The notes beneath the pieces were generated by a model. That model was not told the DNA's origin, did not search any database, and saw only the letters and a list, made by a program, of their open reading frames with translations. 64,000 nucleotides of DNA from Ignavibacteriota bacterium (lineage in GTDB: Bacteria; Bacteroidota; Ignavibacteria; UBA10030): assembly GCA_003170475.1 (NCBI GenBank), contig PMZI01000079.1, forward strand, positions 15,191-79,190, read 5' to 3'. Positions 1-64,000 of the stretch are shown piece after piece (the stretch's first letter is position 1; every line of letters starts with the position of its first letter). Both the position numbers and the translations under genes were made by a program.

Positions 1-84
1 GAGGTTCTTTCAATACACCTTGATCTTCGGCCGACGAGTGCGGATTTTTTTTGCTTGCGCGAGAGTTGACGAAGAGGAGCTGTC

Positions 85-1647
85 ATGGAATTGTTGATTT
101 TCATACCGATTGTCGTCATTACTGCTGGCTTGACGTTTTACGCCGGTTGGTACCTGAACGCGAAATCGGGTCAGAATAAGATCACGAGTGCCCACGAACG
201 CGCAAAGCGCATACTGGAAGACGCGGAAAAAGACGGAAACACGCTCAAACGGGAAAAGCTGCTGGAGGCCAAGGATGAATGGTACAAGAAGAAGAAAGAG
301 TTCGAGGCCGATGTGCAGTCCAAGAAGAACAAGCATCAGGCCTTCGAAAAACAGCTGATATCCCGTGAAGAAAACGTTGACCGAAAGTTGGACCTTCTGA
401 GCAAGAAAGAGATTGCCCTGCAAGCCGTCGACAAGGATTTGGTCGAAAAACGCAAGAGAATAGAGGAAAAGGACAAAGAGCTTTCGAGGCTCATGGGAGA
501 GGAAAACACCCGGCTGGAGCGCATTTCCGGTATCACGAGGGAAGAGGCCAAGAAACAGCTCAGTGACAATCTGCTTGAAACCGTGAAGGCCGAATCGGCC
601 CAACTCATGAAAGAGGCCCGGGATAAGGCCAAGGAAGAGGCCAAACGAGAAGCCCAAAAGTTCATCATTCAGGCGATCCAAAGGACCGCTGCGGACCATA
701 CCGTTGAATCCACTGTCAGTGTGCTAAATCTTGAGAGCGATGAGATGAAGGGGCGGATCATTGGCCGGGAAGGAAGGAATATCCGGGCGTTTGAAGCTGC
801 TACAGGCGTAGATGTTATAGTAGATGACACACCTGAAGCTGTTATCCTGTCAGGATTTGACCCATTTCGTCGAGAAGTAGCTCGAGTATCTCTGGAGCGC
901 TTAATCGCAGATGGCCGAATTCACCCGGCGAGGATTGAGGAAGTCGTAGAAAAGGTCCGCAAAGAACTCGAGGAAGAAACTGTCAAAACAGGCGAGAATA
1001 CGCTTCTGGAGGTTGGTCTTCATGGCGGACATCCTGAGATCATCAAGCACATTGGAAGGATGAAATATCGCTCAAGCTATGGTCAAAATTTACTTCAACA
1101 TAGCATCGAAGTTTCTTTCCTGAGCGGCATTATGGCCGCCGAGCTTAATCTGGATCCGATGCTGGCCAAGAGAGGTGGATTGCTTCACGATATTGGGAAG
1201 ACTATCGACAGAAGTGTGGAGGGTCCTCACGCGCTCTTGGGATATGAGCTATGCAAGAAGTTCAACGAGCACCCTATAGTCGTGAATGCAGTGGGTTCTC
1301 ACCACGAAGATATCCCGATGGAGCATCCCATCTCCGCGTTGGTTCAAGCAGCCGACGCGATAAGTGGTGCGAGACCAGGGGCGCGCAGGGAATCCGTTGA
1401 AGGTTACGTGAAACGCCTGGAAAAACTGGAGTCCCTCGCAAAATCGTTCAAAGGGGTTGTAAACACATACGCAATCCAGGCCGGGAGGGAGATTCGCGTC
1501 ATCTGCAATCATGAACTTATTGATGATGCGGCTGCCGATCAGTTGTCGCATGAAATCGCCAACAAAATTCAGCAAGAAATGGAATATCCGGGTCAGATCA
1601 AGGTTATGGTGATTCGGGAATTCCGCTCGGTTTCGTTTGCGAAATGA
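85..1647 (+). CDS. rny: Ribonuclease Y
   Basis: Membrane-anchored endoribonuclease that starts mRNA decay. The 520 residues match the usual family length and layout. There is an N-terminal membrane segment (about residues 3-21), a long charged coiled coil (about 25-205), a KH RNA-binding domain with the GRIIGREGRNIR loop (about 215-275) and a C-terminal HD hydrolase domain with the metal-binding LLHDIGK motif (near residue 370) and SHHED. The ATG is preceded by a GAGGAG ribosome site about 5 nt upstream. It leads a short same-strand run with coaE and the aminotransferase. The 84 bases before it are too short to assign. Identification is firm. Confidence 0.96.
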   Translation: MELLIFIPIVVITAGLTFYAGWYLNAKSGQNKITSAHERAKRILEDAEKDGNTLKREKLLEAKDEWYKKKKEFEADVQSKKNKHQAFEKQLISREENVDRKLDLLSKKEIALQAVDKDLVEKRKRIEEKDKELSRLMGEENTRLERISGITREEAKKQLSDNLLETVKAESAQLMKEARDKAKEEAKREAQKFIIQAIQRTAADHTVESTVSVLNLESDEMKGRIIGREGRNIRAFEAATGVDVIVDDTPEAVILSGFDPFRREVARVSLERLIADGRIHPARIEEVVEKVRKELEEETVKTGENTLLEVGLHGGHPEIIKHIGRMKYRSSYGQNLLQHSIEVSFLSGIMAAELNLDPMLAKRGGLLHDIGKTIDRSVEGPHALLGYELCKKFNEHPIVVNAVGSHHEDIPMEHPISALVQAADAISGARPGARRESVEGYVKRLEKLESLAKSFKGVVNTYAIQAGREIRVICNHELIDDAAADQLSHEIANKIQQEMEYPGQIKVMVIREFRSVSFAK

Positions 1648-1681
1648 TTCCAAAGATCTGATGCATACATAAGGATTTGGC

Positions 1682-2314
1682 TTGGGCAAATCTCAGTCAT
1701 CGGCGATTCTTCGTGTAGGAGTGACAGGGGGGATTGGAAGCGGCAAGTCGCTTGTTTGCTCATTGTTTGCGAAGAGGGGCATTCCGGGTCTCTCTGCCGA
1801 TGCGATTGCAAAGGATTTGATGCAAAACGATGCCTCATTGCGCTCGCAATTGAGTGTGCTGCTTGGGGAATCATCTTTTCGGGTTGATGGATCCCTGAAT
1901 CGGACTTATGTGGCAGATCGAATTTTCTCTGACAAATCGCTGCAGCAGAAGGTCAACCGACTCGTTCACCCGAAAGTCGAAGCAATGCTTGACGGTAGGT
2001 TCCTGGCAATGGAGCGATCAGGGAAGCGGATCGGAATTGTAGAAGCAGCGTTGATTTATGAAGCTGGATATGATAAACGACTCGATGTAGTGATTGTTGT
2101 CGATGCTCCGGAAACTGAGCGAATCAAGCGGGTTGTCGAACGCGACAAGTTGTCCTCGGCAAAAGTACGCAAGCGCATCGCAGCACAGTCCCCAGCAGAA
2201 CAAAAAGCAGCAAAGGCAGATTACCTTATCCACAATACGGGCTCGCTGTCGGAGTTGGAATCTTCAGTCCAATTCCTCTCAATCATCCTTCATACTATCA
2301 GCAAGAAACAATGA
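1682..2314 (+). CDS. coaE: Dephospho-CoA kinase
   Basis: Catalyses the last step of coenzyme A synthesis, phosphorylating the 3'-hydroxyl of dephospho-CoA with ATP. The P-loop GGIGSGKS lies near residue 16, followed by the LSADAIAKDL substrate region and VHPKVEAML, all typical of CoaE. The length of 210 residues is normal. The start appears to be TTG; no in-frame ATG precedes the P-loop. The stop codon overlaps the ATG of the next gene in an ATGA junction, so the two are probably translationally coupled. It lies 34 nt after rny. Confidence 0.93.
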   Translation: MGKSQSSAILRVGVTGGIGSGKSLVCSLFAKRGIPGLSADAIAKDLMQNDASLRSQLSVLLGESSFRVDGSLNRTYVADRIFSDKSLQQKVNRLVHPKVEAMLDGRFLAMERSGKRIGIVEAALIYEAGYDKRLDVVIVVDAPETERIKRVVERDKLSSAKVRKRIAAQSPAEQKAAKADYLIHNTGSLSELESSVQFLSIILHTISKKQ

Positions 2315-3513
2315 ACGAAGACAAGAATCTCTTTCTGAAAGAAGAACGCTATTTCTTTCGCACGTACAAGCGCCTGGGTCTCGACATTGATCGTGGAGAA
2401 GGCGTGTATCTTATTGCGCGCGATGGGAAACGCTATCTCGATTTCTTTGGCGGCTTGGCAGTGAATGCACTTGGGTATAATCACCCGGCTGTGAACAAGG
2501 CGATCATCGACCAGGTTCACAAATACATCCATTTGTCAAACTACTATGTCCAGGAGCCGCAGGTGGATCTGGCGGAGAGGGTGATCCAGGCGTCCGGATT
2601 TCAGCGCGTGTTCTTCTCGAATAGCGGGACGGAAGCGGTGGAAGGGGCAATTAAGGTCGCAAGAAAGTGGGGGAAGAAACACGGCAAGACCGAACTGATC
2701 GGACTCTCGAATTCGTTCCACGGTCGAACGATGGGTGCGTTGTCATTGACGGAGCGTCCGAAGTATCGCGAAGGATATGAGCCTTTTCTTCAAAACGTCA
2801 GCCACATCGAGTTCAATGACGTCGCCCAGTTGCGGGCAGTGGTGAATGAACAGACACTTGGGATCATATTGGAATTCATTCAGGGAGAGGGAGGCATCTT
2901 CGTGGTCAGTTCTGAATTCGCCTCAGCGTTGAACGAACTGCGGCAGAAATTCGGTTTCCTGATTATTGCTGATGAAATCCAGTCCGGGATGGGACGGACA
3001 GGAAAGTTTTTTGCATTCGAACATTTCGGTGTCAGGCCAGACATTGTGGTCATAGCAAAGGCCATTGGCGGCGGACTTCCGCTAGGGGCTTTTCTTGGAA
3101 ACGAACGGGTTGCAGATGTATTGACGTACGGTACTCACGGAACGACGTTCGGTGGCAACCCTGTAGCATGTGCGGCGGGCGTGGCGGTCTTTCAGGAAGT
3201 AATCGACAAAGGGTTGATGAAGAGAGCCGGCGAAATCGGTGGCTATTTGAAAACGCAGTTCGAAGGCGTGAAGAAGGAATTCCCGGATCTCGTGAAAGAT
3301 GTTCGAGGTCTCGGCTGCATGCTTGGAGTCGAGCTCACTCAGGACGGACAGCCAGTCGTCGATCAACTTCAAGAACAAGGATTCCTGGTGAATTGCACGC
3401 ATAATACGGTTCTTCGGTTTCTGCCTCCATTCATCATCACTCGCGAAGAGTGCGATGCGCTGGTCAAGGCTCTCACACGTATTCTGGGTGTATTGTCGCA
3501 TGCCAAGAAATAG
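2311..3513 (+). CDS. argD: Class III PLP aminotransferase, acetylornithine aminotransferase-like
   Basis: Fold-type I, class III pyridoxal-phosphate aminotransferase of 400 residues. The sequence shows the phosphate-binding SGTEAVEGAIK segment, the SFHGRT motif, the cofactor-contacting DEIQSGMGRTG, the catalytic lysine in IAKAIGGGLPLGA and the THGTTFGGNP motif. These fit ArgD (N-acetylornithine to N-acetylglutamate semialdehyde), but related ornithine, 4-aminobutyrate and succinylornithine enzymes share them. No other arginine gene is nearby, so the substrate and symbol are provisional. The ATG overlaps the coaE stop by 4 nt. Confidence 0.8.
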   Translation: MNEDKNLFLKEERYFFRTYKRLGLDIDRGEGVYLIARDGKRYLDFFGGLAVNALGYNHPAVNKAIIDQVHKYIHLSNYYVQEPQVDLAERVIQASGFQRVFFSNSGTEAVEGAIKVARKWGKKHGKTELIGLSNSFHGRTMGALSLTERPKYREGYEPFLQNVSHIEFNDVAQLRAVVNEQTLGIILEFIQGEGGIFVVSSEFASALNELRQKFGFLIIADEIQSGMGRTGKFFAFEHFGVRPDIVVIAKAIGGGLPLGAFLGNERVADVLTYGTHGTTFGGNPVACAAGVAVFQEVIDKGLMKRAGEIGGYLKTQFEGVKKEFPDLVKDVRGLGCMLGVELTQDGQPVVDQLQEQGFLVNCTHNTVLRFLPPFIITREECDALVKALTRILGVLSHAKK

Positions 3514-3590
3514 CGACCTCATCAAACCATTTGGGTAGAGCTGTTGGATAAATCACATTTCACACTTTCCATCATCAAAAGGAGGAAACC

Positions 3591-4232
3591 ATGAAAAAGC
3601 TGTCGTTTGCAGTTCTCGTGGTTTTGATGTTCGTCTCTGTGGGACTGGCGCCGGCTCAATTCAAGATGGCGGTTGGAGGGGGCATGGGATTGAATCTGAA
3701 CCTGTATAGTGGATCCGACGTGAATGGCGGGTCCGGAATTGGATTCGCTGTTGCAGGTCAGGCTGACATGTCATTTTCAAAAACCATCGGAGTATTGACA
3801 TCCGTTTACTTCTATGATAATCGCAGCGGATCGTATACGCAAACTGGCAACTACTACGGCACCAATTACACCCAGGATATCTCCGCGAGCGTCGCATATT
3901 TTGAGATCGAGCCGCTCTTCAAGTTAAAACTCGACGAGGCTCCTATCTATTTCGTTCTCGGGCCGTCTCTGGGGTTCAACATGCAAAACTCGTATGAAGC
4001 GAAGACGACTGCGAATAATCAAACCTCGACTCAGAAGGCAACGATTCAGAACATGAATACGCGCTTCGAGCTCAAAGGCGGGGGTGGGTACATTTATCCC
4101 ATTTCGAAAACGATGCGAGTCAACACCCAACTTACTTTTGGCTATGGCCTTACGAATGTGGTCCAGGATGTGAATTGGAAGATTCTCTCCTTTGGATTGT
4201 TGGCATCGTGGGAAATTGATGTGGTGAAGTAG
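3591..4232 (+). CDS. Secreted outer-membrane beta-barrel protein (PorT-like fold), copy 1
   Basis: A 213-residue protein with a clear signal peptide (basic KK, hydrophobic core, cleavage near PAQ at about residue 22) followed by alternating short beta strands rich in Gly, Tyr and Phe. It ends in a strand-like segment (LLASWEIDVVK), as expected for an outer-membrane beta-barrel of the PorT/OmpW-like type common in Bacteroidota. A strong AAGGAGG ribosome site precedes the ATG. It is paralogous to the protein encoded at 5174: both share the SGSD, DMSFSK/DVSFSK-IG-LT and FYDNR/AYDNR blocks in the same order. No specific function can be assigned. Confidence 0.75.
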   Translation: MKKLSFAVLVVLMFVSVGLAPAQFKMAVGGGMGLNLNLYSGSDVNGGSGIGFAVAGQADMSFSKTIGVLTSVYFYDNRSGSYTQTGNYYGTNYTQDISASVAYFEIEPLFKLKLDEAPIYFVLGPSLGFNMQNSYEAKTTANNQTSTQKATIQNMNTRFELKGGGGYIYPISKTMRVNTQLTFGYGLTNVVQDVNWKILSFGLLASWEIDVVK

Positions 4233-4308
4233 AGCGCGTCTTCTGTTTCGTCAGATTCGTGCACGAGCGGCTCTGGAACAAATATTCCAACTGTCGCTCT
4301 AGTCCGTA

Positions 4309-4337
4309 TTGACATTGTGCTCGCAGATCACTAGATT
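4309..4337 (+). promoter_or_regulatory. Sigma70-type promoter for the second barrel gene
   Basis: A perfect TTGACA -35 box (4309-4314) is followed after 17 nt by TAGATT (4332-4337). The predicted transcript start near 4344 would give an 80-nt leader before the gene at 4426. Confidence 0.5.
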
Positions 4338-4425
4338 TAAGAAATGTTGTCGGGGTTGAATCGAAGGGAAGAAACGGATCGTTCAACCAATAAACTGTTT
4401 CCAATCACTCAAAGCGAGGTGTTCG

Positions 4426-4968
4426 ATGAAGAGATCATTACTACTCACAGTGGCGGTATTATTTCTGGCTATTCCGTTCGTAGCGTTCGGCCAGTATTTT
4501 GAAGCCGGAAAGAGCTATGCCGGTCCGTCCATCGGTCTGTCATTCCTTGGTTCCACCCCGGAGTTCGGCTTGAACTATGAATATGGAATGAAAATGGAAT
4601 TCGGAACAATTGGTATCGGTGGTCTCTTCCGTTACTGGGGTTACAGCGATGATTGGGGATACGGCAAGTTCAAGTATTCGAATATCCTCATTGGTGCTCA
4701 GGGCAACTATCACTTCAAGATGGATGCCGGCAGCAAGCTTGATCCGTATGCGGGTATTATTCTTGGTTACGATGCTTCGTCCGCGACATGGACGGGAGCA
4801 TCCAGTTACTACGGATTTACACCGTCGGTGAGCTCTGGCGGTCTCGTATTGAATGCTCACGGTGGATGCCGCTACTGGATCTCCCCCACATTGGCAATCG
4901 TGGGAAGCATTGGATACGGTTCATTGAGCTATGGCGCATTGGATATCGGCGTCGATTTCAAGTTCTAA
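4426..4968 (+). CDS. Secreted outer-membrane beta-barrel protein
   Basis: A 180-residue protein with a classic signal peptide (KR, hydrophobic stretch, cleavage after AFG/Q near residue 22). It continues with Gly/Tyr-rich alternating strands and a terminal aromatic strand ending in VDFKF, typical of a small eight-stranded outer-membrane barrel. It is not obviously paralogous to its two barrel neighbours at the residue level. It has its own promoter candidate upstream and a hairpin terminator just downstream, so it is likely a single-gene transcript. Function unknown. Confidence 0.7.
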   Translation: MKRSLLLTVAVLFLAIPFVAFGQYFEAGKSYAGPSIGLSFLGSTPEFGLNYEYGMKMEFGTIGIGGLFRYWGYSDDWGYGKFKYSNILIGAQGNYHFKMDAGSKLDPYAGIILGYDASSATWTGASSYYGFTPSVSSGGLVLNAHGGCRYWISPTLAIVGSIGYGSLSYGALDIGVDFKF

Positions 4969-4993
4969 TCAACACGCGCATTCGTTTCAACGG

Positions 4994-5029
4994 AGGGCAG
5001 GACTTTGGTTCTGCCCTTCTGCGTTTTTT
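4994..5029 (+). terminator. Rho-independent terminator
   Basis: The stem AGGGCAG / CTGCCCT (7 bp, 10-nt loop) is followed by a six-T run at 5024-5029, 26 nt after the barrel gene. Confidence 0.75.
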
Positions 5030-5120
5030 GGGTAGCCACTTCCAGCAAAGGAGTGGAGTCCTAAGGATGTCAACGAATCTGCGTGATTTCGGGAACAGTT
5101 TTTCCTATTTTCAAATCGTC

Positions 5121-5134
5121 ATTGCATATGCAAT
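5121..5134. promoter_or_regulatory. 14-bp perfect palindrome, possible operator
   Basis: ATTGCATATGCAAT is a perfect inverted repeat lying 40 nt upstream of the barrel gene at 5174. It could be a binding site for a dimeric regulator. No partner regulator is evident, and chance occurrence in a 200-nt gap is possible. Confidence 0.25.
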
Positions 5135-5173
5135 CGCAGAAAACTCAATCTGGATTGATGCTCGAGGGAACCT

Positions 5174-5842
5174 ATGCGGAAAAGGCTGGTTTTGATTCTC
5201 GCAATTCTCCTTGTCTTTGCAGGTGCATTGCCTGCACAAACAAACGTGGCGCTGGGTTTGGTGGTCGGCGGAAACTATAATGTCCACACCGGCTCGGACC
5301 TGCAGAAGACGGGGACCGGAGTGGGTTTTGTGGGCGGAGGTCAGATTGATGTTTCGTTTAGCAAGTCCATCGGGCTCCTGACGACTATTTATGCCTACGA
5401 CAATCGAATTGGCAAGTACACTTACCCCGTGAACTCTGGCGGCGTTGACTATTCTGTGGATGTGTCGGTGACGATCGCCTATGCGGGTGTGGAGCCGCTT
5501 CTGAAGTTCACCATGCCGGACGATCGCTTTTTCTTTGTGGCCGGACCGAGCATTGGCTTCAAAGTGGCAGGGCAATCGGAGGTGACGGCCACAGTCACGA
5601 CACCGGGATACAGCTACTCGAATGGCTTCGCGTCTCAAACGACGACAAACGATCTTCAGGATATCAATACGCGGTTTGAGTTGAATGCGGGCGCTGGCTA
5701 CGCCTTCAAGATTGACCCTCAATCCCGATTGACGTCTCGATTGATGATTGCATACGGTTTTACCAACGTTGAGAAGAACGTAGATTGGCGAATCAATTCC
5801 GTCAGACTCGTCGCTGCGCTCGAGTTTGATCTTCATCATTAA
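5174..5842 (+). CDS. Secreted outer-membrane beta-barrel protein (PorT-like fold), copy 2
   Basis: A 222-residue protein with a signal peptide (MRKR, hydrophobic core, cleavage near LPAQ at about residue 20) followed by beta-barrel-like alternating strands. Blocks such as TGSDLQ, QIDVSFSKSIGLL, YDNRIGKY, DINTRFELNAGAGY and FTNVEKNVDW line up in order with the protein at 3591. The two are therefore tandem paralogues separated by an unrelated barrel gene. The spacing from the preceding terminator suggests separate transcription. Role unknown; an outer-membrane structural or transport role is only inferred. Confidence 0.75.
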   Translation: MRKRLVLILAILLVFAGALPAQTNVALGLVVGGNYNVHTGSDLQKTGTGVGFVGGGQIDVSFSKSIGLLTTIYAYDNRIGKYTYPVNSGGVDYSVDVSVTIAYAGVEPLLKFTMPDDRFFFVAGPSIGFKVAGQSEVTATVTTPGYSYSNGFASQTTTNDLQDINTRFELNAGAGYAFKIDPQSRLTSRLMIAYGFTNVEKNVDWRINSVRLVAALEFDLHH

Positions 5843-5944
5843 GAAGAGTTGGGTTTCTTCAAGGGAATGTTCGCTCGGCTTCCTGCGAAATCACCACCTG
5901 TCACCTTTCTCCCGCTGTTCGCTCGGAAGTCCTGAAAGTGTTTC

Positions 5945-5973
5945 TTGTGTAGCCATCAGTTTTTCCTTACCTT
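5945..5973 (+). promoter_or_regulatory. Candidate promoter directly abutting purF
   Basis: TTGTGT (5945-5950), a 17-nt spacer and TACCTT (5968-5973) sit immediately before the first purF ATG. The predicted start of transcription (about 5980) coincides with the second in-frame ATG, so the message could be leaderless. The boxes are imperfect. Confidence 0.35.
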
Positions 5974-7473
5974 ATGCTTATGAACGAACAAGATCGAGTG
6001 GAAGGGAAGCCCCGCTGTCATTGCGGGGTTTTTGGAATCTTCAATCATCCCGAGGCCGCGGTGATGACATACTTCGGACTGCACGCGTTGCAGCACCGGG
6101 GACAAGAGGCTGCGGGAATCGTCTCGAGCGAGTATGTGCCCGAGAAAGCCAAGGTTCGTTTCCACTCGCACAAGGGAGTTGGGCTCGTCGCTGACGTTTT
6201 CAAGGATCCGTCCCTTCTGAAGGAGGGCCTCTCGGGCCGAGCCGCGATTGGTCACAACCGGTACTCCACAACGGGCTCATCAGAGAATAAGTTCAATATC
6301 CAGCCGTTCGTCGTCAATTATCGGGGCGGAAATCTTGCTCTCGCGCACAATGGCAATCTGACGAACTTCCGCGAGGTGCGTGAACGCCTCCAATCCGAAG
6401 GGACGATTTTTCAGTCGACCTCCGACAGCGAGATGATCCTTCACCTCGCAGCACGCAGCAGAAAAGAAGATCAGATACAGCAGATCAAAGAAGCGCTTGA
6501 AACGGTCGAAGGCGCTTATTCCCTTGTCATCCTGACGGACACCGGACTTATTGCTGCACGGGATCCCTATGGCTTTCGGCCGCTTTCTCTCGGCCGGCTT
6601 GGTGATGCGTTTGTTGTCGCGTCGGAAACGTGTGCATTCGACTTGATCGGGGCGCACTACGTTGGAGAAGTCGAGCCCGGAGAAATTCTCGTCATCGACG
6701 ATGAAGGGATTAAGAGCGGTACCCTGAAATCATATCATGTTTCGAAGACACCGCGAAAGCACCACTGCATTTTCGAGTACATCTATTTCTCGAGGCCGGA
6801 TAGCAAGATTTTCGGTGAGAATGTGGACAAGGTCCGTCGCAAACTCGGTAAGCTCATGGCACAGCAATCGCCCGTGAAGCCGGAGGATGACGATGACCGC
6901 GTGATTGTCATCAGCGTTCCCGACTCGAGCAACACGGCAACGTTGGGTTTTGTCCGGGAGATGAACAAGATGGGTGAGGACGTTCGGCTCGAGATCGGTC
7001 TTATCCGGAGCCACTATGTCGGCCGCACGTTCATCATGCCGGACCAGGGAAGCCGGGAATTCAGGGTGAAGACGAAATTCAACACCGTGAAGGGTGTTAT
7101 CAAGGGTCGAAAGGTTGTCATTATCGATGACTCCATTGTGCGCGGGACGACATCGCGTCAGTTGGTTCGCCTCATTCAGGAGGCTGAGCCAAAGGAGATT
7201 CACTTCCGGGTCACCTCTCCCCCCATCAAGTATCCGTGCTATTACGGCATGGATTTTCCGAGCATGTCTGAATTGATTGCGAACCGATGCGACAGTGACG
7301 TTGAGAAGATCCGGGAAGAAATCGGTGTCACATCTCTCGCGTATCTGTCAATGGAAAACCTGCTTGAAGGTGCTCCGAAAGAAAACGGCGCGCACTATTG
7401 CACTGCCTGTTTCACCGGGGAATATCCGGTTCCGATCGAACGACCAACAACAAAGGACGTCAACGACGCCTAA
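5974..7473 (+). CDS. purF: Amidophosphoribosyltransferase (glutamine PRPP amidotransferase)
   Basis: First committed enzyme of purine synthesis, making phosphoribosylamine from PRPP and glutamine. The N-terminal Ntn-type glutaminase domain begins at Cys17 (CGVFGIFNHPEA), so a 16-residue propeptide would be removed. RGQEAAGIV and the HNRYSTTGS and AHNGNLTN motifs follow. The C-terminal phosphoribosyltransferase domain has the PRPP loop VIIDDSIVRGTTS. Four spaced cysteines (HHCIF, KYPCYY, YCTAC) match the Bacillus-type enzyme that carries a 4Fe-4S cluster. An alternative ATG lies 6 nt downstream. The stop overlaps the pgsA start in TAATG. Confidence 0.95.
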   Translation: MLMNEQDRVEGKPRCHCGVFGIFNHPEAAVMTYFGLHALQHRGQEAAGIVSSEYVPEKAKVRFHSHKGVGLVADVFKDPSLLKEGLSGRAAIGHNRYSTTGSSENKFNIQPFVVNYRGGNLALAHNGNLTNFREVRERLQSEGTIFQSTSDSEMILHLAARSRKEDQIQQIKEALETVEGAYSLVILTDTGLIAARDPYGFRPLSLGRLGDAFVVASETCAFDLIGAHYVGEVEPGEILVIDDEGIKSGTLKSYHVSKTPRKHHCIFEYIYFSRPDSKIFGENVDKVRRKLGKLMAQQSPVKPEDDDDRVIVISVPDSSNTATLGFVREMNKMGEDVRLEIGLIRSHYVGRTFIMPDQGSREFRVKTKFNTVKGVIKGRKVVIIDDSIVRGTTSRQLVRLIQEAEPKEIHFRVTSPPIKYPCYYGMDFPSMSELIANRCDSDVEKIREEIGVTSLAYLSMENLLEGAPKENGAHYCTACFTGEYPVPIERPTTKDVNDA

Positions 7474-8033
7474 TGCTGCAACGAGTCTGGACAATTTCCA
7501 ACCTGCTCAGCTTCAGTCGCGTTTTCCTGCTCGCTCCTCTGGCCTACGTCCTGTTTTCCGATATTCCGAATCGTCAGGCTTGGATGGCTGCGATAATTGT
7601 TCTGGCAGGATTGACTGATTTCTTCGACGGTTTTCTCGCGAGAAAGCTCCACCAGGTTACGGACCTGGGCAAGGTCATCGATCCGCTGGCAGACAAGATT
7701 ACTGCGGCCGGGGCTGCGATTCTTTTTGTGGCGGTGGGGTTGTTGCCGTTGTGGTACCTGATCGTCGTCGTCGCGCGCGATCTGCTGATACTCATCGGCG
7801 GTGTCTACATCAAGATCAAGAAGAATATCGTGACGCAATCGAACTGGCCCGGGAAAATTGCCGTGTTCTTCATTGCGGTGGTTCTCTTGCTTTCGGGAAT
7901 GGAGAGTCCCCGGCTGGAAGGATTCAGACAATTCACGATCTGGCTGAGTGTTCTGATGATGGCCGTCTCGTTCGCAATTTATGTTCAAAGGTTGTTCGTG
8001 GGAAGATTGTCGGGGAAAAGGAGCGTTGGTTGA
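7473..8033 (+). CDS. pgsA: CDP-alcohol phosphatidyltransferase, PgsA-like
   Basis: Integral membrane enzyme, most likely phosphatidylglycerophosphate synthase (CDP-diacylglycerol plus glycerol-3-phosphate). The complete family signature is visible from DFFDG at about residue 50: D-x2-D-G-x2-A-R-x8-G-x3-D-x3-D, reading DFFDGFLAR, then G-KVI-D-PLA-D. Several hydrophobic segments span the remaining 186 residues, the normal PgsA size. The ATG overlaps the purF stop (TAATG) and its own stop overlaps ftsY (TGATG), so the three genes look translationally coupled. A related CDP-alcohol transferase cannot be excluded. Confidence 0.85.
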   Translation: MLQRVWTISNLLSFSRVFLLAPLAYVLFSDIPNRQAWMAAIIVLAGLTDFFDGFLARKLHQVTDLGKVIDPLADKITAAGAAILFVAVGLLPLWYLIVVVARDLLILIGGVYIKIKKNIVTQSNWPGKIAVFFIAVVLLLSGMESPRLEGFRQFTIWLSVLMMAVSFAIYVQRLFVGRLSGKRSVG

Positions 8034-8992
8034 TGTTGTTCGGAAATGCACTGAAGAAACTGAAAGAAGGATTGACCAAGACACGGGAGACCTTGTTCAG
8101 CAAGGTCGCTGCGCTTGTGAGCACGAAGAGTGTGATCGACGACGATATGCTCGAACGCCTCGAGGAAATCCTGATATCGGGAGACGTCGGTGTCGAGACA
8201 ACGATGCTCATTCTGGAGAACATCAAGAATCGGGTCAAACAGGAAAAGACCGAATCATCCGATCAACTCACCACTCTCCTGAAGGATGAGATTGCGCGGG
8301 TGTTGCATGTTGACGGGCAGAACGAGAGTGGAAACACAGACTTGCCGGCTGCGCCTCGTCCCTATGTCATTATGGTTGTCGGTGTGAATGGGGTCGGGAA
8401 AACGACGACCATCGGAAAACTCGCCTTCGTTTACAAAGAGAAAGGCTACAAGGTCATCGTTGGTGCCGCGGATACTTTTCGAGCGGCAGCGAATGAACAA
8501 CTGGAGATCTGGGCACAGCGTGCAGGGGTCGACATCATTCAGCAGAAGCACGGGGCAGACCCTGCGGCGGTGGCGTACGATTCGCTGAGTTCGGCTCTTG
8601 CGCGGGGGGCCGATGTTCTCATCATCGATACCGCAGGTCGCCTGCACACGAAAATCAACCTGATGGAAGAGCTGAAAAAAATGCGCAGGGTTCTCGAAAA
8701 ACGCTTGCCCGGCGCACCGAACGAAGTTTTGCTGGTGCTTGATGCGACCACGGGCCAAAACGCGCTTCAGCAGGTGAAACAGTTCACAGCAGCGGTCGAG
8801 GTTACAGGGCTTGTTCTCACCAAACTCGATGGAACGGCGAAAGGTGGCATCGTCTTGGCGATCAGCAACGAACTGAAGATTCCCGTCAAGTTCATTGGCG
8901 TGGGGGAGCAAATTGATGATCTTCAGGCTTTCGATCGAAAAGCGTTCGTCGACGCACTCTTTGATGGATTCCCGCAGCCGAGTATGCCATGA
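8033..8992 (+). CDS. ftsY: Signal recognition particle receptor FtsY
   Basis: SRP-type GTPase that docks ribosome-nascent chains at the inner membrane. The N domain (about residues 1-105) is helical. The G domain shows the P-loop GVNGVGKTTT from residue 117, then DTFRAAA, DTAGR, and TKLDGTAKGG, the full set of SRP GTPase motifs. At 319 residues it lacks a long acidic A domain, as in many non-enteric bacteria. The start was placed at the ATG overlapping the pgsA stop; the frame is open further upstream but only inside pgsA. It ends in an ATGA overlap with the epimerase gene. Confidence 0.95.
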   Translation: MLFGNALKKLKEGLTKTRETLFSKVAALVSTKSVIDDDMLERLEEILISGDVGVETTMLILENIKNRVKQEKTESSDQLTTLLKDEIARVLHVDGQNESGNTDLPAAPRPYVIMVVGVNGVGKTTTIGKLAFVYKEKGYKVIVGAADTFRAAANEQLEIWAQRAGVDIIQQKHGADPAAVAYDSLSSALARGADVLIIDTAGRLHTKINLMEELKKMRRVLEKRLPGAPNEVLLVLDATTGQNALQQVKQFTAAVEVTGLVLTKLDGTAKGGIVLAISNELKIPVKFIGVGEQIDDLQAFDRKAFVDALFDGFPQPSMP

Positions 8993-10005
8993 AGATAACA
9001 TTTCGTCGATATGATCTTCGTCTAAAGCACACGTTTGCGACGTCACGGGGGGGACGCGATGTTTCTCCGGTGGTGATTCTCGAACTCGAGCATGATGGCA
9101 TCATCGGGTACGGCGAATCGGCGCCTATCGCTCGCTACGGGGAATCTGTGGATACCGTCGCGGCGTTTTTATCGAGACTCGATTTGACTCCATTCGAGAG
9201 TCCATTCCATCTCGAATCAATTCTTTCCTCGGTGGACGAAAGCGCCGTTGGGAATGCTGCCGCAAAAGCGGGTCTCGACCTTGCACTTCATGACTGGATC
9301 GGAAAGAAACTTGGCGTTCCGTTGCACAGGTACTGGGGATTGGAAAAAGGAGCTGCCCCCAAGACGTCGTTCACGATTGGCATCGACACAATTCAAGTTA
9401 TCGAGGAAAAGGTTCGGGAAGCTGAGCGATATCCGATTCTCAAGATCAAGCTTGGGGGAGACAACGACGAGGAAACTATTCGGGCCATCCGCAATGTCAC
9501 CAAGAAGACTCTCCGCGTGGACGCAAACGAGGGATGGAAGAGCAAAGAACTGGCCGTGGAGAAAATCAAGTGGCTGGAGCAGGAGGGAGTGGAGTTTGTA
9601 GAGCAGCCGATGCCTGCCGGTGACCTCGGTGGAACTGCATGGGTGCGGGAGCGGGTGAATCTCCCATTGATCGCCGATGAGAACTCTCTGAGGCTGCACG
9701 ATGTTCCTAAGCTGCAGGGAGTCTTTGACGGCATTAATATCAAGTTGATGAAATGCACGGGGTTGCGCGAGGCAATGAAAATGGCGCATACTGCCAGGGC
9801 CTGTAAGATGAAGGTGATGATCGGATGTATGATCGAGAGCTCGGTGGGAATTTCCGCCGCGGCTCAATTCTCTCCTCTGGTCGATTATGCGGATCTTGAT
9901 GGCAATGTGCTCATCACGGATGATCCGTTTGATGGGGTTCGCAGCCTCGATGGTTCGATATCTTTAAACGACCGGCCCGGAATCGGAGTGACAAAACTCG
10001 TCTGA
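8989..10005 (+). CDS. Dipeptide epimerase, L-Ala-D/L-Glu epimerase-like (enolase superfamily)
   Basis: Enolase-superfamily enzyme of 338 residues that probably racemises the glutamate of L-Ala-D-Glu during murein peptide recycling. Acid/base lysines are visible in KIK (residues 152-154) and in NIKLMK (Lys252). Metal ligands fall in RVDAN (Asp178), VEQP (Glu205) and ADEN (Asp230). The late DLDG motif resembles the DxD that contacts the dipeptide amino group in Ala-Glu epimerases. Dipeptide specificity varies in this family, so the exact substrate is uncertain. It overlaps ftsY by 4 nt and sits 3 nt before mutL. Confidence 0.82.
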   Translation: MKITFRRYDLRLKHTFATSRGGRDVSPVVILELEHDGIIGYGESAPIARYGESVDTVAAFLSRLDLTPFESPFHLESILSSVDESAVGNAAAKAGLDLALHDWIGKKLGVPLHRYWGLEKGAAPKTSFTIGIDTIQVIEEKVREAERYPILKIKLGGDNDEETIRAIRNVTKKTLRVDANEGWKSKELAVEKIKWLEQEGVEFVEQPMPAGDLGGTAWVRERVNLPLIADENSLRLHDVPKLQGVFDGINIKLMKCTGLREAMKMAHTARACKMKVMIGCMIESSVGISAAAQFSPLVDYADLDGNVLITDDPFDGVRSLDGSISLNDRPGIGVTKLV

Positions 10006-10008
10006 CCT

Positions 10009-11880
10009 ATGGCAAACACTATCCACATATTGTCGGCTGATATTGCGAACAAGATCGCCGCGGGTGAAGTCGTTCAGCGCCCCGCGTCTGCCGTAAAGGA
10101 ACTGTTGGAAAACGCGCTCGATGCCGGTGCGACGTCTCTCGCGGTTATTGTCAAGGATGCAGGCAGCACGTCCATTCAGGTGATCGACAACGGAAATGGA
10201 ATGTCACCCGCCGACGCGCTGCTCGCTTTTCAGCGACACGCCACCAGCAAAATTTCTACCGCTCAGGATCTTGAAGCGATCAGGACCCTTGGTTTCCGCG
10301 GAGAAGCTCTCGCTTCCATCGCCGCCGTGTCACAAGTGGAGATGAAAACCAGGCAATCGGAGAATGATCTTGGATCTCTGATTCGCATCGAAGGGAACGA
10401 ACTGAAAGAGCAGTCACCCACGGCCGCCGAGTGCGGCACCGCGGTGACGGTGAGAAACCTCTTCTACAACACTCCGGGACGAAGGAATTTTCTGAAGACT
10501 CGGAACACTGAGCTCAAGAATATCTCCGATGTTGTCACAAGGATGGCGGTTATCTATCCTGAGGTGGCTTTTTTGTACGTGAGCGATGAAGAGCAGCTGC
10601 TCGACCTGAAACCGAAGGATGCTGGAGGCCGTTTGGCCGATCTCTTCGGGGACAAGCAATTCCGTTCACTCCTTCCCCTGAAGGAAACGACAGACTTTCT
10701 GACTATCGAAGGATTCATTGGGCGTCCGGACTTCGCGAGAAAGAGCAGGGCTGAGCAGTTCCTGTATATCAACCGCCGGTCAATCATGAATCGGTCATTG
10801 AACCATGCGGTGTTTCAGGCCTATGAACATCTGATGGTGAAGGGGGCATTTCCATTCTACGTCCTCAATCTCACTCTCGATCCGGCAAAGGTCGACGTCA
10901 ACGTCCATCCTTCGAAACTTGAGGTGAAGTTTGAAAATGAATCGGCGATGTATCGATTCGTGCTTCATGCCGTGAGGAAAACGCTTGGCGAGCATGATCT
11001 TGTGCCATCGGTTTCCCTCGGCTCGGCCGAGAGTTCATTGGGTCCAGAGGGGAGACTCCATTTCCTGTCCGGGATTGGAGCTCAGACACATCTTGGGGAC
11101 ATTCCGCAGGTTCAGTCTCCCGGTGCAGACATCGACCTGGGGAGAGTGTTTCGCAAGGTGGAACGCCGCATTGGCAATGACGTCGTTCAAAAAGATGGGG
11201 AAGCGACCTTCCCAACCGATACGGACCATCAGCCTCCTGTTCCGCCGGAGCGCGTCGTTCAGCACTTGCCGATCGGGTCAGCCGGCGACCAACTGGCGAT
11301 TCAGGATGGAAAGCCAATCTGGCAAGTCCAGAACAAGTACATTCTTTCCCAGATCAGGACGGGATTGCTCATTGTCGATCAACACGTTGCGCATGAGAGA
11401 ATTCTGTATGAGAAAGCGGTCGCTAATTTTGAAAACAGTCTTCCCACAACGCAGCAACTTCTATTTCCCCAGACGATTCAACTGACCGCCAGCGACTACA
11501 CCCTTGCAAAGGATCTCATTCCGCATCTGGAGAAACTTGGATTTGACCTCAAGCTCTTTGGAAAGAACACCGTCGTCATTGAAGGAATCCCTGCAGATGT
11601 CCGAGTGGGAAGCGAAACGCAGATCCTGCAGGACGTGCTCGATGAATTCAGAAACAACGAACACACCGAAACGATGGATGCGCGGGACAACCTTGCCAAA
11701 TCGTTCGCGTGCAAGGCAGCGATAAAGGCAGGGGATAGGCTCAACACGACAGAGATGCTTGTGCTGATTGATCAGTTGTTTGCTACGCAGATGCCCTATG
11801 TGTGCCCCCACGGACGTCCTATCGTGGTGAAAATATCTGTGGATGAGCTTGACCGACGATTTGGAAGAACGGTAAAATAA
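10009..11880 (+). CDS. mutL: DNA mismatch repair protein MutL
   Basis: GHKL ATPase that couples MutS mismatch recognition to strand incision. The N-terminal ATPase domain shows VKELLENALDAGA, DNGNGM, RHATSKI, TLGFRGEAL and NLFYNTPGRR. A variable linker (about residues 335-425) precedes the C-terminal dimer domain. That domain carries the endonuclease-type metal motif DQH-x-AHE-x4-E at residues 457-468, with Val460 where Ala is usual, plus ACKAAIKAGDR and CPHGRP. This is therefore an incision-competent MutL of the non-MutH type. Length of 623 residues is normal. No mutS is in the window. Confidence 0.95.
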   Translation: MANTIHILSADIANKIAAGEVVQRPASAVKELLENALDAGATSLAVIVKDAGSTSIQVIDNGNGMSPADALLAFQRHATSKISTAQDLEAIRTLGFRGEALASIAAVSQVEMKTRQSENDLGSLIRIEGNELKEQSPTAAECGTAVTVRNLFYNTPGRRNFLKTRNTELKNISDVVTRMAVIYPEVAFLYVSDEEQLLDLKPKDAGGRLADLFGDKQFRSLLPLKETTDFLTIEGFIGRPDFARKSRAEQFLYINRRSIMNRSLNHAVFQAYEHLMVKGAFPFYVLNLTLDPAKVDVNVHPSKLEVKFENESAMYRFVLHAVRKTLGEHDLVPSVSLGSAESSLGPEGRLHFLSGIGAQTHLGDIPQVQSPGADIDLGRVFRKVERRIGNDVVQKDGEATFPTDTDHQPPVPPERVVQHLPIGSAGDQLAIQDGKPIWQVQNKYILSQIRTGLLIVDQHVAHERILYEKAVANFENSLPTTQQLLFPQTIQLTASDYTLAKDLIPHLEKLGFDLKLFGKNTVVIEGIPADVRVGSETQILQDVLDEFRNNEHTETMDARDNLAKSFACKAAIKAGDRLNTTEMLVLIDQLFATQMPYVCPHGRPIVVKISVDELDRRFGRTVK

Positions 11881-11901
11881 TCACGAGGAGGATTGAGGCG
11901 T

Positions 11902-13566
11902 ATGCTGCATGGTCAGGATGACATCAGGAAGAGCCGGCGCGCGTGGGAAGAGCATGTCAAGACCAGCGGCGGAGGGAGGGACGTGAAATTTACCACTGTC
12001 AGTGGTGAGCGGATCGAAACGTTGTATGGACCGGAAGATGTTGAGCAGATCAACTTCCTGAGCGACATCGGATTTCCGGGAGAGTACCCCTACACTCGTG
12101 GTATTCACCTCACCGGCTATCGCGGAAAACTGTGGACCATGCGTCAGTTTGCCGGATTCGGCACACCGGAGGATACAAACGAACGGTACCACTATCTGCT
12201 CGAACACGGCCAAACCGGACTTTCTGTGGCGTTTGATCTTCCGACATTGATGGGCCGTGATGCGGACCATCGGGAATCCGAGGGAGAAGTTGGCATTTGC
12301 GGCGTTTCCGTGAGTTCGCTTGCGGATATGGAGATTCTTTTTAAGGGTATCGCTCTGAATGATATCTCCACGTCAATGACCATCAATGCACCTGCCGCCA
12401 TGATGATGGCGTTTTATCTGGCTGTGGCGGAGAAACAGGGGAGAGATTTCAAATCTCTCCGGGGAACGACACAAACTGACATTCTGAAAGAGTACATAGC
12501 ACAAAAGGAGTGGATCTATCCTCCTGAGCCGTCGATGAGGCTGATTATCGACATGTTTGAATACCTGAACCGTGAAGTGCCGCAATGGAATCCGATTTCG
12601 GTGAGTGGATATCATATACGAGAGGCCGGATCAACTGCCGCGCAGGAACTCGCATTCACGCTTGCCGATGGTTTTGCGTACATTGAAGCGGGGATCGCCC
12701 GGGGGCTGAATGTTGACGAGTTCGCGCCGCGCATTTCGTTCTTCTTCAACGCTCATGTCGACTTCTTTGAAGAGATCGCGAAATATCGGGCTGCTCGTCG
12801 AATCTGGGCAAAACGCACGAAGAACAAGTACGGTGCGAAAAACCCGCGGTCCTGGATGCTGCGGTTTCACACGCAGACCGCCGGATGTTCGCTGACGGCA
12901 CAGCAACCCGAGAACAATATTGTTCGCACTGCCTATCAGGCTCTTGCAGGGGTGTTAGGCGGAACGCAGTCGCTTCACACGAACTCCATGGACGAAACGC
13001 TCGCCTTGCCATCGGAGAAGGCTGTCAAGATTGCTCTGAGAACGCAGCAGATTCTGGCGTTTGAAACGGGTGTCGCAAATACGATCGATCCGCTCGCAGG
13101 GAGCTACTTTGTTGAAGCTCTCACGACGAAAATGGAAGCGGAGGCGGAACGGTATTTCGAGAAGATCGAGACTCTGGGTGGTGTGATTCCGGCGATCGAG
13201 GCGGGCTTCTTCCAGCGAGAGATTGCCGACGCCGCCTACCGGTATCAGCGCGAACTCGATGCAAACGAAAAAATTATTGTTGGTATGAACCAATTCGTCG
13301 AGACCGATGAAAAGGTCGAGATTCCGATTCTGGTGATCTCTCCGGAAGTTGAAGTTAAGCAGCGGAAACGGCTTGGTGACGTTCGTCAGAGCAGAAACAA
13401 GCGGGCGGTGGAGGAATCTATGGCCGAATTGCGAAAGGCAGCCGTCGACCAGAAGAACCTGATTCCCAGGCTCCTGGATTGTACGCGCGCGTACGTCACA
13501 CTCGGAGAGATGTGCAGCGCGCTCGCTGACGTGTTTGGAGTCTACGAAGAGCCGGCAGTTTTCTGA
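11902..13566 (+). CDS. Acyl-CoA mutase large (catalytic) subunit, methylmalonyl-CoA mutase family
   Basis: TIM-barrel subunit of a two-subunit B12-dependent acyl-CoA mutase. It is 554 residues long and ends before the cobalamin domain, which is supplied by the separate gene at 17711. Family blocks are clear: [40 protein letters not shown], FRxHTQTAGxSLTAQ-type and [15 protein letters not shown]. The CoA/acyl pocket reads MRQFAGF, with Phe where classical methylmalonyl-CoA mutase has Tyr (Tyr89), while the Arg of PSMR is kept. HLTGY replaces the usual YPTMY-like segment. The substrate could be methylmalonyl-, isobutyryl- or another acyl-CoA. The ATG after GAGGAG was chosen over an upstream TTG. 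Confidence 0.88.
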
Positions 13567-13592
13567 TCAACCACAATGTTCGGAGAGTCAGT

Positions 13593-14492
13593 ATGAGCTC
13601 AGTGTTGCGTCTCTTGCGTCCTGTCCAGTGGCTGAAAAATTTCTTCATTTTTGCTCCCCTCATTTTCTCCAAGCACCTGTTTGATCAGGCGTATGTATTC
13701 TCCGCGGGCGAGGCGTTTGTGGTCTTTGCCCTGTTGTCGAGCACGGTGTACGTTTTCAACGACATCGCCGACAGAGAATCTGACCGTCTTCACCCGACGA
13801 AACGGAATCGACCTATCGCCGCAGGGAAGATCTCGATACCGCAGGCGATCGGCATCGCGATTGTACTGTTGGTCATCATCGGTTTCCTCGTGACCACGTT
13901 GAATGCCAAGTTCCTCTTTATTGCTTCCGTCTATTTCGTCCTGAATATCGGTTATTCCTTTTTCCTGAAGCAGGTGATCCTCGTCGATGTCTTCATTGTT
14001 GCCGCCGGGTTCATGCTTCGGGTACTGGCCGGCGCATTCGCCATCAACGTCCAGGTTTCGGAATGGCTGGTTCTCTGCACGCTGTTTGTTTCTCTCTTTT
14101 TGTCGATCTCGAAACGAAGAGCGGAATTGATGATGGTGAAGAACACCCCCAACTATGAAGGCCGTGCGGTTCTCCGCGAGTATGATGTGGAGTTTCTTGA
14201 TCAGATGATGACCATCGCCGCATCCGGTGTTGCAATTTCGTACGCTCTCTACACTGTCGCTGAGCGAACGATCGTTGTGTTTGGCACCTCGAGCCTGATC
14301 TTTACAACCGTGTTTGTCTTGTTCGGCATTTTTCGATACCTTTATCTCGTTCGAGTGCGGAAAACGGAAGACAACCCAACGCACATGCTTACGACGGATC
14401 TGGTGACTATACTCAACGTCGTTGCGTGGTTCGCTGTGTGCGTCATCATTATCTATTTCACGGAAATCAAAGCGCTAATCGGTGTACGATGA
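13593..14492 (+). CDS. UbiA-family prenyltransferase, decaprenyl-phosphate phosphoribosyltransferase-like
   Basis: Integral membrane protein of 299 residues with about eight or nine hydrophobic segments. The first aspartate motif reads NDIADRESDR and is followed by HPTKRNRPIAAG. This combination is typical of the DPPR-synthase branch of UbiA enzymes, which transfer phosphoribose to a polyprenyl phosphate. That chemistry is best known from actinobacterial arabinan synthesis; here the end use is unknown and may be a glycolipid donor. The gene overlaps the DUF362 gene by 4 nt (ATGA), suggesting joint expression. Confidence 0.78.
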   Translation: MSSVLRLLRPVQWLKNFFIFAPLIFSKHLFDQAYVFSAGEAFVVFALLSSTVYVFNDIADRESDRLHPTKRNRPIAAGKISIPQAIGIAIVLLVIIGFLVTTLNAKFLFIASVYFVLNIGYSFFLKQVILVDVFIVAAGFMLRVLAGAFAINVQVSEWLVLCTLFVSLFLSISKRRAELMMVKNTPNYEGRAVLREYDVEFLDQMMTIAASGVAISYALYTVAERTIVVFGTSSLIFTTVFVLFGIFRYLYLVRVRKTEDNPTHMLTTDLVTILNVVAWFAVCVIIIYFTEIKALIGVR

Positions 14493-15637
14493 AACTCCCT
14501 GTCCCACTTTCTCCGACCAAGGTTACAGGGTTCGCTCCTGTTGACCCAACGGTCGTTGTTTTGAAAACAACTCCGGCGACAGTGCTGGAGGACATCCAAC
14601 GCGCGATGGAGAAAGCCGGCGTTCGTTCAGCTCTGAATCCGAAATCGCCAACCATCCTCAAGGATAACATCTCGTGGCATTTTCCATTTCCTGCAGCCAA
14701 CACAACTCCATGGCAGCTTGAAGGAACGATCCTGGGACTGCAGAAGGCAGGGCTGGAAAACCTTGTCTGTGTGCAGAACAAAACGGTGGTCACGGATGCT
14801 TTCAAAGGCGAGGATCTGAACAAGTACGTGCCGCTCTTCCGGAAGTACAAGATTCCCGTGAAGTTCAATTTCAAAGAAGAAGATATGAAATGGGTGGTGT
14901 ACAAACCAAAGACTCCGCTTCTCGTCCTTGACCAGATTTACCCCGAGGGAATTCGATTGCCCGAGTTCTTTTTTGGAACGAACATCGTCCATTTGCCGAC
15001 CGTGAAGTGTCATATTTATACGACGACGACGGGAGCGATGAAAAACGCCTTCGGAGGTCTTCTCAGTACCTACAGACATTATACGCATTCGTGGATTCAT
15101 GAGACGCTGGTGGATTTGTTGGCAATCCAGAAGGAAATCCATACGGGGCTTTTCGCCGTGATGGACGGGACAACTGTTGGCAATGGGCCGGGTCCCCGGA
15201 CGATGTATCCGGAAGAGAAGAATCTCATTCTCGCAAGTGCAGATCAAGTGGCAATTGACGCCGTCGCTGCGAAAATGATGGGATTTGATCCGATGAGCAT
15301 ACCCTATATCCGGTTGGCGCATGAACGCGGTCTGGGATGTGGCGATCCGCGCGTCATCAAGGTGGTGGGGGAAGACGTCTCCAAGGTCAATTGGAAATTC
15401 TCTGTCGGGGATAACGCTGCGAGCCTTGCAGGAGATCTGCTGTGGTTCAGTCCGCTGCGTAAATTCCAGAATCTATTCTTCAGAACTCCGCTGGTCAATC
15501 TCTTCATCTTTGGCTCCGAGGCGTACCACGACTACTACCGCTGGCCGTTGAGAGACCGAAGGGTATTCAGTCGATGGCTGAAATCCTCGCAATGGGGAGC
15601 ATTGTTTGCATCCTATGACCCGCGGCAATCTGTGTAG
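14489..15637 (+). CDS. DUF362 domain protein
   Basis: A 382-residue soluble protein matching the DUF362 family in its core features: the VVLKT start strand, the conserved LPTVKCHIYTTTTGAMKN block with Gly and Lys, and DQVAIDAVAAKMMGFDP toward the C-terminus. DUF362 proteins often carry or associate with Fe-S clusters, but no ferredoxin CxxCxxC is visible here. The biochemical role of the family is not settled. The tight ATGA overlap with the upstream prenyltransferase suggests a shared pathway. The start was set at the overlapping ATG, since the upstream open frame lies inside the previous gene. Confidence 0.75.
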   Translation: MKLPVPLSPTKVTGFAPVDPTVVVLKTTPATVLEDIQRAMEKAGVRSALNPKSPTILKDNISWHFPFPAANTTPWQLEGTILGLQKAGLENLVCVQNKTVVTDAFKGEDLNKYVPLFRKYKIPVKFNFKEEDMKWVVYKPKTPLLVLDQIYPEGIRLPEFFFGTNIVHLPTVKCHIYTTTTGAMKNAFGGLLSTYRHYTHSWIHETLVDLLAIQKEIHTGLFAVMDGTTVGNGPGPRTMYPEEKNLILASADQVAIDAVAAKMMGFDPMSIPYIRLAHERGLGCGDPRVIKVVGEDVSKVNWKFSVGDNAASLAGDLLWFSPLRKFQNLFFRTPLVNLFIFGSEAYHDYYRWPLRDRRVFSRWLKSSQWGALFASYDPRQSV

Positions 15638-15700
15638 GTCGATGAGGCGGACAAGCGATTCTGCCTGAGCCGTTCTTATTCAGCAGCCTATTATCACGAA

Positions 15701-16558
15701 GTGCGTATGAAGCTCAGAACGAGAGCTGAACTGTTTCTCCTCTCCATCACTCTCATCTGGGGAAGCACCTTCGCGCTCTCGAAGTACCTTCTCGACACAA
15801 TCTCGCCGCTTTTCTACATCGGAGTCCGTTTCTCAGTTGCGCTCATCATCTTCACCCTTCTTGCCTCCAAACGTGTCTTTGCGACAACCAAAGATGGATT
15901 CATCAAGGGAGCCATTCTTGGAGCTCTGTTGTTTTCAGGGTTTGCCGCTCAGACGATCGGTCTACAGTACACGGGGGCCTCAAAATCGGCGTTCATCACC
16001 GGAATGATGGTGGTGTTTACCCCACTCTGTCAGATTGTGATCGAGCGTAGAACTCCAAAGGTTGGAAATATCGTCGGCATTCTCCTCGTCACTCTTGGTC
16101 TTTATTTGTTGACATCGCCTGCCGGCTCAGAGTTCAATATTGGGGACGGACTCAACCTCTTTTGCGCAGTCACGTTTGCCCTCTACATCGTCTATCTCGA
16201 TGTCTTCTCAAAGGGTCAGGACCCCGTGCACCTGACGGTTGCACAGTTCGTGGTGTGCGCTCTCCTCGGTTTCATCTCGTCTTTTCTGTTCGAGCCGATG
16301 AGATTTCACCCCACAGCGGGAGCCTATGGAGCCTTGATCTACCTTATCATTTTTGCAACTGTGATCGCCTTGTTCGTTCAGACTCGATTTCAAAAGGACA
16401 CAACCCCCACGAGGAGCGCCGTCATTTTCTCAATCGAGCCCGTGCTTGCGGCGGTGTTTGCTTACATCTTCCTGCGGGAGGTGCTTGGAGTTGCCGGAAT
16501 GATCGGGGGGGGAGTCATTGTTGGAGGTGTCTTGATATCAGAATTGTCACCGTCATGA
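15701..16558 (+). CDS. EamA/DMT-family membrane transporter
   Basis: Ten-helix drug/metabolite transporter family protein of about 285 residues made of two EamA repeats. The first repeat opens with the typical LLSITLIWGSTFALSK, and the second ends with IFSIEPVLAAVFAYIFLREVLG, a family hallmark. The substrate cannot be inferred. GTG (15701) and ATG (15707) are both possible starts; neither has a clear ribosome site. A TATTAT box at 15689-15694 would place transcription start at about 15701, which would make the message leaderless if real. Confidence 0.85.
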   Translation: MRMKLRTRAELFLLSITLIWGSTFALSKYLLDTISPLFYIGVRFSVALIIFTLLASKRVFATTKDGFIKGAILGALLFSGFAAQTIGLQYTGASKSAFITGMMVVFTPLCQIVIERRTPKVGNIVGILLVTLGLYLLTSPAGSEFNIGDGLNLFCAVTFALYIVYLDVFSKGQDPVHLTVAQFVVCALLGFISSFLFEPMRFHPTAGAYGALIYLIIFATVIALFVQTRFQKDTTPTRSAVIFSIEPVLAAVFAYIFLREVLGVAGMIGGGVIVGGVLISELSPS

Positions 16559-16615
16559 GGACATGAAAAAAGTACTTGTGTTTTATCCCGTGAAGGCTTA
16601 TCTTCAACACATCGC

Positions 16616-17035
16616 ATGAAGAATCTCGCAACCCTTATACTTCCTTTGCTTCTGCTGGTCCTGATCGTTGGTACCCTTGACGCGACGGTCATTAAGGACA
16701 AGCCAACGGCATCCAGTTCAAATGGAAACGTCTACGTGAGCTGGAGTACCATCAGCGAATCCAACGTGCTGAGGTTTGAGGTTTTCAGAGCGCAGGTGAT
16801 AAAAAATGTCATCGGCGATTTCGCGAAGGTCGGATCAGTCGATCCTCAGGGTCCCGGAAGACCATACGAATTTATCGATAAAAACGTTTTCAAGACGACA
16901 GGCAGCGTGTTCGCGTACAAAGTGCGCGTCGTATTCCAGGATGAAACCTCTTCAGATTCAGAAGTGACTACCACCGCTGTTTTGAGTTCGACCTTCAAGC
17001 AAACCTGGGGTAGCATCAAAGCGTTGTTCCGGTAG
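16616..17035 (+). CDS. Small secreted protein with a fibronectin III-like domain
   Basis: A 139-residue protein with an N-terminal signal sequence (about residues 1-23, cleavage near LDA). It has one predicted beta-sandwich: NVYVSWSTISESN, then LRFEVFRA and VFAYKVRVVFQDE, in the order of fibronectin type III strands. This is a fold inference from pattern only. It may be exported to the periplasm or surface. TTGTGT-17 nt-TATCTT (16576-16604) lies so close that the predicted leader is about 5 nt. A strong terminator follows, so it is probably monocistronic. Function unknown. Confidence 0.6.
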   Translation: MKNLATLILPLLLLVLIVGTLDATVIKDKPTASSSNGNVYVSWSTISESNVLRFEVFRAQVIKNVIGDFAKVGSVDPQGPGRPYEFIDKNVFKTTGSVFAYKVRVVFQDETSSDSEVTTTAVLSSTFKQTWGSIKALFR

Positions 17036-17062
17036 TCAAGAGATCATACGTTTGTTCATGAG

Positions 17063-17088
17063 AGCGATACATTGATATCGCTTTTTTT
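17063..17088 (+). terminator. Rho-independent terminator
   Basis: Perfect 7-bp stem AGCGATA / TATCGCT with a 6-nt loop, followed by seven T residues. Confidence 0.85.
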
Positions 17089-17099
17089 GTTTCTGGCCC

Positions 17100-17705
17100 A
17101 TGAAACTACCACCGTTAATCCTTGCTTCACAGTCGCCGCGTCGGAGAGTGCTCCTCCGGCAAATCGGACTCAGATTTGTTGTGTGTCCGAGCGCCGTGCG
17201 TGAGGATATCTGGGATCACGAGTCGCCGGAGCACAACGCGAAACGAATTGCCTTGAGCAAGGCGACGGAAGTCTCAAGAAAAGTGAAGCGAGGGATTGTC
17301 ATTGGAGCCGACACGATCGTGGTGCAGGGGAAATCGATTCTGGGAAAGCCCCGCACGGCGTCTGAAGCGAAAAGGATGTTGAAGAAATTGAGCGGCAGGA
17401 TGCACACAGTGTATACGGCCTTCGCGTTGATCGATGTCGAAACGAACAAACGCGTTGTGCGAATTGAACGAACGAAAGTATGGTTTCGAGTCCTGTCGAA
17501 CACAGAAATTGAGGAATACGTGCGATCCGGTTCTCCGATGGATAAAGCGGGCGCGTATGGCATCCAGGACGACTATGGCGCCGTCTTCGTGAAGCGTATT
17601 GAAGGTTGTTTCTACAATGTCGTGGGATTTCCTTTGACGAAGTTCTATCAGACGCTCCAATCTTTCGTGGCGCATCGTCAAACCCTGCCGAGAAGGAGAA
17701 AGTGA
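17100..17705 (+). CDS. maf: Maf-like nucleoside triphosphate pyrophosphatase
   Basis: House-cleaning nucleotide pyrophosphatase of the Maf/HAM1-like fold that removes non-canonical or excess NTPs (dTTP/UTP in the YhdE group). The N-terminal [12 protein letters not shown] is the defining Maf motif. [21 protein letters not shown] and [14 protein letters not shown] follow at the expected spacing. Its 201 residues are normal. It starts 12 nt after a strong terminator, and its stop overlaps a possible GTG start of the mutase small subunit, so the two are probably cotranscribed. Confidence 0.92.
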
Positions 17706-17710
17706 AAATC

Positions 17711-18118
17711 ATGCAGAAGAAAACCCGGGTTCTCATCGCAAAAGCGGGGCTCGACGGCCACGACAGAGGTGCTAAGGTTGTTGCTGCTGCGCTTCGAGAT
17801 GCAGGCATGGAAGTGATCTATAGCGGATTGCGGAAGACACCCGAAATGATTGTTGAGGCATCTCTGCAAGAAGATGTTGATGCGATCGGCATTAGCCTCC
17901 TGAGTGGCGCTCACATGACCATATTCCCAAAGGTGCTTCAGCTCATGCGACAGAAGGGGCTCGATGATGTCTTGCTGTTTGGCGGCGGGATTATTCCTCA
18001 GAAGGACATCGAAGCGCTGAAGACGATGGGAGTGGGGGAGTTGTTTACGCCCGGCGCATCGACTCAAGACATTGTGAAGTATCTGAAGCGATGGACTGAA
18101 ACCCGTGATGCAGGATGA
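17711..18118 (+). CDS. Cobalamin-binding small subunit of acyl-CoA mutase
   Basis: A stand-alone B12-binding domain of about 135 residues. It carries the base-off/His-on signature D-x-H-x-x-G as DGHDRG (Asp15, His17, Gly20), followed by the SLLSGAH segment and FGGGIIP, the usual DxHxxG...SxL...GG order. It completes the large subunit encoded 4.1 kb upstream; together they would match the two-subunit mutases known from archaea and many non-proteobacteria. An in-frame GTG 9 nt upstream overlaps the maf stop and is an alternative start. A bidirectional terminator follows. Confidence 0.9.
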
Positions 18119-18161
18119 GGCGGAAATCTCCTCCTTGAGACGATCCCTTGACTGAAAACAA

Positions 18162-18196
18162 AAAAACCCGCTCACGAATACTCGGAGCGGGTTTTT
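18162..18196. terminator. Bidirectional terminator between convergent genes
   Basis: A 12-bp perfect inverted repeat, AAAAACCCGCTC / GAGCGGGTTTTT, with an 11-nt loop gives T runs on both strands. It serves the B12 subunit gene (+) and cspA (-). Confidence 0.88.
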
Positions 18197-18216
18197 GGTT
18201 TTAAGAGAGGCAGAAA

Positions 18217-18420
18217 TTAGGGTGCCTTCTTCACATTGACAGCCTGTAGACCCTTGGCGCCTTGTTCAACTTCGAATTCCACAGTGTCGCCCTCTTTGAG
18301 CGTCTTGTAGCCTTCACCGTTGATAGACTTATAATGGACGAACACATCTTCACCAGTACTGCGCTTGATGAAGCCGTATCCTTTCGCATTATTGAACCAC
18401 TTGACTGTACCTTGTTCCAT
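18217..18420 (-). CDS. cspA: Cold-shock protein, single CSD
   Basis: A 67-residue single-stranded nucleic acid chaperone. Both RNA-binding motifs are present: RNP1 as KGYGFI and RNP2 as VFVHY, in a five-stranded OB fold starting with [11 protein letters not shown]. It acts as an RNA chaperone or transcription antiterminator in the family. The gene has a GGAAGAAG ribosome site, a good promoter nearly 200 nt upstream, and hence a long untranslated leader. Which csp paralogue it is cannot be told. Confidence 0.95.
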
Positions 18421-18615
18421 AAGGTTACTTCTTCCTTATAGGGTTGAACATGCACACCCGATTTTTGTCTCTCAAAAACAAAAGATGTCTAGCTGGCTTG
18501 ACACCCTTCATCATTAAGGTTGTTGCATACACCCCCGTCTGACCTGTTCATGAGTCAACGGAGAGAGACAGCCAAAACCACTTCTGTTGAAACAAAAACG
18601 GTGTTGGTGAATTAC
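18421..18615 (-). promoter_or_regulatory. Long untranslated leader of cspA
   Basis: About 195 nt lie between the predicted transcription start and the cspA ATG, with no supported gene. Long leaders that refold with temperature are a known feature of cspA genes in other bacteria. No conserved cold box was recognised here, so the regulatory role is inference. Confidence 0.4.
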
Positions 18616-18621
18616 ACTGCG

Positions 18622-18650
18622 AGTATAGCACTTGTTGAAATAAAAAGCAA
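18622..18650 (-). promoter_or_regulatory. Sigma70-type promoter of cspA
   Basis: On the minus strand TTGCTT (18650-18645), a 17-nt spacer and TATACT (18627-18622) form a near-consensus promoter with a predicted start near 18615. Confidence 0.65.
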
Positions 18651-18669
18651 GCCTGAGACCACAGCTTGC
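18642..18669 (-). terminator. Candidate terminator after the polymerase gene
   Basis: On the minus strand GCAAGC pairs with GCTTGC across an 11-nt loop and is followed by TTTTT. It lies about 100 nt after the polymerase stop and overlaps the -35 region of the cspA promoter. The stem is short. Confidence 0.45.
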
Positions 18670-18767
18670 ATCAGATGCCATGAGTTCGTGTGGCGGGCCT
18701 CTTTTTGGACGAGGACACAGGCCTTAACGCATTGGAATTCAAAGGTTTTGTGGCTTTCGGACCCGTG

Positions 18768-21215
18768 CTATGCAATTTCTGACTCGTCAAGCCAAATGCC
18801 AAATTCTCCTGCCTCCTCTTCAGGAGGGCTTGCCTCTTCCTTGGAGACACTCTTCTTTTTTTGAATATGGATATGCTGGGGATCAAACCCAAAGAGATCC
18901 TCTCCGGCGAATACCTGCTTGAACTCATCCGGTTCGAAGAAAAGATCAAATTTCTTGGAACACTCGTCGAGTCGATCAATGTAATATGCAGTGTTTTCGT
19001 CGGGGAAGTGAGGCTCCCATTCCGCAGCGAGCTTGGCATTTTCGATTATTTTGACGCCTGCGTGTTGCCCAGTGACGTAGTAGGACAGACGATCGCCAGT
19101 TTTCGGACGGAGCCCAGAGCGTCTTGCCACCTCGTAGGCAACGGAAGCCTTTCTTTTCCCCCCGGTAAGTTCCAGATCATACGTTTCTATGGAATCGCGG
19201 ATGGACTCAGTACGACAGAAGTCGGCCACATCCCATCGATGTTGTGAGATGTCCTGGGAGAAAGAAACGTACAGCTCATGGAGACTCTTTACATCCCCCT
19301 GAAGCAAGCAACTGATGCACTGCTGAATGTAGTTCTTCGCGAAGCGCTCCAATGAGCGCGAGATCAGCGAACTTCCCTTGATCGTGAGCCGATCCCGATA
19401 GTCGAGCAAGGCATAGTTCTTCTTTCGGTAGCTCAGAATCTTTTTATAGCGGCCAGCAAGAACGAGATTGATGCCGGGTGGAAGTGCCTGAGAGAGCTTC
19501 TCGACAAACGCGAGTTCCTGTTCTTCACTTCGCACGTTGTCGGGGGGAACGAAATAGAGACCGTCCGTATCGGCTTCGATGACAACTACGTTACGGAGAT
19601 CCAATTCATGGATGATGGAGCGGAGCAGCTCCTGACCAGAAGCGGTCACCCGGTCGGCCTGCTCATAATCGTTGAAGAGACCGCGTGGATAGCCAAGATA
19701 CCCGTAGAATGAATTGACGAGGACCTTGAGAGAGGATTCAAAGGCATCAGCAGCTTGACGTTCACCTTCATCGGTCAATGATTGCACAGCATGCTTCGCG
19801 TCGAGCCGGGTTGTTGTGAGCGATTTTACCAATTGTTGGAATACATCGAGCTGGTCGCTTGATGGCTTGATCTGCAACGAGATCATGATGGAAGGATACA
19901 GCGACTCGATGTCGGCATGAAGGACATTGTCCACAATGCCCGTGACAAAGATGTCGGTATACGCTCCAGTCCTTTGGGAACCAAGCTGAGGTTTCGGGAT
20001 GGAATGTTTCTGTCGGATGTACTCCCGCAGCATCATCAATTCGATCTTGGACGCACTGCCGGCACGGAGGAGAGCATCGAGGGAAAGAGGAACCATCTGT
20101 GCCTGGAAGAGGGGGCTTCGGGTCAGACGTTCACTGATGGACCGAATGTCCCTGCAATCCTGCTCAGCCTGCTGCACGACGAGCTCCGGTTGACTTGCCC
20201 ATGTCGCAGAGATTTTCTCCTGAGGGACATTCTCAGCTTTGGATGTCGTGAGACCGAAGTGCTGAGCAAGAGAGCGAAGCCCGTACTGGTTGAGAGTACG
20301 TTTGGACATGTCATATGTGTGGGCAAGTGATTTTGTGTCGATGAGGTGACGTCCGGGAATCTCGAACATGGTGTTTTCAAGATCAGGCTCGAGCGGATTG
20401 CCTCGCAGCGAAAAGGACTTTATCTCTGCATTGTCCCTCCCAATGTAGAGTTCGACAGAAGTGAGTTCTGCACGGCAGGCGAGGCAGGGGAGAACTCGAT
20501 CGTACAGATCATGCCCCTCGATGATATCCGGGTCCTTCTCCGCCACAAGCGCCACGAATCGCCGCAGAATTTCTTCTTCCTTCAACTTTCGCCCGTCGAG
20601 AACCTCTTCCCATCCGCGATTGTCCGACAACGCGACGACGAGAAGCCGGTCTTCGGATTTGCGTGGATCGTTTTTCTTGCCTGCTTTCGAATGGACTTCG
20701 ATGCTTACCTGGAGGCGGTGGAGGTCGTCGAACGTCATCCCTTTGAAGAGGGTCACACCGGATTGAAGGAGGTACTGAGTGAGAGGGTCAGGCTTCAGAA
20801 ACAGAGGCTCCACTTCCGAATAATGGTTCGCTCTCCGTAAAGCACTCTTGTTGTAGTTCGCGAGGCAGAATCGTACGGCCTCCCAGAGATCACTCCATCG
20901 CAAAAATGCAGAGAGGTAGCGATAGTAGTTCGTTCCGGCAAGTTCTTTGATCCAGAAACGCTTCGGGAAGCCTTCGATGAGACCGGGATGGGAAAGGAAG
21001 AAAAAGGGAAAAAAGTCGACGTCCGAGTGTTGGATCTGTCCGTGTCTCTGCGCAGTTTCACTCGGTTCGGGCGGACGCGTGTAGATGCGAACAGAAGTCT
21101 CACCGAGCTGTTGAACCGCGACGACGCCTTGCAGTTCGCTCTGCCCATAGAGAACCGGATCGATCGGGATCGATCGATCCGGTTTGGCAACATCACTTCT
21201 TGTTCGCTTCGACAT
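18768..21215 (-). CDS. polB: Family B DNA polymerase with degenerate exonuclease site
   Basis: An 815-residue DNA polymerase related to E. coli Pol II. The polymerase site is intact: motif [10 protein letters not shown] (Asp435), motif [10 protein letters not shown] (Lys497) and motif [10 protein letters not shown] (Asp549, Asp551), plus KKNYAL and IKGSSLISR. The 3'-5' exonuclease site is eroded. Exo I reads VSIE, with Ser171 where Asp is needed. Exo II reads GHDLYDRVL, with Val241 for Asp. Exo III reads QAEQDC, keeping Asp353 but losing the Tyr. Proofreading is thus probably absent, suggesting a specialised or translesion role. The start overlaps the slipin gene by 23 nt; a Ser/Glu-rich tail ends the protein. 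Confidence 0.88.
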
Positions 21216-21981
21216 TCAGAAAGGGTTTGAGCAAATCAATCGGAACCGGGAAGATGGTTGTTGAATTGTTTTCGGTGGCAATCTCCCGTAGCGTCTGCAG
21301 ATAGCGCAGCGTCAGGGCGCTCGGCTCATCGGCGAGAATGTGTGCGGCATCTGCCAGGCGTTGGGAAGCCTGGAATTCTCCTTCGGCAGCGATGACCTTT
21401 GCACGACGCTCTCGTTCGGCTTCGGCCTGTTTCGCCATCGCGCGTTGCATCTCTTGCGGCAAATCGATCTGCTTCACCTCGACGTTTGACACCTTGACTC
21501 CCCATGGTTCGGTGTGGCTGTCGATGATTTGCTGAAGCTTCAGGTTGATCTTTTCGCGTTCTGAAAGAAGCTCATCTAACTCCGATTGTCCCAGCACGCT
21601 TCGAAGCGTTGTCTGAGACAGCTGCGAAGTGGCGAACAAGTAGTTTTCCACATCCAGAATTGCCTTGTCGGGGTCCATCACCCGGAAGTAGACGACCGCG
21701 TTCACTTTGATGGACACGTTGTCCTTCGTGATCACATCCTGGGGAGGGACATCCATGACGACGGTGCGGAGACTAACCTTGATCATCTTGTCGATAATGG
21801 GGACAAGAACGATGAGCCCCGGGCCGTTGCCGCCTCCGCCCGGATTGAAGGCCGCCTTGGATTTCCTCCCAAGTCGGAAAATGACCGCACGCTCATAGTC
21901 GCGGAGTACCCTGATTGAATTCGCGATGATGATGAAAACAAACGCAACTACGATAAGCAGCAGCACTGCATAGGGTGTCAT
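21193..21981 (-). CDS. Slipin (stomatin/prohibitin SPFH-family membrane protein)
   Basis: A 262-residue membrane scaffold of the stomatin type. One N-terminal membrane helix (about residues 4-25) is followed by the SPFH/band-7 domain: [10 protein letters not shown], the [13 protein letters not shown] loop, [15 protein letters not shown] and [14 protein letters not shown] charged coiled coil ([19 protein letters not shown]) comes next. It lies 28 nt after nfeD; slipin-NfeD pairs are widespread and thought to organise membrane microdomains, with NfeD protease acting on the slipin. It continues directly into the polymerase gene by overlap. Confidence 0.9.
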
Positions 21982-22009
21982 GGAAAACTCCTTTCGGCTT
22001 CAACAACGC

Positions 22010-23299
22010 TTATGATTTTACCTCTTCGACGTGCAATGTGAGGTTTTCTACACTTACGACACGAATTCTTGCATCTTTCGTTATCGGACCTGAATCAGCG
22101 ATCGCATTCCAGATTTCACCATGAACACGGACGTGACCTTCGGGATGGAGTGTGGTCAGAGATTCGCCGATCTCGCCGATGAGGCCCTCGCGTCCGGTCG
22201 GGGGTTTCGATTTCAGTGCCCTCAAGCCGTAGCCGACGACGAACATGAAGAACAAGAGTGAAAGGGCGGCGCTTGTCAGTATGACACTCCACGAGATCTG
22301 TACAAATTCGAGCGCGGAGTCGGAGCGGATCAGCATCATGGATCCAAGCACGAGCGCAATGACGCCTCCGACAGAGAGAACACCATGGCTTACCGCTTTG
22401 ATGTCCACGATGAAGAGGAGAATGCCAAAGAGTATGAGGCCCAATCCCGCGAAATTGACGGGGAGGGTGTGCATGGAGTAGAAAGCTAATATCAAACTAA
22501 TCCCACCGACGACTCCGGGGAGCACGGCTCCGGGATTGTAGAGTTCGAAGAGGAGGCCATAGATGCCCAGAAGCATCAGAATGTAGGCTATGTTGGGGTC
22601 GCTGAATGTATCGAGCACCTTCTCGGAGAATCCCATTTCGGATTGCTCGATGACGAGTCCCTTCGTGTGAAGAGTCCTCGGACCCGAAGGAAGCACCACT
22701 ATTCGGCCATCGATCTGAAGTAAGAGACTGTCGAGGTTTCGAGAGATCAAGTCGATCACGTTCGCGTGGAGCGCCTCTGTTTCCGTGATGGAAATACTTC
22801 TCCGCACGGCTTCTTCCGCCCACTGGATATTGCGTTGTCGCTTCTCGGCGATTGTTCGGACGAATGCCGCGGCATCATTCGTCGCTTTTTCTGTCATCGT
22901 GGAGTCCATGGGACCCTGCATCGAAACGGGATGAGCTGCTCCGATATTCGTGCCGGGCGCCATTGCAGCGACGTTTGCCGCGAGCGTGATGAAGACACCT
23001 GCCGAAGCTGATTGAGCACCTGCCGGAGAGACATACACGACGATGGGGATCTTGGCTTCAAGCATGTCGCTTACCATCATTCGGGTGGATTTGAGAAGTC
23101 CACCCGGCGTGTTCAACTCGATGATGAGGCATTCGGCGTTGTTCTCTGCTGCAGTTTGAACCGCTCGATGGAGGTACCCTGCCGAAGCAGGATTGATTGA
23201 GCCGTCGATCTTGATGACATATCCCTTTTGAGAGAATGTCAGCGAGGGCACGAGTGTCACAAAGAGGAAGAGAAAGGTCGCAGTTTGAATGTGTTTCAT
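22010..23299 (-). CDS. nfeD: NfeD-type membrane serine protease (ClpP class) with OB domain
   Basis: A 429-residue long-form NfeD. A signal peptide (about 1-23) is followed by a ClpP-like protease domain with LNTPGGLL, SPAGAQSASAG (nucleophile Ser97 or Ser99) and a lysine at 138 (TEKAT), matching the Ser-Lys dyad of archaeal 1510-N proteases. Four or five membrane helices come next (about 235-360). The C-terminal soluble OB-fold NfeD domain contains GEIGESLTTLHPEGHVRVHGEIW-like strands. Its likely partner and substrate is the slipin encoded 28 nt downstream. Confidence 0.9.
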   Translation of the reverse strand: MKHIQTATFLFLFVTLVPSLTFSQKGYVIKIDGSINPASAGYLHRAVQTAAENNAECLIIELNTPGGLLKSTRMMVSDMLEAKIPIVVYVSPAGAQSASAGVFITLAANVAAMAPGTNIGAAHPVSMQGPMDSTMTEKATNDAAAFVRTIAEKRQRNIQWAEEAVRRSISITETEALHANVIDLISRNLDSLLLQIDGRIVVLPSGPRTLHTKGLVIEQSEMGFSEKVLDTFSDPNIAYILMLLGIYGLLFELYNPGAVLPGVVGGISLILAFYSMHTLPVNFAGLGLILFGILLFIVDIKAVSHGVLSVGGVIALVLGSMMLIRSDSALEFVQISWSVILTSAALSLLFFMFVVGYGLRALKSKPPTGREGLIGEIGESLTTLHPEGHVRVHGEIWNAIADSGPITKDARIRVVSVENLTLHVEEVKS

Positions 23300-23418
23300 G
23301 TGGAGCTCCTCATCATCTCTTTCTATGAATCCTCGCGCGTTTCGAGAGGGAACGCAAGGTCTGTCGAGAATTGTTGGAGCTTACAGTGTGCAACGAAAGA
23401 ATCTATAAGGTCAACGAG

Positions 23419-23505
23419 CGGAGAGAGTGGGATTCGAACCCACGGTACCCTTTCAGGCACACACGCTTTCCAGGCGTGCCAGTTCAGCCACTCCTGCATC
23501 TCTCC
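23419..23505 (-). tRNA. tRNA-Ser(GGA)
   Basis: A type II tRNA on the minus strand. The 7-bp acceptor stem is GGAGAGA / TCTCTCC with discriminator G. The anticodon stem CACGC / GCGTG encloses CTGGAAA, giving anticodon GGA (serine UCC/UCU). There is a long variable arm and a T arm GTGGG-TTCGAAT-CCCAC. The 3' CCA is not encoded. Confidence 0.95.
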
Positions 23506-23523
23506 GAGGCTTTATCGGCCTTG

Positions 23524-23552
23524 AAAATAGCAAAACAAGTGCCGAAATGCAA
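23524..23552 (-). promoter_or_regulatory. Candidate promoter for tRNA-Ser(GGA)
   Basis: On the minus strand TTGCAT, 17 nt and TATTTT place transcription start near 23517, about 12 nt before the mature tRNA end. Confidence 0.45.
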
Positions 23553-23643
23553 TGAGGTCTGACCTTGAGTGAGTTTTCTCACCAAATTCCCAGAAGAATC
23601 ATTTGTCATGCTGGTCCTTTTCGCTTGGGGCGGAATCCACGCC

Positions 23644-24009
23644 TAGAGCATTCTTGTCGTGGCGGTCCAGCAATCCGTTTGCAGTCTTATCGACGATGAA
23701 TTGAGGACCAACGGCTACGCAGTTGTAAGTGTGGAAAATGGTTGGGCTGTCAATGTGAAGGTAGTTGAGCTTGTCCCTGAACGCATTCTCCAGCACGTCA
23801 TGATGCCGCTCCTGACGGGGTTCGATGTCCTAGGAGCGCTACTCGAAAACGGCATAGCCCGAAATGTTCCCCCATTTGGCGGTAACACCCTTAAATGAGA
23901 GGATCAGCTTCTGAGGCGCCTTAAACTTGGTGCAGACGACTGCATCGCAAAGCCGTTCTATCCAAACAAACCCACTGCTCGCATCAAAACAGTATCAAGA
24001 CATCATTGA
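23644..24009 (+). pseudogene. Decayed response-regulator receiver domain
   Basis: One reading frame encodes a recognisable receiver domain of about 120 residues with an internal TGA at 23896-23898. The order is ILVV, then LIDDELRTNGYAVVSVENG, HVMMPLLTGFDVL, RNVP, stop, and LKLGADDCIAKPF. The acidic pair after ILVV is AV instead of DD. The phospho-accepting Asp of the usual LLDVMMP is His (LQHVMMP). A TAG sits where a start codon would be. Only the conserved Lys (AKPF) remains. It is therefore a non-functional remnant, flanked by tRNA-Ser genes. The neighbouring 127 nt hold only the tRNA promoter. Confidence 0.8.
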
Positions 24010-24085
24010 AAGTGATGACAGGTTCTGACATTCATCCTACAGGTCCGTTTGGCGTTCTGAGGTATTTGTATTGGATGCGAAAGAA

Positions 24086-24114
24086 TTGAACTTCGTAAAA
24101 TTTATCTGTAAATT
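24086..24114 (+). promoter_or_regulatory. Promoter of tRNA-Ser(CGA)
   Basis: TTGAAC (24086-24091), a 17-nt spacer and TAAATT (24109-24114) give a predicted start near 24121, 16 nt before the mature tRNA. Confidence 0.6.
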
Positions 24115-24136
24115 ATCACGTCAGGGTAAACCACAC

Positions 24137-24224
24137 GGAAGGGTGCGAGAGTGGTTGAATCGACCGGTCTCGAAAACCGGAATACCGCGAAGCGGTATCG
24201 AGGGTTCGAATCCCTCCCCTTCCG
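24137..24224 (+). tRNA. tRNA-Ser(CGA)
   Basis: A type II tRNA with acceptor stem GGAAGGG / CCCTTCC and discriminator G. The anticodon stem CCGGT / ACCGG encloses CTCGAAA, giving anticodon CGA (serine UCG). The variable arm is ATACCGCGAAGCGGTAT and the T arm is GAGGG-TTCGAAT-CCCTC. CCA is not encoded. A terminator follows 10 nt downstream. Confidence 0.95.
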
Positions 24225-24234
24225 CATAGCTAAG

Positions 24235-24261
24235 AAGCCGGTCAGCAGATACCGGCTTTTT
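24235..24261 (+). terminator. Terminator of tRNA-Ser(CGA)
   Basis: Stem AAGCCGGT / ACCGGCTT with an 8-nt loop and a run of five T. A near-identical hairpin follows the second, broken tRNA copy. Confidence 0.85.
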
Positions 24262-24329
24262 CAATTTATTCCCGGGCCGAGTCTTTTTGCTGGGAGGCCG
24301 AAATCATTTGGCGGAGAGCGAGAGTGGTT

Positions 24330-24395
24330 TGAGTCAGAGGCTCATCCCCGCCCGCCAAAGTGTTTCACGATTGGCGGGCAGGCGCCTCCGACGGA
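24330..24395. repeat. GC-rich palindromic insert in the D loop
   Basis: Contains the perfect 9-bp inverted repeat GCCCGCCAA / TTGGCGGGC (12-nt loop) and a small CTCCG-A-CGGAG palindrome. TTTGGCGG at 24307 also pairs with CCGCCAAA at 24352. It shares the CCCCGCCCG core with the second insert, suggesting related mobile palindromes. Confidence 0.6.
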
Positions 24396-24446
24396 GAATC
24401 GACCGGTCTCGAAAACCGGAATACCGCGAAGCGGTATCGAGGGTTC

Positions 24447-24492
24447 CCCGCCCGACCGCTCTCAAAGATCAACGTGGGGTCGAGCGGGCGGG
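24447..24492. repeat. 46-nt palindromic insert in the T loop
   Basis: Together with one flanking base on each side, the insert forms the 9-bp inverted repeat CCCCGCCCG / CGGGCGGGG around a 30-nt centre. The flanks rejoin into the exact sequence of the intact tRNA-Ser, so the insertion boundaries are unambiguous to within one base. Confidence 0.7.
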
Positions 24493-24519
24493 GAATCCCT
24501 CCCCTTCCGCAGTAACAAT

Positions 24520-24547
24520 AAGCCGGTCATCGCGTACCGGCTTTTTT
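24520..24547 (+). terminator. Terminator copy after the broken tRNA
   Basis: Stem AAGCCGGT / ACCGGCTT with an 8-nt loop of different sequence from the first copy, then six T. The 165 nt after it hold no supported gene. Confidence 0.8.
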
Positions 24548-24713
24548 GTTTTTCGAACTCTTCTCGTCTCACTTCTTCGATGGTGCTTCAGCGATGCCAA
24601 CGTGGTGGGGGAACATTTCTGGCGCATGAAATGTTTAGAGATTGTAGTCGAATGAGATCGTTCCTTTATTTGGGAAAACGGAGGGAGTATTCGTTGAGGT
24701 GCTGGGCGTTATC

Positions 24714-24742
24714 TTGACAATCGCTCGTGGTTTGCCTATATT
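24714..24742 (+). promoter_or_regulatory. Strong sigma70-type promoter of perR
   Basis: TTGACA (24714-24719), 17-nt spacer and TATATT (24737-24742) give a predicted start near 24749, inside the palindrome that follows. Confidence 0.72.
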
Positions 24743-24743
24743 G

Positions 24744-24769
24744 CCACTTGATTTATGATAACAAAGTGG
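24744..24769 (+). promoter_or_regulatory. Candidate PerR autoregulatory operator
   Basis: A 26-nt imperfect palindrome with perfect CCACTT / AAGTGG arms overlaps the predicted transcription start. Its core TTGATTTATGATAACAA resembles the AT-rich Per/Fur box style. The position fits autorepression; binding is inferred. Confidence 0.45.
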
Positions 24770-24773
24770 TGCC

Positions 24774-25169
24774 ATGCAAGCCATCGGGACAAAACGAAGT
24801 AGGCAGCGCGAGAAGATCTACCAGGTCCTGAAAAAGACCGTTGCGCATCCAACCGCAGAGTGGGTGTATGAGCAAGTCCGTACTCAAATGCCCCGGGTGT
24901 CACTTGGCACCGTCTATCGAAACCTCCACATCCTCACAGCTCAGGGTAAAATTCAGGAACTCGATTTTGGAGAAGGGCTTCATCGCTACGATGCAACAGT
25001 GAATCAGCACTATCATTTTGTGTGTGAACACTGCGGTATCGTGATGGACCTTGACGTTCCACCTCAGCAAGACCTCCATGATCGAGTACGTGATCTTGTT
25101 CCGGGCAAGGTCACGGGGCATCGCCTCGACTTTTTCGGGGTATGTACTGCTTGTCTGAGCAAAAGCTGA
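24774..25169 (+). CDS. perR: Fur-family regulator, PerR-like peroxide sensor
   Basis: A 131-residue Fur-superfamily repressor with a winged-helix N-terminal half (RVSLGTVYRNLHIL recognition region) and a metal-binding dimer domain. Compared with Bacillus PerR recalled from memory, every key residue falls at a constant offset of 12: regulatory-site His25, Asp73, His79, His81 and Asp92, and the zinc cysteines Cys84, Cys87, Cys124 and Cys127. The aspartate at 92, rather than Glu, favours PerR over Fur. Two peroxiredoxin genes directly downstream support a peroxide-sensing role. A consensus promoter with a palindrome over the start site suggests autoregulation. Confidence 0.85.
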   Translation: MQAIGTKRSRQREKIYQVLKKTVAHPTAEWVYEQVRTQMPRVSLGTVYRNLHILTAQGKIQELDFGEGLHRYDATVNQHYHFVCEHCGIVMDLDVPPQQDLHDRVRDLVPGKVTGHRLDFFGVCTACLSKS

Positions 25170-25321
25170 GAACCTCATATCGATTTCTTGCCAAAGTGTC
25201 GTGCGCTTCTTCAAGTTGTGAATGCAAACCCTCAAGTGCCGTGAGAGCCAAGGGACATCTCTCCCTGTTTCGGAGGAGCGGCGCTCATGAGTGTTCCTGA
25301 TGAGGAACTCTGCTTGAAATC

Positions 25322-25334
25322 GTGATTAAATCAC
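25322..25334 (+). promoter_or_regulatory. Candidate PerR operator upstream of the peroxiredoxins
   Basis: GTGATTAAATCAC is a perfect 13-nt inverted repeat just downstream of a TTGAAA box, 46 nt before the peroxiredoxin start. It shares the TGATT core with the palindrome at the perR promoter. The rest of the 210-nt gap shows no gene. Confidence 0.42.
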
Positions 25335-25380
25335 TAATTGCAGCCTGAGCTACCCGAACCGATAGCTGAATGGAGGAATC

Positions 25381-25854
25381 ATGGCAGTAACCATAGGAAA
25401 CAAAGCGCCTGATTTTGCGCTTTTCGACACAGAGAAGAAAGTTCGTTCGCTCACGGAATTCCTTGGAAAGAAGACCGTGCTCGCATTCTATCCGGGTGCA
25501 TTCACGGGAGTATGCACGAAGGAACTCTGCGCGTTGCGGGATTCGATGACCCGATTCAATGAGCTCAATGCTCAGGTCGTCGGCATCAGTGTTGATTCGC
25601 CGTTTGCCAACAAGGCGTTTGCGGCGCAGAACAATCTCCAATTTCCGATCCTGTCTGATTTCACCAGGACGACGATACAGGCGTATGGAATCGTCCACGA
25701 TGGCTTCGCCGGACTCACGGGATATATAGCCTCGAAACGGTCTGTGTTCGTGCTTGACAAAAACGGGGTCGTGCGATATGCATGGGTGTCCGATAATCCC
25801 GGGGTGGAACCGAACTACGACGAAGTGACAAAAGCTCTTGCATCCATCGTATAA
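25381..25854 (+). CDS. Peroxiredoxin (AhpE/Bcp-like thiol peroxidase)
   Basis: A 157-residue cytoplasmic thioredoxin-fold peroxidase. The peroxidatic site reads PGAFTGVCTKELC, with Cys45 as nucleophile preceded by the conserved Thr and Pro, and Cys50 a possible resolving residue. APDFALFDTE and a C-terminal LDKNGVVRYAW strand fit the AhpE/Bcp branch. It reduces H2O2 or organic peroxides using thiol donors. A GGAGG site precedes the ATG. It lies between perR and a second peroxiredoxin, so it is likely PerR-controlled. Confidence 0.88.
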   Translation: MAVTIGNKAPDFALFDTEKKVRSLTEFLGKKTVLAFYPGAFTGVCTKELCALRDSMTRFNELNAQVVGISVDSPFANKAFAAQNNLQFPILSDFTRTTIQAYGIVHDGFAGLTGYIASKRSVFVLDKNGVVRYAWVSDNPGVEPNYDEVTKALASIV

Positions 25855-25918
25855 AGAATGAATCCGCGGCCCTGATGCCGAAGCTCGGATGTCCAACATG
25901 CAAACAGGAGAGAGGATG

Positions 25919-26368
25919 ATGAAGCTCGGTGAGAAGGCCCCGGCGTTTTCGCTTCCAACCGGCGACGGAAGGACGATCAGCCTGAAGGATTTCAAGGGAA
26001 AGAAAGTAGTGCTCTACTTCTACCCCAAGGACAGTACTTCCGGATGCACTAAGGAAGCCTGTTCATTCCAGGAGAACCTCTCTGCATTGAAGAAGAAAGG
26101 GGCAGTTCTCCTGGGTGTAAGTGCGGACAGTGCGAGCTCGCACGCGAAGTTTGCGGCGAAATACGATCTGAGTTTTCCTCTCCTCAGCGACGAAAAGAAA
26201 GAGGTCCTCAAAGCATACCATGTTTGGAAGGAAAAAGGCATGTACGGCAGGAAGTACATGGGAATCGAGCGCACGACGTTTGTCATCGATGAAAGTGGGG
26301 AGATTGCGCACATCTTTCAAAAGGTTAAGGTTGACGGACACTCCGAGGAGGTCTTGGATGTCCTCTGA
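25919..26368 (+). CDS. bcp: Peroxiredoxin, bacterioferritin comigratory protein type
   Basis: A 149-residue PrxQ/Bcp thiol peroxidase. The active site reads PKDSTSGCTKEACSF, with peroxidatic Cys43 and the close resolving Cys48 that is diagnostic of Bcp. GEKAPAFSLPTGDG and the ERTTFVIDESGEI strand complete the fold. AGGAG 8 nt upstream supports the ATG at 25919, although in-frame ATGs exist at 25889 and 25916. It sits 64 nt after the first peroxiredoxin and 18 nt before the PTPS gene, so the oxidative and pterin genes may share a transcript. Confidence 0.9.
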   Translation: MKLGEKAPAFSLPTGDGRTISLKDFKGKKVVLYFYPKDSTSGCTKEACSFQENLSALKKKGAVLLGVSADSASSHAKFAAKYDLSFPLLSDEKKEVLKAYHVWKEKGMYGRKYMGIERTTFVIDESGEIAHIFQKVKVDGHSEEVLDVL

Positions 26369-26386
26369 TGGACGAAGGAGTGTCTC

Positions 26387-26794
26387 ATGATCTACGTAAC
26401 GCGTCGAGTGACTTTTAGCGCATCGCATCGCCTCTTCAATCCCCGTCTGTCGGACAAAGAGAACGAAGAACTGTTCGACAAGTGCGCCAACAGGAATGGA
26501 CATGGTCATAACTATATCATGGAAGTAACGGTGGTAGGTGAGCCACAGGAGCATACTGGGTATGTTGTCGACCTCAAAACGCTCAAAGAGATCTTGAGGC
26601 AGGAAATTGTCGACAAGGTGGATCACAGGCATTTGAACGAAGACGTCGATTTCTTGAAAGGAATCATTCCGACGGCCGAGAACATCGCGAAGGTGTTTTG
26701 GAGGATTCTTCAGCCGAAGATTCCCGACGGGAAACTGTTTTCGATTCGGCTTCACGAAACGGAGAACAATGTTGTGGAATATCGCGGGGAATAG
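26387..26794 (+). CDS. 6-pyruvoyl-tetrahydropterin synthase (PTPS)
   Basis: A 135-residue T-fold enzyme that binds zinc through His14, His39 and His41 (NGHGHNY). The catalytic Cys33 sits in [12 protein letters not shown], and the C-terminal [13 protein letters not shown] closely follows the animal enzyme's end. The spacing Cys-x5-HGH and these flanks resemble true PTPS, which converts 7,8-dihydroneopterin triphosphate to 6-pyruvoyl-tetrahydropterin. QueD-type enzymes have a shorter Cys-x3-HGH. Its neighbours folE and two SDRs support a tetrahydrobiopterin route rather than queuosine. It starts 18 nt after bcp. Confidence 0.82.
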
Positions 26795-26796
26795 AT

Positions 26797-27378
26797 ATGC
26801 GAAAATCAGGTGTAACGAGAAATGTTGAAGGGTCCGTCAGGGAACTGCTCCGCTACATGGGAGAGGATCCTCGGCGGGAAGGTCTGGAAAAAACGCCGGC
26901 GCGGGTTGCGAAGATGTATGAATTCCTGACAAAGGGGTACCATGAGGAGGTTGAGACCGTGCTGAATAAGGCCGTATTCACGGAACGTTACAGCGAAATG
27001 GTCATCGTTCGAGATATCAACTTCTTCAGTCTCTGCGAGCATCACCTGGTACCTTTCTATGGCAAATGCCATATTGCGTACATACCAAACGGAAAGATTA
27101 TCGGACTCAGCAAGCTTCCGAGAATCGTTGAGATGTTCGCCAGGCGGTTGCAGGTTCAGGAGCGTCTCACTCAGCAGATCGCCGACACTCTCTATAAACA
27201 TCTGAAGCCTCTGGGTGTGGGTGTTGTGATGGAGGCGCGTCATCTTTGTATGATGATGCGCGGAGTTGAAAAGCACGATTCCATTGCGACAACCAGCGCG
27301 ATGCTCGGGGCCTTCCGAAATGACGTGAAAACTCGGTCGGAGTTTCTCACATTGCTGGATCGGAAAATGGGGAATTAG
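26797..27378 (+). CDS. folE: GTP cyclohydrolase I
   Basis: Converts GTP to 7,8-dihydroneopterin triphosphate, the entry point to folate and tetrahydrobiopterin. The 193 residues show the zinc and active-site motifs [19 protein letters not shown] and [10 protein letters not shown], plus the [22 protein letters not shown] block, all type I FolE. The start is the ATG 2 nt after the PTPS stop; the open frame upstream is inside PTPS. It feeds the PTPS encoded just before it. Confidence 0.95.
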
Positions 27379-27381
27379 CAG

Positions 27382-28101
27382 ATGCCATCGCCGCGTATCG
27401 TCTGGATTACCGGTGCAAGTTCGGGGATCGGCCGCTCTCTCGTGGAGATTTTCGTTCAACACGGAGATACGGTTGCGGCCTCCGCGCGTCGCATCGTTCT
27501 CCTGGAAGCGCTGCAGAAAGATCTCTCATCTGCACCGGGAACCTGTCGGCTCTTTCCGTGCGATGTGGGGGAGGAAAGTCAGGTGGCGACTGTAGGCGAA
27601 GCTATACTGAAGGAGTTTGGTGCAGTCGATTTTCTTGTTAATTGTGCCGGGGTGACGTCCTTCAAGAGCTTTCTCGGAACAACCACCCAGGAGTTTGATG
27701 AAGTGGTCCGCACGAACCTTCGGGGACTCTTTTTGACAACAAAGGCGGTCCTCCCAGATATGATCGAGCGTGGGAATGGCGTCGTGATGAATATTCTTTC
27801 CTATGCGGGAAAAGTCACCTACACCGGATCATCGGCCTACGCTGCTGCGAAATCCGGTGCAGAAGCGATGATGGATGTTGTGCGGGCTGAGACTCGCGAC
27901 AAAGGAATTAAGATTGTCAACGTCTCTCCGGGCGCGGTCCTGACACCTATTTGGCATGATAAGCAGCGAGAACGGTACGGCCATCTCATGATGAAGCCTG
28001 TGGAAGTAGCGAAGCTGCTCTACGAGATCAGCCTGCAGCCTGCATCGATGATGATCGAAGACATCATCATTAGACCGCAAATAGGAGATTTGAAGGTATG
28101 A
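27382..28101 (+). CDS. Short-chain dehydrogenase/reductase, candidate pterin reductase
   Basis: A classical SDR of 239 residues. The NAD(P)-binding TGASSGIG (near residue 10), NCAG motif, catalytic Ser in NILSYAG and YAAAK (Tyr-x3-Lys) are all present. ASARR after the second strand suggests NADPH use. It lies 3 nt after folE, so it may act as a sepiapterin or pyruvoyl-pterin reductase. That is inference from position, because SDR sequence alone does not fix substrate. Its stop overlaps the next SDR start by 4 nt. Confidence 0.8.
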   Translation: MPSPRIVWITGASSGIGRSLVEIFVQHGDTVAASARRIVLLEALQKDLSSAPGTCRLFPCDVGEESQVATVGEAILKEFGAVDFLVNCAGVTSFKSFLGTTTQEFDEVVRTNLRGLFLTTKAVLPDMIERGNGVVMNILSYAGKVTYTGSSAYAAAKSGAEAMMDVVRAETRDKGIKIVNVSPGAVLTPIWHDKQRERYGHLMMKPVEVAKLLYEISLQPASMMIEDIIIRPQIGDLKV

Positions 28102-28808
28102 CGTTAAAAAACACGGTTGCTCTCGTTACGGGTGCTGGTCGCGGAATAGGGAAGGCGATTGCGCTCGAGCTTGGAAAAGAAGGCGCAACGGTCGTTTTGA
28201 CTGCGCGGACAATTGCAGAACTTGAACAAGTCAAGCAGGAGATTGAATCAGCGGGTGGATCCGCGTCGGTCGTTGGAGCAGATCTATCAAAAGACGTTGA
28301 CATTCAACACCTGTTCGGAGAGATCTCGTCCCGCTTTCATCGTCTCGACATTCTTGTGAATAACGCTGGAATCGGAGTGTTCGCGCCGGTGCGCGACCTT
28401 TCGATTTCTGATTTTGACGCAATGTGGAATTTGAACATGCGCGCTGTTGTGCTCTGCACACAGCAAGCTCTGAAACTGATGGAACTTCAGAATTCAGGCG
28501 CGATCATTAATGTTGCATCGCTTGCGGGAAGAAACGCCTTTGTCGGTGGGGCGGGGTATGCGGCAACGAAATGGGCGCTCATTGGATTCTCACGGTCTCT
28601 TATGCTGGAAGTGCGCGGGCACAATATTCGTGTGGTCACGATCTGCCCGGGCTCTGTTGACACTTCGTTCTCTTCATCCCCAAAGGACCCTTCGCGATCG
28701 GCCAAGATCCTTCACTCCGAGGATATTGCTGACACGGTGGTGGCAGCTCTCAAGCTCCCCGACCGTGCCATGGTGAGTGAAATCGATATCCGACCCACCA
28801 ACCCCTAG
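28098..28808 (+). CDS. Second short-chain dehydrogenase/reductase, FabG-like
   Basis: A 236-residue classical SDR with TGAGRGIGKA, NNAGIG, the catalytic Ser in NVASLAG, YAATK and the CPGSVDT segment. LTART after beta-2 points to NADPH. Generic resemblance is to 3-oxoacyl-ACP reductase, but no fatty-acid genes are adjacent. Overlap with the previous SDR and the PTPS-folE start of the run suggest a two-step reduction of the pyruvoyl side chain of a pterin. The following 216 nt contain no supported gene. Confidence 0.8.
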   Translation: MTLKNTVALVTGAGRGIGKAIALELGKEGATVVLTARTIAELEQVKQEIESAGGSASVVGADLSKDVDIQHLFGEISSRFHRLDILVNNAGIGVFAPVRDLSISDFDAMWNLNMRAVVLCTQQALKLMELQNSGAIINVASLAGRNAFVGGAGYAATKWALIGFSRSLMLEVRGHNIRVVTICPGSVDTSFSSSPKDPSRSAKILHSEDIADTVVAALKLPDRAMVSEIDIRPTNP

Positions 28809-29024
28809 CACTTTGCTACCAAGTAATCCTTGTCTCTCTAGACTTGTGTTCGATACGCGTGCTGTCTTCGCGGACCTTTCTCGGCTCGTCGAAGGATAGC
28901 GATGATCCTCTGAGGGATGAGATCCTTGGTACGCCGTGGAATGACGTTTTTCCCTGAAACCGTTACAGATGAACTGTCGAACTTCTTGCTATCCAAGATC
29001 ACTTTTGATATATTGGAGACGGAA

Positions 29025-31412
29025 ATGGTGAACGTGCGATCGATCCGCGCAATACTCTTCTCTCTGATCCTCCTTCTGAGTCTCAGCCAATCGGGCTGCT
29101 CGGTCTTCAGCACACTTGGTGGCTGGATTTCGCAGGGCTACGACAACACCGTATCATATTTCAATGCCTACTACAACGCAAAAACGCTCTTTGATGATGC
29201 GGAGGCTGAGGTGTTGGCTGCACAGTCTGCAATGAAGTCAAAACCTGCCACGCCGGTCGCCCAGTCGACGGCGTACGCGGGCGCTCCAACGTTTCCTGGC
29301 GTGCAGGGAAATCTCGATGGTCCGGCCGGTTCGTCCCTGCGGGGATTTCAGGCTGCCCAGGCCCCTCCGATATATCAGCCTCCGGTCCCTCAGCAGACGA
29401 GCTCGGGGACAAAGCAGAAATTCAACGCCGTTATTGACAAATGCTCGAATATCCTTTCCTTCTATCCTAAAAGCAGTGTCGTGGACGACGCTCTGTTTCT
29501 CATCGGCAAGTCCTATTTTTACGAGGACGACTTTGTTCGAGCGGAAAGAAAGTTCACAGAGCTCATTGTTCAGGACCCCAGTGGTCCGTACGTTTTGAGT
29601 GCTCAACTCTGGCTGCTGAAGACTCTTCAACGGCTCATTCGTTACGACGATGCCAATCGAGTAGGGAGTGAACTTGTTGACGCGGCAACCAAGGCAGAAA
29701 AATCTGAGATCGCAGGAGAGGCTCTGGAAATCATGGGAGATATTGCAGTCTCCCAGAAGAAATCCGAGGGGGCGATCGAGCTATATACGAAAGCAGTCAA
29801 TGTTTTGGACAATGGACCGCTGAGAGCGACAGCGCAAGCGAAGATAGGAGATATCTATTTTTCCGCCGAAGACTATGGCAAAGCTGATTCGGCCTACGGA
29901 GAAGTCACAAAATACTCCCCTGATCCGTATGGTCTCTACAGCAGTCAACTCCAAGCGGCGATCGCATATCGAAGAGTCGGTCAGTATGATGCGGCAATCG
30001 AGGTGCTGAGGAAGCTCGAGTCTGATTATAGATTCATGGACTTTTGGGGAACCATACGTTCTGAGCTCGCAGCAACCTTTGCAGCCAACCATAAATTTGA
30101 CGAAGCGGTGGATCTCTATCGACTTGTCGATACCACCTACGCCCGAACAGAGCAAGGAGCCCGAGCCGCCTTTGAGCTCGGCAAGTTGCTTCAATTTCGA
30201 ATGGGAGATTATGTTAGTGCGAAGATTGCGTACACGCATGCTGGTGTTGGAGGCCCTCAAAATCTCACGCAGGAAGCTCAGCGACGGGCAGCAGCCCTCG
30301 AAAAGTACTCCCGGCTTTCGGACCAGTTCATGAAGATCGACAGCATGTATTTTATCATCGACATCGATAGCCTGTGGATGAGGGTGGATTCCTCCGCCTT
30401 GACCGCGAAAAAAATTAAAGTGGATTCATCCGCCTCCCTTGTCAGAAGAGACACGCTCGATGCGTTGGGCGATCTCTCGGGGCGTCGTCGGGACAACAAT
30501 GCGACTCTCCCCGTAGCAGATACGGCTGCTCTCCGAAAGGCCCAGGTTGTTACCGAGGCAAACCTGGGGCAACTCCCGATGATTCTCGTGAAGCCTCGTA
30601 AGGATACGCTGGTGGCATCACTTGGAAATCTCTCATTTCAGTTGGGAGAGCTATTCTACACAGATCTCGATGTGCCGGATTCTGCGTTCATGTGGTTGAA
30701 CCAAGCCATGAAACTCGGTCTGGACAGCATCAAGTCTGCGCGCGCCTTGTATGTTCTGTCCGAAGTTGCGCGCGCAAATCCGGAGAAGAAATTCGGGGAT
30801 GAGAAAGACCTGTATCGACAGATCGTTGCCAAATACCCCAAGTCGTCGTATGCGGAAGAGGCACGCATTGGACTTGGGTTTCCGCCGACACCGAGGAAAG
30901 TAGATCCAGCCGAAGGAGTGTTCACTGTGGCGGAGTCGCTGATGGTGGCCGGTAGGTATCAACCCGCAATCGACTCGCTTCGGAGATTAGCAAAGGACTA
31001 CCCGGACTCACCATTGGCTCCGAAGAGCCGGTACATGATTGCCTGGATTTACGAGAATAATCTGGCAAATCCGGACAGTGCACTTTCGCACTACAAGTTG
31101 GTGGTGCAGAAGCATCCGGGAACGAAGTATGGTGATGCAGCGCTGCGGAGAATTCCACCCGTCGTCGCCGATACTACCAAGAAGGCCGTCATCGGTCCAA
31201 CGAAGAAATCTGCAGCCGATACGGCGGCGAAGATTCCGGTACTCGGGCCTCGAATGCCGGACGCAGATACGGCCATAAAGCTCCCCTTGAAGAACCCTTT
31301 ACGGCCGGATTCACTCTTGAAGAAGGGTGAATTCGATGACCGCGTCTTGCGCCGGGGCGCGCTGACCGATTCGGCGGCCGTTCGCAAAACGAAGAAGGAA
31401 GTCATTGAGTAA
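29025..31412 (+). CDS. Large TPR lipoprotein, PorW/SprE-like
   Basis: A 795-residue lipoprotein. The signal peptide ends in the lipobox LSQSGC (Cys about residue 25). After it, DNTVSYFNAYYNAKTLFDDAE resembles the opening of PorW/SprE, the TPR lipoprotein of type IX secretion and gliding in Bacteroidota. A Pro/Ala/Gln-rich segment follows, then many TPR-like repeats (for example FYPKSSVVDDALFLIGKSYF, KYPKSSYAEEARIGLG, DYPDSPLAPKSRYMIAW) and a low-complexity Lys/Pro/Asp tail. The ATG after GGAGAC is favoured by the signal sequence. The PorW link is suggestive, not proven; a BamD-like role is an alternative. Confidence 0.68.
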   Translation: MVNVRSIRAILFSLILLLSLSQSGCSVFSTLGGWISQGYDNTVSYFNAYYNAKTLFDDAEAEVLAAQSAMKSKPATPVAQSTAYAGAPTFPGVQGNLDGPAGSSLRGFQAAQAPPIYQPPVPQQTSSGTKQKFNAVIDKCSNILSFYPKSSVVDDALFLIGKSYFYEDDFVRAERKFTELIVQDPSGPYVLSAQLWLLKTLQRLIRYDDANRVGSELVDAATKAEKSEIAGEALEIMGDIAVSQKKSEGAIELYTKAVNVLDNGPLRATAQAKIGDIYFSAEDYGKADSAYGEVTKYSPDPYGLYSSQLQAAIAYRRVGQYDAAIEVLRKLESDYRFMDFWGTIRSELAATFAANHKFDEAVDLYRLVDTTYARTEQGARAAFELGKLLQFRMGDYVSAKIAYTHAGVGGPQNLTQEAQRRAAALEKYSRLSDQFMKIDSMYFIIDIDSLWMRVDSSALTAKKIKVDSSASLVRRDTLDALGDLSGRRRDNNATLPVADTAALRKAQVVTEANLGQLPMILVKPRKDTLVASLGNLSFQLGELFYTDLDVPDSAFMWLNQAMKLGLDSIKSARALYVLSEVARANPEKKFGDEKDLYRQIVAKYPKSSYAEEARIGLGFPPTPRKVDPAEGVFTVAESLMVAGRYQPAIDSLRRLAKDYPDSPLAPKSRYMIAWIYENNLANPDSALSHYKLVVQKHPGTKYGDAALRRIPPVVADTTKKAVIGPTKKSAADTAAKIPVLGPRMPDADTAIKLPLKNPLRPDSLLKKGEFDDRVLRRGALTDSAAVRKTKKEVIE

Positions 31413-31428
31413 CTGACTGAAACCACGG

Positions 31429-32196
31429 ATGATACAAATTTCTCCATTTGTGACAGATTGCAGGCAAATCCTCGAAGGGATATTCGTTCTGAGCTTCCGT
31501 TCGGCTGAAATTGCGAGGAATGCAGCGCCTGGGCAGTTTGTGAACATCCGGTGTGGAGATGGATGTCTTCCTCTTCTCCGGCGTCCCTTCAGCATCTCAC
31601 GGATTGAAGATGACTCCATCGAGTTGCTCTTCAGTGTTGTTGGGAAGGGGACCTCCCTACTTTCACAGAAGCGTCCGGGCGAACCACTGGATGTTCTTGG
31701 TCCGCTGGGAATGCCGTTTAAAATTCACGGGCCTTATGAAACAGCGATTCTTGTCGGAGGCGGGCTCGGAGCTGCCCCCTTTCCATTCCTGACAGACGTA
31801 TTGCTTCGTGAGAACAAGAAGGTCCTGACAGTCGTCGGTGCTCGTTCCGTGAAACAGTTGACGGTCCGTCACCTTCTCAACGTGCAACTCGCAACAGACG
31901 ACGGATCGCAGGGATTTCGCGGAACGGTCATCGATCTCCTGAAAACTATCGTACCGAATGACGGGTCCAACAGCACGAAAATCTTTGGATGTGGTCCTAC
32001 AAAAATGCTGAGCGCACTCTCTGAATTTGCGCGGGTGAGAGGGATGGAGTGTGAATTGTCCCTCGAAGGAGACATGGCATGCGGAATGGGTTTGTGTCAG
32101 GGCTGCCCCGTCGAACGCAGCGACGGGAAGAAAAAATACTCTCTCGTCTGCGTCGAGGGTCCAACGTTCAATAGCAAAGACATCATACTGCGATAA
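31429..32196 (+). CDS. pyrK: Dihydroorotate dehydrogenase B, electron-transfer subunit
   Basis: A 255-residue FAD and 2Fe-2S protein that passes electrons from PyrD to NAD+. The FAD site RRPFSISR, the NAD-binding GGGLGAAP, FGCGPTKML and the C-terminal cluster motif CGMGLCQGCPV with a later Cys (LVCVEG) are all visible. It sits directly before pyrD with no gap, the standard class 1B arrangement. Confidence 0.93.
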   Translation: MIQISPFVTDCRQILEGIFVLSFRSAEIARNAAPGQFVNIRCGDGCLPLLRRPFSISRIEDDSIELLFSVVGKGTSLLSQKRPGEPLDVLGPLGMPFKIHGPYETAILVGGGLGAAPFPFLTDVLLRENKKVLTVVGARSVKQLTVRHLLNVQLATDDGSQGFRGTVIDLLKTIVPNDGSNSTKIFGCGPTKMLSALSEFARVRGMECELSLEGDMACGMGLCQGCPVERSDGKKKYSLVCVEGPTFNSKDIILR

Positions 32197-33141
32197 ATGA
32201 TCAAGGAATCCTTCTCCCTTCGTGGCGTTGAGTTCAAGAATCGCGTGCTTGTTGCGTCCGGAACCTTTGGGTACGGTGATGAGGTGAAGGACCTGGTGGA
32301 CGTCAATAAGCTTGGTGGGATCTGCACCAAGTCGCTGTCATGGAAACCTCGTGACGGAAATCCTCCTCACCGAATCGTTGAGACGACGGGGGGGATGCTC
32401 AATTCCATTGGCCTCGCGAACATCGGCGTGCATGCTTTCATCGAACAAAAGCTGCCGTATCTTCGCTCATTGGACACGACGATCATCGTGAATATCGCTG
32501 CAAGTTCCATCCAGGAGTACTGCGACGTTCTTAGTCTCCTCGAGAAGTACGATGCGGTTGACGGATACGAAATCAATGTGTCATGTCCGAACGTGAAAGA
32601 GGGTGGGCTGAATTTCGGCACCAATTGCTCCATGACTCGCGAGATCACGTCAAGACTTCGTGCGCTGACAAACAAGCCACTGTTGATGAAACTGACGCCG
32701 AACGTCACGCACATATCGGAATTCGCGAAGGCAGTTGAAGATGCAGGCGCTGATGCTATTTCGGTGATCAATACACTGATCGGGATGGCGGTTGACATCC
32801 ACGCACGAAAACCAAGACTTTCGACAGTGACGGGAGGCCTTTCGGGGCCCGCCATAAAACCTATCGCGCTTGCGAAGGTTTATGAAGTTGCACAGGCTGT
32901 CAAGATACCGATTATCGGTATCGGGGGGATCATGACTGCGGAAGATGCAGTGGAGTTTCTCCTCGTCGGCGCTTCGGCTGTTCAGGTCGGAACGGCAAAT
33001 TTTATCGACCCTTCGACGGGCGTGAAGGTTGCCGAGGGACTGCGTTCGTTCGCAGAGAACGAGGGACTGTCAGACGTCGGCCAACTGGTGCGCGCTCTTC
33101 AATCAGATGTGAAATTCTCCATCCTCCAATCCTGGCTCTGA
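32197..33141 (+). CDS. pyrD: Dihydroorotate dehydrogenase B, catalytic subunit
   Basis: FMN enzyme of pyrimidine synthesis oxidising dihydroorotate. The 314 residues show SGTFGYGDE, the catalytic Cys130 in NVSCPNVKEGG (Cys rather than Ser marks class 1), KLTPNVT, and the FMN phosphate site GIGGI...GASAVQVGTA. Its ATG follows the pyrK stop immediately, so the two subunits are coupled. folC starts 22 nt later. Confidence 0.94.
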   Translation: MIKESFSLRGVEFKNRVLVASGTFGYGDEVKDLVDVNKLGGICTKSLSWKPRDGNPPHRIVETTGGMLNSIGLANIGVHAFIEQKLPYLRSLDTTIIVNIAASSIQEYCDVLSLLEKYDAVDGYEINVSCPNVKEGGLNFGTNCSMTREITSRLRALTNKPLLMKLTPNVTHISEFAKAVEDAGADAISVINTLIGMAVDIHARKPRLSTVTGGLSGPAIKPIALAKVYEVAQAVKIPIIGIGGIMTAEDAVEFLLVGASAVQVGTANFIDPSTGVKVAEGLRSFAENEGLSDVGQLVRALQSDVKFSILQSWL

Positions 33142-33163
33142 TCCTCTTTGTGAACCGCCCTCG

Positions 33164-34453
33164 ATGACCTATTCTGAATCGCTTCACCTGTTGCTGAGTC
33201 TCGAACGCCTTGGTATGAAGTTCGGCCTTGACGGTATCACCCGACTCTTGCGCCGCCTCGATGATCCCCACAAAGATTATCCAGCGATCCATATCGCCGG
33301 GACAAATGGGAAAGGCTCTGTGGCGTCCATGCTTGCGGCCGTTTTTACGTCGGCGGGGTACAAGACCGGGCTTTATACGTCGCCGCATCTCGTGCGCTTT
33401 GAAGAAAGAATACGGATTGATGGAAAGATGATATCACAGAAGTCCGTTGCGTCGATTCTCACGGAATTGCGCCCGTCGATCGTGAGGCAGAAACCGACGT
33501 TTTTTGAAGCAACGACGGCGCTTGCATTGAAGTATTTTTCCGAAAAGAAAGTGGATATCGCCATTGTGGAAACGGGACTTGGCGGCAGGCTTGATTCCAC
33601 GAACGTCTTGAGGCCGTCGGTATCGATCATCACCAACCTCAGTCTTGAGCACAAGGAGATCCTCGGCAATACGATTGAAGACATCGCGCGTGAAAAGGCC
33701 GGTATCATCAAGAAAGACACTGCATGCATCACGGGGATACGGGAGTTCAAGGCGCTGAAGGTTCTTCGAAAAGTGTGTAGAGAGCAGAACGCTCCATTGT
33801 TCGTCGCCACAAACTATCAGTGCAAAGAGCGCAAAAGTTCGCTTGATGGATCGTACCTCGACATGAAGATCGGCGGGATGTCGTTCGGGCGTCTCTCTGT
33901 ATCGCTGGCGGGTCATTTTCAGCTTGCGAATCTTGCTGTTGTTTTGGAGACCTTGAAGCAGGTTCGCACCATGGGGAAGTTCACTTTGAGCGATGACTCG
34001 GTTCGATCGGGTCTCTCCCACGTTCAGGAACTTTCAGGGCTCACTGGACGTCTTACAACAGTAGCAGTGAAGCCACGAGTGATCGTCGACGTGGCACACA
34101 ACCCGGAGGCGACAGCTCAGTTGGTCGACTCTTTGAAGCGATTGAGGCTGAAGAAGCTCACCGTGGTGTTCGGAGTCATGAAAGACAAAGACCACGCATC
34201 TATGGTTCGACGCCTCGCAGCGATAACAGACCAAGCCATCGCAGTCGCAGCGCATATTGAGCGTTCACGCTCTGCGAGCGATGTGGCCGCGGCATTTGCG
34301 GCAGAAGGATGTCGCGTCCGAGCTGCCCTGAGCGTGCAGGAGGGCGTGCAACTAGCTCTTGAGACCGTACCGAAAAATGGTCTGATTCTCGTCACGGGAT
34401 CTCATTTTGTCGTCGGTGAAGCGTTGTCCGTGCTGGCACCAAAAAGAGCTTGA
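33164..34453 (+). CDS. folC: Folylpolyglutamate/dihydrofolate synthase
   Basis: Mur-ligase-family enzyme adding glutamate to folates, and possibly to dihydropteroate. Motifs seen in order are the P-loop IAGTNGKGSVASM (near residue 43), TSPHLVRFEERIRIDG, ETGLGGRLDSTN, NLSLEHKEILG, the HFQLANLAV segment and DVAHNPEA in the C-terminal domain. The 429 residues are normal length. Its TGA stop forms part of the -35 box of the rho promoter. Confidence 0.92.
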   Translation: MTYSESLHLLLSLERLGMKFGLDGITRLLRRLDDPHKDYPAIHIAGTNGKGSVASMLAAVFTSAGYKTGLYTSPHLVRFEERIRIDGKMISQKSVASILTELRPSIVRQKPTFFEATTALALKYFSEKKVDIAIVETGLGGRLDSTNVLRPSVSIITNLSLEHKEILGNTIEDIAREKAGIIKKDTACITGIREFKALKVLRKVCREQNAPLFVATNYQCKERKSSLDGSYLDMKIGGMSFGRLSVSLAGHFQLANLAVVLETLKQVRTMGKFTLSDDSVRSGLSHVQELSGLTGRLTTVAVKPRVIVDVAHNPEATAQLVDSLKRLRLKKLTVVFGVMKDKDHASMVRRLAAITDQAIAVAAHIERSRSASDVAAAFAAEGCRVRAALSVQEGVQLALETVPKNGLILVTGSHFVVGEALSVLAPKRA

Positions 34454-34478
34454 CAATAGGGGGGGGATGGGCTATATT
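34450..34478 (+). promoter_or_regulatory. Sigma70-type promoter of rho
   Basis: TTGACA (34450-34455, overlapping the folC stop), a 17-nt spacer containing a G8 run, and TATATT (34473-34478). Transcription would start near 34485, leaving a leader of about 177 nt before rho with no gene in it. Confidence 0.7.
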
Positions 34479-34661
34479 ACCAGTGAAGTTTTGGGGTTTC
34501 TTCCGTTCCCGGTGTTTTTATCCATCCAATTCACTTCTAATTCGCCAAGTCGCTCTTCCCAACCTTTGATACTTCGATGGAAGGACTTCCTCAGTTTCTT
34601 GATTGAGGATTTCATCTTGCACACTTTTCCAACTTCATTCCCTCTATAGGATTTTTCCAAC

Positions 34662-35915
34662 ATGCCAATGGACATAACTGAACTCAAGTCCAAAAAGATC
34701 GCTGAACTGAACCAGATTGCCAAGGAGATGAACATCTCCGGCTACAGTGATCTTCGTAAGCAAGAACTCATCTTCAAGATTCTGGAAGCGCAGGGGGCCA
34801 AAGACGGTCTGACCTTCAGTAAGGGTGTTCTCGAAGTGCTGCCGGACGGATATGGATTTCTGCGTTCCGTCAACTACAATTACCTGCCGTCACCCGATGA
34901 TATCTACGTTTCACCATCGCAGATCAAGAAATTCGGTCTCCGGACGGGAGACAGCGTCAGTGGCCAGGTCCGCCCCCCGAAAGAAGGGGAACGGTTCTTC
35001 GCGCTCCTGCGGGTAGAGGCGGTTAACGACGACCATCCCGATGTGATCCGCGAAAGGACGCTTTTTGACAACCTCACGCCTCTGTATCCGACAAATCGCT
35101 TGAAGCTGGAGACCGTGCCGGGTGAGTACTCGATGAGAATTATGGACCTCCTGGCGCCGATCGGCAAAGGCCAACGAGGCATGATCGTGTCTCCGCCTAA
35201 GGCGGGCAAGACCATCCTGCTGCAGAAGATAGCGAATAGTATTATTCGTAATCATCCGGAAGTGAAGCTGATAGTTCTCCTGATCGATGAACGGCCGGAA
35301 GAAGTAACGGACATGGAGCGAACCGTAGCTGCCGAAGTTGTGAGCTCGACATTCGATGAGCCGCCTGAGCGTCACGTGCAAGTGTCAGACATGGTTCTCG
35401 AAAAGGCAAAGCGTCTCGTAGAAGCAAAGAAGGATGTTGTTATTCTACTCGACAGTATCACCCGGCTCGCCAGAGCCCATAACACAGTTATTCCCCACAG
35501 CGGGAAAATCCTCTCTGGTGGTGTTGACGCAAACGCGTTGCACCGCCCAAAGCGGTTCTTCGGAGCAGCAAGGAATATTGAAGAGGGTGGAAGCCTTACC
35601 ATCATCGCCACTGCGCTGGTTGAAACCGGAAGCAGGATGGATGAAGTGATCTTCGAAGAGTTCAAAGGAACGGGCAACAACGAAATTGTGCTCGACAGAA
35701 AAATCAGCGATCGCCGTGTCTTTCCCGCAATTGATGTCAATCGGTCGGGAACACGAAAAGAAGAATTGTTACAGGATCCTGAGGAGCTCAACCGGGTATG
35801 GATCATTCGCAAGTTGGTGAGTGATCTTACACCTGTTGAGGCGATGGAATTCTTGTTGGAGAAAATGCGCGGAACAAAATCCAATAAGGAATTCCTCAAG
35901 TCGATGAACAGTTGA
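34662..35915 (+). CDS. rho: Transcription termination factor Rho
   Basis: Hexameric RNA-dependent ATPase that ends transcription. The N-terminal helical domain ([22 protein letters not shown]) and the cold-shock-like RNA-binding domain ([31 protein letters not shown]) come first. The ATPase core follows: [14 protein letters not shown]-loop, [25 protein letters not shown], the Q/R-loop region and [16 protein letters not shown]. At 417 residues it is compact, without the long N-terminal insert found in many Bacteroidota Rho proteins. The long leader may allow self-attenuation, as known in other species. Confidence 0.96.
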
Positions 35916-35939
35916 CCTTTCGGAGAGGGAGACCCACCT

Positions 35940-35980
35940 GAGAATGAATCACTCGGGACGCTGATTCTCCCCGGTTTTTT
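35940..35980 (+). terminator. Probable terminator after rho
   Basis: GAGAAT / ATTCTC stem with an 18-nt loop, a short CCCCGG run and six T. The stem is modest, so strength is uncertain. Confidence 0.5.
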
Positions 35981-36003
35981 CTATCACGTTGAGAGATTGG
36001 TCT

Positions 36004-37185
36004 ATGGCAAACGATGTCGTCATCGTTAGTGCCTGCCGGACTGCTATTGGCTCATTTATGGGCTCACTCAGTTCTATGGCAGCACCGCGTCTTGGCTCAC
36101 TGGTTGTCGATGAGGCCGTGCGACGTTCGGGTATCAGGAAGACTGATATCGATGAGGTTATTCTCGGAAATGTGCTGACGGCGGGATTGGGTCAGGCGCC
36201 GGCACGACAGGCAGCGTTGTACGCAGGACTGCCGGATTCCGTGGAGTGTCTCACGATCAACAAGATGTGCGGTTCGGGACTCAAATCGGTGATGTTGGCG
36301 AGCCAGGCAATTGCTCTCGGTGATGCCGCGGTCATTGTGGCTGGTGGGATGGAAAGCATGTCGAACAGCCCGTACCTCCTTGAAAAAGCTCGGGAGGGTT
36401 ACAAGATGGGACATGGCAAGCTCATCGATTCGATGATTCGTGACGGTCTCTGGGATGTCTACAACGACTTCCATATGGGAAATGCGGCGGAGATTTGTGC
36501 GAAGGAATGCGCTATCCCCCGTGAGGCACAGGATGAATTCGCAATTAAAAGTTATAAGCGAGCACAGAGCGCAATCGCTGAAGGAAAGTTCAAGAACGAA
36601 ATCGTCCCGATTACGCTCAAGGGAAAACAAGGCGATACCATCATCGAGCAGGACGAGGAACCGTTCAGGACGAATTTTGAAAAGGTGCCAAAGTTGAAGC
36701 CGGCGTTTCAGCAGGATGGTACGGTGACTGCCGCCAATGCATCAAAGATCAATGATGGTGCAGCAGCCCTCGTTCTCATGTCAGCCGAGCGGGCAAAACA
36801 ACTCGGAGTGAAACCAATCGCTCGGGTCGTTGCTCACGGGTCTTCGGCGAAGAAACCTGAGTGGTTTACAACCGCTCCGGCGGATTCGATCGCCAAAGTG
36901 CTCAAAAAAGCCGGACTCAGTGTTCATGACATTGATTTGTTTGAGATCAATGAAGCGTTTGCAGTAGTATCGCTCGCTGTTCAAAAAATTGTCGGGATCG
37001 AGTCGGAAAAGCTTAATGTGAATGGCGGAGCTGTCGCGCTCGGTCATCCGATCGGTGCCAGTGGCGCCCGCATCCTGGTTACTTTGTTGCATGCCCTGCA
37101 GCAGCGAGGTGAAAAAAGAGGGATGGCGGCTATCTGTATCGGGGGCGGTGAGGCCAGCGCTCTTATTGTGGAAATGATGAACTGA
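36004..37185 (+). CDS. Acetyl-CoA C-acetyltransferase (thiolase)
   Basis: A 393-residue thiolase that condenses or cleaves acetoacetyl-CoA or longer ketoacyl-CoA. The acyl-accepting Cys89 lies in [34 protein letters not shown] and the second cysteine in [11 protein letters not shown] complete the active site. It opens a run with 3-hydroxyacyl-CoA dehydrogenase and acyl-CoA dehydrogenase. Degradative or biosynthetic direction cannot be told. The ATG giving [12 protein letters not shown] was chosen over an upstream TTG. Confidence 0.92.
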
Positions 37186-37226
37186 TCAGACTATGCAGAC
37201 AAAGTTTGTGGAAGAGGCAAAATAGT

Positions 37227-38096
37227 ATGAGCGCAGAGAAGAAGGCTGTCACGGTTGTTGGATCGGGAACCATGGGCAACGGCATCGCTCATGTCTTTGC
37301 CCAATTTGGTTATTCCGTAACGCTGTGCGATGTGAAGCAGGAGTTCCTTGATCGCGCCTTGAACATCATTCGGGGCAATCTCGATCGCCAACTGAAGAAG
37401 GGGACGATCACAGAGGAGCAAAAAGCCCAGACGTTTGGCAGAATCCATCCAACCCTGGACTTGCAGGGCGCGTCAAAAGGGGCCGATCTTGTGATTGAGG
37501 CGGCGACAGAAAACGAACAGCTCAAGAAGCAGCTCTTCAAGGATATCGACAAGTTTGCGCCTGCCGGCTGCATCATCGCTTCGAACACTTCCTCCATATC
37601 AATCACGGAACTTGCAGCGGTGACCTCACGTCCGGACAAGGTTATCGGCATGCACTTTATGAACCCCGTGCCAGTGATGAAACTGGTCGAAGTGATCCGA
37701 GGTCTTGCGACGTCGAACGAGACTTTTCAGACGATCAAGGCGTTATCGGAATCTCTCGAGAAAGTCCCGGTGGAAGTGAATGACTATCCGGGCTTTGTTT
37801 CAAATCGCGTGCTCCTCCCGATGCTCAACGAAGCGATGTACTGTGTTATGGAGGGAGTCGCAACACCTGAATCGATTGATACGGTGATGAAACTCGGAAT
37901 GAACCATCCGATGGGCCCACTCGCTCTTGCCGATTTCATTGGACTTGATGTGTGTCTCTCCATCATGGAAGTGCTTCACACGGGATTGGGAGACTCGAAG
38001 TATCGGGCTTGTCCGTTGTTGAAGAAGATGGTTGCTGCCGGCCATCTGGGTCGCAAGACCGGCAAAGGTTTCTACATCTATACAACTGGCTCATAA
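37227..38096 (+). CDS. 3-hydroxyacyl-CoA (3-hydroxybutyryl-CoA) dehydrogenase
   Basis: A 289-residue stand-alone NAD(P)-dependent dehydrogenase. The Rossmann motif [12 protein letters not shown] is N-terminal. [13 protein letters not shown], the catalytic His in [15 protein letters not shown], and [16 protein letters not shown] follow, then [15 protein letters not shown] and GRKTGKGFY at the end. This matches Hbd/PaaH enzymes acting on short-chain substrates. It lies 41 nt after the thiolase and 6 nt before the acyl-CoA dehydrogenase, suggesting one operon. Confidence 0.92.
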
Positions 38097-38102
38097 CATC
38101 CT

Positions 38103-39245
38103 ATGAATTTTCATTTCTCAGAGACGCACCAGATGATTCGGGAGACTGCACGACAGTTTGCCCGGGAGGAATTGGCTCCCTTCGTCATCGAGAGAGACGA
38201 AAAGGAAGAGTTCCCCTATGAGAGCATTCGTAAAATGGGAGAGCTCGGATTCATGGGCATGATGGTTGCTGAGAAGTACGGAGGGGCCGGCCTGGATACC
38301 ATGTCGTATGTCCTCGCTCTGGAAGAGATCGGAAGAGTAGATGCGTCCGCATGTGTCATCATGTCTGTCAACAATTCGCTTGTGTGCTGGGGTCTTGACA
38401 CGCATGGCACAGAGGATCAGAAGCAACGGTATCTTCTTGATCTGGCCTCGGGGCGGAAGTTGGGGGCGTTTGCACTCTCTGAGCCCGAAGCGGGGAGTGA
38501 TGCGACAAACCAACGGACGACCGCGCGCCGTGACGGCGACTTCTATATCATCAATGGCACGAAGAATTTTATAACCAACGGATCAAACGCCGATGTCGTG
38601 CTGGTGATCGCCGCAACTGATAAAACCAAAGGGTCGAAGGGAATCAGTGCATTCATCGTTGAGAAAGGGATGCCAGGGTTCGCTGTGGCGAAGAAAGAGA
38701 AGAAGATGGGGATCAGGAGCTCTGATACAGTCTCACTTGCGTTCGAAGACTGCAGGGTACCCCTTGCCAATCGAATCGGGGAAGAAGGGTTCGGTATAAA
38801 GTTCGCCTTAAAGACACTTGACGGGGGGAGAATCGGGATAGCGACCCAAGCTCTTGCGATCGCAGAGGCTTCGCTTGAAGCAGCACTCAAATACAGCCAT
38901 GAGCGGAAGGCATTTGATCGTCCGATTGCCGAACTACAGGCTATGCAATTCAAGCTCGCAGAAATGTCCACAAACATCGAGGTGGCCCGTTCTCTGATAC
39001 TGAACGCGGCGTGCTTGAAGGATAGAAAGCAGCCGTTTGGTTCAGCTGCGGCGATGGCAAAACTCTTTGCTTCGAAAATCGCCGTTCAATGCGCTCTTGA
39101 ATCGATGCAGATCCACGGGGGGTACGGCTACATGCGTGAGTACCACGTGGAGAGATTTCTGCGCGATTCAAAAATTACTGAAATATATGAGGGAACTTCT
39201 GAAATTCAGAAAATTGTGATTTCTCGCGCTCTGCTGCAGTCATAG
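38103..39245 (+). CDS. Acyl-CoA dehydrogenase, short-chain type
   Basis: A 380-residue flavoenzyme introducing the 2,3 double bond in acyl-CoA. Seen are AEKYGGAGLD, the FAD-contacting FALSEPEAGSDA, the central beta domain, ERKAFDRPI, QIHGGYGYMREY, and the catalytic base in ITEIYEGTSEIQ, placed as in butyryl-CoA dehydrogenases. Together with the two upstream enzymes it gives three of four beta-oxidation steps; an enoyl-CoA hydratase and electron-transfer flavoprotein are not in the window. A strong terminator follows. Confidence 0.93.
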   Translation: MNFHFSETHQMIRETARQFAREELAPFVIERDEKEEFPYESIRKMGELGFMGMMVAEKYGGAGLDTMSYVLALEEIGRVDASACVIMSVNNSLVCWGLDTHGTEDQKQRYLLDLASGRKLGAFALSEPEAGSDATNQRTTARRDGDFYIINGTKNFITNGSNADVVLVIAATDKTKGSKGISAFIVEKGMPGFAVAKKEKKMGIRSSDTVSLAFEDCRVPLANRIGEEGFGIKFALKTLDGGRIGIATQALAIAEASLEAALKYSHERKAFDRPIAELQAMQFKLAEMSTNIEVARSLILNAACLKDRKQPFGSAAAMAKLFASKIAVQCALESMQIHGGYGYMREYHVERFLRDSKITEIYEGTSEIQKIVISRALLQS

Positions 39246-39270
39246 GATACCGGGTTCATTTCACTACTTG

Positions 39271-39296
39271 AAAGGCGACGGTTCTGTCGCCTTTTT
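39271..39296 (+). terminator. Rho-independent terminator
   Basis: Perfect 9-bp stem AAAGGCGAC / GTCGCCTTT with a 6-nt loop and a T5 run, ending the acyl-CoA operon. Confidence 0.88.
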
Positions 39297-39319
39297 CGTT
39301 ATGCAGCAGGGCGGTTGAT

Positions 39320-39454
39320 TTGGAGCACAAGATCATATTAATGATGTTCGCAAATTTCGTTGGTTGGATTGATCGGCTAGCCGTGTCCTTGTTTTTGCTG
39401 GCAACTTTTGCTACAATGCTCGTGAACTTCTTTATTGGAATCGTGCAAGCGTAA
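39320..39454 (+). CDS. Possible small membrane protein (44 residues)
   Basis: A short open frame with TTG start (or 37 residues from ATG at 39341) in the 300-nt gap before lemA. It encodes a short charged head (MEHK), an amphipathic part containing WIDR, and a hydrophobic span (AVSLFLLATFATMLV) suited to one membrane helix. No clear ribosome site is seen, and a promoter candidate lies inside it. It could be a real envelope microprotein or chance; the rest of the gap shows nothing else. Confidence 0.25.
   Translation: MEHKIILMMFANFVGWIDRLAVSLFLLATFATMLVNFFIGIVQA
39389..39417 (+). promoter_or_regulatory. Candidate promoter of the lemA cluster
   Basis: TTGTTT, 17-nt spacer, TACAAT (39412-39417). 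The predicted start near 39424 would give a 180-nt leader to lemA. Confidence 0.4.
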
Positions 39455-39604
39455 GAGTTTCAATGCACGATGCAAATTCTTCAGAACAGTCCTTCTGCAG
39501 CAACAAGGTGCCGATACGCTCGTAACAGGCAATAGTCCCTGAGCGGAATTGGGGCTTCGGGACACCAAGGGAGTATTTATTTCAAACATAACGGGAGCAA
39601 GAGC

Positions 39605-40210
39605 ATGAATCGAACATTAGCTATTACGTTGGGGGTCATTGGAGCAATCGTTTTGGTAGTCTTGCTTGCTGTCGGCTGGGGAGTCTCGACGTACAACCGG
39701 ATTGTCTCGGCAGAAGAGGGTGTGAAATCCGGTTGGAGCCAGGTAGAAAATCAGTATCAACGGCGGTACGATCTCATTCCGAATCTGGTGGAGACGGTGA
39801 AAGGCTACGCCAAGCAGGAAAAAGAGGTTTTGGAAGGGGTCACCAATGCGAGATCGCGTGTCGGACAGTTGAGCGTAACTCCAGAAGTTCTCAACGATCC
39901 AAAGGCTTTCGCCAAATTCCAGCAAGCGCAAGACGGGCTGAGTTCGGCCTTGTCTCGATTGTTGGTCGTGACGGAAAACTATCCGCAATTGAAATCCAAC
40001 GAGAACTTTCTGGCCTTGCAGCAACAGTTGGAAGGCACCGAGAATCGTATTTCAGTTGAGCGGAAGAGATTCAACGAGACGGTCCAGTCATTTAATGTTA
40101 CCATCCGGCGTTTCCCAGCCTCTTTTATCGCGTCTATGAGTGGATTCAAAGAGAAGTCATACTTCTCAGCGGCCGCTGGTTCGGATCAGGCGCCAAAAGT
40201 AAACTTCTAA
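39605..40210 (+). CDS. lemA: LemA family protein
   Basis: A 201-residue membrane protein with one N-terminal helix (about residues 5-28) and a long helical-bundle domain facing away from it. The family blocks YNRIVSAEEGVKSGWSQVENQYQRRYDLIPNLVETVKGYA, here given only as a region (about 30-70), and RFNETVQSFN and FKEKSYF are clear. LemA function is unresolved, but it is repeatedly found next to TPM-domain proteins, as here (10 nt upstream of one). It opens a tightly packed run reaching the nitrilase gene. Confidence 0.93.
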   Translation: MNRTLAITLGVIGAIVLVVLLAVGWGVSTYNRIVSAEEGVKSGWSQVENQYQRRYDLIPNLVETVKGYAKQEKEVLEGVTNARSRVGQLSVTPEVLNDPKAFAKFQQAQDGLSSALSRLLVVTENYPQLKSNENFLALQQQLEGTENRISVERKRFNETVQSFNVTIRRFPASFIASMSGFKEKSYFSAAAGSDQAPKVNF

Positions 40211-40219
40211 GGAAGAGCC

Positions 40220-40981
40220 ATGATAAAAGTTCGGATTTCTGTACTGTTCCTCTTGTTGATGCTGAGCCTGGTGAGTGTCTTTGCACAACGCGAGGTGCCG
40301 ATCCTGCAACAGCGTGTCACCGACTTCACGAACACGTTGACCTACAATGATTGGCGGTCACTGGAGACGAGACTGAAAGTGTATGAAGACTCGACGTCTA
40401 CACAGATTGCGATCGTGCTCTTGAACTCTCTTGACGGGGCGGACATCTTCGACTACGCGATGAAGGTTTTCGATGAGAACAAGATCGGCGCAAAGTCAAA
40501 GAACAATGGCGTACTTATTGTTGTCGCCAAGGATGATCACAAGATCCGTATTACCGTTGGGTACGGTCTGGAGGGAGTCTTGACAGATGCTCTCACGACG
40601 CAAATCATGGAACGGGATATCAAGCCATACTTTAAGGCGAATAATTATTACGGTGGCTTATCATCAGGCGTGTCCTCGATTATTGCGGCCACCGCGGGTG
40701 AATATAAGGTGCAGTCCAGGGGCAAGAATGCGCCCGTGATCTCCGTGATCTTGGTGATGATATTCTTTGGAATCATGGGGGCGTTTGTTCTTCCGTTCCT
40801 GGCCGGACGCAGACGGTTTGTGATTGGCTCCGGAGGATCGATGTATGGATCCGGTTGGGGTTGGCCTTATGGCGGTTCTGGCAGTGGGGGTGGATTTAGC
40901 GGCGGTTCATTTGGAGGAGGTGGGGGATGGAGTGGGGGCGGCGGTATGAGTGGTGGCGGCGGTGCGACGGGCAGCTGGTAA
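40220..40981 (+). CDS. TPM-domain protein with Gly-rich tail
   Basis: A 253-residue exported membrane protein. A signal peptide (cleavage near FAQ, residue 22) is followed by the TPM domain (about 25-160), including TDFTNTLT, STSTQIAIVLL, KNNGVLIVVAKDDHKIRI and VGYGLEGVLTD. A membrane helix (about 170-193) and a long Gly/Ser-rich tail come next, the standard YgcG-like layout. TPM domains have been linked to photosystem II repair and phosphatase activity in plants; the bacterial role is open. It pairs with LemA upstream. Confidence 0.9.
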   Translation: MIKVRISVLFLLLMLSLVSVFAQREVPILQQRVTDFTNTLTYNDWRSLETRLKVYEDSTSTQIAIVLLNSLDGADIFDYAMKVFDENKIGAKSKNNGVLIVVAKDDHKIRITVGYGLEGVLTDALTTQIMERDIKPYFKANNYYGGLSSGVSSIIAATAGEYKVQSRGKNAPVISVILVMIFFGIMGAFVLPFLAGRRRFVIGSGGSMYGSGWGWPYGGSGSGGGFSGGSFGGGGGWSGGGGMSGGGGATGSW

Positions 40982-40990
40982 GAACACATC

Positions 40991-43531
40991 GTGTCAGACA
41001 ACGGAATTCCACGGAAAGTCAATCTCTTCTCTGTGAGTCCAACTTCTCCATCATATGGCAGGGGAAATCGCACTCAGGCGCGAAAGACCTCCACCATTCG
41101 ACATCTCGCGAAGCGTCAGAAACATCCGACGACGACTTCGTTTCCTCTGCGTGCATTTGAATCAGCCTTCACTCTGTCAATGGTTCCGATGATCATCGCT
41201 GATCGGAACGGACAATGTATCGAGGCCAATGACCATGCGGCGAAGCTCATCCATATGCGCAGAAGTGCGCTACTCAGAAAACAACTTGACGACGTATTCG
41301 AACTTCCACCTCCGGCTCCCGGGGGCAGTATACAGACGCGCCTGCTGGGAGGAGAGATTCTCGATGTCGAGGTTCGTGTCAGGCAGAAAGATGCTTCGCC
41401 GGTGCGTCTGCGACTGCGTGCGAACGGGCTCGAACATGACCTCTGGCTGATCAGCCTCACGCGTATTCCGGACCCCGGCACAAAGGCTCATAACACCTGG
41501 CACCCTTCAGGCAGCAACGCGTTGCTGGAAGAGTTCTTTCCCCTTCCGTGGGGAAATGAGGACACTGATTTTGAAGCGCTCTTTCAACATTCGCCCTACG
41601 GGATCTGTATTCTCCAGAACGACCGCATCGAGGTGATCAATCCCACTTTTTGTAAGCTTCTCGGATATCGTTCCAGCGACGAAATCGTGGGAAAGGAAAT
41701 GAGAGATTTTCTCGATGAAGGATCCAGGATGTTCTTTTCTCTTCTGCAACATCGGGTCTATCGTGGTGAGGCAGTACCGACACGGTTCGAGACGCGGATG
41801 ATGCGGCAGGGAGGCTCAACACTTGACGTCGAGACTTCATTCGCGCACATTTGGTACAAGGGAGCCCCTGCGCTCAACCTTTCGATCAACGATATTACCG
41901 ACCGTAAGGAATTGGAGAAACGGCTCACCGATTCGGAGAGTCTGCTGCGCAATGTGGTCAATTCGATGGTGGATGCCCTTGTCATCACCGACCTGCAGGG
42001 GAAAGTTCTCGACGTGAACGATGAGTTTCAACGATTCACTGGATTTTCCCGACGTGAAGCTTTCGGAGCTGAGATTCCCTATCCGTGGGTTCCTGAGGAG
42101 GATCTTCGATCCTATATTGGTTGGCTTGAGAAATTGCGCGAAAACAACGTGCTGAGGGACTTTGACATCACGTGGTTGCGCAAGGGAGGCGACCGTATCG
42201 CAGTGAGCTTGAACACGACGCTGCTTCGGAACGCCGGCGGGGAACCTGTTCTGATGGTCAACATCGCCAGAGATATCAGCGAGCGTCAGGCGTCACGCGA
42301 AGAACTCAGCCGTCAGCTGCAGCGGCTCCAGGTCCTCTACGATTTCAGTAGTGCGTTGACGAATTCCCTCGATTCCGGCGAGATTGCCCGGACGACGTAT
42401 CAGCAACTGGTCAAGGTTCTCCCGATTGATACGTTTTTCATCGACTTGTATGACGGGGAACGCAAGGAGGTCGTGCCCATTTTCGCGGTGGAGAGCATCG
42501 GCGGAAAGCGTCTCGAAATACCCGTCCGAATTGCCCCCATTGCTCTTGATCGATCTCTGACGAAAGCAAAAGTGATTTCCTCCCGGAAGCCGATGCTCGA
42601 GTTGCGGGACGGCATTCAGCAAGTCCTCAGCCAGGGGGGCATTCCTGCTGAGCGGTCGTTTGCCTCGACGATGACAGTGCCGATGGTATCCAAGCAGAAG
42701 ACCATCGGAGTACTCTCTGTGCATTCATCAAAAGCTAAGGCGTACTCAGACGAGCATCTGACGCTGGTTCAGAGTATTGCGCATCTGGCCGGGCTCGCAA
42801 TTGAAAAGGCTCAGCTCTATCAAGAGACAATACGGAAGTCGCAGGAGATCGAAGCACGGAATAAAGAGCTCGACGATTTTACCTATGTTGTTTCTCATGA
42901 CTTGAAGGAACCGCTTATCAGCGTCGAAGGATATGCGAAAATGATGCGTGCGGAGTATCAGCAATCGCTCGACGAGACGGGTAGGGAGTATCTTCAAGCC
43001 GTCGTCGATTCCTGTTCTCACATGAAGCGCTTGATCGACGACTTGCTCCTCCTCTCGCGTGTGAGCAAAGTCTCTGAAAATCGGACAATGGTTTCTCTTT
43101 CTGGTGTTATGAGGGATGTGGTGGAGGAACTTCAGTTCTCAATTCGTGAAAAGAAAGCGCAGATCGTGGTTCAGCAAGATCTCCCAAGCGTTTCCGCAGT
43201 CGACACTCATCTGCGAATTGTGTTGCGCAATCTTGTGGCAAATGCCTTAAAATTCTGCGAGAAACCGATTCCTCGTATCGAAGTCGGAGCGATACTCACC
43301 CCGGAAGGAACGACGATTTTCGTGAAAGACAATGGAATCGGCATCGAGGAGGCGCATTTCGAGAAAATTTTCCTCATCTTTCAACGCCTCCACAAGAAAG
43401 ACGAATATGAAGGAGTGGGAGCAGGTCTCACCATTGTAAAGAAAATTATCGAGTCGCACGGGGGAAAGATCTGGGTCGAGTCAACGGTTGGCCAGGGATC
43501 AACGTTTTATTTCACCATACCGAGAGTCTAG
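40991..43531 (+). CDS. PAS-PAS-PAS-GAF sensor histidine kinase
   Basis: An 846-residue kinase without clear membrane helices. Three PAS-like segments (about 55-155, 195-310 and 315-435; the last two end in DITDRKELE and DISERQASRE) precede a GAF domain (about 445-600). The dimerisation box has phospho-accepting His636 in VVSHDLKEPL. The ATPase domain has N-box NLVANALKF, DNGIGIEE and GVGAGLTIVKKI. The HDLKEPL type resembles phytochrome-related kinases, often paired with small Rcp1-like receivers such as the next gene. The start is GTG, 9 nt after the TPM stop. Its signal is unknown. Confidence 0.9.
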   Translation: MSDNGIPRKVNLFSVSPTSPSYGRGNRTQARKTSTIRHLAKRQKHPTTTSFPLRAFESAFTLSMVPMIIADRNGQCIEANDHAAKLIHMRRSALLRKQLDDVFELPPPAPGGSIQTRLLGGEILDVEVRVRQKDASPVRLRLRANGLEHDLWLISLTRIPDPGTKAHNTWHPSGSNALLEEFFPLPWGNEDTDFEALFQHSPYGICILQNDRIEVINPTFCKLLGYRSSDEIVGKEMRDFLDEGSRMFFSLLQHRVYRGEAVPTRFETRMMRQGGSTLDVETSFAHIWYKGAPALNLSINDITDRKELEKRLTDSESLLRNVVNSMVDALVITDLQGKVLDVNDEFQRFTGFSRREAFGAEIPYPWVPEEDLRSYIGWLEKLRENNVLRDFDITWLRKGGDRIAVSLNTTLLRNAGGEPVLMVNIARDISERQASREELSRQLQRLQVLYDFSSALTNSLDSGEIARTTYQQLVKVLPIDTFFIDLYDGERKEVVPIFAVESIGGKRLEIPVRIAPIALDRSLTKAKVISSRKPMLELRDGIQQVLSQGGIPAERSFASTMTVPMVSKQKTIGVLSVHSSKAKAYSDEHLTLVQSIAHLAGLAIEKAQLYQETIRKSQEIEARNKELDDFTYVVSHDLKEPLISVEGYAKMMRAEYQQSLDETGREYLQAVVDSCSHMKRLIDDLLLLSRVSKVSENRTMVSLSGVMRDVVEELQFSIREKKAQIVVQQDLPSVSAVDTHLRIVLRNLVANALKFCEKPIPRIEVGAILTPEGTTIFVKDNGIGIEEAHFEKIFLIFQRLHKKDEYEGVGAGLTIVKKIIESHGGKIWVESTVGQGSTFYFTIPRV

Positions 43532-43540
43532 GGGGAAACA

Positions 43541-43981
43541 TTGGAGCCAGTGGAGGGATCGCTCAGGATTCTGCTGATCGACGACAATCACGATCACGCC
43601 AAAATTCTGCAATGGGCGTTCAAGAAGACAGGACGCAAGGATGAGTTTACGTACTTCGATGACGGAAGCAGCGCGCTTCAGTACTTGAAGTCTGCGAACA
43701 ACGGAGCAAACGTTAGGCCCGATTTGATTTTTCTTGACCTCAACTTGCCACGTCTCGACGGTCGTGAAGTTCTCCGCCTCCTGAAATCCGAAGAGGACAC
43801 AAAGGCAATTCCGGTGATCATCGTCAGCAGTTCTGAGAGGGAAGAAGATGTGCGCAAAGCCTATGAACTTGGGGCAAGCAGTTATCTGTCCAAGTCGACT
43901 CTTCTGAATGATGTGAATCCCGTTCTTCAGACGATCCAAGCGTACTGGGGTTCGGCGGCGAAACTCCCTAATAGAAAATAG
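43541..43981 (+). CDS. Single-domain response regulator (Rcp1-like)
   Basis: A 146-residue stand-alone receiver. The acidic pair Asp14-Asp15 (LLIDDNHDH), phospho-acceptor Asp66 (IFLDLNLPRLDG), the Ser/Thr switch in VSSSERE and the lysine in YLSKS are present. The extended loop before the Asp (SANNGANVRPDL) is typical of Rcp1-type partners of HDLKEPL kinases. With no output domain it likely relays phosphate or binds a partner. The TTG start follows a G-rich site, 9 nt after the kinase. Confidence 0.9.
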   Translation: MEPVEGSLRILLIDDNHDHAKILQWAFKKTGRKDEFTYFDDGSSALQYLKSANNGANVRPDLIFLDLNLPRLDGREVLRLLKSEEDTKAIPVIIVSSSEREEDVRKAYELGASSYLSKSTLLNDVNPVLQTIQAYWGSAAKLPNRK

Positions 43982-43984
43982 CTC

Positions 43985-44662
43985 ATGAATCCAGGAAATC
44001 ATATTACCGTCCTTCTGGTGGAAGACAATATTGACTTCGCCAAATTGGTAAGGATATACCTCGGCAGATTCGAAGAAGCAGAGATTGAAATCATCTGGAA
44101 GGAAAACGGACCGGATGGCATTGAAGAAGCGGTGCACAATCCGAAGATTGATGCTATCCTGATGGATTACTTTTTGCCCGGAATGAATGGATTGGAGATT
44201 ACGCGGGCGTTGAAGGAGAAGAATATCGACATCCCGGTGGTGTTCCTGACCGTGAACAAGGATATGAATCTGGCTGTCGAAGTCATGAAACTGGGTGTGC
44301 AGGACTATCTTGTAAAAGAGGAAATCAGTACTCCGATCTTGCCGAAGACGATCCTCACCGTGGTTGAGAAGCGGAAGTTTCAGAGAGAGGTCGCGGAACT
44401 TGAGATCAGGCAGAAGCGATTGGAGGCGATGCAGGAGATGATTGTGGGGATCACCAGCGAGATCAGCTCTCCCCTGGGCGCGATGAAAGAAATCGCCGAC
44501 GCCCTTATCCGGCGGGGGGGATCAGAGAAGAGTTCGAAATATCTGTGGATTATACGCGAAAATGTGGAACGGATCGAATCAAAAATGGAGAAGCTGTTGA
44601 ATCTCAAAGAGGACAAGACCGTTCAGTACATCAAAGATATCAAAATGATTGACCTGTCATGA
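43985..44662 (+). CDS. Response regulator fused to a His-less DHp-like domain
   Basis: A 225-residue protein. The N-terminal receiver is intact: Glu13-Asp14, Asp61 in MDYFLPGMNG, Thr89 and Lys111. The C-terminal part (about 128-225) looks like a histidine-kinase dimerisation helix pair, EMIVGITSEISSPLGAM. Ser158 occupies the position of the phosphorylated His (normally SHEI), and there is no ATPase domain. It probably dimerises through this pseudo-DHp and may dock to or modulate the upstream kinase. It starts 4 nt after the first receiver. The alternative, a degraded hybrid kinase, is less likely because the frame ends cleanly. Confidence 0.82.
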   Translation: MNPGNHITVLLVEDNIDFAKLVRIYLGRFEEAEIEIIWKENGPDGIEEAVHNPKIDAILMDYFLPGMNGLEITRALKEKNIDIPVVFLTVNKDMNLAVEVMKLGVQDYLVKEEISTPILPKTILTVVEKRKFQREVAELEIRQKRLEAMQEMIVGITSEISSPLGAMKEIADALIRRGGSEKSSKYLWIIRENVERIESKMEKLLNLKEDKTVQYIKDIKMIDLS

Positions 44663-44670
44663 GGTGATGC

Positions 44671-45126
44671 TTGGCGAACCTTGTCAGAAAATTTCTTTCC
44701 AAACAGGATTTGATGGATGTCGAAACTGCGATCAAGGAAGCGGAAACGCGGACAGCAGGCGAAATCCGAGTTGCGATTCGGCAAAAACGCTCGAAGAAGG
44801 AGAAATCGCTCACGGTGGAGCAGTTGGCGCGGCACGAATTCGTTCACCTGGGGATGATGAAAACGGTGGATCGTACAGGAATCTTGATCTTCCTCCTCCT
44901 CGAAGCGAAAGAGTTCTTTATTTTAGCAGACGAACACATTAATCAGAAGGTCGCACCCCGATCGTGGGATTCGGTGGCCGAAGCCATGGCAGGACGATTC
45001 GCGAAAAAGGAGTTCCGTCAAGGTCTTTTGGATGCCGTTCGTTCCCTGGGAGAGCATCTTGCCGCACACTTTCCAGCAAAGGCGGGCGACAAAAATGAAC
45101 TTTCGAACAAGGTCGACATTTCTTAA
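44671..45126 (+). CDS. Short TPM-domain protein
   Basis: A 151-residue protein with the TPM fold but no signal peptide: an N-terminal helix pair (LSKQDLMDVETAIKEAE), GEIRVAIR strand, a hydrophobic ILIFLLLEAKEFFILAD centre and a C-terminal helical part. It resembles the second TPM protein type often found beside LemA. TTG is the likely start, preceded by GAGGTG. It closes the LemA/TPM/two-component run, so two TPM proteins bracket the signalling genes. Confidence 0.75.
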   Translation: MANLVRKFLSKQDLMDVETAIKEAETRTAGEIRVAIRQKRSKKEKSLTVEQLARHEFVHLGMMKTVDRTGILIFLLLEAKEFFILADEHINQKVAPRSWDSVAEAMAGRFAKKEFRQGLLDAVRSLGEHLAAHFPAKAGDKNELSNKVDIS

Positions 45127-45174
45127 CGGTGCCTTCCGCATCATACTACCGAATCCGTTGATCGAATATTCCCT

Positions 45175-46053
45175 ATGAAATTCAGAGCAGCGCTCGCACA
45201 GATCGATTGCAAGGTCGGTGATCTGCAAGATAATTTGCAGCATCACCTCATCGCAATTGAGAAGGCGAAACAACAAGGTGCAAAGCTGGTGGTATTCCCG
45301 GAGCTCAGTCTGACGGGATACACACTCCGCGATCTGGCATGGGATCTCGCCATTGATCCCTTCGAAGATAAGCGCCTTGACCCGTTGCGGGAGGCGAGCA
45401 AGGAAATCTCGATCGTGGTGGGGTTCGTGGAAAGCGCATCGAATCATGGGATCTATAATTCAGCGCTCTTTCTCGAGGATGGAATCATCCGGCATGTTCA
45501 TCGGAAAATCTACCCACCGACGTACGGCATGTTTGAGGAGGGGCGGTACTTCAGCAGAGGCGATCAGGTCGCTGCGTTTGACTCGAAGCTGGGCAGGTTC
45601 GGAATCCTCATCTGTGAAGATCTGTGGCATATTTCTCTTCCCTATCTGCTTGCCTATGATGGCGCCGAAGTGATTCTCTCGCTGACGGCGAGTCCCTCAC
45701 GAATGTCCCCTGGGGGGCAGGAGATGGCGAACGCTCAAGTGAACCACGAGCATCACAAGACGTACGCGAGACTTCTGAGCAGCTACGTGTTGTTCTGCAA
45801 CCGCGTTGGGTACGAAGATGGAGTCAATTTCTGGGGCGGATCATGTATTGTCACGCCCGGCGGCACAATGGCTGGTTCCGCAAGGTTCTTCAAAGAAGAC
45901 ATGATCATGGCTGACCTAGACTCGCTTGAGATACAAAGAGCTCGTAGATTCTCCCGTCACTTTCTCGATGAAGACTTGGCTATCACGCATCGGGCCCTCG
46001 CCCGAATCCGCGCGACGAATGGCCTGAAGACCACTGACGAGGCCTCCTCGTAG
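45175..46053 (+). CDS. Carbon-nitrogen hydrolase (nitrilase superfamily)
   Basis: A 292-residue amidase-fold enzyme with the full catalytic triad: Glu43 (FPELSLTGY), Lys111 (HRKIYPP) and Cys147 (ILICEDLWH). The sequence LRDLAWDLAI and EDLWH resemble the glutaminase domain of NAD synthetases, but no synthetase domain follows. It could supply ammonia or act on another amide. It starts 48 nt after the TPM gene. The 160 nt after it hold only the htpX promoter. Confidence 0.85.
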   Translation: MKFRAALAQIDCKVGDLQDNLQHHLIAIEKAKQQGAKLVVFPELSLTGYTLRDLAWDLAIDPFEDKRLDPLREASKEISIVVGFVESASNHGIYNSALFLEDGIIRHVHRKIYPPTYGMFEEGRYFSRGDQVAAFDSKLGRFGILICEDLWHISLPYLLAYDGAEVILSLTASPSRMSPGGQEMANAQVNHEHHKTYARLLSSYVLFCNRVGYEDGVNFWGGSCIVTPGGTMAGSARFFKEDMIMADLDSLEIQRARRFSRHFLDEDLAITHRALARIRATNGLKTTDEASS

Positions 46054-46135
46054 TGCTTTGCGACTGTTTTGATCTTTCCTTCGTCCAACCTGAAGAACCT
46101 CGAAAGCATCTGCAAGGCGCAATCTCTGAATGATA

Positions 46136-46164
46136 TTGAATCTGCTGGGTTTTTTTCATAAATT
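46136..46164 (+). promoter_or_regulatory. Sigma70-type promoter of htpX
   Basis: TTGAAT (46136-46141), 17-nt spacer and TAAATT (46159-46164); predicted start near 46171, 43 nt before the gene, which has a GAGGAG ribosome site. Confidence 0.55.
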
Positions 46165-46213
46165 GCAATCTCACGAATCGATGTCTGATAGTGCGTGAAG
46201 AGGAGAATACTCA

Positions 46214-47068
46214 ATGGGTACTGTGAAAACTGTTGGCCTTATGGTGTTGATGATGGCATTGTTGATGCTCGTCGGCCAATGGCTGGGCCAGGAACAGGGC
46301 CTTGTTCTTGCTTTTGGGATTTCGCTCTTGATGAATTTTGGAATGTATTGGTTTTCGGATAAGTTGGTCCTGATGAGCTACCGCGCGAAGGAGGCAACGG
46401 AAGAGGAAGCACCACGATTGTATGCGATCGTCAGAAAGCTCTCGGCTCAGGCTGAGTTGCCGATGCCAAAGGTCTATATCATTCCCGGGGACTCACCGAA
46501 TGCATTTGCTACCGGCAGGAATCCGGATCATGCCGCTGTCGCAGCAACTGAGGGAATTCTCGATCTGCTCAGCGAAGACGAGCTTGAAGGAGTTATCGGT
46601 CACGAGCTGGCACACGTGAAGCATCGGGATATTCTGACGGGAACGATTGTCGCTGCAATGGCCGGCGCGATTACTTTCCTCACCCGAATGGCAATGTTTG
46701 CTTCGATCTTCGGTGGAGGAAGCAGGGATCGCGAAAACTCGAATCCCATTGGCGAAATTCTGCTCCTAATTCTTGCGCCTATTGCTGCGATGTTGATACA
46801 GTTTGCTGTTTCCCGTTCGCGCGAGTTTGCTGCCGATGAAGGAGGCGCCAAGATTTGTGGACGGCCTCTGAGTCTGGCCAACGCTCTCCGGAAATTGGAG
46901 AAAGGTGTCGAGCGTGTCCCAATGCAAAACGCCGGAACGGCTACGGCTCACATGTTCATCGTGAACCCTCTTGTGGGTGGTGGGATTATGAAACTATTTT
47001 CTACGCATCCGCCGACGGAAGAACGAATCGCCCGCCTGGAAGAAATGGCGACGAGCGGTGTCCATTGA
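46214..47068 (+). CDS. htpX: Zinc metalloprotease HtpX (M48B)
   Basis: A 284-residue inner-membrane protease for quality control of membrane proteins. Two N-terminal helices (about 5-48) are followed by the zinc motif HELAH (His130-Glu131-His134) in GVIGHELAHVKHRD. Two further helices (about 150-205) and SREFAADEGGA, with the third ligand region, come next. FSTHPPTEERIARLE near the end is characteristic. Likely stress-regulated. The next gene overlaps or abuts it. Confidence 0.94.
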   Translation: MGTVKTVGLMVLMMALLMLVGQWLGQEQGLVLAFGISLLMNFGMYWFSDKLVLMSYRAKEATEEEAPRLYAIVRKLSAQAELPMPKVYIIPGDSPNAFATGRNPDHAAVAATEGILDLLSEDELEGVIGHELAHVKHRDILTGTIVAAMAGAITFLTRMAMFASIFGGGSRDRENSNPIGEILLLILAPIAAMLIQFAVSRSREFAADEGGAKICGRPLSLANALRKLEKGVERVPMQNAGTATAHMFIVNPLVGGGIMKLFSTHPPTEERIARLEEMATSGVH

Positions 47069-47702
47069 TGTGCTCAGGACATTTACCTCTACTGCATTGG
47101 ACGAAAGAACCTTTCTGAGAATACTTCTAGCGTTCTGCCTTTCGGGGTTGCTTGCCGGGACGGTACTTTATGGTCAGACGGTAAGATCGAGTGGAACGAT
47201 GATCCTGCGATCGCAGGCGGGAAGTCTCGCGGAAGAGACTCTCGGGAAATTGGGCACGTCGTTGAAGGGTCATGATCAGGTGACCCTGAATGTGGAGGGG
47301 GGGAGTTCCCGAGTTCTCATCGAAAATGCCTTTCTTGAAATATTTGATCGGCAGGGAATTCACAGCTCACTCCAGTCTGTACAGGCCGCTGGAAAACGAG
47401 TGCTTCAGGTAATCGTCCTTGAGCAGGGTGTTCGGTATGCCACTCTTCCTACAGGGGAGTACCGACGAGAAGTGCGGACATCGATCGAAGCTCGTGATGT
47501 GCAACAGGACTCGTCTGTAACTCGGTACCTTGGAATGTCCAGCCGCGTCGATGTTGATACCGTGGCGTTTCGTGAGGATATTGGATTGTTGCCGCTTGCC
47601 CGAGAGAGTGAGCGTACGCTCTTTGACAAGCTTGTCGGTCCAGTCCTCCTCATCGGGGGAGCTTTCCTCATTGTGTACTTGTTTTTCACGGTGCGGAATT
47701 GA
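47058..47702 (+). CDS. Unknown membrane-associated protein
   Basis: A protein of about 210 residues without recognised family. It has an N-terminal hydrophobic segment resembling an uncleaved or cleaved signal (LRILLAFCLSGLLAGTVLYGQ), a beta-rich middle predicted periplasmic (QVTLNVEGG, RVLQVIVLEQGVRYATL), and a C-terminal membrane helix (PVLLIGGAFLIVYLFFTV). GTG at 47058 or 47070 could start it; both give the same domains. It overlaps the htpX end and the next gene by a few bases, so it is part of that operon. Function unknown. Confidence 0.6.
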   Translation: MSIDVLRTFTSTALDERTFLRILLAFCLSGLLAGTVLYGQTVRSSGTMILRSQAGSLAEETLGKLGTSLKGHDQVTLNVEGGSSRVLIENAFLEIFDRQGIHSSLQSVQAAGKRVLQVIVLEQGVRYATLPTGEYRREVRTSIEARDVQQDSSVTRYLGMSSRVDVDTVAFREDIGLLPLARESERTLFDKLVGPVLLIGGAFLIVYLFFTVRN

Positions 47703-47710
47703 GCTTTCGG

Positions 47711-48757
47711 ATGCAGGTGTTGACAACCGTACTGGTCTGCATGTGTGTAAGCACGATGCTCGGTCAGAAGGTGGCCCCAGAGGCGCGAACGACGATTGCG
47801 GCATTCGGCGATGTGAATCTCGGACGCTCCGTCGGTCAGGAACTGCTGAAGGGAGACATCGGATATCCTTTCCGGTATGTCAAGGACTCTCTGGCGAAGT
47901 CGGACATTGTGTTCGTGAATCTGGAGAGCCAGCTCACGGAACAGAACGGAGAAACTCAGAACCCGAAGTACAACCTGATTTTCTGTGGTCCACCGGTGGG
48001 TGCGGCGTCGTTGAAAGGTGCACACGTCACCATCGTCTCGACGGCGAACAATCACGCATACGATTATGGTCGTCGGGCTCTTCGGGAAACACTCGTGAAT
48101 CTGGATAGTGCAGGGATTGCCTCGGTCGGGACATCGATCGATTCTGTGGAGACGTTTGTTCCCGTCGTTCTTGAGCACTCGGGTATCCGGATTGGTTTTT
48201 TAGCTTATACACAGTTCATGAATTTTAAAGGCACGTGGAAGGGCCACGTTGCCTTGTTCGATGAACATCGTATCGCGCAGGATGTCGCCGCTCTTCGCGC
48301 GAAGGCTGACTTTATCATCGTGAGTTACCATGGGGGCAGCGAGTATGTGGACCGGCCTCCGGGAACAGTGAAGCATGATTTCAAGGTTATTGCAGATGCA
48401 GGAGCAGACGTAGTCGTGGGCCACCACCCTCACTATGTGCAGGGAATCGAATGGTACCAGAACACGCTGTTCTTCTATTCGCTGGGGAATTTCGTTTTTT
48501 ACCAGCCTCAACTGGAATGGACTCAAATGGGGTTGGGTGTGCAATTGATGCTCGTTAGGAGCGACTCGGCGGTGACGATTGGTCAAGCGCAGTTGATGGC
48601 GGTTCGAGCCGGGTTGCAGCCTTCGTTTGTACTTTCAGCAACCGAGGAGCGGGCCTTTTTCCAACGACTCGTGAAGTTGTCTTCTTCGCAGGTCTATCAA
48701 AATAATGGATCATGGTTTGTTCAGATAAGAAAAAGAGATGAATACAATGAGAGATAG
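47711..48757 (+). CDS. CapA-family (poly-gamma-glutamate synthesis-like) metallophosphatase
   Basis: A protein of about 348 residues with a signal peptide (to about LGQ, residue 19 from the ATG). CapA/PgsA metallophosphatase motifs follow: AAFGDVNLGR, FVNLESQL, STANNHAYDYG, the YHGGSEY block and DVVVGHHPHYVQGIEW. These provide His/Asp metal ligands. CapA-like proteins occur in capsule or poly-glutamate export and other envelope roles; no capsule genes are nearby. A TTG at 47699 overlapping the previous stop is an alternative start. It overlaps bamD by 20 nt. Confidence 0.82.
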   Translation: MQVLTTVLVCMCVSTMLGQKVAPEARTTIAAFGDVNLGRSVGQELLKGDIGYPFRYVKDSLAKSDIVFVNLESQLTEQNGETQNPKYNLIFCGPPVGAASLKGAHVTIVSTANNHAYDYGRRALRETLVNLDSAGIASVGTSIDSVETFVPVVLEHSGIRIGFLAYTQFMNFKGTWKGHVALFDEHRIAQDVAALRAKADFIIVSYHGGSEYVDRPPGTVKHDFKVIADAGADVVVGHHPHYVQGIEWYQNTLFFYSLGNFVFYQPQLEWTQMGLGVQLMLVRSDSAVTIGQAQLMAVRAGLQPSFVLSATEERAFFQRLVKLSSSQVYQNNGSWFVQIRKRDEYNER

Positions 48758-49556
48758 AAAATCGGTGTTGATCGGATGTGCGTTGAGCATCTTGTTCCTT
48801 TTTGGAAGCTGCACTGCCACGAAAGAGGTGGAACAAATGTCGGTCGAAAGGCGCTTCGCAAATGCAAAATCGCTTTTCGATGATCGAGACTACTTGCAGG
48901 CCTACGAAGATTTTCGAATTGTGACGCTGCAGTACCAGGGAAACGCTCTTGCAAATGACGCCCAGTACTACATGGGAGAATGCAGAATGAAGAGGGAAGA
49001 GTACATTCTTGCTGCCTATGAGTACGACGTTCTCGTTCGCACGATGCCAAACAGTCCGTATGTTGCGAAGGCGCGCTACTCGAAAGCGCTGTGTTACTTC
49101 AAACTGTCACCCTCCTTTAACCTCGATCAGAACTACAGTAAACAAGCGATCGATGAATTTCAGTCATTTATTGAATATCACCCTGCCGACTCCCTAGTTG
49201 TAGATGCGGAAAAGAAGATTGGCGAATTGAACAACAAGCTCGCGCAAAAGGAATATGAGAATGGCGTGACGTATATCCATATGGAGTACTATAAATCTGC
49301 CGTCGTTTCGTTTGACCATGTTCTTGAGAAATACCACGATACTCCCTATGCTGAGCAGGCGCAATGGCGGAAGGCAGAAGCGCAATTGTTGCGCAATCAC
49401 GTCCATGATGCAAAGACCGAAATCGACAAATTTTTCTTGAAGTATTCCTCCAGCCAATGGAAATCTGATGCAGAGCGGATCCGGAGGGATGTCTTATCCC
49501 GACTGGAGAGCGCGCCTGCAGAGGTGAAGAACCCAGCAACGAATCCATCGCGCTAG
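48738..49556 (+). CDS. bamD: Outer-membrane assembly lipoprotein BamD
   Basis: A 272-residue TPR lipoprotein of the BAM complex, which inserts beta-barrels into the outer membrane. The signal peptide ends in the lipobox LFGSC. Five TPR-like repeats follow, for example AKSLFDDRDYLQAYEDFRIV, NDAQYYMGECRMKREEYILAAYEYD and YENGVTYIHMEYYKSAVVSFD. NSPYVAKARYSKALCYFKLSPSFNLDQ matches the typical BamD central region. An in-frame ATG 9 nt downstream is an alternative start. The preceding gene overlaps it by 20 nt. Confidence 0.88.
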   Translation: MNTMRDRKSVLIGCALSILFLFGSCTATKEVEQMSVERRFANAKSLFDDRDYLQAYEDFRIVTLQYQGNALANDAQYYMGECRMKREEYILAAYEYDVLVRTMPNSPYVAKARYSKALCYFKLSPSFNLDQNYSKQAIDEFQSFIEYHPADSLVVDAEKKIGELNNKLAQKEYENGVTYIHMEYYKSAVVSFDHVLEKYHDTPYAEQAQWRKAEAQLLRNHVHDAKTEIDKFFLKYSSSQWKSDAERIRRDVLSRLESAPAEVKNPATNPSR

Positions 49557-49576
49557 TCGGAATCAAGGAGTTGACA

Positions 49577-50050
49577 ATGCCTCGTGCTGTTCTTCGGACA
49601 GTGAAAGAATCACAGGTTCAAATGGTGCAAATGGTATTGCCCACTGACACGAATCGGCTGGGGAATCTGTTGGGAGGCCAACTCATGCACTGGATCGATA
49701 TCGCAGCGGCGATTGCGGCGGCACGCCATGCCAATCGTGTGTGCGTAACCGCATCAGTGGATTCACTCAATTTCCATCATCCGATCCTTCAGGGCGACGT
49801 GGTGACACTTCAAGCTTCCGTGAACCGGGCGTTCACAACCTCCGTTGAGGTAGGCGTACGTGTGACAAAGGAGAATCTGATCACCGGTGAAAAAGTCTTC
49901 ACCAACACCGCTTATCTCACGTTTGTTGCCATCGATGAAGATGGCAAGCCGACGCCCGTACCCCCGATCAAGCCAATGACAAAGGACGAGAAAAGACGTT
50001 ATGCGAATGCCGCACGACGCCGAGAGCTACGGCTTCGTCATCGCAAATGA
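49577..50050 (+). CDS. Acyl-CoA thioesterase, hotdog fold (YciA/BACH-like)
   Basis: A 157-residue single-hotdog thioesterase. The motif VLPTDTNRLGNLLGGQLMHWID, with its conserved Asn and Gly-rich turn, is the classic acyl-CoA hydrolase site. SVDSLNFHHPILQGDVV and the TAYLTFVAIDEDGKP strand follow. It hydrolyses acyl-CoA to free acid and CoA; chain length is unknown. AAGGAG 6 nt upstream supports the ATG. The stop overlaps the next gene's ATG. Confidence 0.88.
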   Translation: MPRAVLRTVKESQVQMVQMVLPTDTNRLGNLLGGQLMHWIDIAAAIAAARHANRVCVTASVDSLNFHHPILQGDVVTLQASVNRAFTTSVEVGVRVTKENLITGEKVFTNTAYLTFVAIDEDGKPTPVPPIKPMTKDEKRRYANAARRRELRLRHRK

Positions 50051-52344
50051 AGGCACGAGTCACTCTTGAATGTATGTGTAATCCCTTCCCGATGTTGAGG
50101 TGCCAGAAATCCGTGATCTATCGTTCAGAGCCGTCGTTGTACACATCCCATTTCTTCGCCGCAACGCTCGTTTCATTCTGGCTTTCTGTCTTTCAAGCGA
50201 ATGCCCAATCTCGCGAAACGGCATTCGGTCAAACACTCGCTGTGACCATTCCCGGTAAATTCGACAGATTTTCCCTGACCACCGGGTCCCGGGGTGGCTC
50301 CGTATTGTACTTCTGGTCCGAACGATCGGCGACGATCGGTTCGGGGTCCCTGGATTCGGCCGGCAAACTCATCGATTGGCGCTTGCAAACTTTGTCGGCT
50401 CCGGTGGATGAATTCATGGTAGTTGATTTCACGGCCGAACATAAACAATTTGGTGTTGGCGTGGATCGTGTCCAACACGTCTTGACATTCTATGATCATC
50501 TGGACGCTGACACCCTTCGCTCCTCTTCGACGCTCCAATTGCCGATTTCAGCGGGACGAATTGTGTTTGGTGATCTGAACAACGACGGTAGGACAGATTT
50601 CGTTGTCTTCGACCGGGAAACCCCTGGGATTATCCCATTCTTTGGCATGGGGAACAATCGGTTCCGGGAGGGGAAACCCTTCGCACTGGACAATGCGATT
50701 GAAGATTTGCAGCTTGTCCATCTCAACAACGACAATTTAGTCGACATCGTTTTCTACGATTGGGTGAGGAGTGAGGTGCATCTTCTGTACGGAGTTGGAC
50801 AAGGCAAGTTCCTGGACCAGGCGGCAATTCGTGTTGATGGCACGGTGCGCCAACTTGTCGCGACGCCCCTGATGGGCAGGGGGAATGTTGACTTGATTCT
50901 TTCTTGCAGCAATCCTGCGAGGATAGAGATACTCGAAGGAAACGGTATGGGTGAATTCAAGCCTGCGTATCGCATTTCCCTGAAAGAGCGGTTGACCTCG
51001 ATCTTTGTCACTGACATCAACGGAGATGGAGCCAAGGATATCGTGGGCTGGGACCGAGCTTCTATGCTTCGGGTCTATTTGAATGGCGGAGACAACACGT
51101 TTGACGACCGGTTGGATTTCACCGGCAATCGGGGAGTCGGTGAAATGGCGCTCACCAAGACCGCAAAGCCCGGAGTCCTCGATGCAGTCCTCTTCGACAA
51201 GGATTCGCAAAAGCTGGTTTGGCTGATGAATGCCATGTATCACTCTGAACTGATTGATTCGCTTGATCTTTCAACGGGGGCAAGACCACGCGGGATCGCA
51301 ATCGGTGATATCAATGGGGATGGCCTGAATGATGTTTTGGTTGCAACGGCCGGAAGCAGTTCGCTGTCTCTCTACTTCAATCGCCCCGGGCTGGGTCTGA
51401 TGGGTCAAACAGCGTACGCTCTCCCTGCAAGCGCTCACGATATTGCTTTCCATTCGCTCAGGGATTCTGTGGCTCGTATTCTCATCTCTCACCCAGAATC
51501 AAAGCAGCTATCACTTTTTTCTCTCGATCTGAGAGAACGATCCGGCATCAACGCGTCCATCGGAACAGAAAGGGCCGTTGAGTTTCTCTACTGTAACACG
51601 GCGCGAACTCCGGCAGTCGATTTCTTCTGTTTCGGACCCAGTGTTGCTGCCACCCCGGCCTCTCTCACGCTATTTCAGGAAATTGAATCTCATCAATTTA
51701 TCGAACGTAACTTCACGTTGTCGCCGAACAATACTCTTCTCGGAGCGGGAGTCGGTCGCCTGAATCGCGACTCGATTCCTGACGTCGCGTTCGTCTACAG
51801 GAACAACACGTCGGGGAAATATCAACTGGCAGTATCACTTGGTGATACGCTTTACTCCTTCAGACAAAAAACGGACCTTGTTGAACTTCCTCAGAAGAAT
51901 CTCTCCCGGAGCTACATCTGGGTTGTCGATCTCGACAACGATGGGCGACAGGATATTCTTATGCTCAATGACGGACCGATTTCCGTGCTCGAAAGAGTGA
52001 GACACCTTCGGGAGAATTTCTATACACCCATCGACACGATCGGGCTGGATGTGCAAATCAGTGACTGGGCGCAGATTCAATTCTGTGATCTTGACGGGGA
52101 TGGCAATATTGATCTCATCGTCAATGATGTCGACAAGGGACAAATTGGGTGGTTCAGAGGACATGGCAGTTCCTTCGAAGGTTTTCGACCGCTGGTTTCA
52201 ATTCCGCGGCGCAGTCACTTTGCCCTGGGAGATCTGAATAACGACGGAACTCCCGATTTGGCTGTGACGTTCGGAGACCAGGGGATAATTCGTATCTACA
52301 ATGGCAAATTTCTGCTGAGGCAAGATCGTGAAACGATTCACTAG
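50047..52344 (+). CDS. Secreted FG-GAP/VCBS beta-propeller protein
   Basis: A 765-residue exported protein. About eight calcium-binding-like repeats of the D-x-N/D-x-D-G-x2-D type are visible: DLNNDGRTD, HLNNDNLVD, DINGDGAKD, DINGDGLND, RLNRDSIPD, DLDNDGRQD, DLDGDGNID and DLNNDGTPD. These suit a seven- or eight-bladed propeller for surface adhesion or ligand binding. The hydrophobic signal (FFAATLVSFWLSVF) ends near ANAQ, residue 54, so the real start may be one of the internal ATGs. It overlaps the thioesterase by 4 nt and the metalloprotease by 17 nt. No T9SS-like C-terminal domain is seen in it. Confidence 0.8.
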   Translation: MKARVTLECMCNPFPMLRCQKSVIYRSEPSLYTSHFFAATLVSFWLSVFQANAQSRETAFGQTLAVTIPGKFDRFSLTTGSRGGSVLYFWSERSATIGSGSLDSAGKLIDWRLQTLSAPVDEFMVVDFTAEHKQFGVGVDRVQHVLTFYDHLDADTLRSSSTLQLPISAGRIVFGDLNNDGRTDFVVFDRETPGIIPFFGMGNNRFREGKPFALDNAIEDLQLVHLNNDNLVDIVFYDWVRSEVHLLYGVGQGKFLDQAAIRVDGTVRQLVATPLMGRGNVDLILSCSNPARIEILEGNGMGEFKPAYRISLKERLTSIFVTDINGDGAKDIVGWDRASMLRVYLNGGDNTFDDRLDFTGNRGVGEMALTKTAKPGVLDAVLFDKDSQKLVWLMNAMYHSELIDSLDLSTGARPRGIAIGDINGDGLNDVLVATAGSSSLSLYFNRPGLGLMGQTAYALPASAHDIAFHSLRDSVARILISHPESKQLSLFSLDLRERSGINASIGTERAVEFLYCNTARTPAVDFFCFGPSVAATPASLTLFQEIESHQFIERNFTLSPNNTLLGAGVGRLNRDSIPDVAFVYRNNTSGKYQLAVSLGDTLYSFRQKTDLVELPQKNLSRSYIWVVDLDNDGRQDILMLNDGPISVLERVRHLRENFYTPIDTIGLDVQISDWAQIQFCDLDGDGNIDLIVNDVDKGQIGWFRGHGSSFEGFRPLVSIPRRSHFALGDLNNDGTPDLAVTFGDQGIIRIYNGKFLLRQDRETIH

Positions 52345-54028
52345 TACGATGATCGTTCTTCTGGCTTGGAGCGTTGGCACGCTCTGTGCACAGGTCGCGA
52401 CGTCTTCCGTAGGACCTCGAAGGAGTATCAGTGGCATATTGGGAATCTCACCCGCTTCAACCGGAAAGTGCGGCACGAACGATTTGATTTTCGCCTCTCT
52501 CCATTGGAATGAACTGAGTGCTCAAGCCAGGAACAGCATTCAGAAGGTGCTCAGCAGGCCAACCAAGCAGAAAGACCGCCTCAGCCGAACCGGAAGATTT
52601 CGAATTCATTATGATACCACAGGTTCCGATTCTCCCTCCATGATCACCAACGGGTCTAACCCTCAGAAGATTCCAAACTCAGTGGAACAATACATCGACT
52701 CTGTCGCAGCAGACTTTGATGCGGCTTGGGCTTTGGAAGTCAACGCTCTGGGATTTCTTCCTCCGCCTTCAGACGGAACGCAGGGTGGAGGTCCAGAATA
52801 CGATGTGTACGTGTCTGAGCTCGGGACCGACCTCTTCGGCCAGACTCTGTGGAGCGATCCGGGAGATCTCATCGCAAGTGGCACACGAAGGACGTTCAGC
52901 ACATATATTGAAATTGATAACGACTTTCTTGGAATGCGAACTCCCGGGATGGATGGTCTGCGCATCACTTGCGCTCATGAGTTTCATCATGCTATTCAGA
53001 TCGGCAACTACGGTTTCTGGTCGAATATGCCAAATTATGATTTCTACTTCTATGAGTTGACCGCTGTGTGGATGGAGCATATGGCCTACGGAAGTATTCA
53101 TGATTATTACTATGACTTGCCAAACTACTTCGAGCGATTCCGTAATAGCCAGAACCAGCCCTACTCTTTCACCACGTACATGTCGGGTTATCAGGGATAC
53201 GAACGATCGATCTGGGCGCAGTATCTGTCAAAGCGCTTTGGAACGGACATCATGAGGCAGATCTGGATAGGTGTGATCGCTGACCCCATTCTCGTGAGCA
53301 TCGGGAAGGTGCTTCAAGGGTTTGGCACCACTCTTGAATCGGAATTCTCGCAATTCAGTTACTGGAACTATTTCACGGCTGAACGAGCTCAGACTGGAAA
53401 ATACTATGACAATGCGGCGGATTGGCCACGGTTCCTTCCAAATGTTTCATCGACGTTTGGCGGATTGTCTTCATCTGTGTCCAGTGCTGGGTTGCCATTG
53501 TCAACCCAGTTTTGTCAGTTTGCTGTGCCGGGAGATACAGTGACGGCGATTCTGGTCAACGTGGATGCGACGGGAGCGGTTAGCCCCAGCGCATCAGCGA
53601 CTGCGTATCAGTTGCAACTGAGCTCGTCAAATGCTTCAACTCCTTATCAAAAGGTTACCGGCGGTCTGTCGCTCTCGTTTGTTCCTGCCGACAAATCGCT
53701 CTGGAGAACTCTCTATCTTCAGTCATCCACGAAGTCGATTGCCGGCGCTGCATCGGACCCGTTCCCGAACCCGCTTCGTGTCTCTCAGGATGCGAAATTG
53801 GGTCTTCCTCTGGGTGGATCAACGGAGAAGAAAGCTGTTGTCTACTTTCTGAACGCCGCACTGGAGTTGGTTTTGTCGCGCGAATACAACGTGACCGAGT
53901 CATTTGGTTTGCCCGTGTTATTTGTGCCGTCGTCCGATCTGCGCAACGGTGTACCATCAGGAGTGTATTTTGTGAAGGTGATGTGCGGCGACAAGGAATT
54001 CCAGTGGAAGGTCGCTATCCTGCAATGA
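52328..54028 (+). CDS. Secreted metalloprotease, MXAN_6640-like, with T9SS-like C-terminal domain
   Basis: A 566-residue exported protein starting at GTG. A signal peptide (cleavage near LCAQ, residue 22) is followed by a gluzincin/metzincin-like core with the zinc motif HEFHH (His217-Glu218-His221) and downstream glutamates in YELTAVWMEH. The last 90 residues look like a type IX sorting domain: FPNP near the start, VYFLNAALELVLSREY in the middle, and SGVYFVKVMCGDKEFQWKVAIL at the end (shown in parts). It may thus be exported through T9SS to the surface. It overlaps the propeller gene, suggesting they work together. Confidence 0.75.
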   Translation: MKRFTSTMIVLLAWSVGTLCAQVATSSVGPRRSISGILGISPASTGKCGTNDLIFASLHWNELSAQARNSIQKVLSRPTKQKDRLSRTGRFRIHYDTTGSDSPSMITNGSNPQKIPNSVEQYIDSVAADFDAAWALEVNALGFLPPPSDGTQGGGPEYDVYVSELGTDLFGQTLWSDPGDLIASGTRRTFSTYIEIDNDFLGMRTPGMDGLRITCAHEFHHAIQIGNYGFWSNMPNYDFYFYELTAVWMEHMAYGSIHDYYYDLPNYFERFRNSQNQPYSFTTYMSGYQGYERSIWAQYLSKRFGTDIMRQIWIGVIADPILVSIGKVLQGFGTTLESEFSQFSYWNYFTAERAQTGKYYDNAADWPRFLPNVSSTFGGLSSSVSSAGLPLSTQFCQFAVPGDTVTAILVNVDATGAVSPSASATAYQLQLSSSNASTPYQKVTGGLSLSFVPADKSLWRTLYLQSSTKSIAGAASDPFPNPLRVSQDAKLGLPLGGSTEKKAVVYFLNAALELVLSREYNVTESFGLPVLFVPSSDLRNGVPSGVYFVKVMCGDKEFQWKVAILQ

Positions 54029-54654
54029 ATTCTATGACCCTCACAGTTGACAAAGTGGCGAAGGAATTCAATCGACGGTCGATCTTCCGCGATGTGTCCT
54101 TCTCGCTCTCTCAAGGACAGTCATTGGCCATCACGGGCCGAAATGGGTCCGGGAAATCTACGCTCATCAAAGTGATTGCAGGCCTGCTCTCTGCCACTCG
54201 GGGAACGGTTGCCTATACAGTTGATGGCAATTCGCTGAATGTAGAAGACCTGAGATATCATATCGGGTTAGTGAGTCCGTACCTTCAGTTATATGATGAG
54301 TTTTCAGGGAGTGAGAATCTGGAGCTTCTTTCAAAGATCCGGTCTGACCTCGGGAGCGATTCGAAGCGCATTCAGGAAGTCCTCGAAGCCGTGGGTTTGT
54401 GGGAGAGAAGATCAGATTATGTGAGGACGTACTCTTCCGGCATGAAGCAGAGACTAAAATACGCGTTTGCCGTCCTCCATCGCCCGTCGCTTCTCCTTCT
54501 GGATGAGCCCACATCCAATCTGGATCAAAACGGCATAACCATGGTGGCGCAGGTTGTCGCTGAGCAGAATCGGTCCGGGATCTTGATCGTGGCGACGAAC
54601 GACGCCGATGAGGCCGCATGGTGTTCTTCAAGTATCGAACTCGGTCTACCGTAG
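54025..54654 (+). CDS. ccmA: Heme-export ABC transporter ATPase CcmA
   Basis: A 209-residue ABC ATPase that, with CcmB, drives release of holo-CcmE in cytochrome c maturation. The P-loop GRNGSGKST (near residue 39), signature YSSGMKQRL and Walker B LLLLDEPTSNLD are complete. The ATG overlaps the metalloprotease stop; a second ATG is 9 nt later. It starts a ccmABCDEF run. Confidence 0.9.
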   Translation: MNSMTLTVDKVAKEFNRRSIFRDVSFSLSQGQSLAITGRNGSGKSTLIKVIAGLLSATRGTVAYTVDGNSLNVEDLRYHIGLVSPYLQLYDEFSGSENLELLSKIRSDLGSDSKRIQEVLEAVGLWERRSDYVRTYSSGMKQRLKYAFAVLHRPSLLLLDEPTSNLDQNGITMVAQVVAEQNRSGILIVATNDADEAAWCSSSIELGLP

Positions 54655-54707
54655 GCGGCAGCAAACACCTTGCCATTAGCAAGGATTATTCCTATTTTTG
54701 ATAACGC

Positions 54708-55382
54708 GTGAGCCAATTCTCGAGTACATATGCCCTGATTCGCAAAGACGTCCATTCAGAACTCAGGACTCGGTATGCCCTGAATGCGCTGCTCATGTTT
54801 GTCGTGACGGCGGTTGCCACGATCCTGTTCGCCTTGCGATCGGATCAACCGACTTCCAGCGTGTTGTCGGGACTCTACTGGGTGGTTGTCTTTTTCACGG
54901 CGATGTCCGGACTCTCCCGCACATTTGTCAGCGAGGAAGAGAGAGGGACGACAATGACGCTTCAACTCATTGCATCTCCTTCTACTGTCTACTTCGCAAA
55001 GCTCTTGTTTAATACGGCGCTGACGTTCTCGATGACAATTGCGGTGACGATTCTCTACATGACGGTCTTCTCGAATTCGTTTGTCATTAAGACGTTTTCC
55101 ATTTTTGCCGGCACCGTAATTCTGGGAAGCCTTGGTTTTGCAGCGGCCTCGACGATCATCGCCGCCATTGTGGCCAAAGCAAATACCCGGGGGACTCTGT
55201 ATCCGGTTTTGTCTTTTCCCATTCTTATCGTTCTCCTGATGACAGTTATGGGTGCGACGACGAAAGCTCTCGATGGAGAGGAGTTCGCAACGGCTCTCCC
55301 AGATTTTCAGATCCTGATCGGATATTTTCTTGCCATGACAGGCGGATCGTATCTTCTTTTTGAATATGTATGGAAGGACTAG
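54708..55382 (+). CDS. ccmB: Heme-export ABC transporter permease CcmB
   Basis: A 224-residue permease with six hydrophobic helices. IRKDVHSELRTRYALNALLMF at the N-terminus and SEEERGTTMTLQLIASP in the first loop are typical of CcmB. The start appears to be GTG, 53 nt after ccmA. It partners CcmA. Confidence 0.9.
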   Translation: MSQFSSTYALIRKDVHSELRTRYALNALLMFVVTAVATILFALRSDQPTSSVLSGLYWVVVFFTAMSGLSRTFVSEEERGTTMTLQLIASPSTVYFAKLLFNTALTFSMTIAVTILYMTVFSNSFVIKTFSIFAGTVILGSLGFAAASTIIAAIVAKANTRGTLYPVLSFPILIVLLMTVMGATTKALDGEEFATALPDFQILIGYFLAMTGGSYLLFEYVWKD

Positions 55383-55383
55383 A

Positions 55384-56088
55384 ATGACGTTTGTAAAGTA
55401 CGGTTCCATTCTACTGATTACGTTTGTCCTTTTCGCCGGGATAGCGATTCCGCTCTCGCCGTCGCCACAAAACTGGCTGCAATTCCCGGTCATTCCCGGC
55501 CTCGAGGAAAAAGCACGCAACATTCTCTATCATGTTCCGATTGCATGGACGACTGTTGTCGCGTTTCTCGTCAGTACCTTTTATGGTTTTCGATATCTTA
55601 AGACGAGAAACATTGATTATGATATTAAGTCTGTTTCCTCTGCGGGGCTCGGTTTCATGTTTTGCTTTCTCGCGACCGTTACCGGAGCTTTGTGGGCAAA
55701 GTTCAACTGGGGATCATTCTGGAATTGGGATCCAAGAGAAACTTCCATCTTCGTTCTGTTGTTGATCTATGGAGCATATTTTGCGCTCCGCTCAGCTCTT
55801 GAGACAGAGGAGAAACGCGCAACCCTCTCGGCGGTCTATTCCATGATTGCCGGAATCACTGTCCCGTTCTTTATTTTTGTGATGCCCAGGATCATGAGCG
55901 GCCTTCATCCCGGGGCAAAAGGTGATGCAGAGGGTTCAGGTCCGGTGGTGCAGATGAAGATGTCACCGAACATGCTCGTTCTCTTCCTCCTTGGTCTGCT
56001 CGGATTTACGCTGCTGTACGTCTGGCTCCTGAATCTTCGTGTGAGGATAGCCAGAATCGAATATGAACGTTCCATACATCATGATTGA
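55384..56088 (+). CDS. ccmC: Cytochrome c maturation protein CcmC
   Basis: A 234-residue membrane heme-handling protein with six helices and the tryptophan-rich WWD-type motif WGSFWNWDPRETS. Conserved histidines flank it (NILYHVPIAW; SGLHPGAKG). It loads heme onto CcmE. GGAAGG precedes the ATG, which lies 1 nt after the ccmB stop. Confidence 0.92.
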   Translation: MTFVKYGSILLITFVLFAGIAIPLSPSPQNWLQFPVIPGLEEKARNILYHVPIAWTTVVAFLVSTFYGFRYLKTRNIDYDIKSVSSAGLGFMFCFLATVTGALWAKFNWGSFWNWDPRETSIFVLLLIYGAYFALRSALETEEKRATLSAVYSMIAGITVPFFIFVMPRIMSGLHPGAKGDAEGSGPVVQMKMSPNMLVLFLLGLLGFTLLYVWLLNLRVRIARIEYERSIHHD

Positions 56089-56096
56089 GGTATCCA

Positions 56097-56243
56097 ATGA
56101 TGGATTTTTTAAGTCAGAATCAGATGTACATCGTCTTGGTGATCGTCCTGCTTATCTGGGCGGGGATTGTGTGGTATCTTTTAAGGATTGACAAGCGACT
56201 CACGCAGTTGGAAGGCCATTCGAAAAAGGGGATACGTGAATGA
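56097..56243 (+). CDS. ccmD: CcmD-like small membrane protein (48 residues)
   Basis: A 48-residue protein with one membrane helix (MYIVLVIVLLIWAGIVWYLL) followed by a basic amphipathic tail (RIDKRLTQLEGHSKKG). The size, topology and position between ccmC and ccmE are those of CcmD, which stabilises the CcmABC-CcmE complex. It starts 8 nt after ccmC and overlaps ccmE in ATGA. Confidence 0.85.
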   Translation: MMDFLSQNQMYIVLVIVLLIWAGIVWYLLRIDKRLTQLEGHSKKGIRE

Positions 56244-56629
56244 AAGCGAAGATTATTATCGGTGGCGTGGTGGTGGTTCTTGGAATTGCTCTTGCCGCTA
56301 TGAATTTTCTGGAATCAAATGTCGAATACGCTGATTTCGCGACAGCGCAAAAGACGCACAAGAAGGTCCAGGTCAAAGGCGAGTGGGTGAAGGAGCAATC
56401 TTCGAGCTTCGATCCTTCCAAAGTGAAGTTTTCCTTCTACATGAAGGATGATGCGCAAAGGGTGGTGAAGGTTGTTCTCGATGGTGCAAAACCGAACAAC
56501 TTTGAGTTGGCGACGAGCGTTGTGGCGAAGGGGAAATTCGTGGATGGTGAGTTCCAAGCAACAGAAATCCTGACGAAATGTCCATCGAAATATGAAGGAA
56601 CATCCGAAGCTGTAAAGAAGACTCTCTAG
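56240..56629 (+). CDS. ccmE: Heme chaperone CcmE, CxxxY type
   Basis: A 129-residue periplasmic heme chaperone tethered by one N-terminal helix (about 5-22) with an OB-fold domain. The heme-attachment motif reads KCPSKYEG: Cys114 and Tyr118, CxxxY, where most bacterial CcmE have HxxxY. This variant defines the so-called System I* known in archaea and some sulfate reducers. The flexible tail is short. It overlaps ccmD and lies 13 nt before ccmF. Confidence 0.9.
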   Translation: MKAKIIIGGVVVVLGIALAAMNFLESNVEYADFATAQKTHKKVQVKGEWVKEQSSSFDPSKVKFSFYMKDDAQRVVKVVLDGAKPNNFELATSVVAKGKFVDGEFQATEILTKCPSKYEGTSEAVKKTL

Positions 56630-56642
56630 GAGCGGGGGAACT

Positions 56643-59018
56643 ATGCTACTGCTGGGAACGATTGCAGAGAATCTCATACGTGTTGGACTCCTGGCCGCGC
56701 TCTGCGCGGCTTTTTTTTACTACAGGGTTCATCGCGGAGCGGCGAACAGTGTGCTTCGGTTGGCACGCACGAGCTATCATCTGGCGACGCTGCTTCTGAT
56801 ATGCGCCGCGGGGTCTTTGCTGTACTTGATCGTACAGCATCAGTTCATGTATAAGTACGTCTGGGAGTACAGCTCAACAACGCTTTCTCTTCCGTTGCTC
56901 TTTTCTACGTTCTATGCCGGGCAGGAAGGAAGCTTTTCGCTCTGGGCGCTCTATACGTCCATTATCGGGATCTTCTTGATGGTGTATTCATCACACAGGG
57001 AATATGAGGCAGAGGCGATGTCGGTGTACTCTCTGATTCTCGCCTTCCTCCTGGTGATGTTGGTTGTGAAGAATCCGTTCGAGTTGATCTGGAATGCGTT
57101 TCCCGCGGACCTCATTAAAACTGGTCCAATCCCGCCTGGTGTGACGAACATTGTCATGCTGGACGCTGTAAAAGGGCTGTGGGCACAGTATCCGGCTGAA
57201 GGCAAGGGGCTGAATCCCCTCCTGCAAAACTACTGGATGGTGATTCACCCGCAGATCCTCTTTACGGGTTTTTCGGCGATGGCAGTTCCCTACACGCTGG
57301 CAGTCGCGGCGATGCTCAAGCGGGATTACTCGTCCTGGATTCGCGTAGCCACTCCCTGGGCTGTGTTTGGCTCCATGATTCTTGGAACGGGCATCATCAT
57401 GGGCGGCTACTGGGCATACGAGACTTTAGGTTGGGGTGGTTTCTGGGGATGGGACCCCGTTGAAAATTCCTCCCTGATTCCGTGGTTGCTTTGCACTGCG
57501 TCAATTCACACAGCACTGAATCAGCGGAAGAGCGGGGCGTTCGTGAGAACGAATTTTGTGTTCAGCCTGCTGACCTTCATGATGGTTTTGTACAGCACGT
57601 TCTTAACGCGCAGTGGTGTTCTTGGAGACACCTCCGTTCATTCATTTGTCGATCCCGGCATGTGGGTGTACTGGCTGCTTCTTGGTTGCATCGCACTGTT
57701 TGGAAGTATTGGCTTTGGCGTCTTCTTTCTTCGCCTTCGCGAAATGCCCAAAGTGAAGTCGCAACATACGATCTTCTCACGGGAGTTCGCTCTTTTCTTG
57801 GGTGCTTTTGCCTTGAGTTTCGTCGCTCTCTTTGTCGCGGTGGGGACATCGTCTCCGCTCATTACCTCCCTGTTGAAAGGGAAGGCCTCCGCCATTGAGG
57901 TCGCATATTATGTCAAGACAAACCTTCCGCTCGGAATCATCATTTGCCTTCTCTCAGGCCTTGGCCAGCTGCTTTGGTGGAAACACTCAAACACCGGTTC
58001 ATTGCTGAGGAGCGTTGCGACGCCTGTATTGCTGGCGCTGGGAGTAACCACGATGATCTACGTCCTGCTTGGACCGGAAGATCTGCTCATCCTGCTGTTC
58101 GCTTTCTGTGCGGCCTTTTCGCTATTTGCGAACATGCAGGTTGGTTATGGCGTCTTCATGGGCAATCCGAAATTTGTCGGAGGCTCAATCGCCCATATTG
58201 GAATTGCCGTCATGTGTCTCGGATTTGTAACTTCTTCCCGATATGATACGAAGGCCACGCTTTCCCTGGAACGCGGCAAACCCGTGGACGCTCTGGGGTA
58301 TCGGATGACCTACATTGGCTACAAACAAATCGACAAGGAGCGCTATGCTTTCAACGTCGAGGTTGAACATGGAGGCGTCAAGAAGGTGGTGTCGCCCCTT
58401 ATGCGGTTCAATACCCAGGAGAATTCAACAATTCGCAATCCGGATCTCATCAATTTCCTGAATCGGGATTTCTATGTGGCTCCGGTATCGGTGGAGGAAG
58501 GCGGACAGGATTCCCAGAAATCCATCAAGCTCATGCGCGGACAGTCAGAGACTGTCTCAAATCTCAAGGTGCAGTTCGACGGTTTCGAATTTTCAGAAGC
58601 CCAGCGTGCTGCGATGATGCAGGGAAAGGAATTCACCATCGATGCAAAGCTGATGGTGTCTGATGGAAACGCGAAGAAACATTTGGACTTGAAGATGAAG
58701 ACCGGTTCGAAGGGGGCGGAATATATCCCCGCCGGCTTCATTGCGAGCGATGGCAAGAACTATGAATTCGTCATCAATCAAATGTTGCCGAGTCAGGACG
58801 ACCCGTCAAAGTCATCTGTGGACATCGTGATCGACCTGCCCGCGGATGATACCACCGCCAAAAGGGAAGAAACGCTCGTCATTGAGGCGAGCATCAAACC
58901 AATGATCAATCTGGTCTGGGCCGGGACGATTACCCTCGTAATCGGATTCCTGTTGACGATTGCCCGACGCGTCGAAGAAGCAAAGCGGGAAGGTGACAAG
59001 TGGAGCAAGGAGACCTAG
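56643..59018 (+). CDS. ccmF: Cytochrome c heme lyase subunit CcmF
   Basis: A 791-residue membrane protein with about 14-15 helices. The WWD domain reads GGFWGWDPVENSSLIPW with flanking conserved histidines (VIHPQILFTG; SIHTALNQ). TFLTRSGVLGDTSVHSF and a large C-terminal periplasmic domain (about 545-760) precede a last helix. It joins heme from CcmE to apocytochrome c. No ccmG or ccmH follows; a terminator closes the operon. Confidence 0.94.
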   Translation: MLLLGTIAENLIRVGLLAALCAAFFYYRVHRGAANSVLRLARTSYHLATLLLICAAGSLLYLIVQHQFMYKYVWEYSSTTLSLPLLFSTFYAGQEGSFSLWALYTSIIGIFLMVYSSHREYEAEAMSVYSLILAFLLVMLVVKNPFELIWNAFPADLIKTGPIPPGVTNIVMLDAVKGLWAQYPAEGKGLNPLLQNYWMVIHPQILFTGFSAMAVPYTLAVAAMLKRDYSSWIRVATPWAVFGSMILGTGIIMGGYWAYETLGWGGFWGWDPVENSSLIPWLLCTASIHTALNQRKSGAFVRTNFVFSLLTFMMVLYSTFLTRSGVLGDTSVHSFVDPGMWVYWLLLGCIALFGSIGFGVFFLRLREMPKVKSQHTIFSREFALFLGAFALSFVALFVAVGTSSPLITSLLKGKASAIEVAYYVKTNLPLGIIICLLSGLGQLLWWKHSNTGSLLRSVATPVLLALGVTTMIYVLLGPEDLLILLFAFCAAFSLFANMQVGYGVFMGNPKFVGGSIAHIGIAVMCLGFVTSSRYDTKATLSLERGKPVDALGYRMTYIGYKQIDKERYAFNVEVEHGGVKKVVSPLMRFNTQENSTIRNPDLINFLNRDFYVAPVSVEEGGQDSQKSIKLMRGQSETVSNLKVQFDGFEFSEAQRAAMMQGKEFTIDAKLMVSDGNAKKHLDLKMKTGSKGAEYIPAGFIASDGKNYEFVINQMLPSQDDPSKSSVDIVIDLPADDTTAKREETLVIEASIKPMINLVWAGTITLVIGFLLTIARRVEEAKREGDKWSKET

Positions 59019-59045
59019 GAACGGGAGAGGAAATATTTGATAACA

Positions 59046-59084
59046 AAAGTCCCGTCGGCATCAGCAGACGGGACTTTGTTTTTT
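59046..59084 (+). terminator. Rho-independent terminator between convergent operons
   Basis: Perfect 11-bp stem AAAGTCCCGTC / GACGGGACTTT with a 10-nt loop and a T-rich run. It may also serve the minus-strand HMA gene. Confidence 0.85.
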
Positions 59085-59117
59085 GAAGGCAGTGTTCGTG
59101 AGAGTCTCTGAGTTCGA

Positions 59118-59492
59118 CTATTTCTTTGTGTCGGTCTTGCAACAGGCATCGAGCTTTTCATAGGCCTCGGGATTGCGCTTGACACTGTTTGCGTCATAGC
59201 CGGCGTCGGCAATTGCGTTTTCGAGCTTCTCCAGTGTTACTTTCGCCGATGTGTACTTTACGGTTGCAGTTTTCTTCTTGAGATCGACTTTCGCTGTCTT
59301 GACGCCGTCAACGTTCTTAAGAGCCTTGGTGACCGTGGTGACGCAAGAGCCGCAAACGATCGTCGGCACTTTGATGATCGTTGTGAGTACTTGCGCATCT
59401 CCTTTGAGGAGATCAAGATTCTGTTTTAGTTGGGCGGCGGCGATTGCCACCGCAAGGGCTGTGAGGATGAATAACACGATGAACCGTTTCAT
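59118..59492 (-). CDS. Secreted heavy-metal-associated (HMA) domain protein
   Basis: A 124-residue periplasmic metal-binding protein. The signal peptide runs to about AAAQ, residue 21. The HMA ferredoxin-like fold carries the metal site VCGSC (Cys47, Cys50), ALKNVDGVKTAKVDLKKK and ENAIADAGYDA. A tail with two more cysteines (DACCKTD) follows. MerP/CopZ-like chaperone function in the periplasm is likely. It is the last gene of the cus operon, 75 nt after cusA. A GGGAG site precedes the ATG. Confidence 0.88.
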   Translation of the reverse strand: MKRFIVLFILTALAVAIAAAQLKQNLDLLKGDAQVLTTIIKVPTIVCGSCVTTVTKALKNVDGVKTAKVDLKKKTATVKYTSAKVTLEKLENAIADAGYDANSVKRNPEAYEKLDACCKTDTKK

Positions 59493-59566
59493 GATGATCT
59501 CCCTGGTTGATGTGTGAGGAATATGCTTTGAATGTATTCGAATATGTTCGTCGATGCAACGATCTG

Positions 59567-62500
59567 TTAGTCCTTCATCCAATCGGTCATATGTGATTTC
59601 TTCAAGGCCCCTTTCTTGAGCGCTCGCTCTTTCATGTAGCTGAAGAGAATTGGCGTGACCACAAGTACGTGAATCGCTGAGGTGAAGAGGCCACCGATCA
59701 TGGGCGCTGCCAGAGGTTGCATGACATCGGCCCCGACTCCTGTGCTCCACATGATCGGGATAAGAGCGAGCATCGCAGTGGCAACGGTCATGATTTTTGG
59801 CCTTAAGCGCAGCACGGACCCTTCGATCGTCGCGTCGATGATGTCCTGCACATTGAGCGGAGCTCGCGTGCCGCGTTCATAGTCGCGCAAGCGCCTGTCG
59901 AGTGCCTCATGCAGATAGACGACCATCACGACACCGGTTTCGACAGCGAGCCCGTAGAGTGCGATGAACCCGACCCAAACTGCTACTGAGAGGTTATATC
60001 CCAGGATGTAAACAAGATACACTCCTCCGATGAGAGCGAAAGGGACGGAAAGCATCACAACCAGCGCTTCGAGGGTGTCTTTCGTCACGAAATACAGCAT
60101 CACAAAGATGATGAGGATCACTAGTGGCATGAGAATCGTAAGCCGTTGCTTTGCTCTGATCTGATTCTCCCACTGTCCGCTCCACTGCAGGTTATATCCG
60201 ACGGGGAGGTGAAGTTGTTGATTCAAAGTTTCTTTTGCCTCGGTTACGAAACTTCCCATGTCTCTTCCGCGCACGTTCAGAAACACGATCGATCGAAGCT
60301 GGGCTTGCTCGCTCGATATCATCGGAGGACCCGGAACGATCCGGACCGTGGCTAACTGAGCCAACGGGACATAGCCGCGTCTGAAGAGGGGAGTGTTTCT
60401 CTCCTTTCTTGGACCTGAGGCGGAGGGCGACGAGCCTTCAACCATTCCAGCGTCAGGCATCCGAGGCGATCGTGTCATCTGTCGTGATCCTGAGGCAGCA
60501 TCTTCAGTTGTTGTTGTGCTGCCGGCGTTTACAGGAACCAGGACGTTTCGAAGAGCTTCAAGACTGTTGCGAAAGTCTTGTTGATATCGCACACGAATCG
60601 GAAATCGTTGCCTCCCTTCGATGACGGTTCCAATGTTCTCTCCGCCGATGGCCGTTTCGATGACATCCTGCACGTCGCCCAGATTGATTCCATATCGCGC
60701 GACAGCAGTCCGATTGATATCGATATCGACAAAGAGCCCACCCTGTGTTCGTTCAGCATAGAGATCGGCTGCTCCCGGCACTTGACGAAGAATGTGTTCG
60801 GCTTGGATCGCCAGCTGCTCAAGTGTGTCGAGATCCTTGCCGAAGATTTTTACGCCAAGATCTGTGCGAACCCCCGTCGAGAGCATGTTGATGCGATTGA
60901 TAATCGGTTGCGTCCATCCGTTTCGCACTCCGGGTATCTGGAGCTTGGCATCCAGTTCTGAGATGAGATCAGCTTTCGTCTTTCCTGGTCGCCATTGAGA
61001 CTTGGGTTTCAAGATGATGATCGACTCGATCATGCTGACTGGCGCAGGATCCGTTGATGTCTCAGCCTTGCCAGCCTTGCCGAGAACGGATTCCACCTCC
61101 GGAAGTGATTTGATAATTCCATCCTGCACTTGCATGATGCGGTTCACCTCCGTGATGGATGCAGAAGGAAGGGTTACCGGCATAAAGAGGATGTTGCCTT
61201 CGTCCAGCGGCGGCATGAATTCAGATCCCATTCTCATAAGCATCGGAATCGCAATGAGCAAAGCCAATACGTTGAGCGCGATAGTGGTCTTTCTCCACTT
61301 CAAGACCCATCGGATGACCGGTGCATACAATGCGTTGAGGAATCTTGTCAGAGGGTTCTTGTTTTCCATACGGAACGTTCCGCGTGTGAAAATGGTCATC
61401 AACAAAGGAACAAGCGTAATAGCGATGATGGCCGAACCGGCAAGGACAAACGTCTTGGTGAACGCAAGAGGGCGAAAGAGCTTGCCCTCCTGACCTTCCA
61501 GAAGAAAGACGGGCAGGAACGACACGACCATGATGGCGACAGAATAGAAAATCGCAGGCGCTACCTGTTTCGCGGAACGGATAGAGATCTCGATGTAGTC
61601 TTCAGTCGTGAGGTGAGGCTGTTTGACCTGTGCTCTCGCGACGTTGCGATATGCATTCTCTACCAGCACGATCGAAGAATCCACAACAACTCCGATCGCG
61701 ATGGCGATGCCTCCGAGGGACATGATGTTGGACGTCACCCCGAAGATCTTCATAAATATGAAAGCGATGAGTACTGCCACTGGTATTTCTATGATGATGC
61801 GAAGAACGCTTCGAACGTGGAGGAGAAAAATCAACACGACCAAGGCAACAATGAGGGCCTCTTCTGTCAGGGCTCTGTTTAGTGTGTTGATGGCCGCCGA
61901 TATGATTTCACTCCTATCATAGGCGGTGATGATACTTACGCCATCGGGCAGACCGGGAGATATCTCGGCAATTCTTTGCTTAACTCGCTCGATGACGTCT
62001 TTGGGATTCTCGCCGCTGCGCATCACGACAATTCCGCCGACAACCTGGCCTGTTCCGTTCTTTTCGAGAGAGCCGCGGCGGATGTCTGGGCCAATTTGAA
62101 CGGTTGCGACGTTTCGGACATAGATCGGAATGCCATTGTTGCCGATGGAGATGACGGTGTTCTCGACATCACGAACCGAGGTAATATAGCCTTGTCCACG
62201 CACGAAATACTCAGCGTCGGACATCTCGAGAATCTTGCCGCCGACTTCATTATTCGACCGCATGACGCCAGTCTTGACGTCGTTCAACGTGACGCCGAAT
62301 GCTTTCATTTTCTCCGGGCTGACGTTCACCTGGTATTGCCGCACATATCCTCCGACGGAGGCCACCTCGGCCACTCCCGGGACTCCCTGGAGATTGAGCT
62401 TGACGTACCAATCCTGGATGGCGCGTAACGTTCCGAGATCTTGTTTCCCTTCAACCGTATACCAGAAAACGTGGCCAACACCCGTACCGTCCGGGCCAAG

Positions 62501-62884
62501 CTGGACCTTCGTTCCTTGCGGTAATGCAGATTGAACGGTAGAGAGCTTTTCCAATACTCTGCTCCGAGCCCAGTAGATATCTGCTGACTCATCGAAGATT
62601 ATATAAACGAATGACATTCCGAACATCGATTGGGCACGGACTGCATGAACGGCCGGGATCCCCTGCAAAGCTGTAACAAGCGGAAAGGTGATCTGGTCTT
62701 CTATGGTCTGAGGGGAACGACCCATCCATTCAGCGTAAACAATGACTTGATTCTCTGAGAGATCAGGGATTGCGTCCGTGGGTGTCGTGAGCACTGCCCA
62801 GATGCCGAAGGCGATGACAGTGAGGTACGCCAGGATGACGATAAACTTATTGCGTGAGCAATAGTCGATTATTCGCTCGATCAT
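59567..62884 (-). CDS. cusA: Heavy-metal RND efflux pump CusA/CzcA family
   Basis: A 1105-residue proton-driven inner-membrane pump, somewhat longer than the usual 1040-1050. ERIIDYCSRNKF at the start, DAIPDLSENQVIVYAEW, TM4 with GGIAIAIGVVVDSSIVLVENA (acidic proton relay) and RLRPKIMTVATAMLALIPIM are HME-RND marks. Methionines near those of E. coli CusA (for example INMLSTGVRT) suggest Cu(I)/Ag(I). About 50 residues of Ser/Thr/Pro-rich sequence (roughly 781-831) are inserted in the second periplasmic domain. cusB lies 66 nt upstream. Confidence 0.93.
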   Translation of the reverse strand: MIERIIDYCSRNKFIVILAYLTVIAFGIWAVLTTPTDAIPDLSENQVIVYAEWMGRSPQTIEDQITFPLVTALQGIPAVHAVRAQSMFGMSFVYIIFDESADIYWARSRVLEKLSTVQSALPQGTKVQLGPDGTGVGHVFWYTVEGKQDLGTLRAIQDWYVKLNLQGVPGVAEVASVGGYVRQYQVNVSPEKMKAFGVTLNDVKTGVMRSNNEVGGKILEMSDAEYFVRGQGYITSVRDVENTVISIGNNGIPIYVRNVATVQIGPDIRRGSLEKNGTGQVVGGIVVMRSGENPKDVIERVKQRIAEISPGLPDGVSIITAYDRSEIISAAINTLNRALTEEALIVALVVLIFLLHVRSVLRIIIEIPVAVLIAFIFMKIFGVTSNIMSLGGIAIAIGVVVDSSIVLVENAYRNVARAQVKQPHLTTEDYIEISIRSAKQVAPAIFYSVAIMVVSFLPVFLLEGQEGKLFRPLAFTKTFVLAGSAIIAITLVPLLMTIFTRGTFRMENKNPLTRFLNALYAPVIRWVLKWRKTTIALNVLALLIAIPMLMRMGSEFMPPLDEGNILFMPVTLPSASITEVNRIMQVQDGIIKSLPEVESVLGKAGKAETSTDPAPVSMIESIIILKPKSQWRPGKTKADLISELDAKLQIPGVRNGWTQPIINRINMLSTGVRTDLGVKIFGKDLDTLEQLAIQAEHILRQVPGAADLYAERTQGGLFVDIDINRTAVARYGINLGDVQDVIETAIGGENIGTVIEGRQRFPIRVRYQQDFRNSLEALRNVLVPVNAGSTTTTEDAASGSRQMTRSPRMPDAGMVEGSSPSASGPRKERNTPLFRRGYVPLAQLATVRIVPGPPMISSEQAQLRSIVFLNVRGRDMGSFVTEAKETLNQQLHLPVGYNLQWSGQWENQIRAKQRLTILMPLVILIIFVMLYFVTKDTLEALVVMLSVPFALIGGVYLVYILGYNLSVAVWVGFIALYGLAVETGVVMVVYLHEALDRRLRDYERGTRAPLNVQDIIDATIEGSVLRLRPKIMTVATAMLALIPIMWSTGVGADVMQPLAAPMIGGLFTSAIHVLVVTPILFSYMKERALKKGALKKSHMTDWMKD

Positions 62885-62950
62885 GAAAGACCTCGCCTCG
62901 AAATCTGGATGGACGTTGAACTGGCTGCAGGCAGATGTTGAATCATTTCT

Positions 62951-64000
62951 TCACCTGCTGGTGTTTGTTTGTCGTAGCTGGCTCTCGGAATCAATGAGGT
63001 ATGCTCCGCTTACGGCCACGGATTCGCCTTCAAGGAGCCCGCCAAGGACTTGATAGAACCTATCGGTTCGTTCGCCTAGGACAACCTGCCTGGGTTCAAA
63101 AACCCCGCGCTCACGCTCAATCCATACAACATCCGTCTTTCCATTCGAGATAACAGCTGTCGCCGGGATGACGAGCGACTTCGAGAGGGGAACGAGGATT
63201 GTCGCGTGTGCATACATTTCGGGTTTGAGCCGTGCGGTTGGATTTTCCAGAATAGCGCGAACGCGCACAGTGCGCGTTGTAGGGTCCATAGTCGGACTTA
63301 TGAATGATACCTTGCCTGAGAAGGTGTGCACTGGAATGCCTTCCATGGAAGCTTCGACAGTCTGACCCAGGTGGAGCGAAGCTACATCGGTTTCATAGAC
63401 ATCAAGCTGAAGCCAAACAGTCCGTAGATCGGAGATATCGAACAATGACTCACCGGCAGAAACATATTTTTGCAAGTCGACGTTTTTCTTAAGAACGGTG
63501 CCTTCGAGAGGGGAATAGATCGTGACCGAAGTCTCGGGCGTTTGATCCTTCGCGAGTTTGTCGATCTGCTGATCGGTGAACCCCCAGAGCCTAAGTTTGA
63601 CTCTAGATTGCTTGAGCAGATCAGACCCGTCTTGATTAATGCTCGGTGAGTTCAGGGCAACAAGGAACTCTCGTTGCGCTGTTATCGCATCCGGGCTGTA
63701 GATCTCTGCGACCGGCTCGCCCGATTTGACAGTTTGACCGACAAAGGAGACGAAGAGTCGCTCAATTCTGCCGCCAAACCTTGCTGTAATTTGCCGTGTG
63801 CTTGTTTCTGCCACATCGATCTTCCCCGCTGCCGAGATTTCCTTGACGAGAGATGCGCTATGAACAGATGTCGTGGAGATGTTGGCGCGAATCTGCTCTG
63901 CGGCCGACAACTCAACAGAATCCTGAGAGCGGCTGGAGTCTCTATGGACTTGCGTTGCCGAGACCCTCACCAGTGTCATGTGGCAAATTGGGCAGGCGCC
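62951..64000 (-). CDS. cusB: Periplasmic adaptor CusB/CzcB (5' end beyond the window)
   Basis: Membrane-fusion adaptor linking CusA to an outer-membrane channel; the N-terminus is cut by the window edge. Lipoyl/hairpin parts (TARFGGRIERLFVSFVGQTV, YSPLEGTVLKKNV), barrel-sandwich and beta-barrel strands (DLRTVWLQLDVYETD, GKVSFISPTMDPTTRTVRVRA) and the C-terminal YLIDSESQL are present. The frame continues upstream of the first ATG (63979) as ACPICHMTLV. This is the end of a heavy-metal-binding domain of the YTCPMHP...CPICGM type, so the ATG is internal. His replaces the usual Gly in CPICG. An outer-membrane cusC may lie outside. Confidence 0.88.
   Translation of the reverse strand, partial: GACPICHMTLVRVSATQVHRDSSRSQDSVELSAAEQIRANISTTSVHSASLVKEISAAGKIDVAETSTRQITARFGGRIERLFVSFVGQTVKSGEPVAEIYSPDAITAQREFLVALNSPSINQDGSDLLKQSRVKLRLWGFTDQQIDKLAKDQTPETSVTIYSPLEGTVLKKNVDLQKYVSAGESLFDISDLRTVWLQLDVYETDVASLHLGQTVEASMEGIPVHTFSGKVSFISPTMDPTTRTVRVRAILENPTARLKPEMYAHATILVPLSKSLVIPATAVISNGKTDVVWIERERGVFEPRQVVLGERTDRFYQVLGGLLEGESVAVSGAYLIDSESQLRQTNTSR

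Follow-up and report, generated by a model that had tools for sequence, protein, structure and literature searches.

The second copy of tRNA-Ser(CGA) in this 64,000-nucleotide stretch of DNA (the window) is, on balance, probably an ORF-less relic or a non-autonomous version of a free-standing GIY-YIG element of the homing type that nests in tRNA genes. Such elements recur with a common architecture and fixed insertion points, their ORF is under purifying selection, and related species differ in whether an element is present. Judged by its predicted domain, the gene that accompanies the hairpins is a GIY-YIG nuclease nested in tRNA genes. Apparently, the elements form an undescribed family of mobile genes that spans several bacterial phyla; no prior description of this element or its architecture was found in the open-access literature, which agrees with an earlier note on this DNA that the inserts match no recognized element. 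As the window's copy has no ORF, its membership in the family rests on its anatomy.

The window is part of contig C10 of a draft genome (4.08 Mb in 85 contigs) and contains the following features.

23418..23505, minus strand: tRNA-Ser(GGA), unoccupied in the window (ARAGORN)
24137..24225, plus strand: intact tRNA-Ser(CGA), the working copy (ARAGORN; Rfam RF00005, 56.7 bits)
24236..24262, plus strand: terminator-like hairpin 3′ of the intact copy (sequence; repeated at 24521-24547, repeat family D2)
24310..24510, plus strand: broken second tRNA-Ser(CGA) with D-loop and T-loop hairpins and without ORF (direct repeats; alignment)
24330..24395, plus strand: D-loop insert of 66 nt, a two-hairpin unit (GAGTC AGA GGCTC AT C..CGCCTCCGACGGA) with a nested hairpin (alignment)
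24347..24382, plus strand: hairpin CCCGCCCGCC..GGCGGGCAGG nested in the D-loop insert (sequence compared with L060 and L054)
24447..24492, plus strand: T-loop hairpin of 46 nt, CCCGCCC-GACC-GCTC..GGTC-GAGC-GGGCGGG, between tRNA C56 and R57 (sequence; junctions)
24521..24547, plus strand: terminator-like hairpin 3′ of the broken copy (sequence; direct repeat)
24774..25169, plus strand: Fur-family gene, the synteny anchor (Pfam PF01475; tblastn)

The two tRNA-Ser(CGA) copies are separated by 85 nt, and their alignment (score 134, compared to 16 for the control) places two insertions in the second copy, after tRNA positions 20 and 71. The data support the earlier note's description of a duplicated tRNA whose second copy is split in the D-loop and T-loop, including the exact position of the 46-nt insert at TTC/GAAT; the junction is GGTTC/GAATCC, and target duplication is absent. 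The two inserts do not share the same start, as had been claimed, because the D-loop insert begins with TGAGTC and is not a simple CCCCGCCCG element. The note had also taken identical flanks as a sign of recent insertion. The tRNA body (51 nt, 24396-24446) and the 3′ end are indeed 100% identical between the copies, but the 5′ ends share 72% and the terminator regions 81% identity. Recency is therefore doubtful, since the flanks have diverged and gene conversion would account equally well for the identity of the body. Chance palindromes at the broken copy were ruled out, as the shuffled-window expectation for the CCCGCCCG..CGGGCGGG pattern is 0.00. An assembly error at the second locus, which the note had allowed for, was likewise ruled out because the same arrangement recurs across many genomes, isolates included. 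Elsewhere in the window, a family B DNA polymerase (18768-21215, minus strand; PF00136, 1.5e-26) is encoded, which is unusual among most bacteria.

The second locus might instead yield a functional RNA, or a tRNA with introns, from which the hairpins are excised or in which they serve a purpose. Its tRNA body is identical to that of the intact copy, both copies are followed by terminators, and the folded broken copy is stable (z = −5). Against this, its acceptor stem no longer matches, neither ARAGORN nor Rfam calls a tRNA there, most comparable broken copies are truncated fragments and sister species have a single tRNA at the locus. We regard a functional second locus as very improbable.

Short palindromes inserted precisely into tRNA copies, as the earlier note described them, are recurrent, and the search for further copies in the genome and its relatives returned numerous ones. 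The T-loop pattern GTTCCCCGCCCN{10,40}GGCGGGRANTCC occurs in 13 copies in 7 of 32 genomes of the family, while the reversed control gave 0. All 13 are located in the T-loops of broken tRNAs (Ser(CGA), Ser(GCT), Arg(ACG), Arg(TCG), Gly, Thr, Trp and Leu), and three of them (Ser, Arg and Thr) are in the window's own genome. Across 395 genomes spanning the phylum, matches were confined to the window's own family, so the exact form of the 46-nt hairpin is local, while other forms occur elsewhere. Over all loci, the 22 distinct T-loop junctions each read GGTTC/RANTCC, a count to be read with the search pattern's own demand for TTC and RANTCC. The second hairpin type (type II) is a 30-nt double hairpin. 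This 30-nt form, with no nested hairpin, occupies the same tRNA position as the window's D-loop insert in the related genome G001 (L013/L060) and also the T-loop of tRNA-Ser(GGA) in G002.

We characterized the gene that accompanies these hairpins in the window's own genome, where searches (the source of all figures for this genome) found PF01541 at 13 sites; small ORFs account for 11 of these. Among the 11 small GIY-YIG loci, five are nested in tRNA genes (Gln, Asn, Arg twice and Ser), and each of the five is accompanied by a hairpin-bearing broken copy or fragment of its tRNA. A scan of GTDB by protein patterns only, derived from the Arg-linked set A2 because another alignment (A1) proved too divergent for scanning, retained 79 loci. 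Of these, 76 have a tRNA no more than 500 bp away, invariably on the strand of the gene (76/76), compared to an expected tRNA-proximal share of 1–2% (from our estimate of ~45 tRNAs per 4 Mb). The hosts are Bacteroidota (62 loci), Ignavibacteriota (8), Planctomycetota (3), Verrucomicrobiota (2), Calditrichota (1) and Daviesiibacteriota (1), with 2 unresolved; no tRNA was found at the two Verrucomicrobiota loci. Phage and plasmid collections returned no protein match. IMG/VR contained 5 loci, of which L201, L203 and L204 are tRNA-linked; these virus-collection contigs have the same tRNA-linked GIY-YIG layout, and L201 has the D-loop hairpin CCTGCCTGCCGGCAGGCAGG.

The tRNA-linked proteins are ~80–100 aa long and match PF01541 with E-values from 1e-10 to 6e-17, carrying the GIY-YIG catalytic domain that the window's ORF-less copy lacks. 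Most belong to one sequence type (HNxG..ST[KR]) with invariant motif residues. The GIY-YIG domain alone spans them, and the solved structures closest to them are those of UPF0213 and of SLX1, a structure-specific nuclease. The ratio dN/dS is 0.08–0.30 in nine usable pairs (the pair of the own genome and G005, which was mis-framed, was left out). On the GIY-YIG tree, which has 79 columns and is poorly resolved, the tRNA isotype changes 20 times, compared to at least 30 times when isotypes are shuffled within host class. Purifying selection and a tree that tracks the isotype together fit an enzyme that specifically targets tRNA genes.

A full element consists of an ORF of ~80 codons, encoding only the GIY-YIG domain, and a piece of the target tRNA. 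Beyond the ORF, a partial copy of the same tRNA was found at 60 of the 76 loci, compared to 3 of 76 for reversed flanks (score of at least 24); at a score of at least 34, the counts are 48 and 0. The intact tRNA is downstream of the ORF in 54 loci and upstream in 22, giving two layouts: either a 5′ fragment of the tRNA, bearing a D-loop hairpin, is followed by the GIY-YIG gene and the intact tRNA (layout A), or the intact tRNA is followed by the GIY-YIG gene and a 3′ fragment bearing a T-loop hairpin (layout B). The layout predicts the hairpin's position (D-loop 21 and T-loop 3 in layout A, 2 and 7 in layout B; Fisher p = 8e-4, which is optimistic because related loci are not independent). In layout A, the D-loop hairpin is inserted immediately 5′ of the 3′ strand of the D-stem (..GGMTA/GAGC), and in 44 of the 54 loci the ORF's stop is a TAG within the tRNA, so that the gene and the tRNA are fused. 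The proposal that the ORF's stop is also the hairpin site failed locus by locus (in L144, the stop is at tRNA position 8 and the hairpin after position 22). Units also occur in tandem (L064, L165 and L148). In a Chitinophagaceae genome, L185 is a broken tRNA-Arg with both D-loop and T-loop hairpins, to which the window's copy is similar, except that it has no ORF.

The duplicated tRNA fragment resembles the attL/attR ends of a conventional tRNA-integrating island with a tyrosine integrase, and elements that use a tRNA as attB likewise restore an intact tRNA and leave a tRNA fragment at the far end. Here, the units measure 0.3–0.5 kb and their sole ORF is GIY-YIG. In the loci read in detail, no integrase gene lies between the tRNA copies, where only the GIY-YIG ORF fits, and none is needed; moreover, hairpins at fixed loop points, including the loop at the junction, are not an att feature. 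A remnant of such an island is hence the explanation to which we give the least credence.

Occupation of tRNA loci varies between related species. Across the genus, Fur is 76–87% identical and the tRNA-Ser(CGA)-fur synteny is kept (tblastn, L008-L011 and L013; alignment to G003). In G002, G003, G004 and G005 the orthologous locus is empty, with a single tRNA and no partial copy on either side (the upstream search in G003 covered 155 bp only), and the distance from tRNA to fur is ~270 bp in G003 compared to ~550 bp in the window's genome. The locus holds a hairpin copy in the window's own genome (G000) and a GIY-YIG insertion in G001, where a 5′ tRNA fragment with a D-loop two-hairpin unit is followed by a GIY-YIG ORF and the intact tRNA. 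In G002 (L011), the tRNA-Ser(GGA) locus is occupied: a broken copy, nearly complete and with the 30-nt two-hairpin unit in its T-loop, is accompanied by a GIY-YIG ORF and an intact copy. A free-standing homing gene is expected at or near its target, with alleles in relatives that are without it; correspondingly, 76 of the 79 genes are tRNA-linked, and tRNA-Ser loci exist in occupied and empty states within one genus.

The closest known system is SegB of phages T4 and T6, a free-standing GIY-YIG homing endonuclease of the tRNA region (PMC2988022). In phage T6, SegB cuts within tRNA genes at the motif RAWTSGAAC, the 3′ end of segB shares microhomology with the 5′ end of a tRNA, and the enzyme drives tandem amplification of tRNA plus segB; that study concerns phages only and does not mention hairpins or palindromes (PMC13096335). 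By our own comparison, the hairpins split the T-loop directly after GTTC, within a sequence that is the motif's reverse complement, GTTCSAWTY, and at this sequence level the T-loop insertion point is SegB's preferred cut site. The present elements thus share with SegB a tRNA-adjacent GIY-YIG gene, the T-arm motif, microhomology linking the 3′ end of the gene to the 5′ end of a tRNA, and tandem arrays of tRNA and nuclease gene. They differ in that the loci are mostly on bacterial chromosomes, the protein has ~80 aa and the GIY-YIG domain only, and the gene is nested in a tRNA whose intact copy is regenerated, while the broken copy is hairpin-split at the D-loop or T-loop. GIY-YIG homing enzymes have a separate C-terminal DNA-binding region, which is absent from the tRNA-linked proteins; consequently, we say that the element works like, and not that it is, a SegB-type element.

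We favour a mechanism of homing with tRNA regeneration, in which the hairpin would block the target in the leftover copy. The nuclease would cut an unoccupied tRNA gene within its conserved D-arm or T-arm sequence, and the break would be repaired from a donor locus, with the duplicated tRNA parts providing homology on both sides. The gene would enter through this copying and one complete tRNA would be restored, which would let the host survive. In the leftover copy, the hairpin would split the nuclease's own target and may thereby protect it. Unequal recombination between tRNA copies could then generate tandem arrays or ORF-less solo copies like that of the window. It counts against homing that the intact tRNA of each element retains unsplit T-arm and D-arm sequences, so that self-cleavage would have to be limited in some other way. 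The small size of the proteins, which lack a separate DNA-binding domain of the kind SegB has, and the similar hairpins outside tRNAs also weigh against it.

The hairpins themselves have an unusual design. Type I hairpins follow the form CCCGCCC-X-Y-loop-x′-y′-GGGCGGG, where the inner blocks are complementary and their order is swapped. Among 32 distinct hairpins, none has plain pairing at 8 of 8 positions (the best has 6), while 23 of 32 pair at 8 or more positions in a swapped register; as the three registers were picked after viewing the data, this block-swap rule describes the set and does not amount to a formal test. Folded as DNA, three type I hairpins form a GC stem with a one-sided bulge of 4–5 nt. 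Such hairpins are also found outside tRNAs, in the own genome (L002-L006), where the insertion point is GAGTC/GAAGG, and in Scalindua (L209, L212-L213 and L215-L219), where it follows GGCTA; hence, the hairpins are not solely part of the tRNA element. In Candidatus Scalindua, the type I hairpins of L209, L213, L215, L218 and L219 lie within a dispersed GCAACCTAAAGGATGC repeat, inserted after GGCTA or GACTA.

These properties bear on our main rival explanation, whereby the GIY-YIG protein acts directly on the hairpins, as a RAYT does. The hairpins would be the mobile unit, and the protein a mobilizer that nicks single-stranded DNA at hairpin tips, whether of tRNA arms or of other palindromes, and places bulged hairpins there without duplicating the target; the tRNA copies would be surviving landing sites. 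The one-sided bulge and the off-tRNA insertions at similar points suit this explanation, as does the presence of SLX1 among the nearest solved relatives. The 32-nt element CCCGCCCGTACCGAACGGTACGTTCGGGCGGG is present, as such or as its exact reverse complement, at differing loop positions in a planctomycete tRNA-Val and in flavobacterial tRNA-Arg and tRNA-Ala, a distribution suggesting that the element has passed from phylum to phylum and inserts in either orientation. In L113, a single broken tRNA-Arg carries hairpins in its D-, anticodon and T-loops. Nevertheless, mobile hairpins alone leave the regenerated tRNA, the isotype-specific clades and the rule that ties the D-loop or T-loop to the side of the ORF unexplained, and we know of no GIY-YIG transposase. 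Overall, we consider the direct action on hairpins unlikely, while giving it more weight than the other rivals.

Alternatively, independent palindromes resembling those of REP/RAYT systems, and mobilized by a Y1 transposase or another enzyme, could gather in redundant, tandem-duplicated tRNAs, with the GIY-YIG genes as separate passengers. Y1_Tnp (PF01797) genes are present in 6 of 6 genomes of the genus, and several broken tRNA copies, including the window's, carry hairpins and no GIY-YIG ORF. However, none of these hairpins occurs within ~1.7 kb around the own genome's two Y1_Tnp loci, one of which is flanked by a palindrome of another family, TTGCCCCGCCCTTAAGGGCGGGGCAA. Where a GIY-YIG ORF exists, the hairpin is in the ORF-adjacent piece of the tRNA and its position is predicted by the layout. 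Among nine other Y1_Tnp loci checked in relatives, two lone hairpins were found. We judge such independent palindromes to be improbable. In the genus, the Y1_Tnp (RAYT-like) genes L226 and L231 are flanked by their own palindrome, also TTGCCCCGCCCTTAAGGGCGGGGCAA.

The kinship with REP-like families that the earlier note suggested is consequently not borne out, as the companion gene is a GIY-YIG nuclease. The likeness to REP/RAYT (TnpA-REP) systems extends to short, GC-rich, imperfect and bulged hairpins, the lack of target duplication and a small nuclease gene; the difference is a GIY-YIG partner in place of a Y1 transposase, and a target that is a fixed point in a tRNA loop. Rickettsia palindromic elements also insert palindromes into genes, but they are longer and occupy protein genes, and we know of neither a tRNA-loop target nor a GIY-YIG partner for them. 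In this respect they may be compared with a 30-nt two-hairpin unit (type II) that lies in-frame in a P-loop ATPase-like ORF of the own genome (L228, ~310-335, minus strand, contig C39) and encodes the peptide GASASGG. Group I introns with homing endonucleases similarly place a nuclease gene inside bacterial tRNA genes, whereas here there is no intron or splicing and a second, intact tRNA copy keeps the function. Rfam matched no intron family between 23300 and 24700.

Other subclasses of GIY-YIG genes, not linked to tRNAs, lie within other dispersed palindromes in the own genome and the genus (L069, L072, L076, L082, L083 and L084). These palindromes are GTCATTCCCG..CGGGAATCCAG for the ASKRNGTLY type and CCTGAGCG..GTCGAAGG for the ARRPVKLVW type. 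The arrangement hints at a general link between GIY-YIG genes and palindromes.

There is a real chance that the element is a class of its own, outside the SegB-type homing elements. Tentatively, we can picture a distinct class of cellular mobile element in which a minimal GIY-YIG nuclease, together with its own bulged hairpins (arms CCCGCCC-X-Y / CCCGCCC-Y-X), would recognize tRNA arms, carry its gene and the hairpins from one tRNA gene or phylum to another, and regenerate the tRNA. It would be a GIY-YIG counterpart to RAYT/REP, with the ORF-less hairpin copies as its non-autonomous form; we hold this version possible, and weaker than the homing-type reading with which we began.

Small tRNA-linked GIY-YIG genes span Bacteroidota, Ignavibacteriota, Planctomycetota, Calditrichota and Patescibacteria, and we found no role assigned to them. 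Their architecture suggests one, as homing-type elements that parasitize tRNA genes while providing an extra tRNA. The same architecture also accounts for an annotation artefact, in which the C-terminus of a protein is tRNA sequence read as codons (e.g. APVAQLDRASAYGAEG in L109). The homing reading, if right, fixes the predicted cut site to a single base, which makes a clean test possible. If true, it would mean that tRNA homing of the SegB type operates on bacterial chromosomes as well as in phages, explain many hairpin-split tRNA pseudogenes and bring a second class of nuclease into the biology of palindromic repeats.
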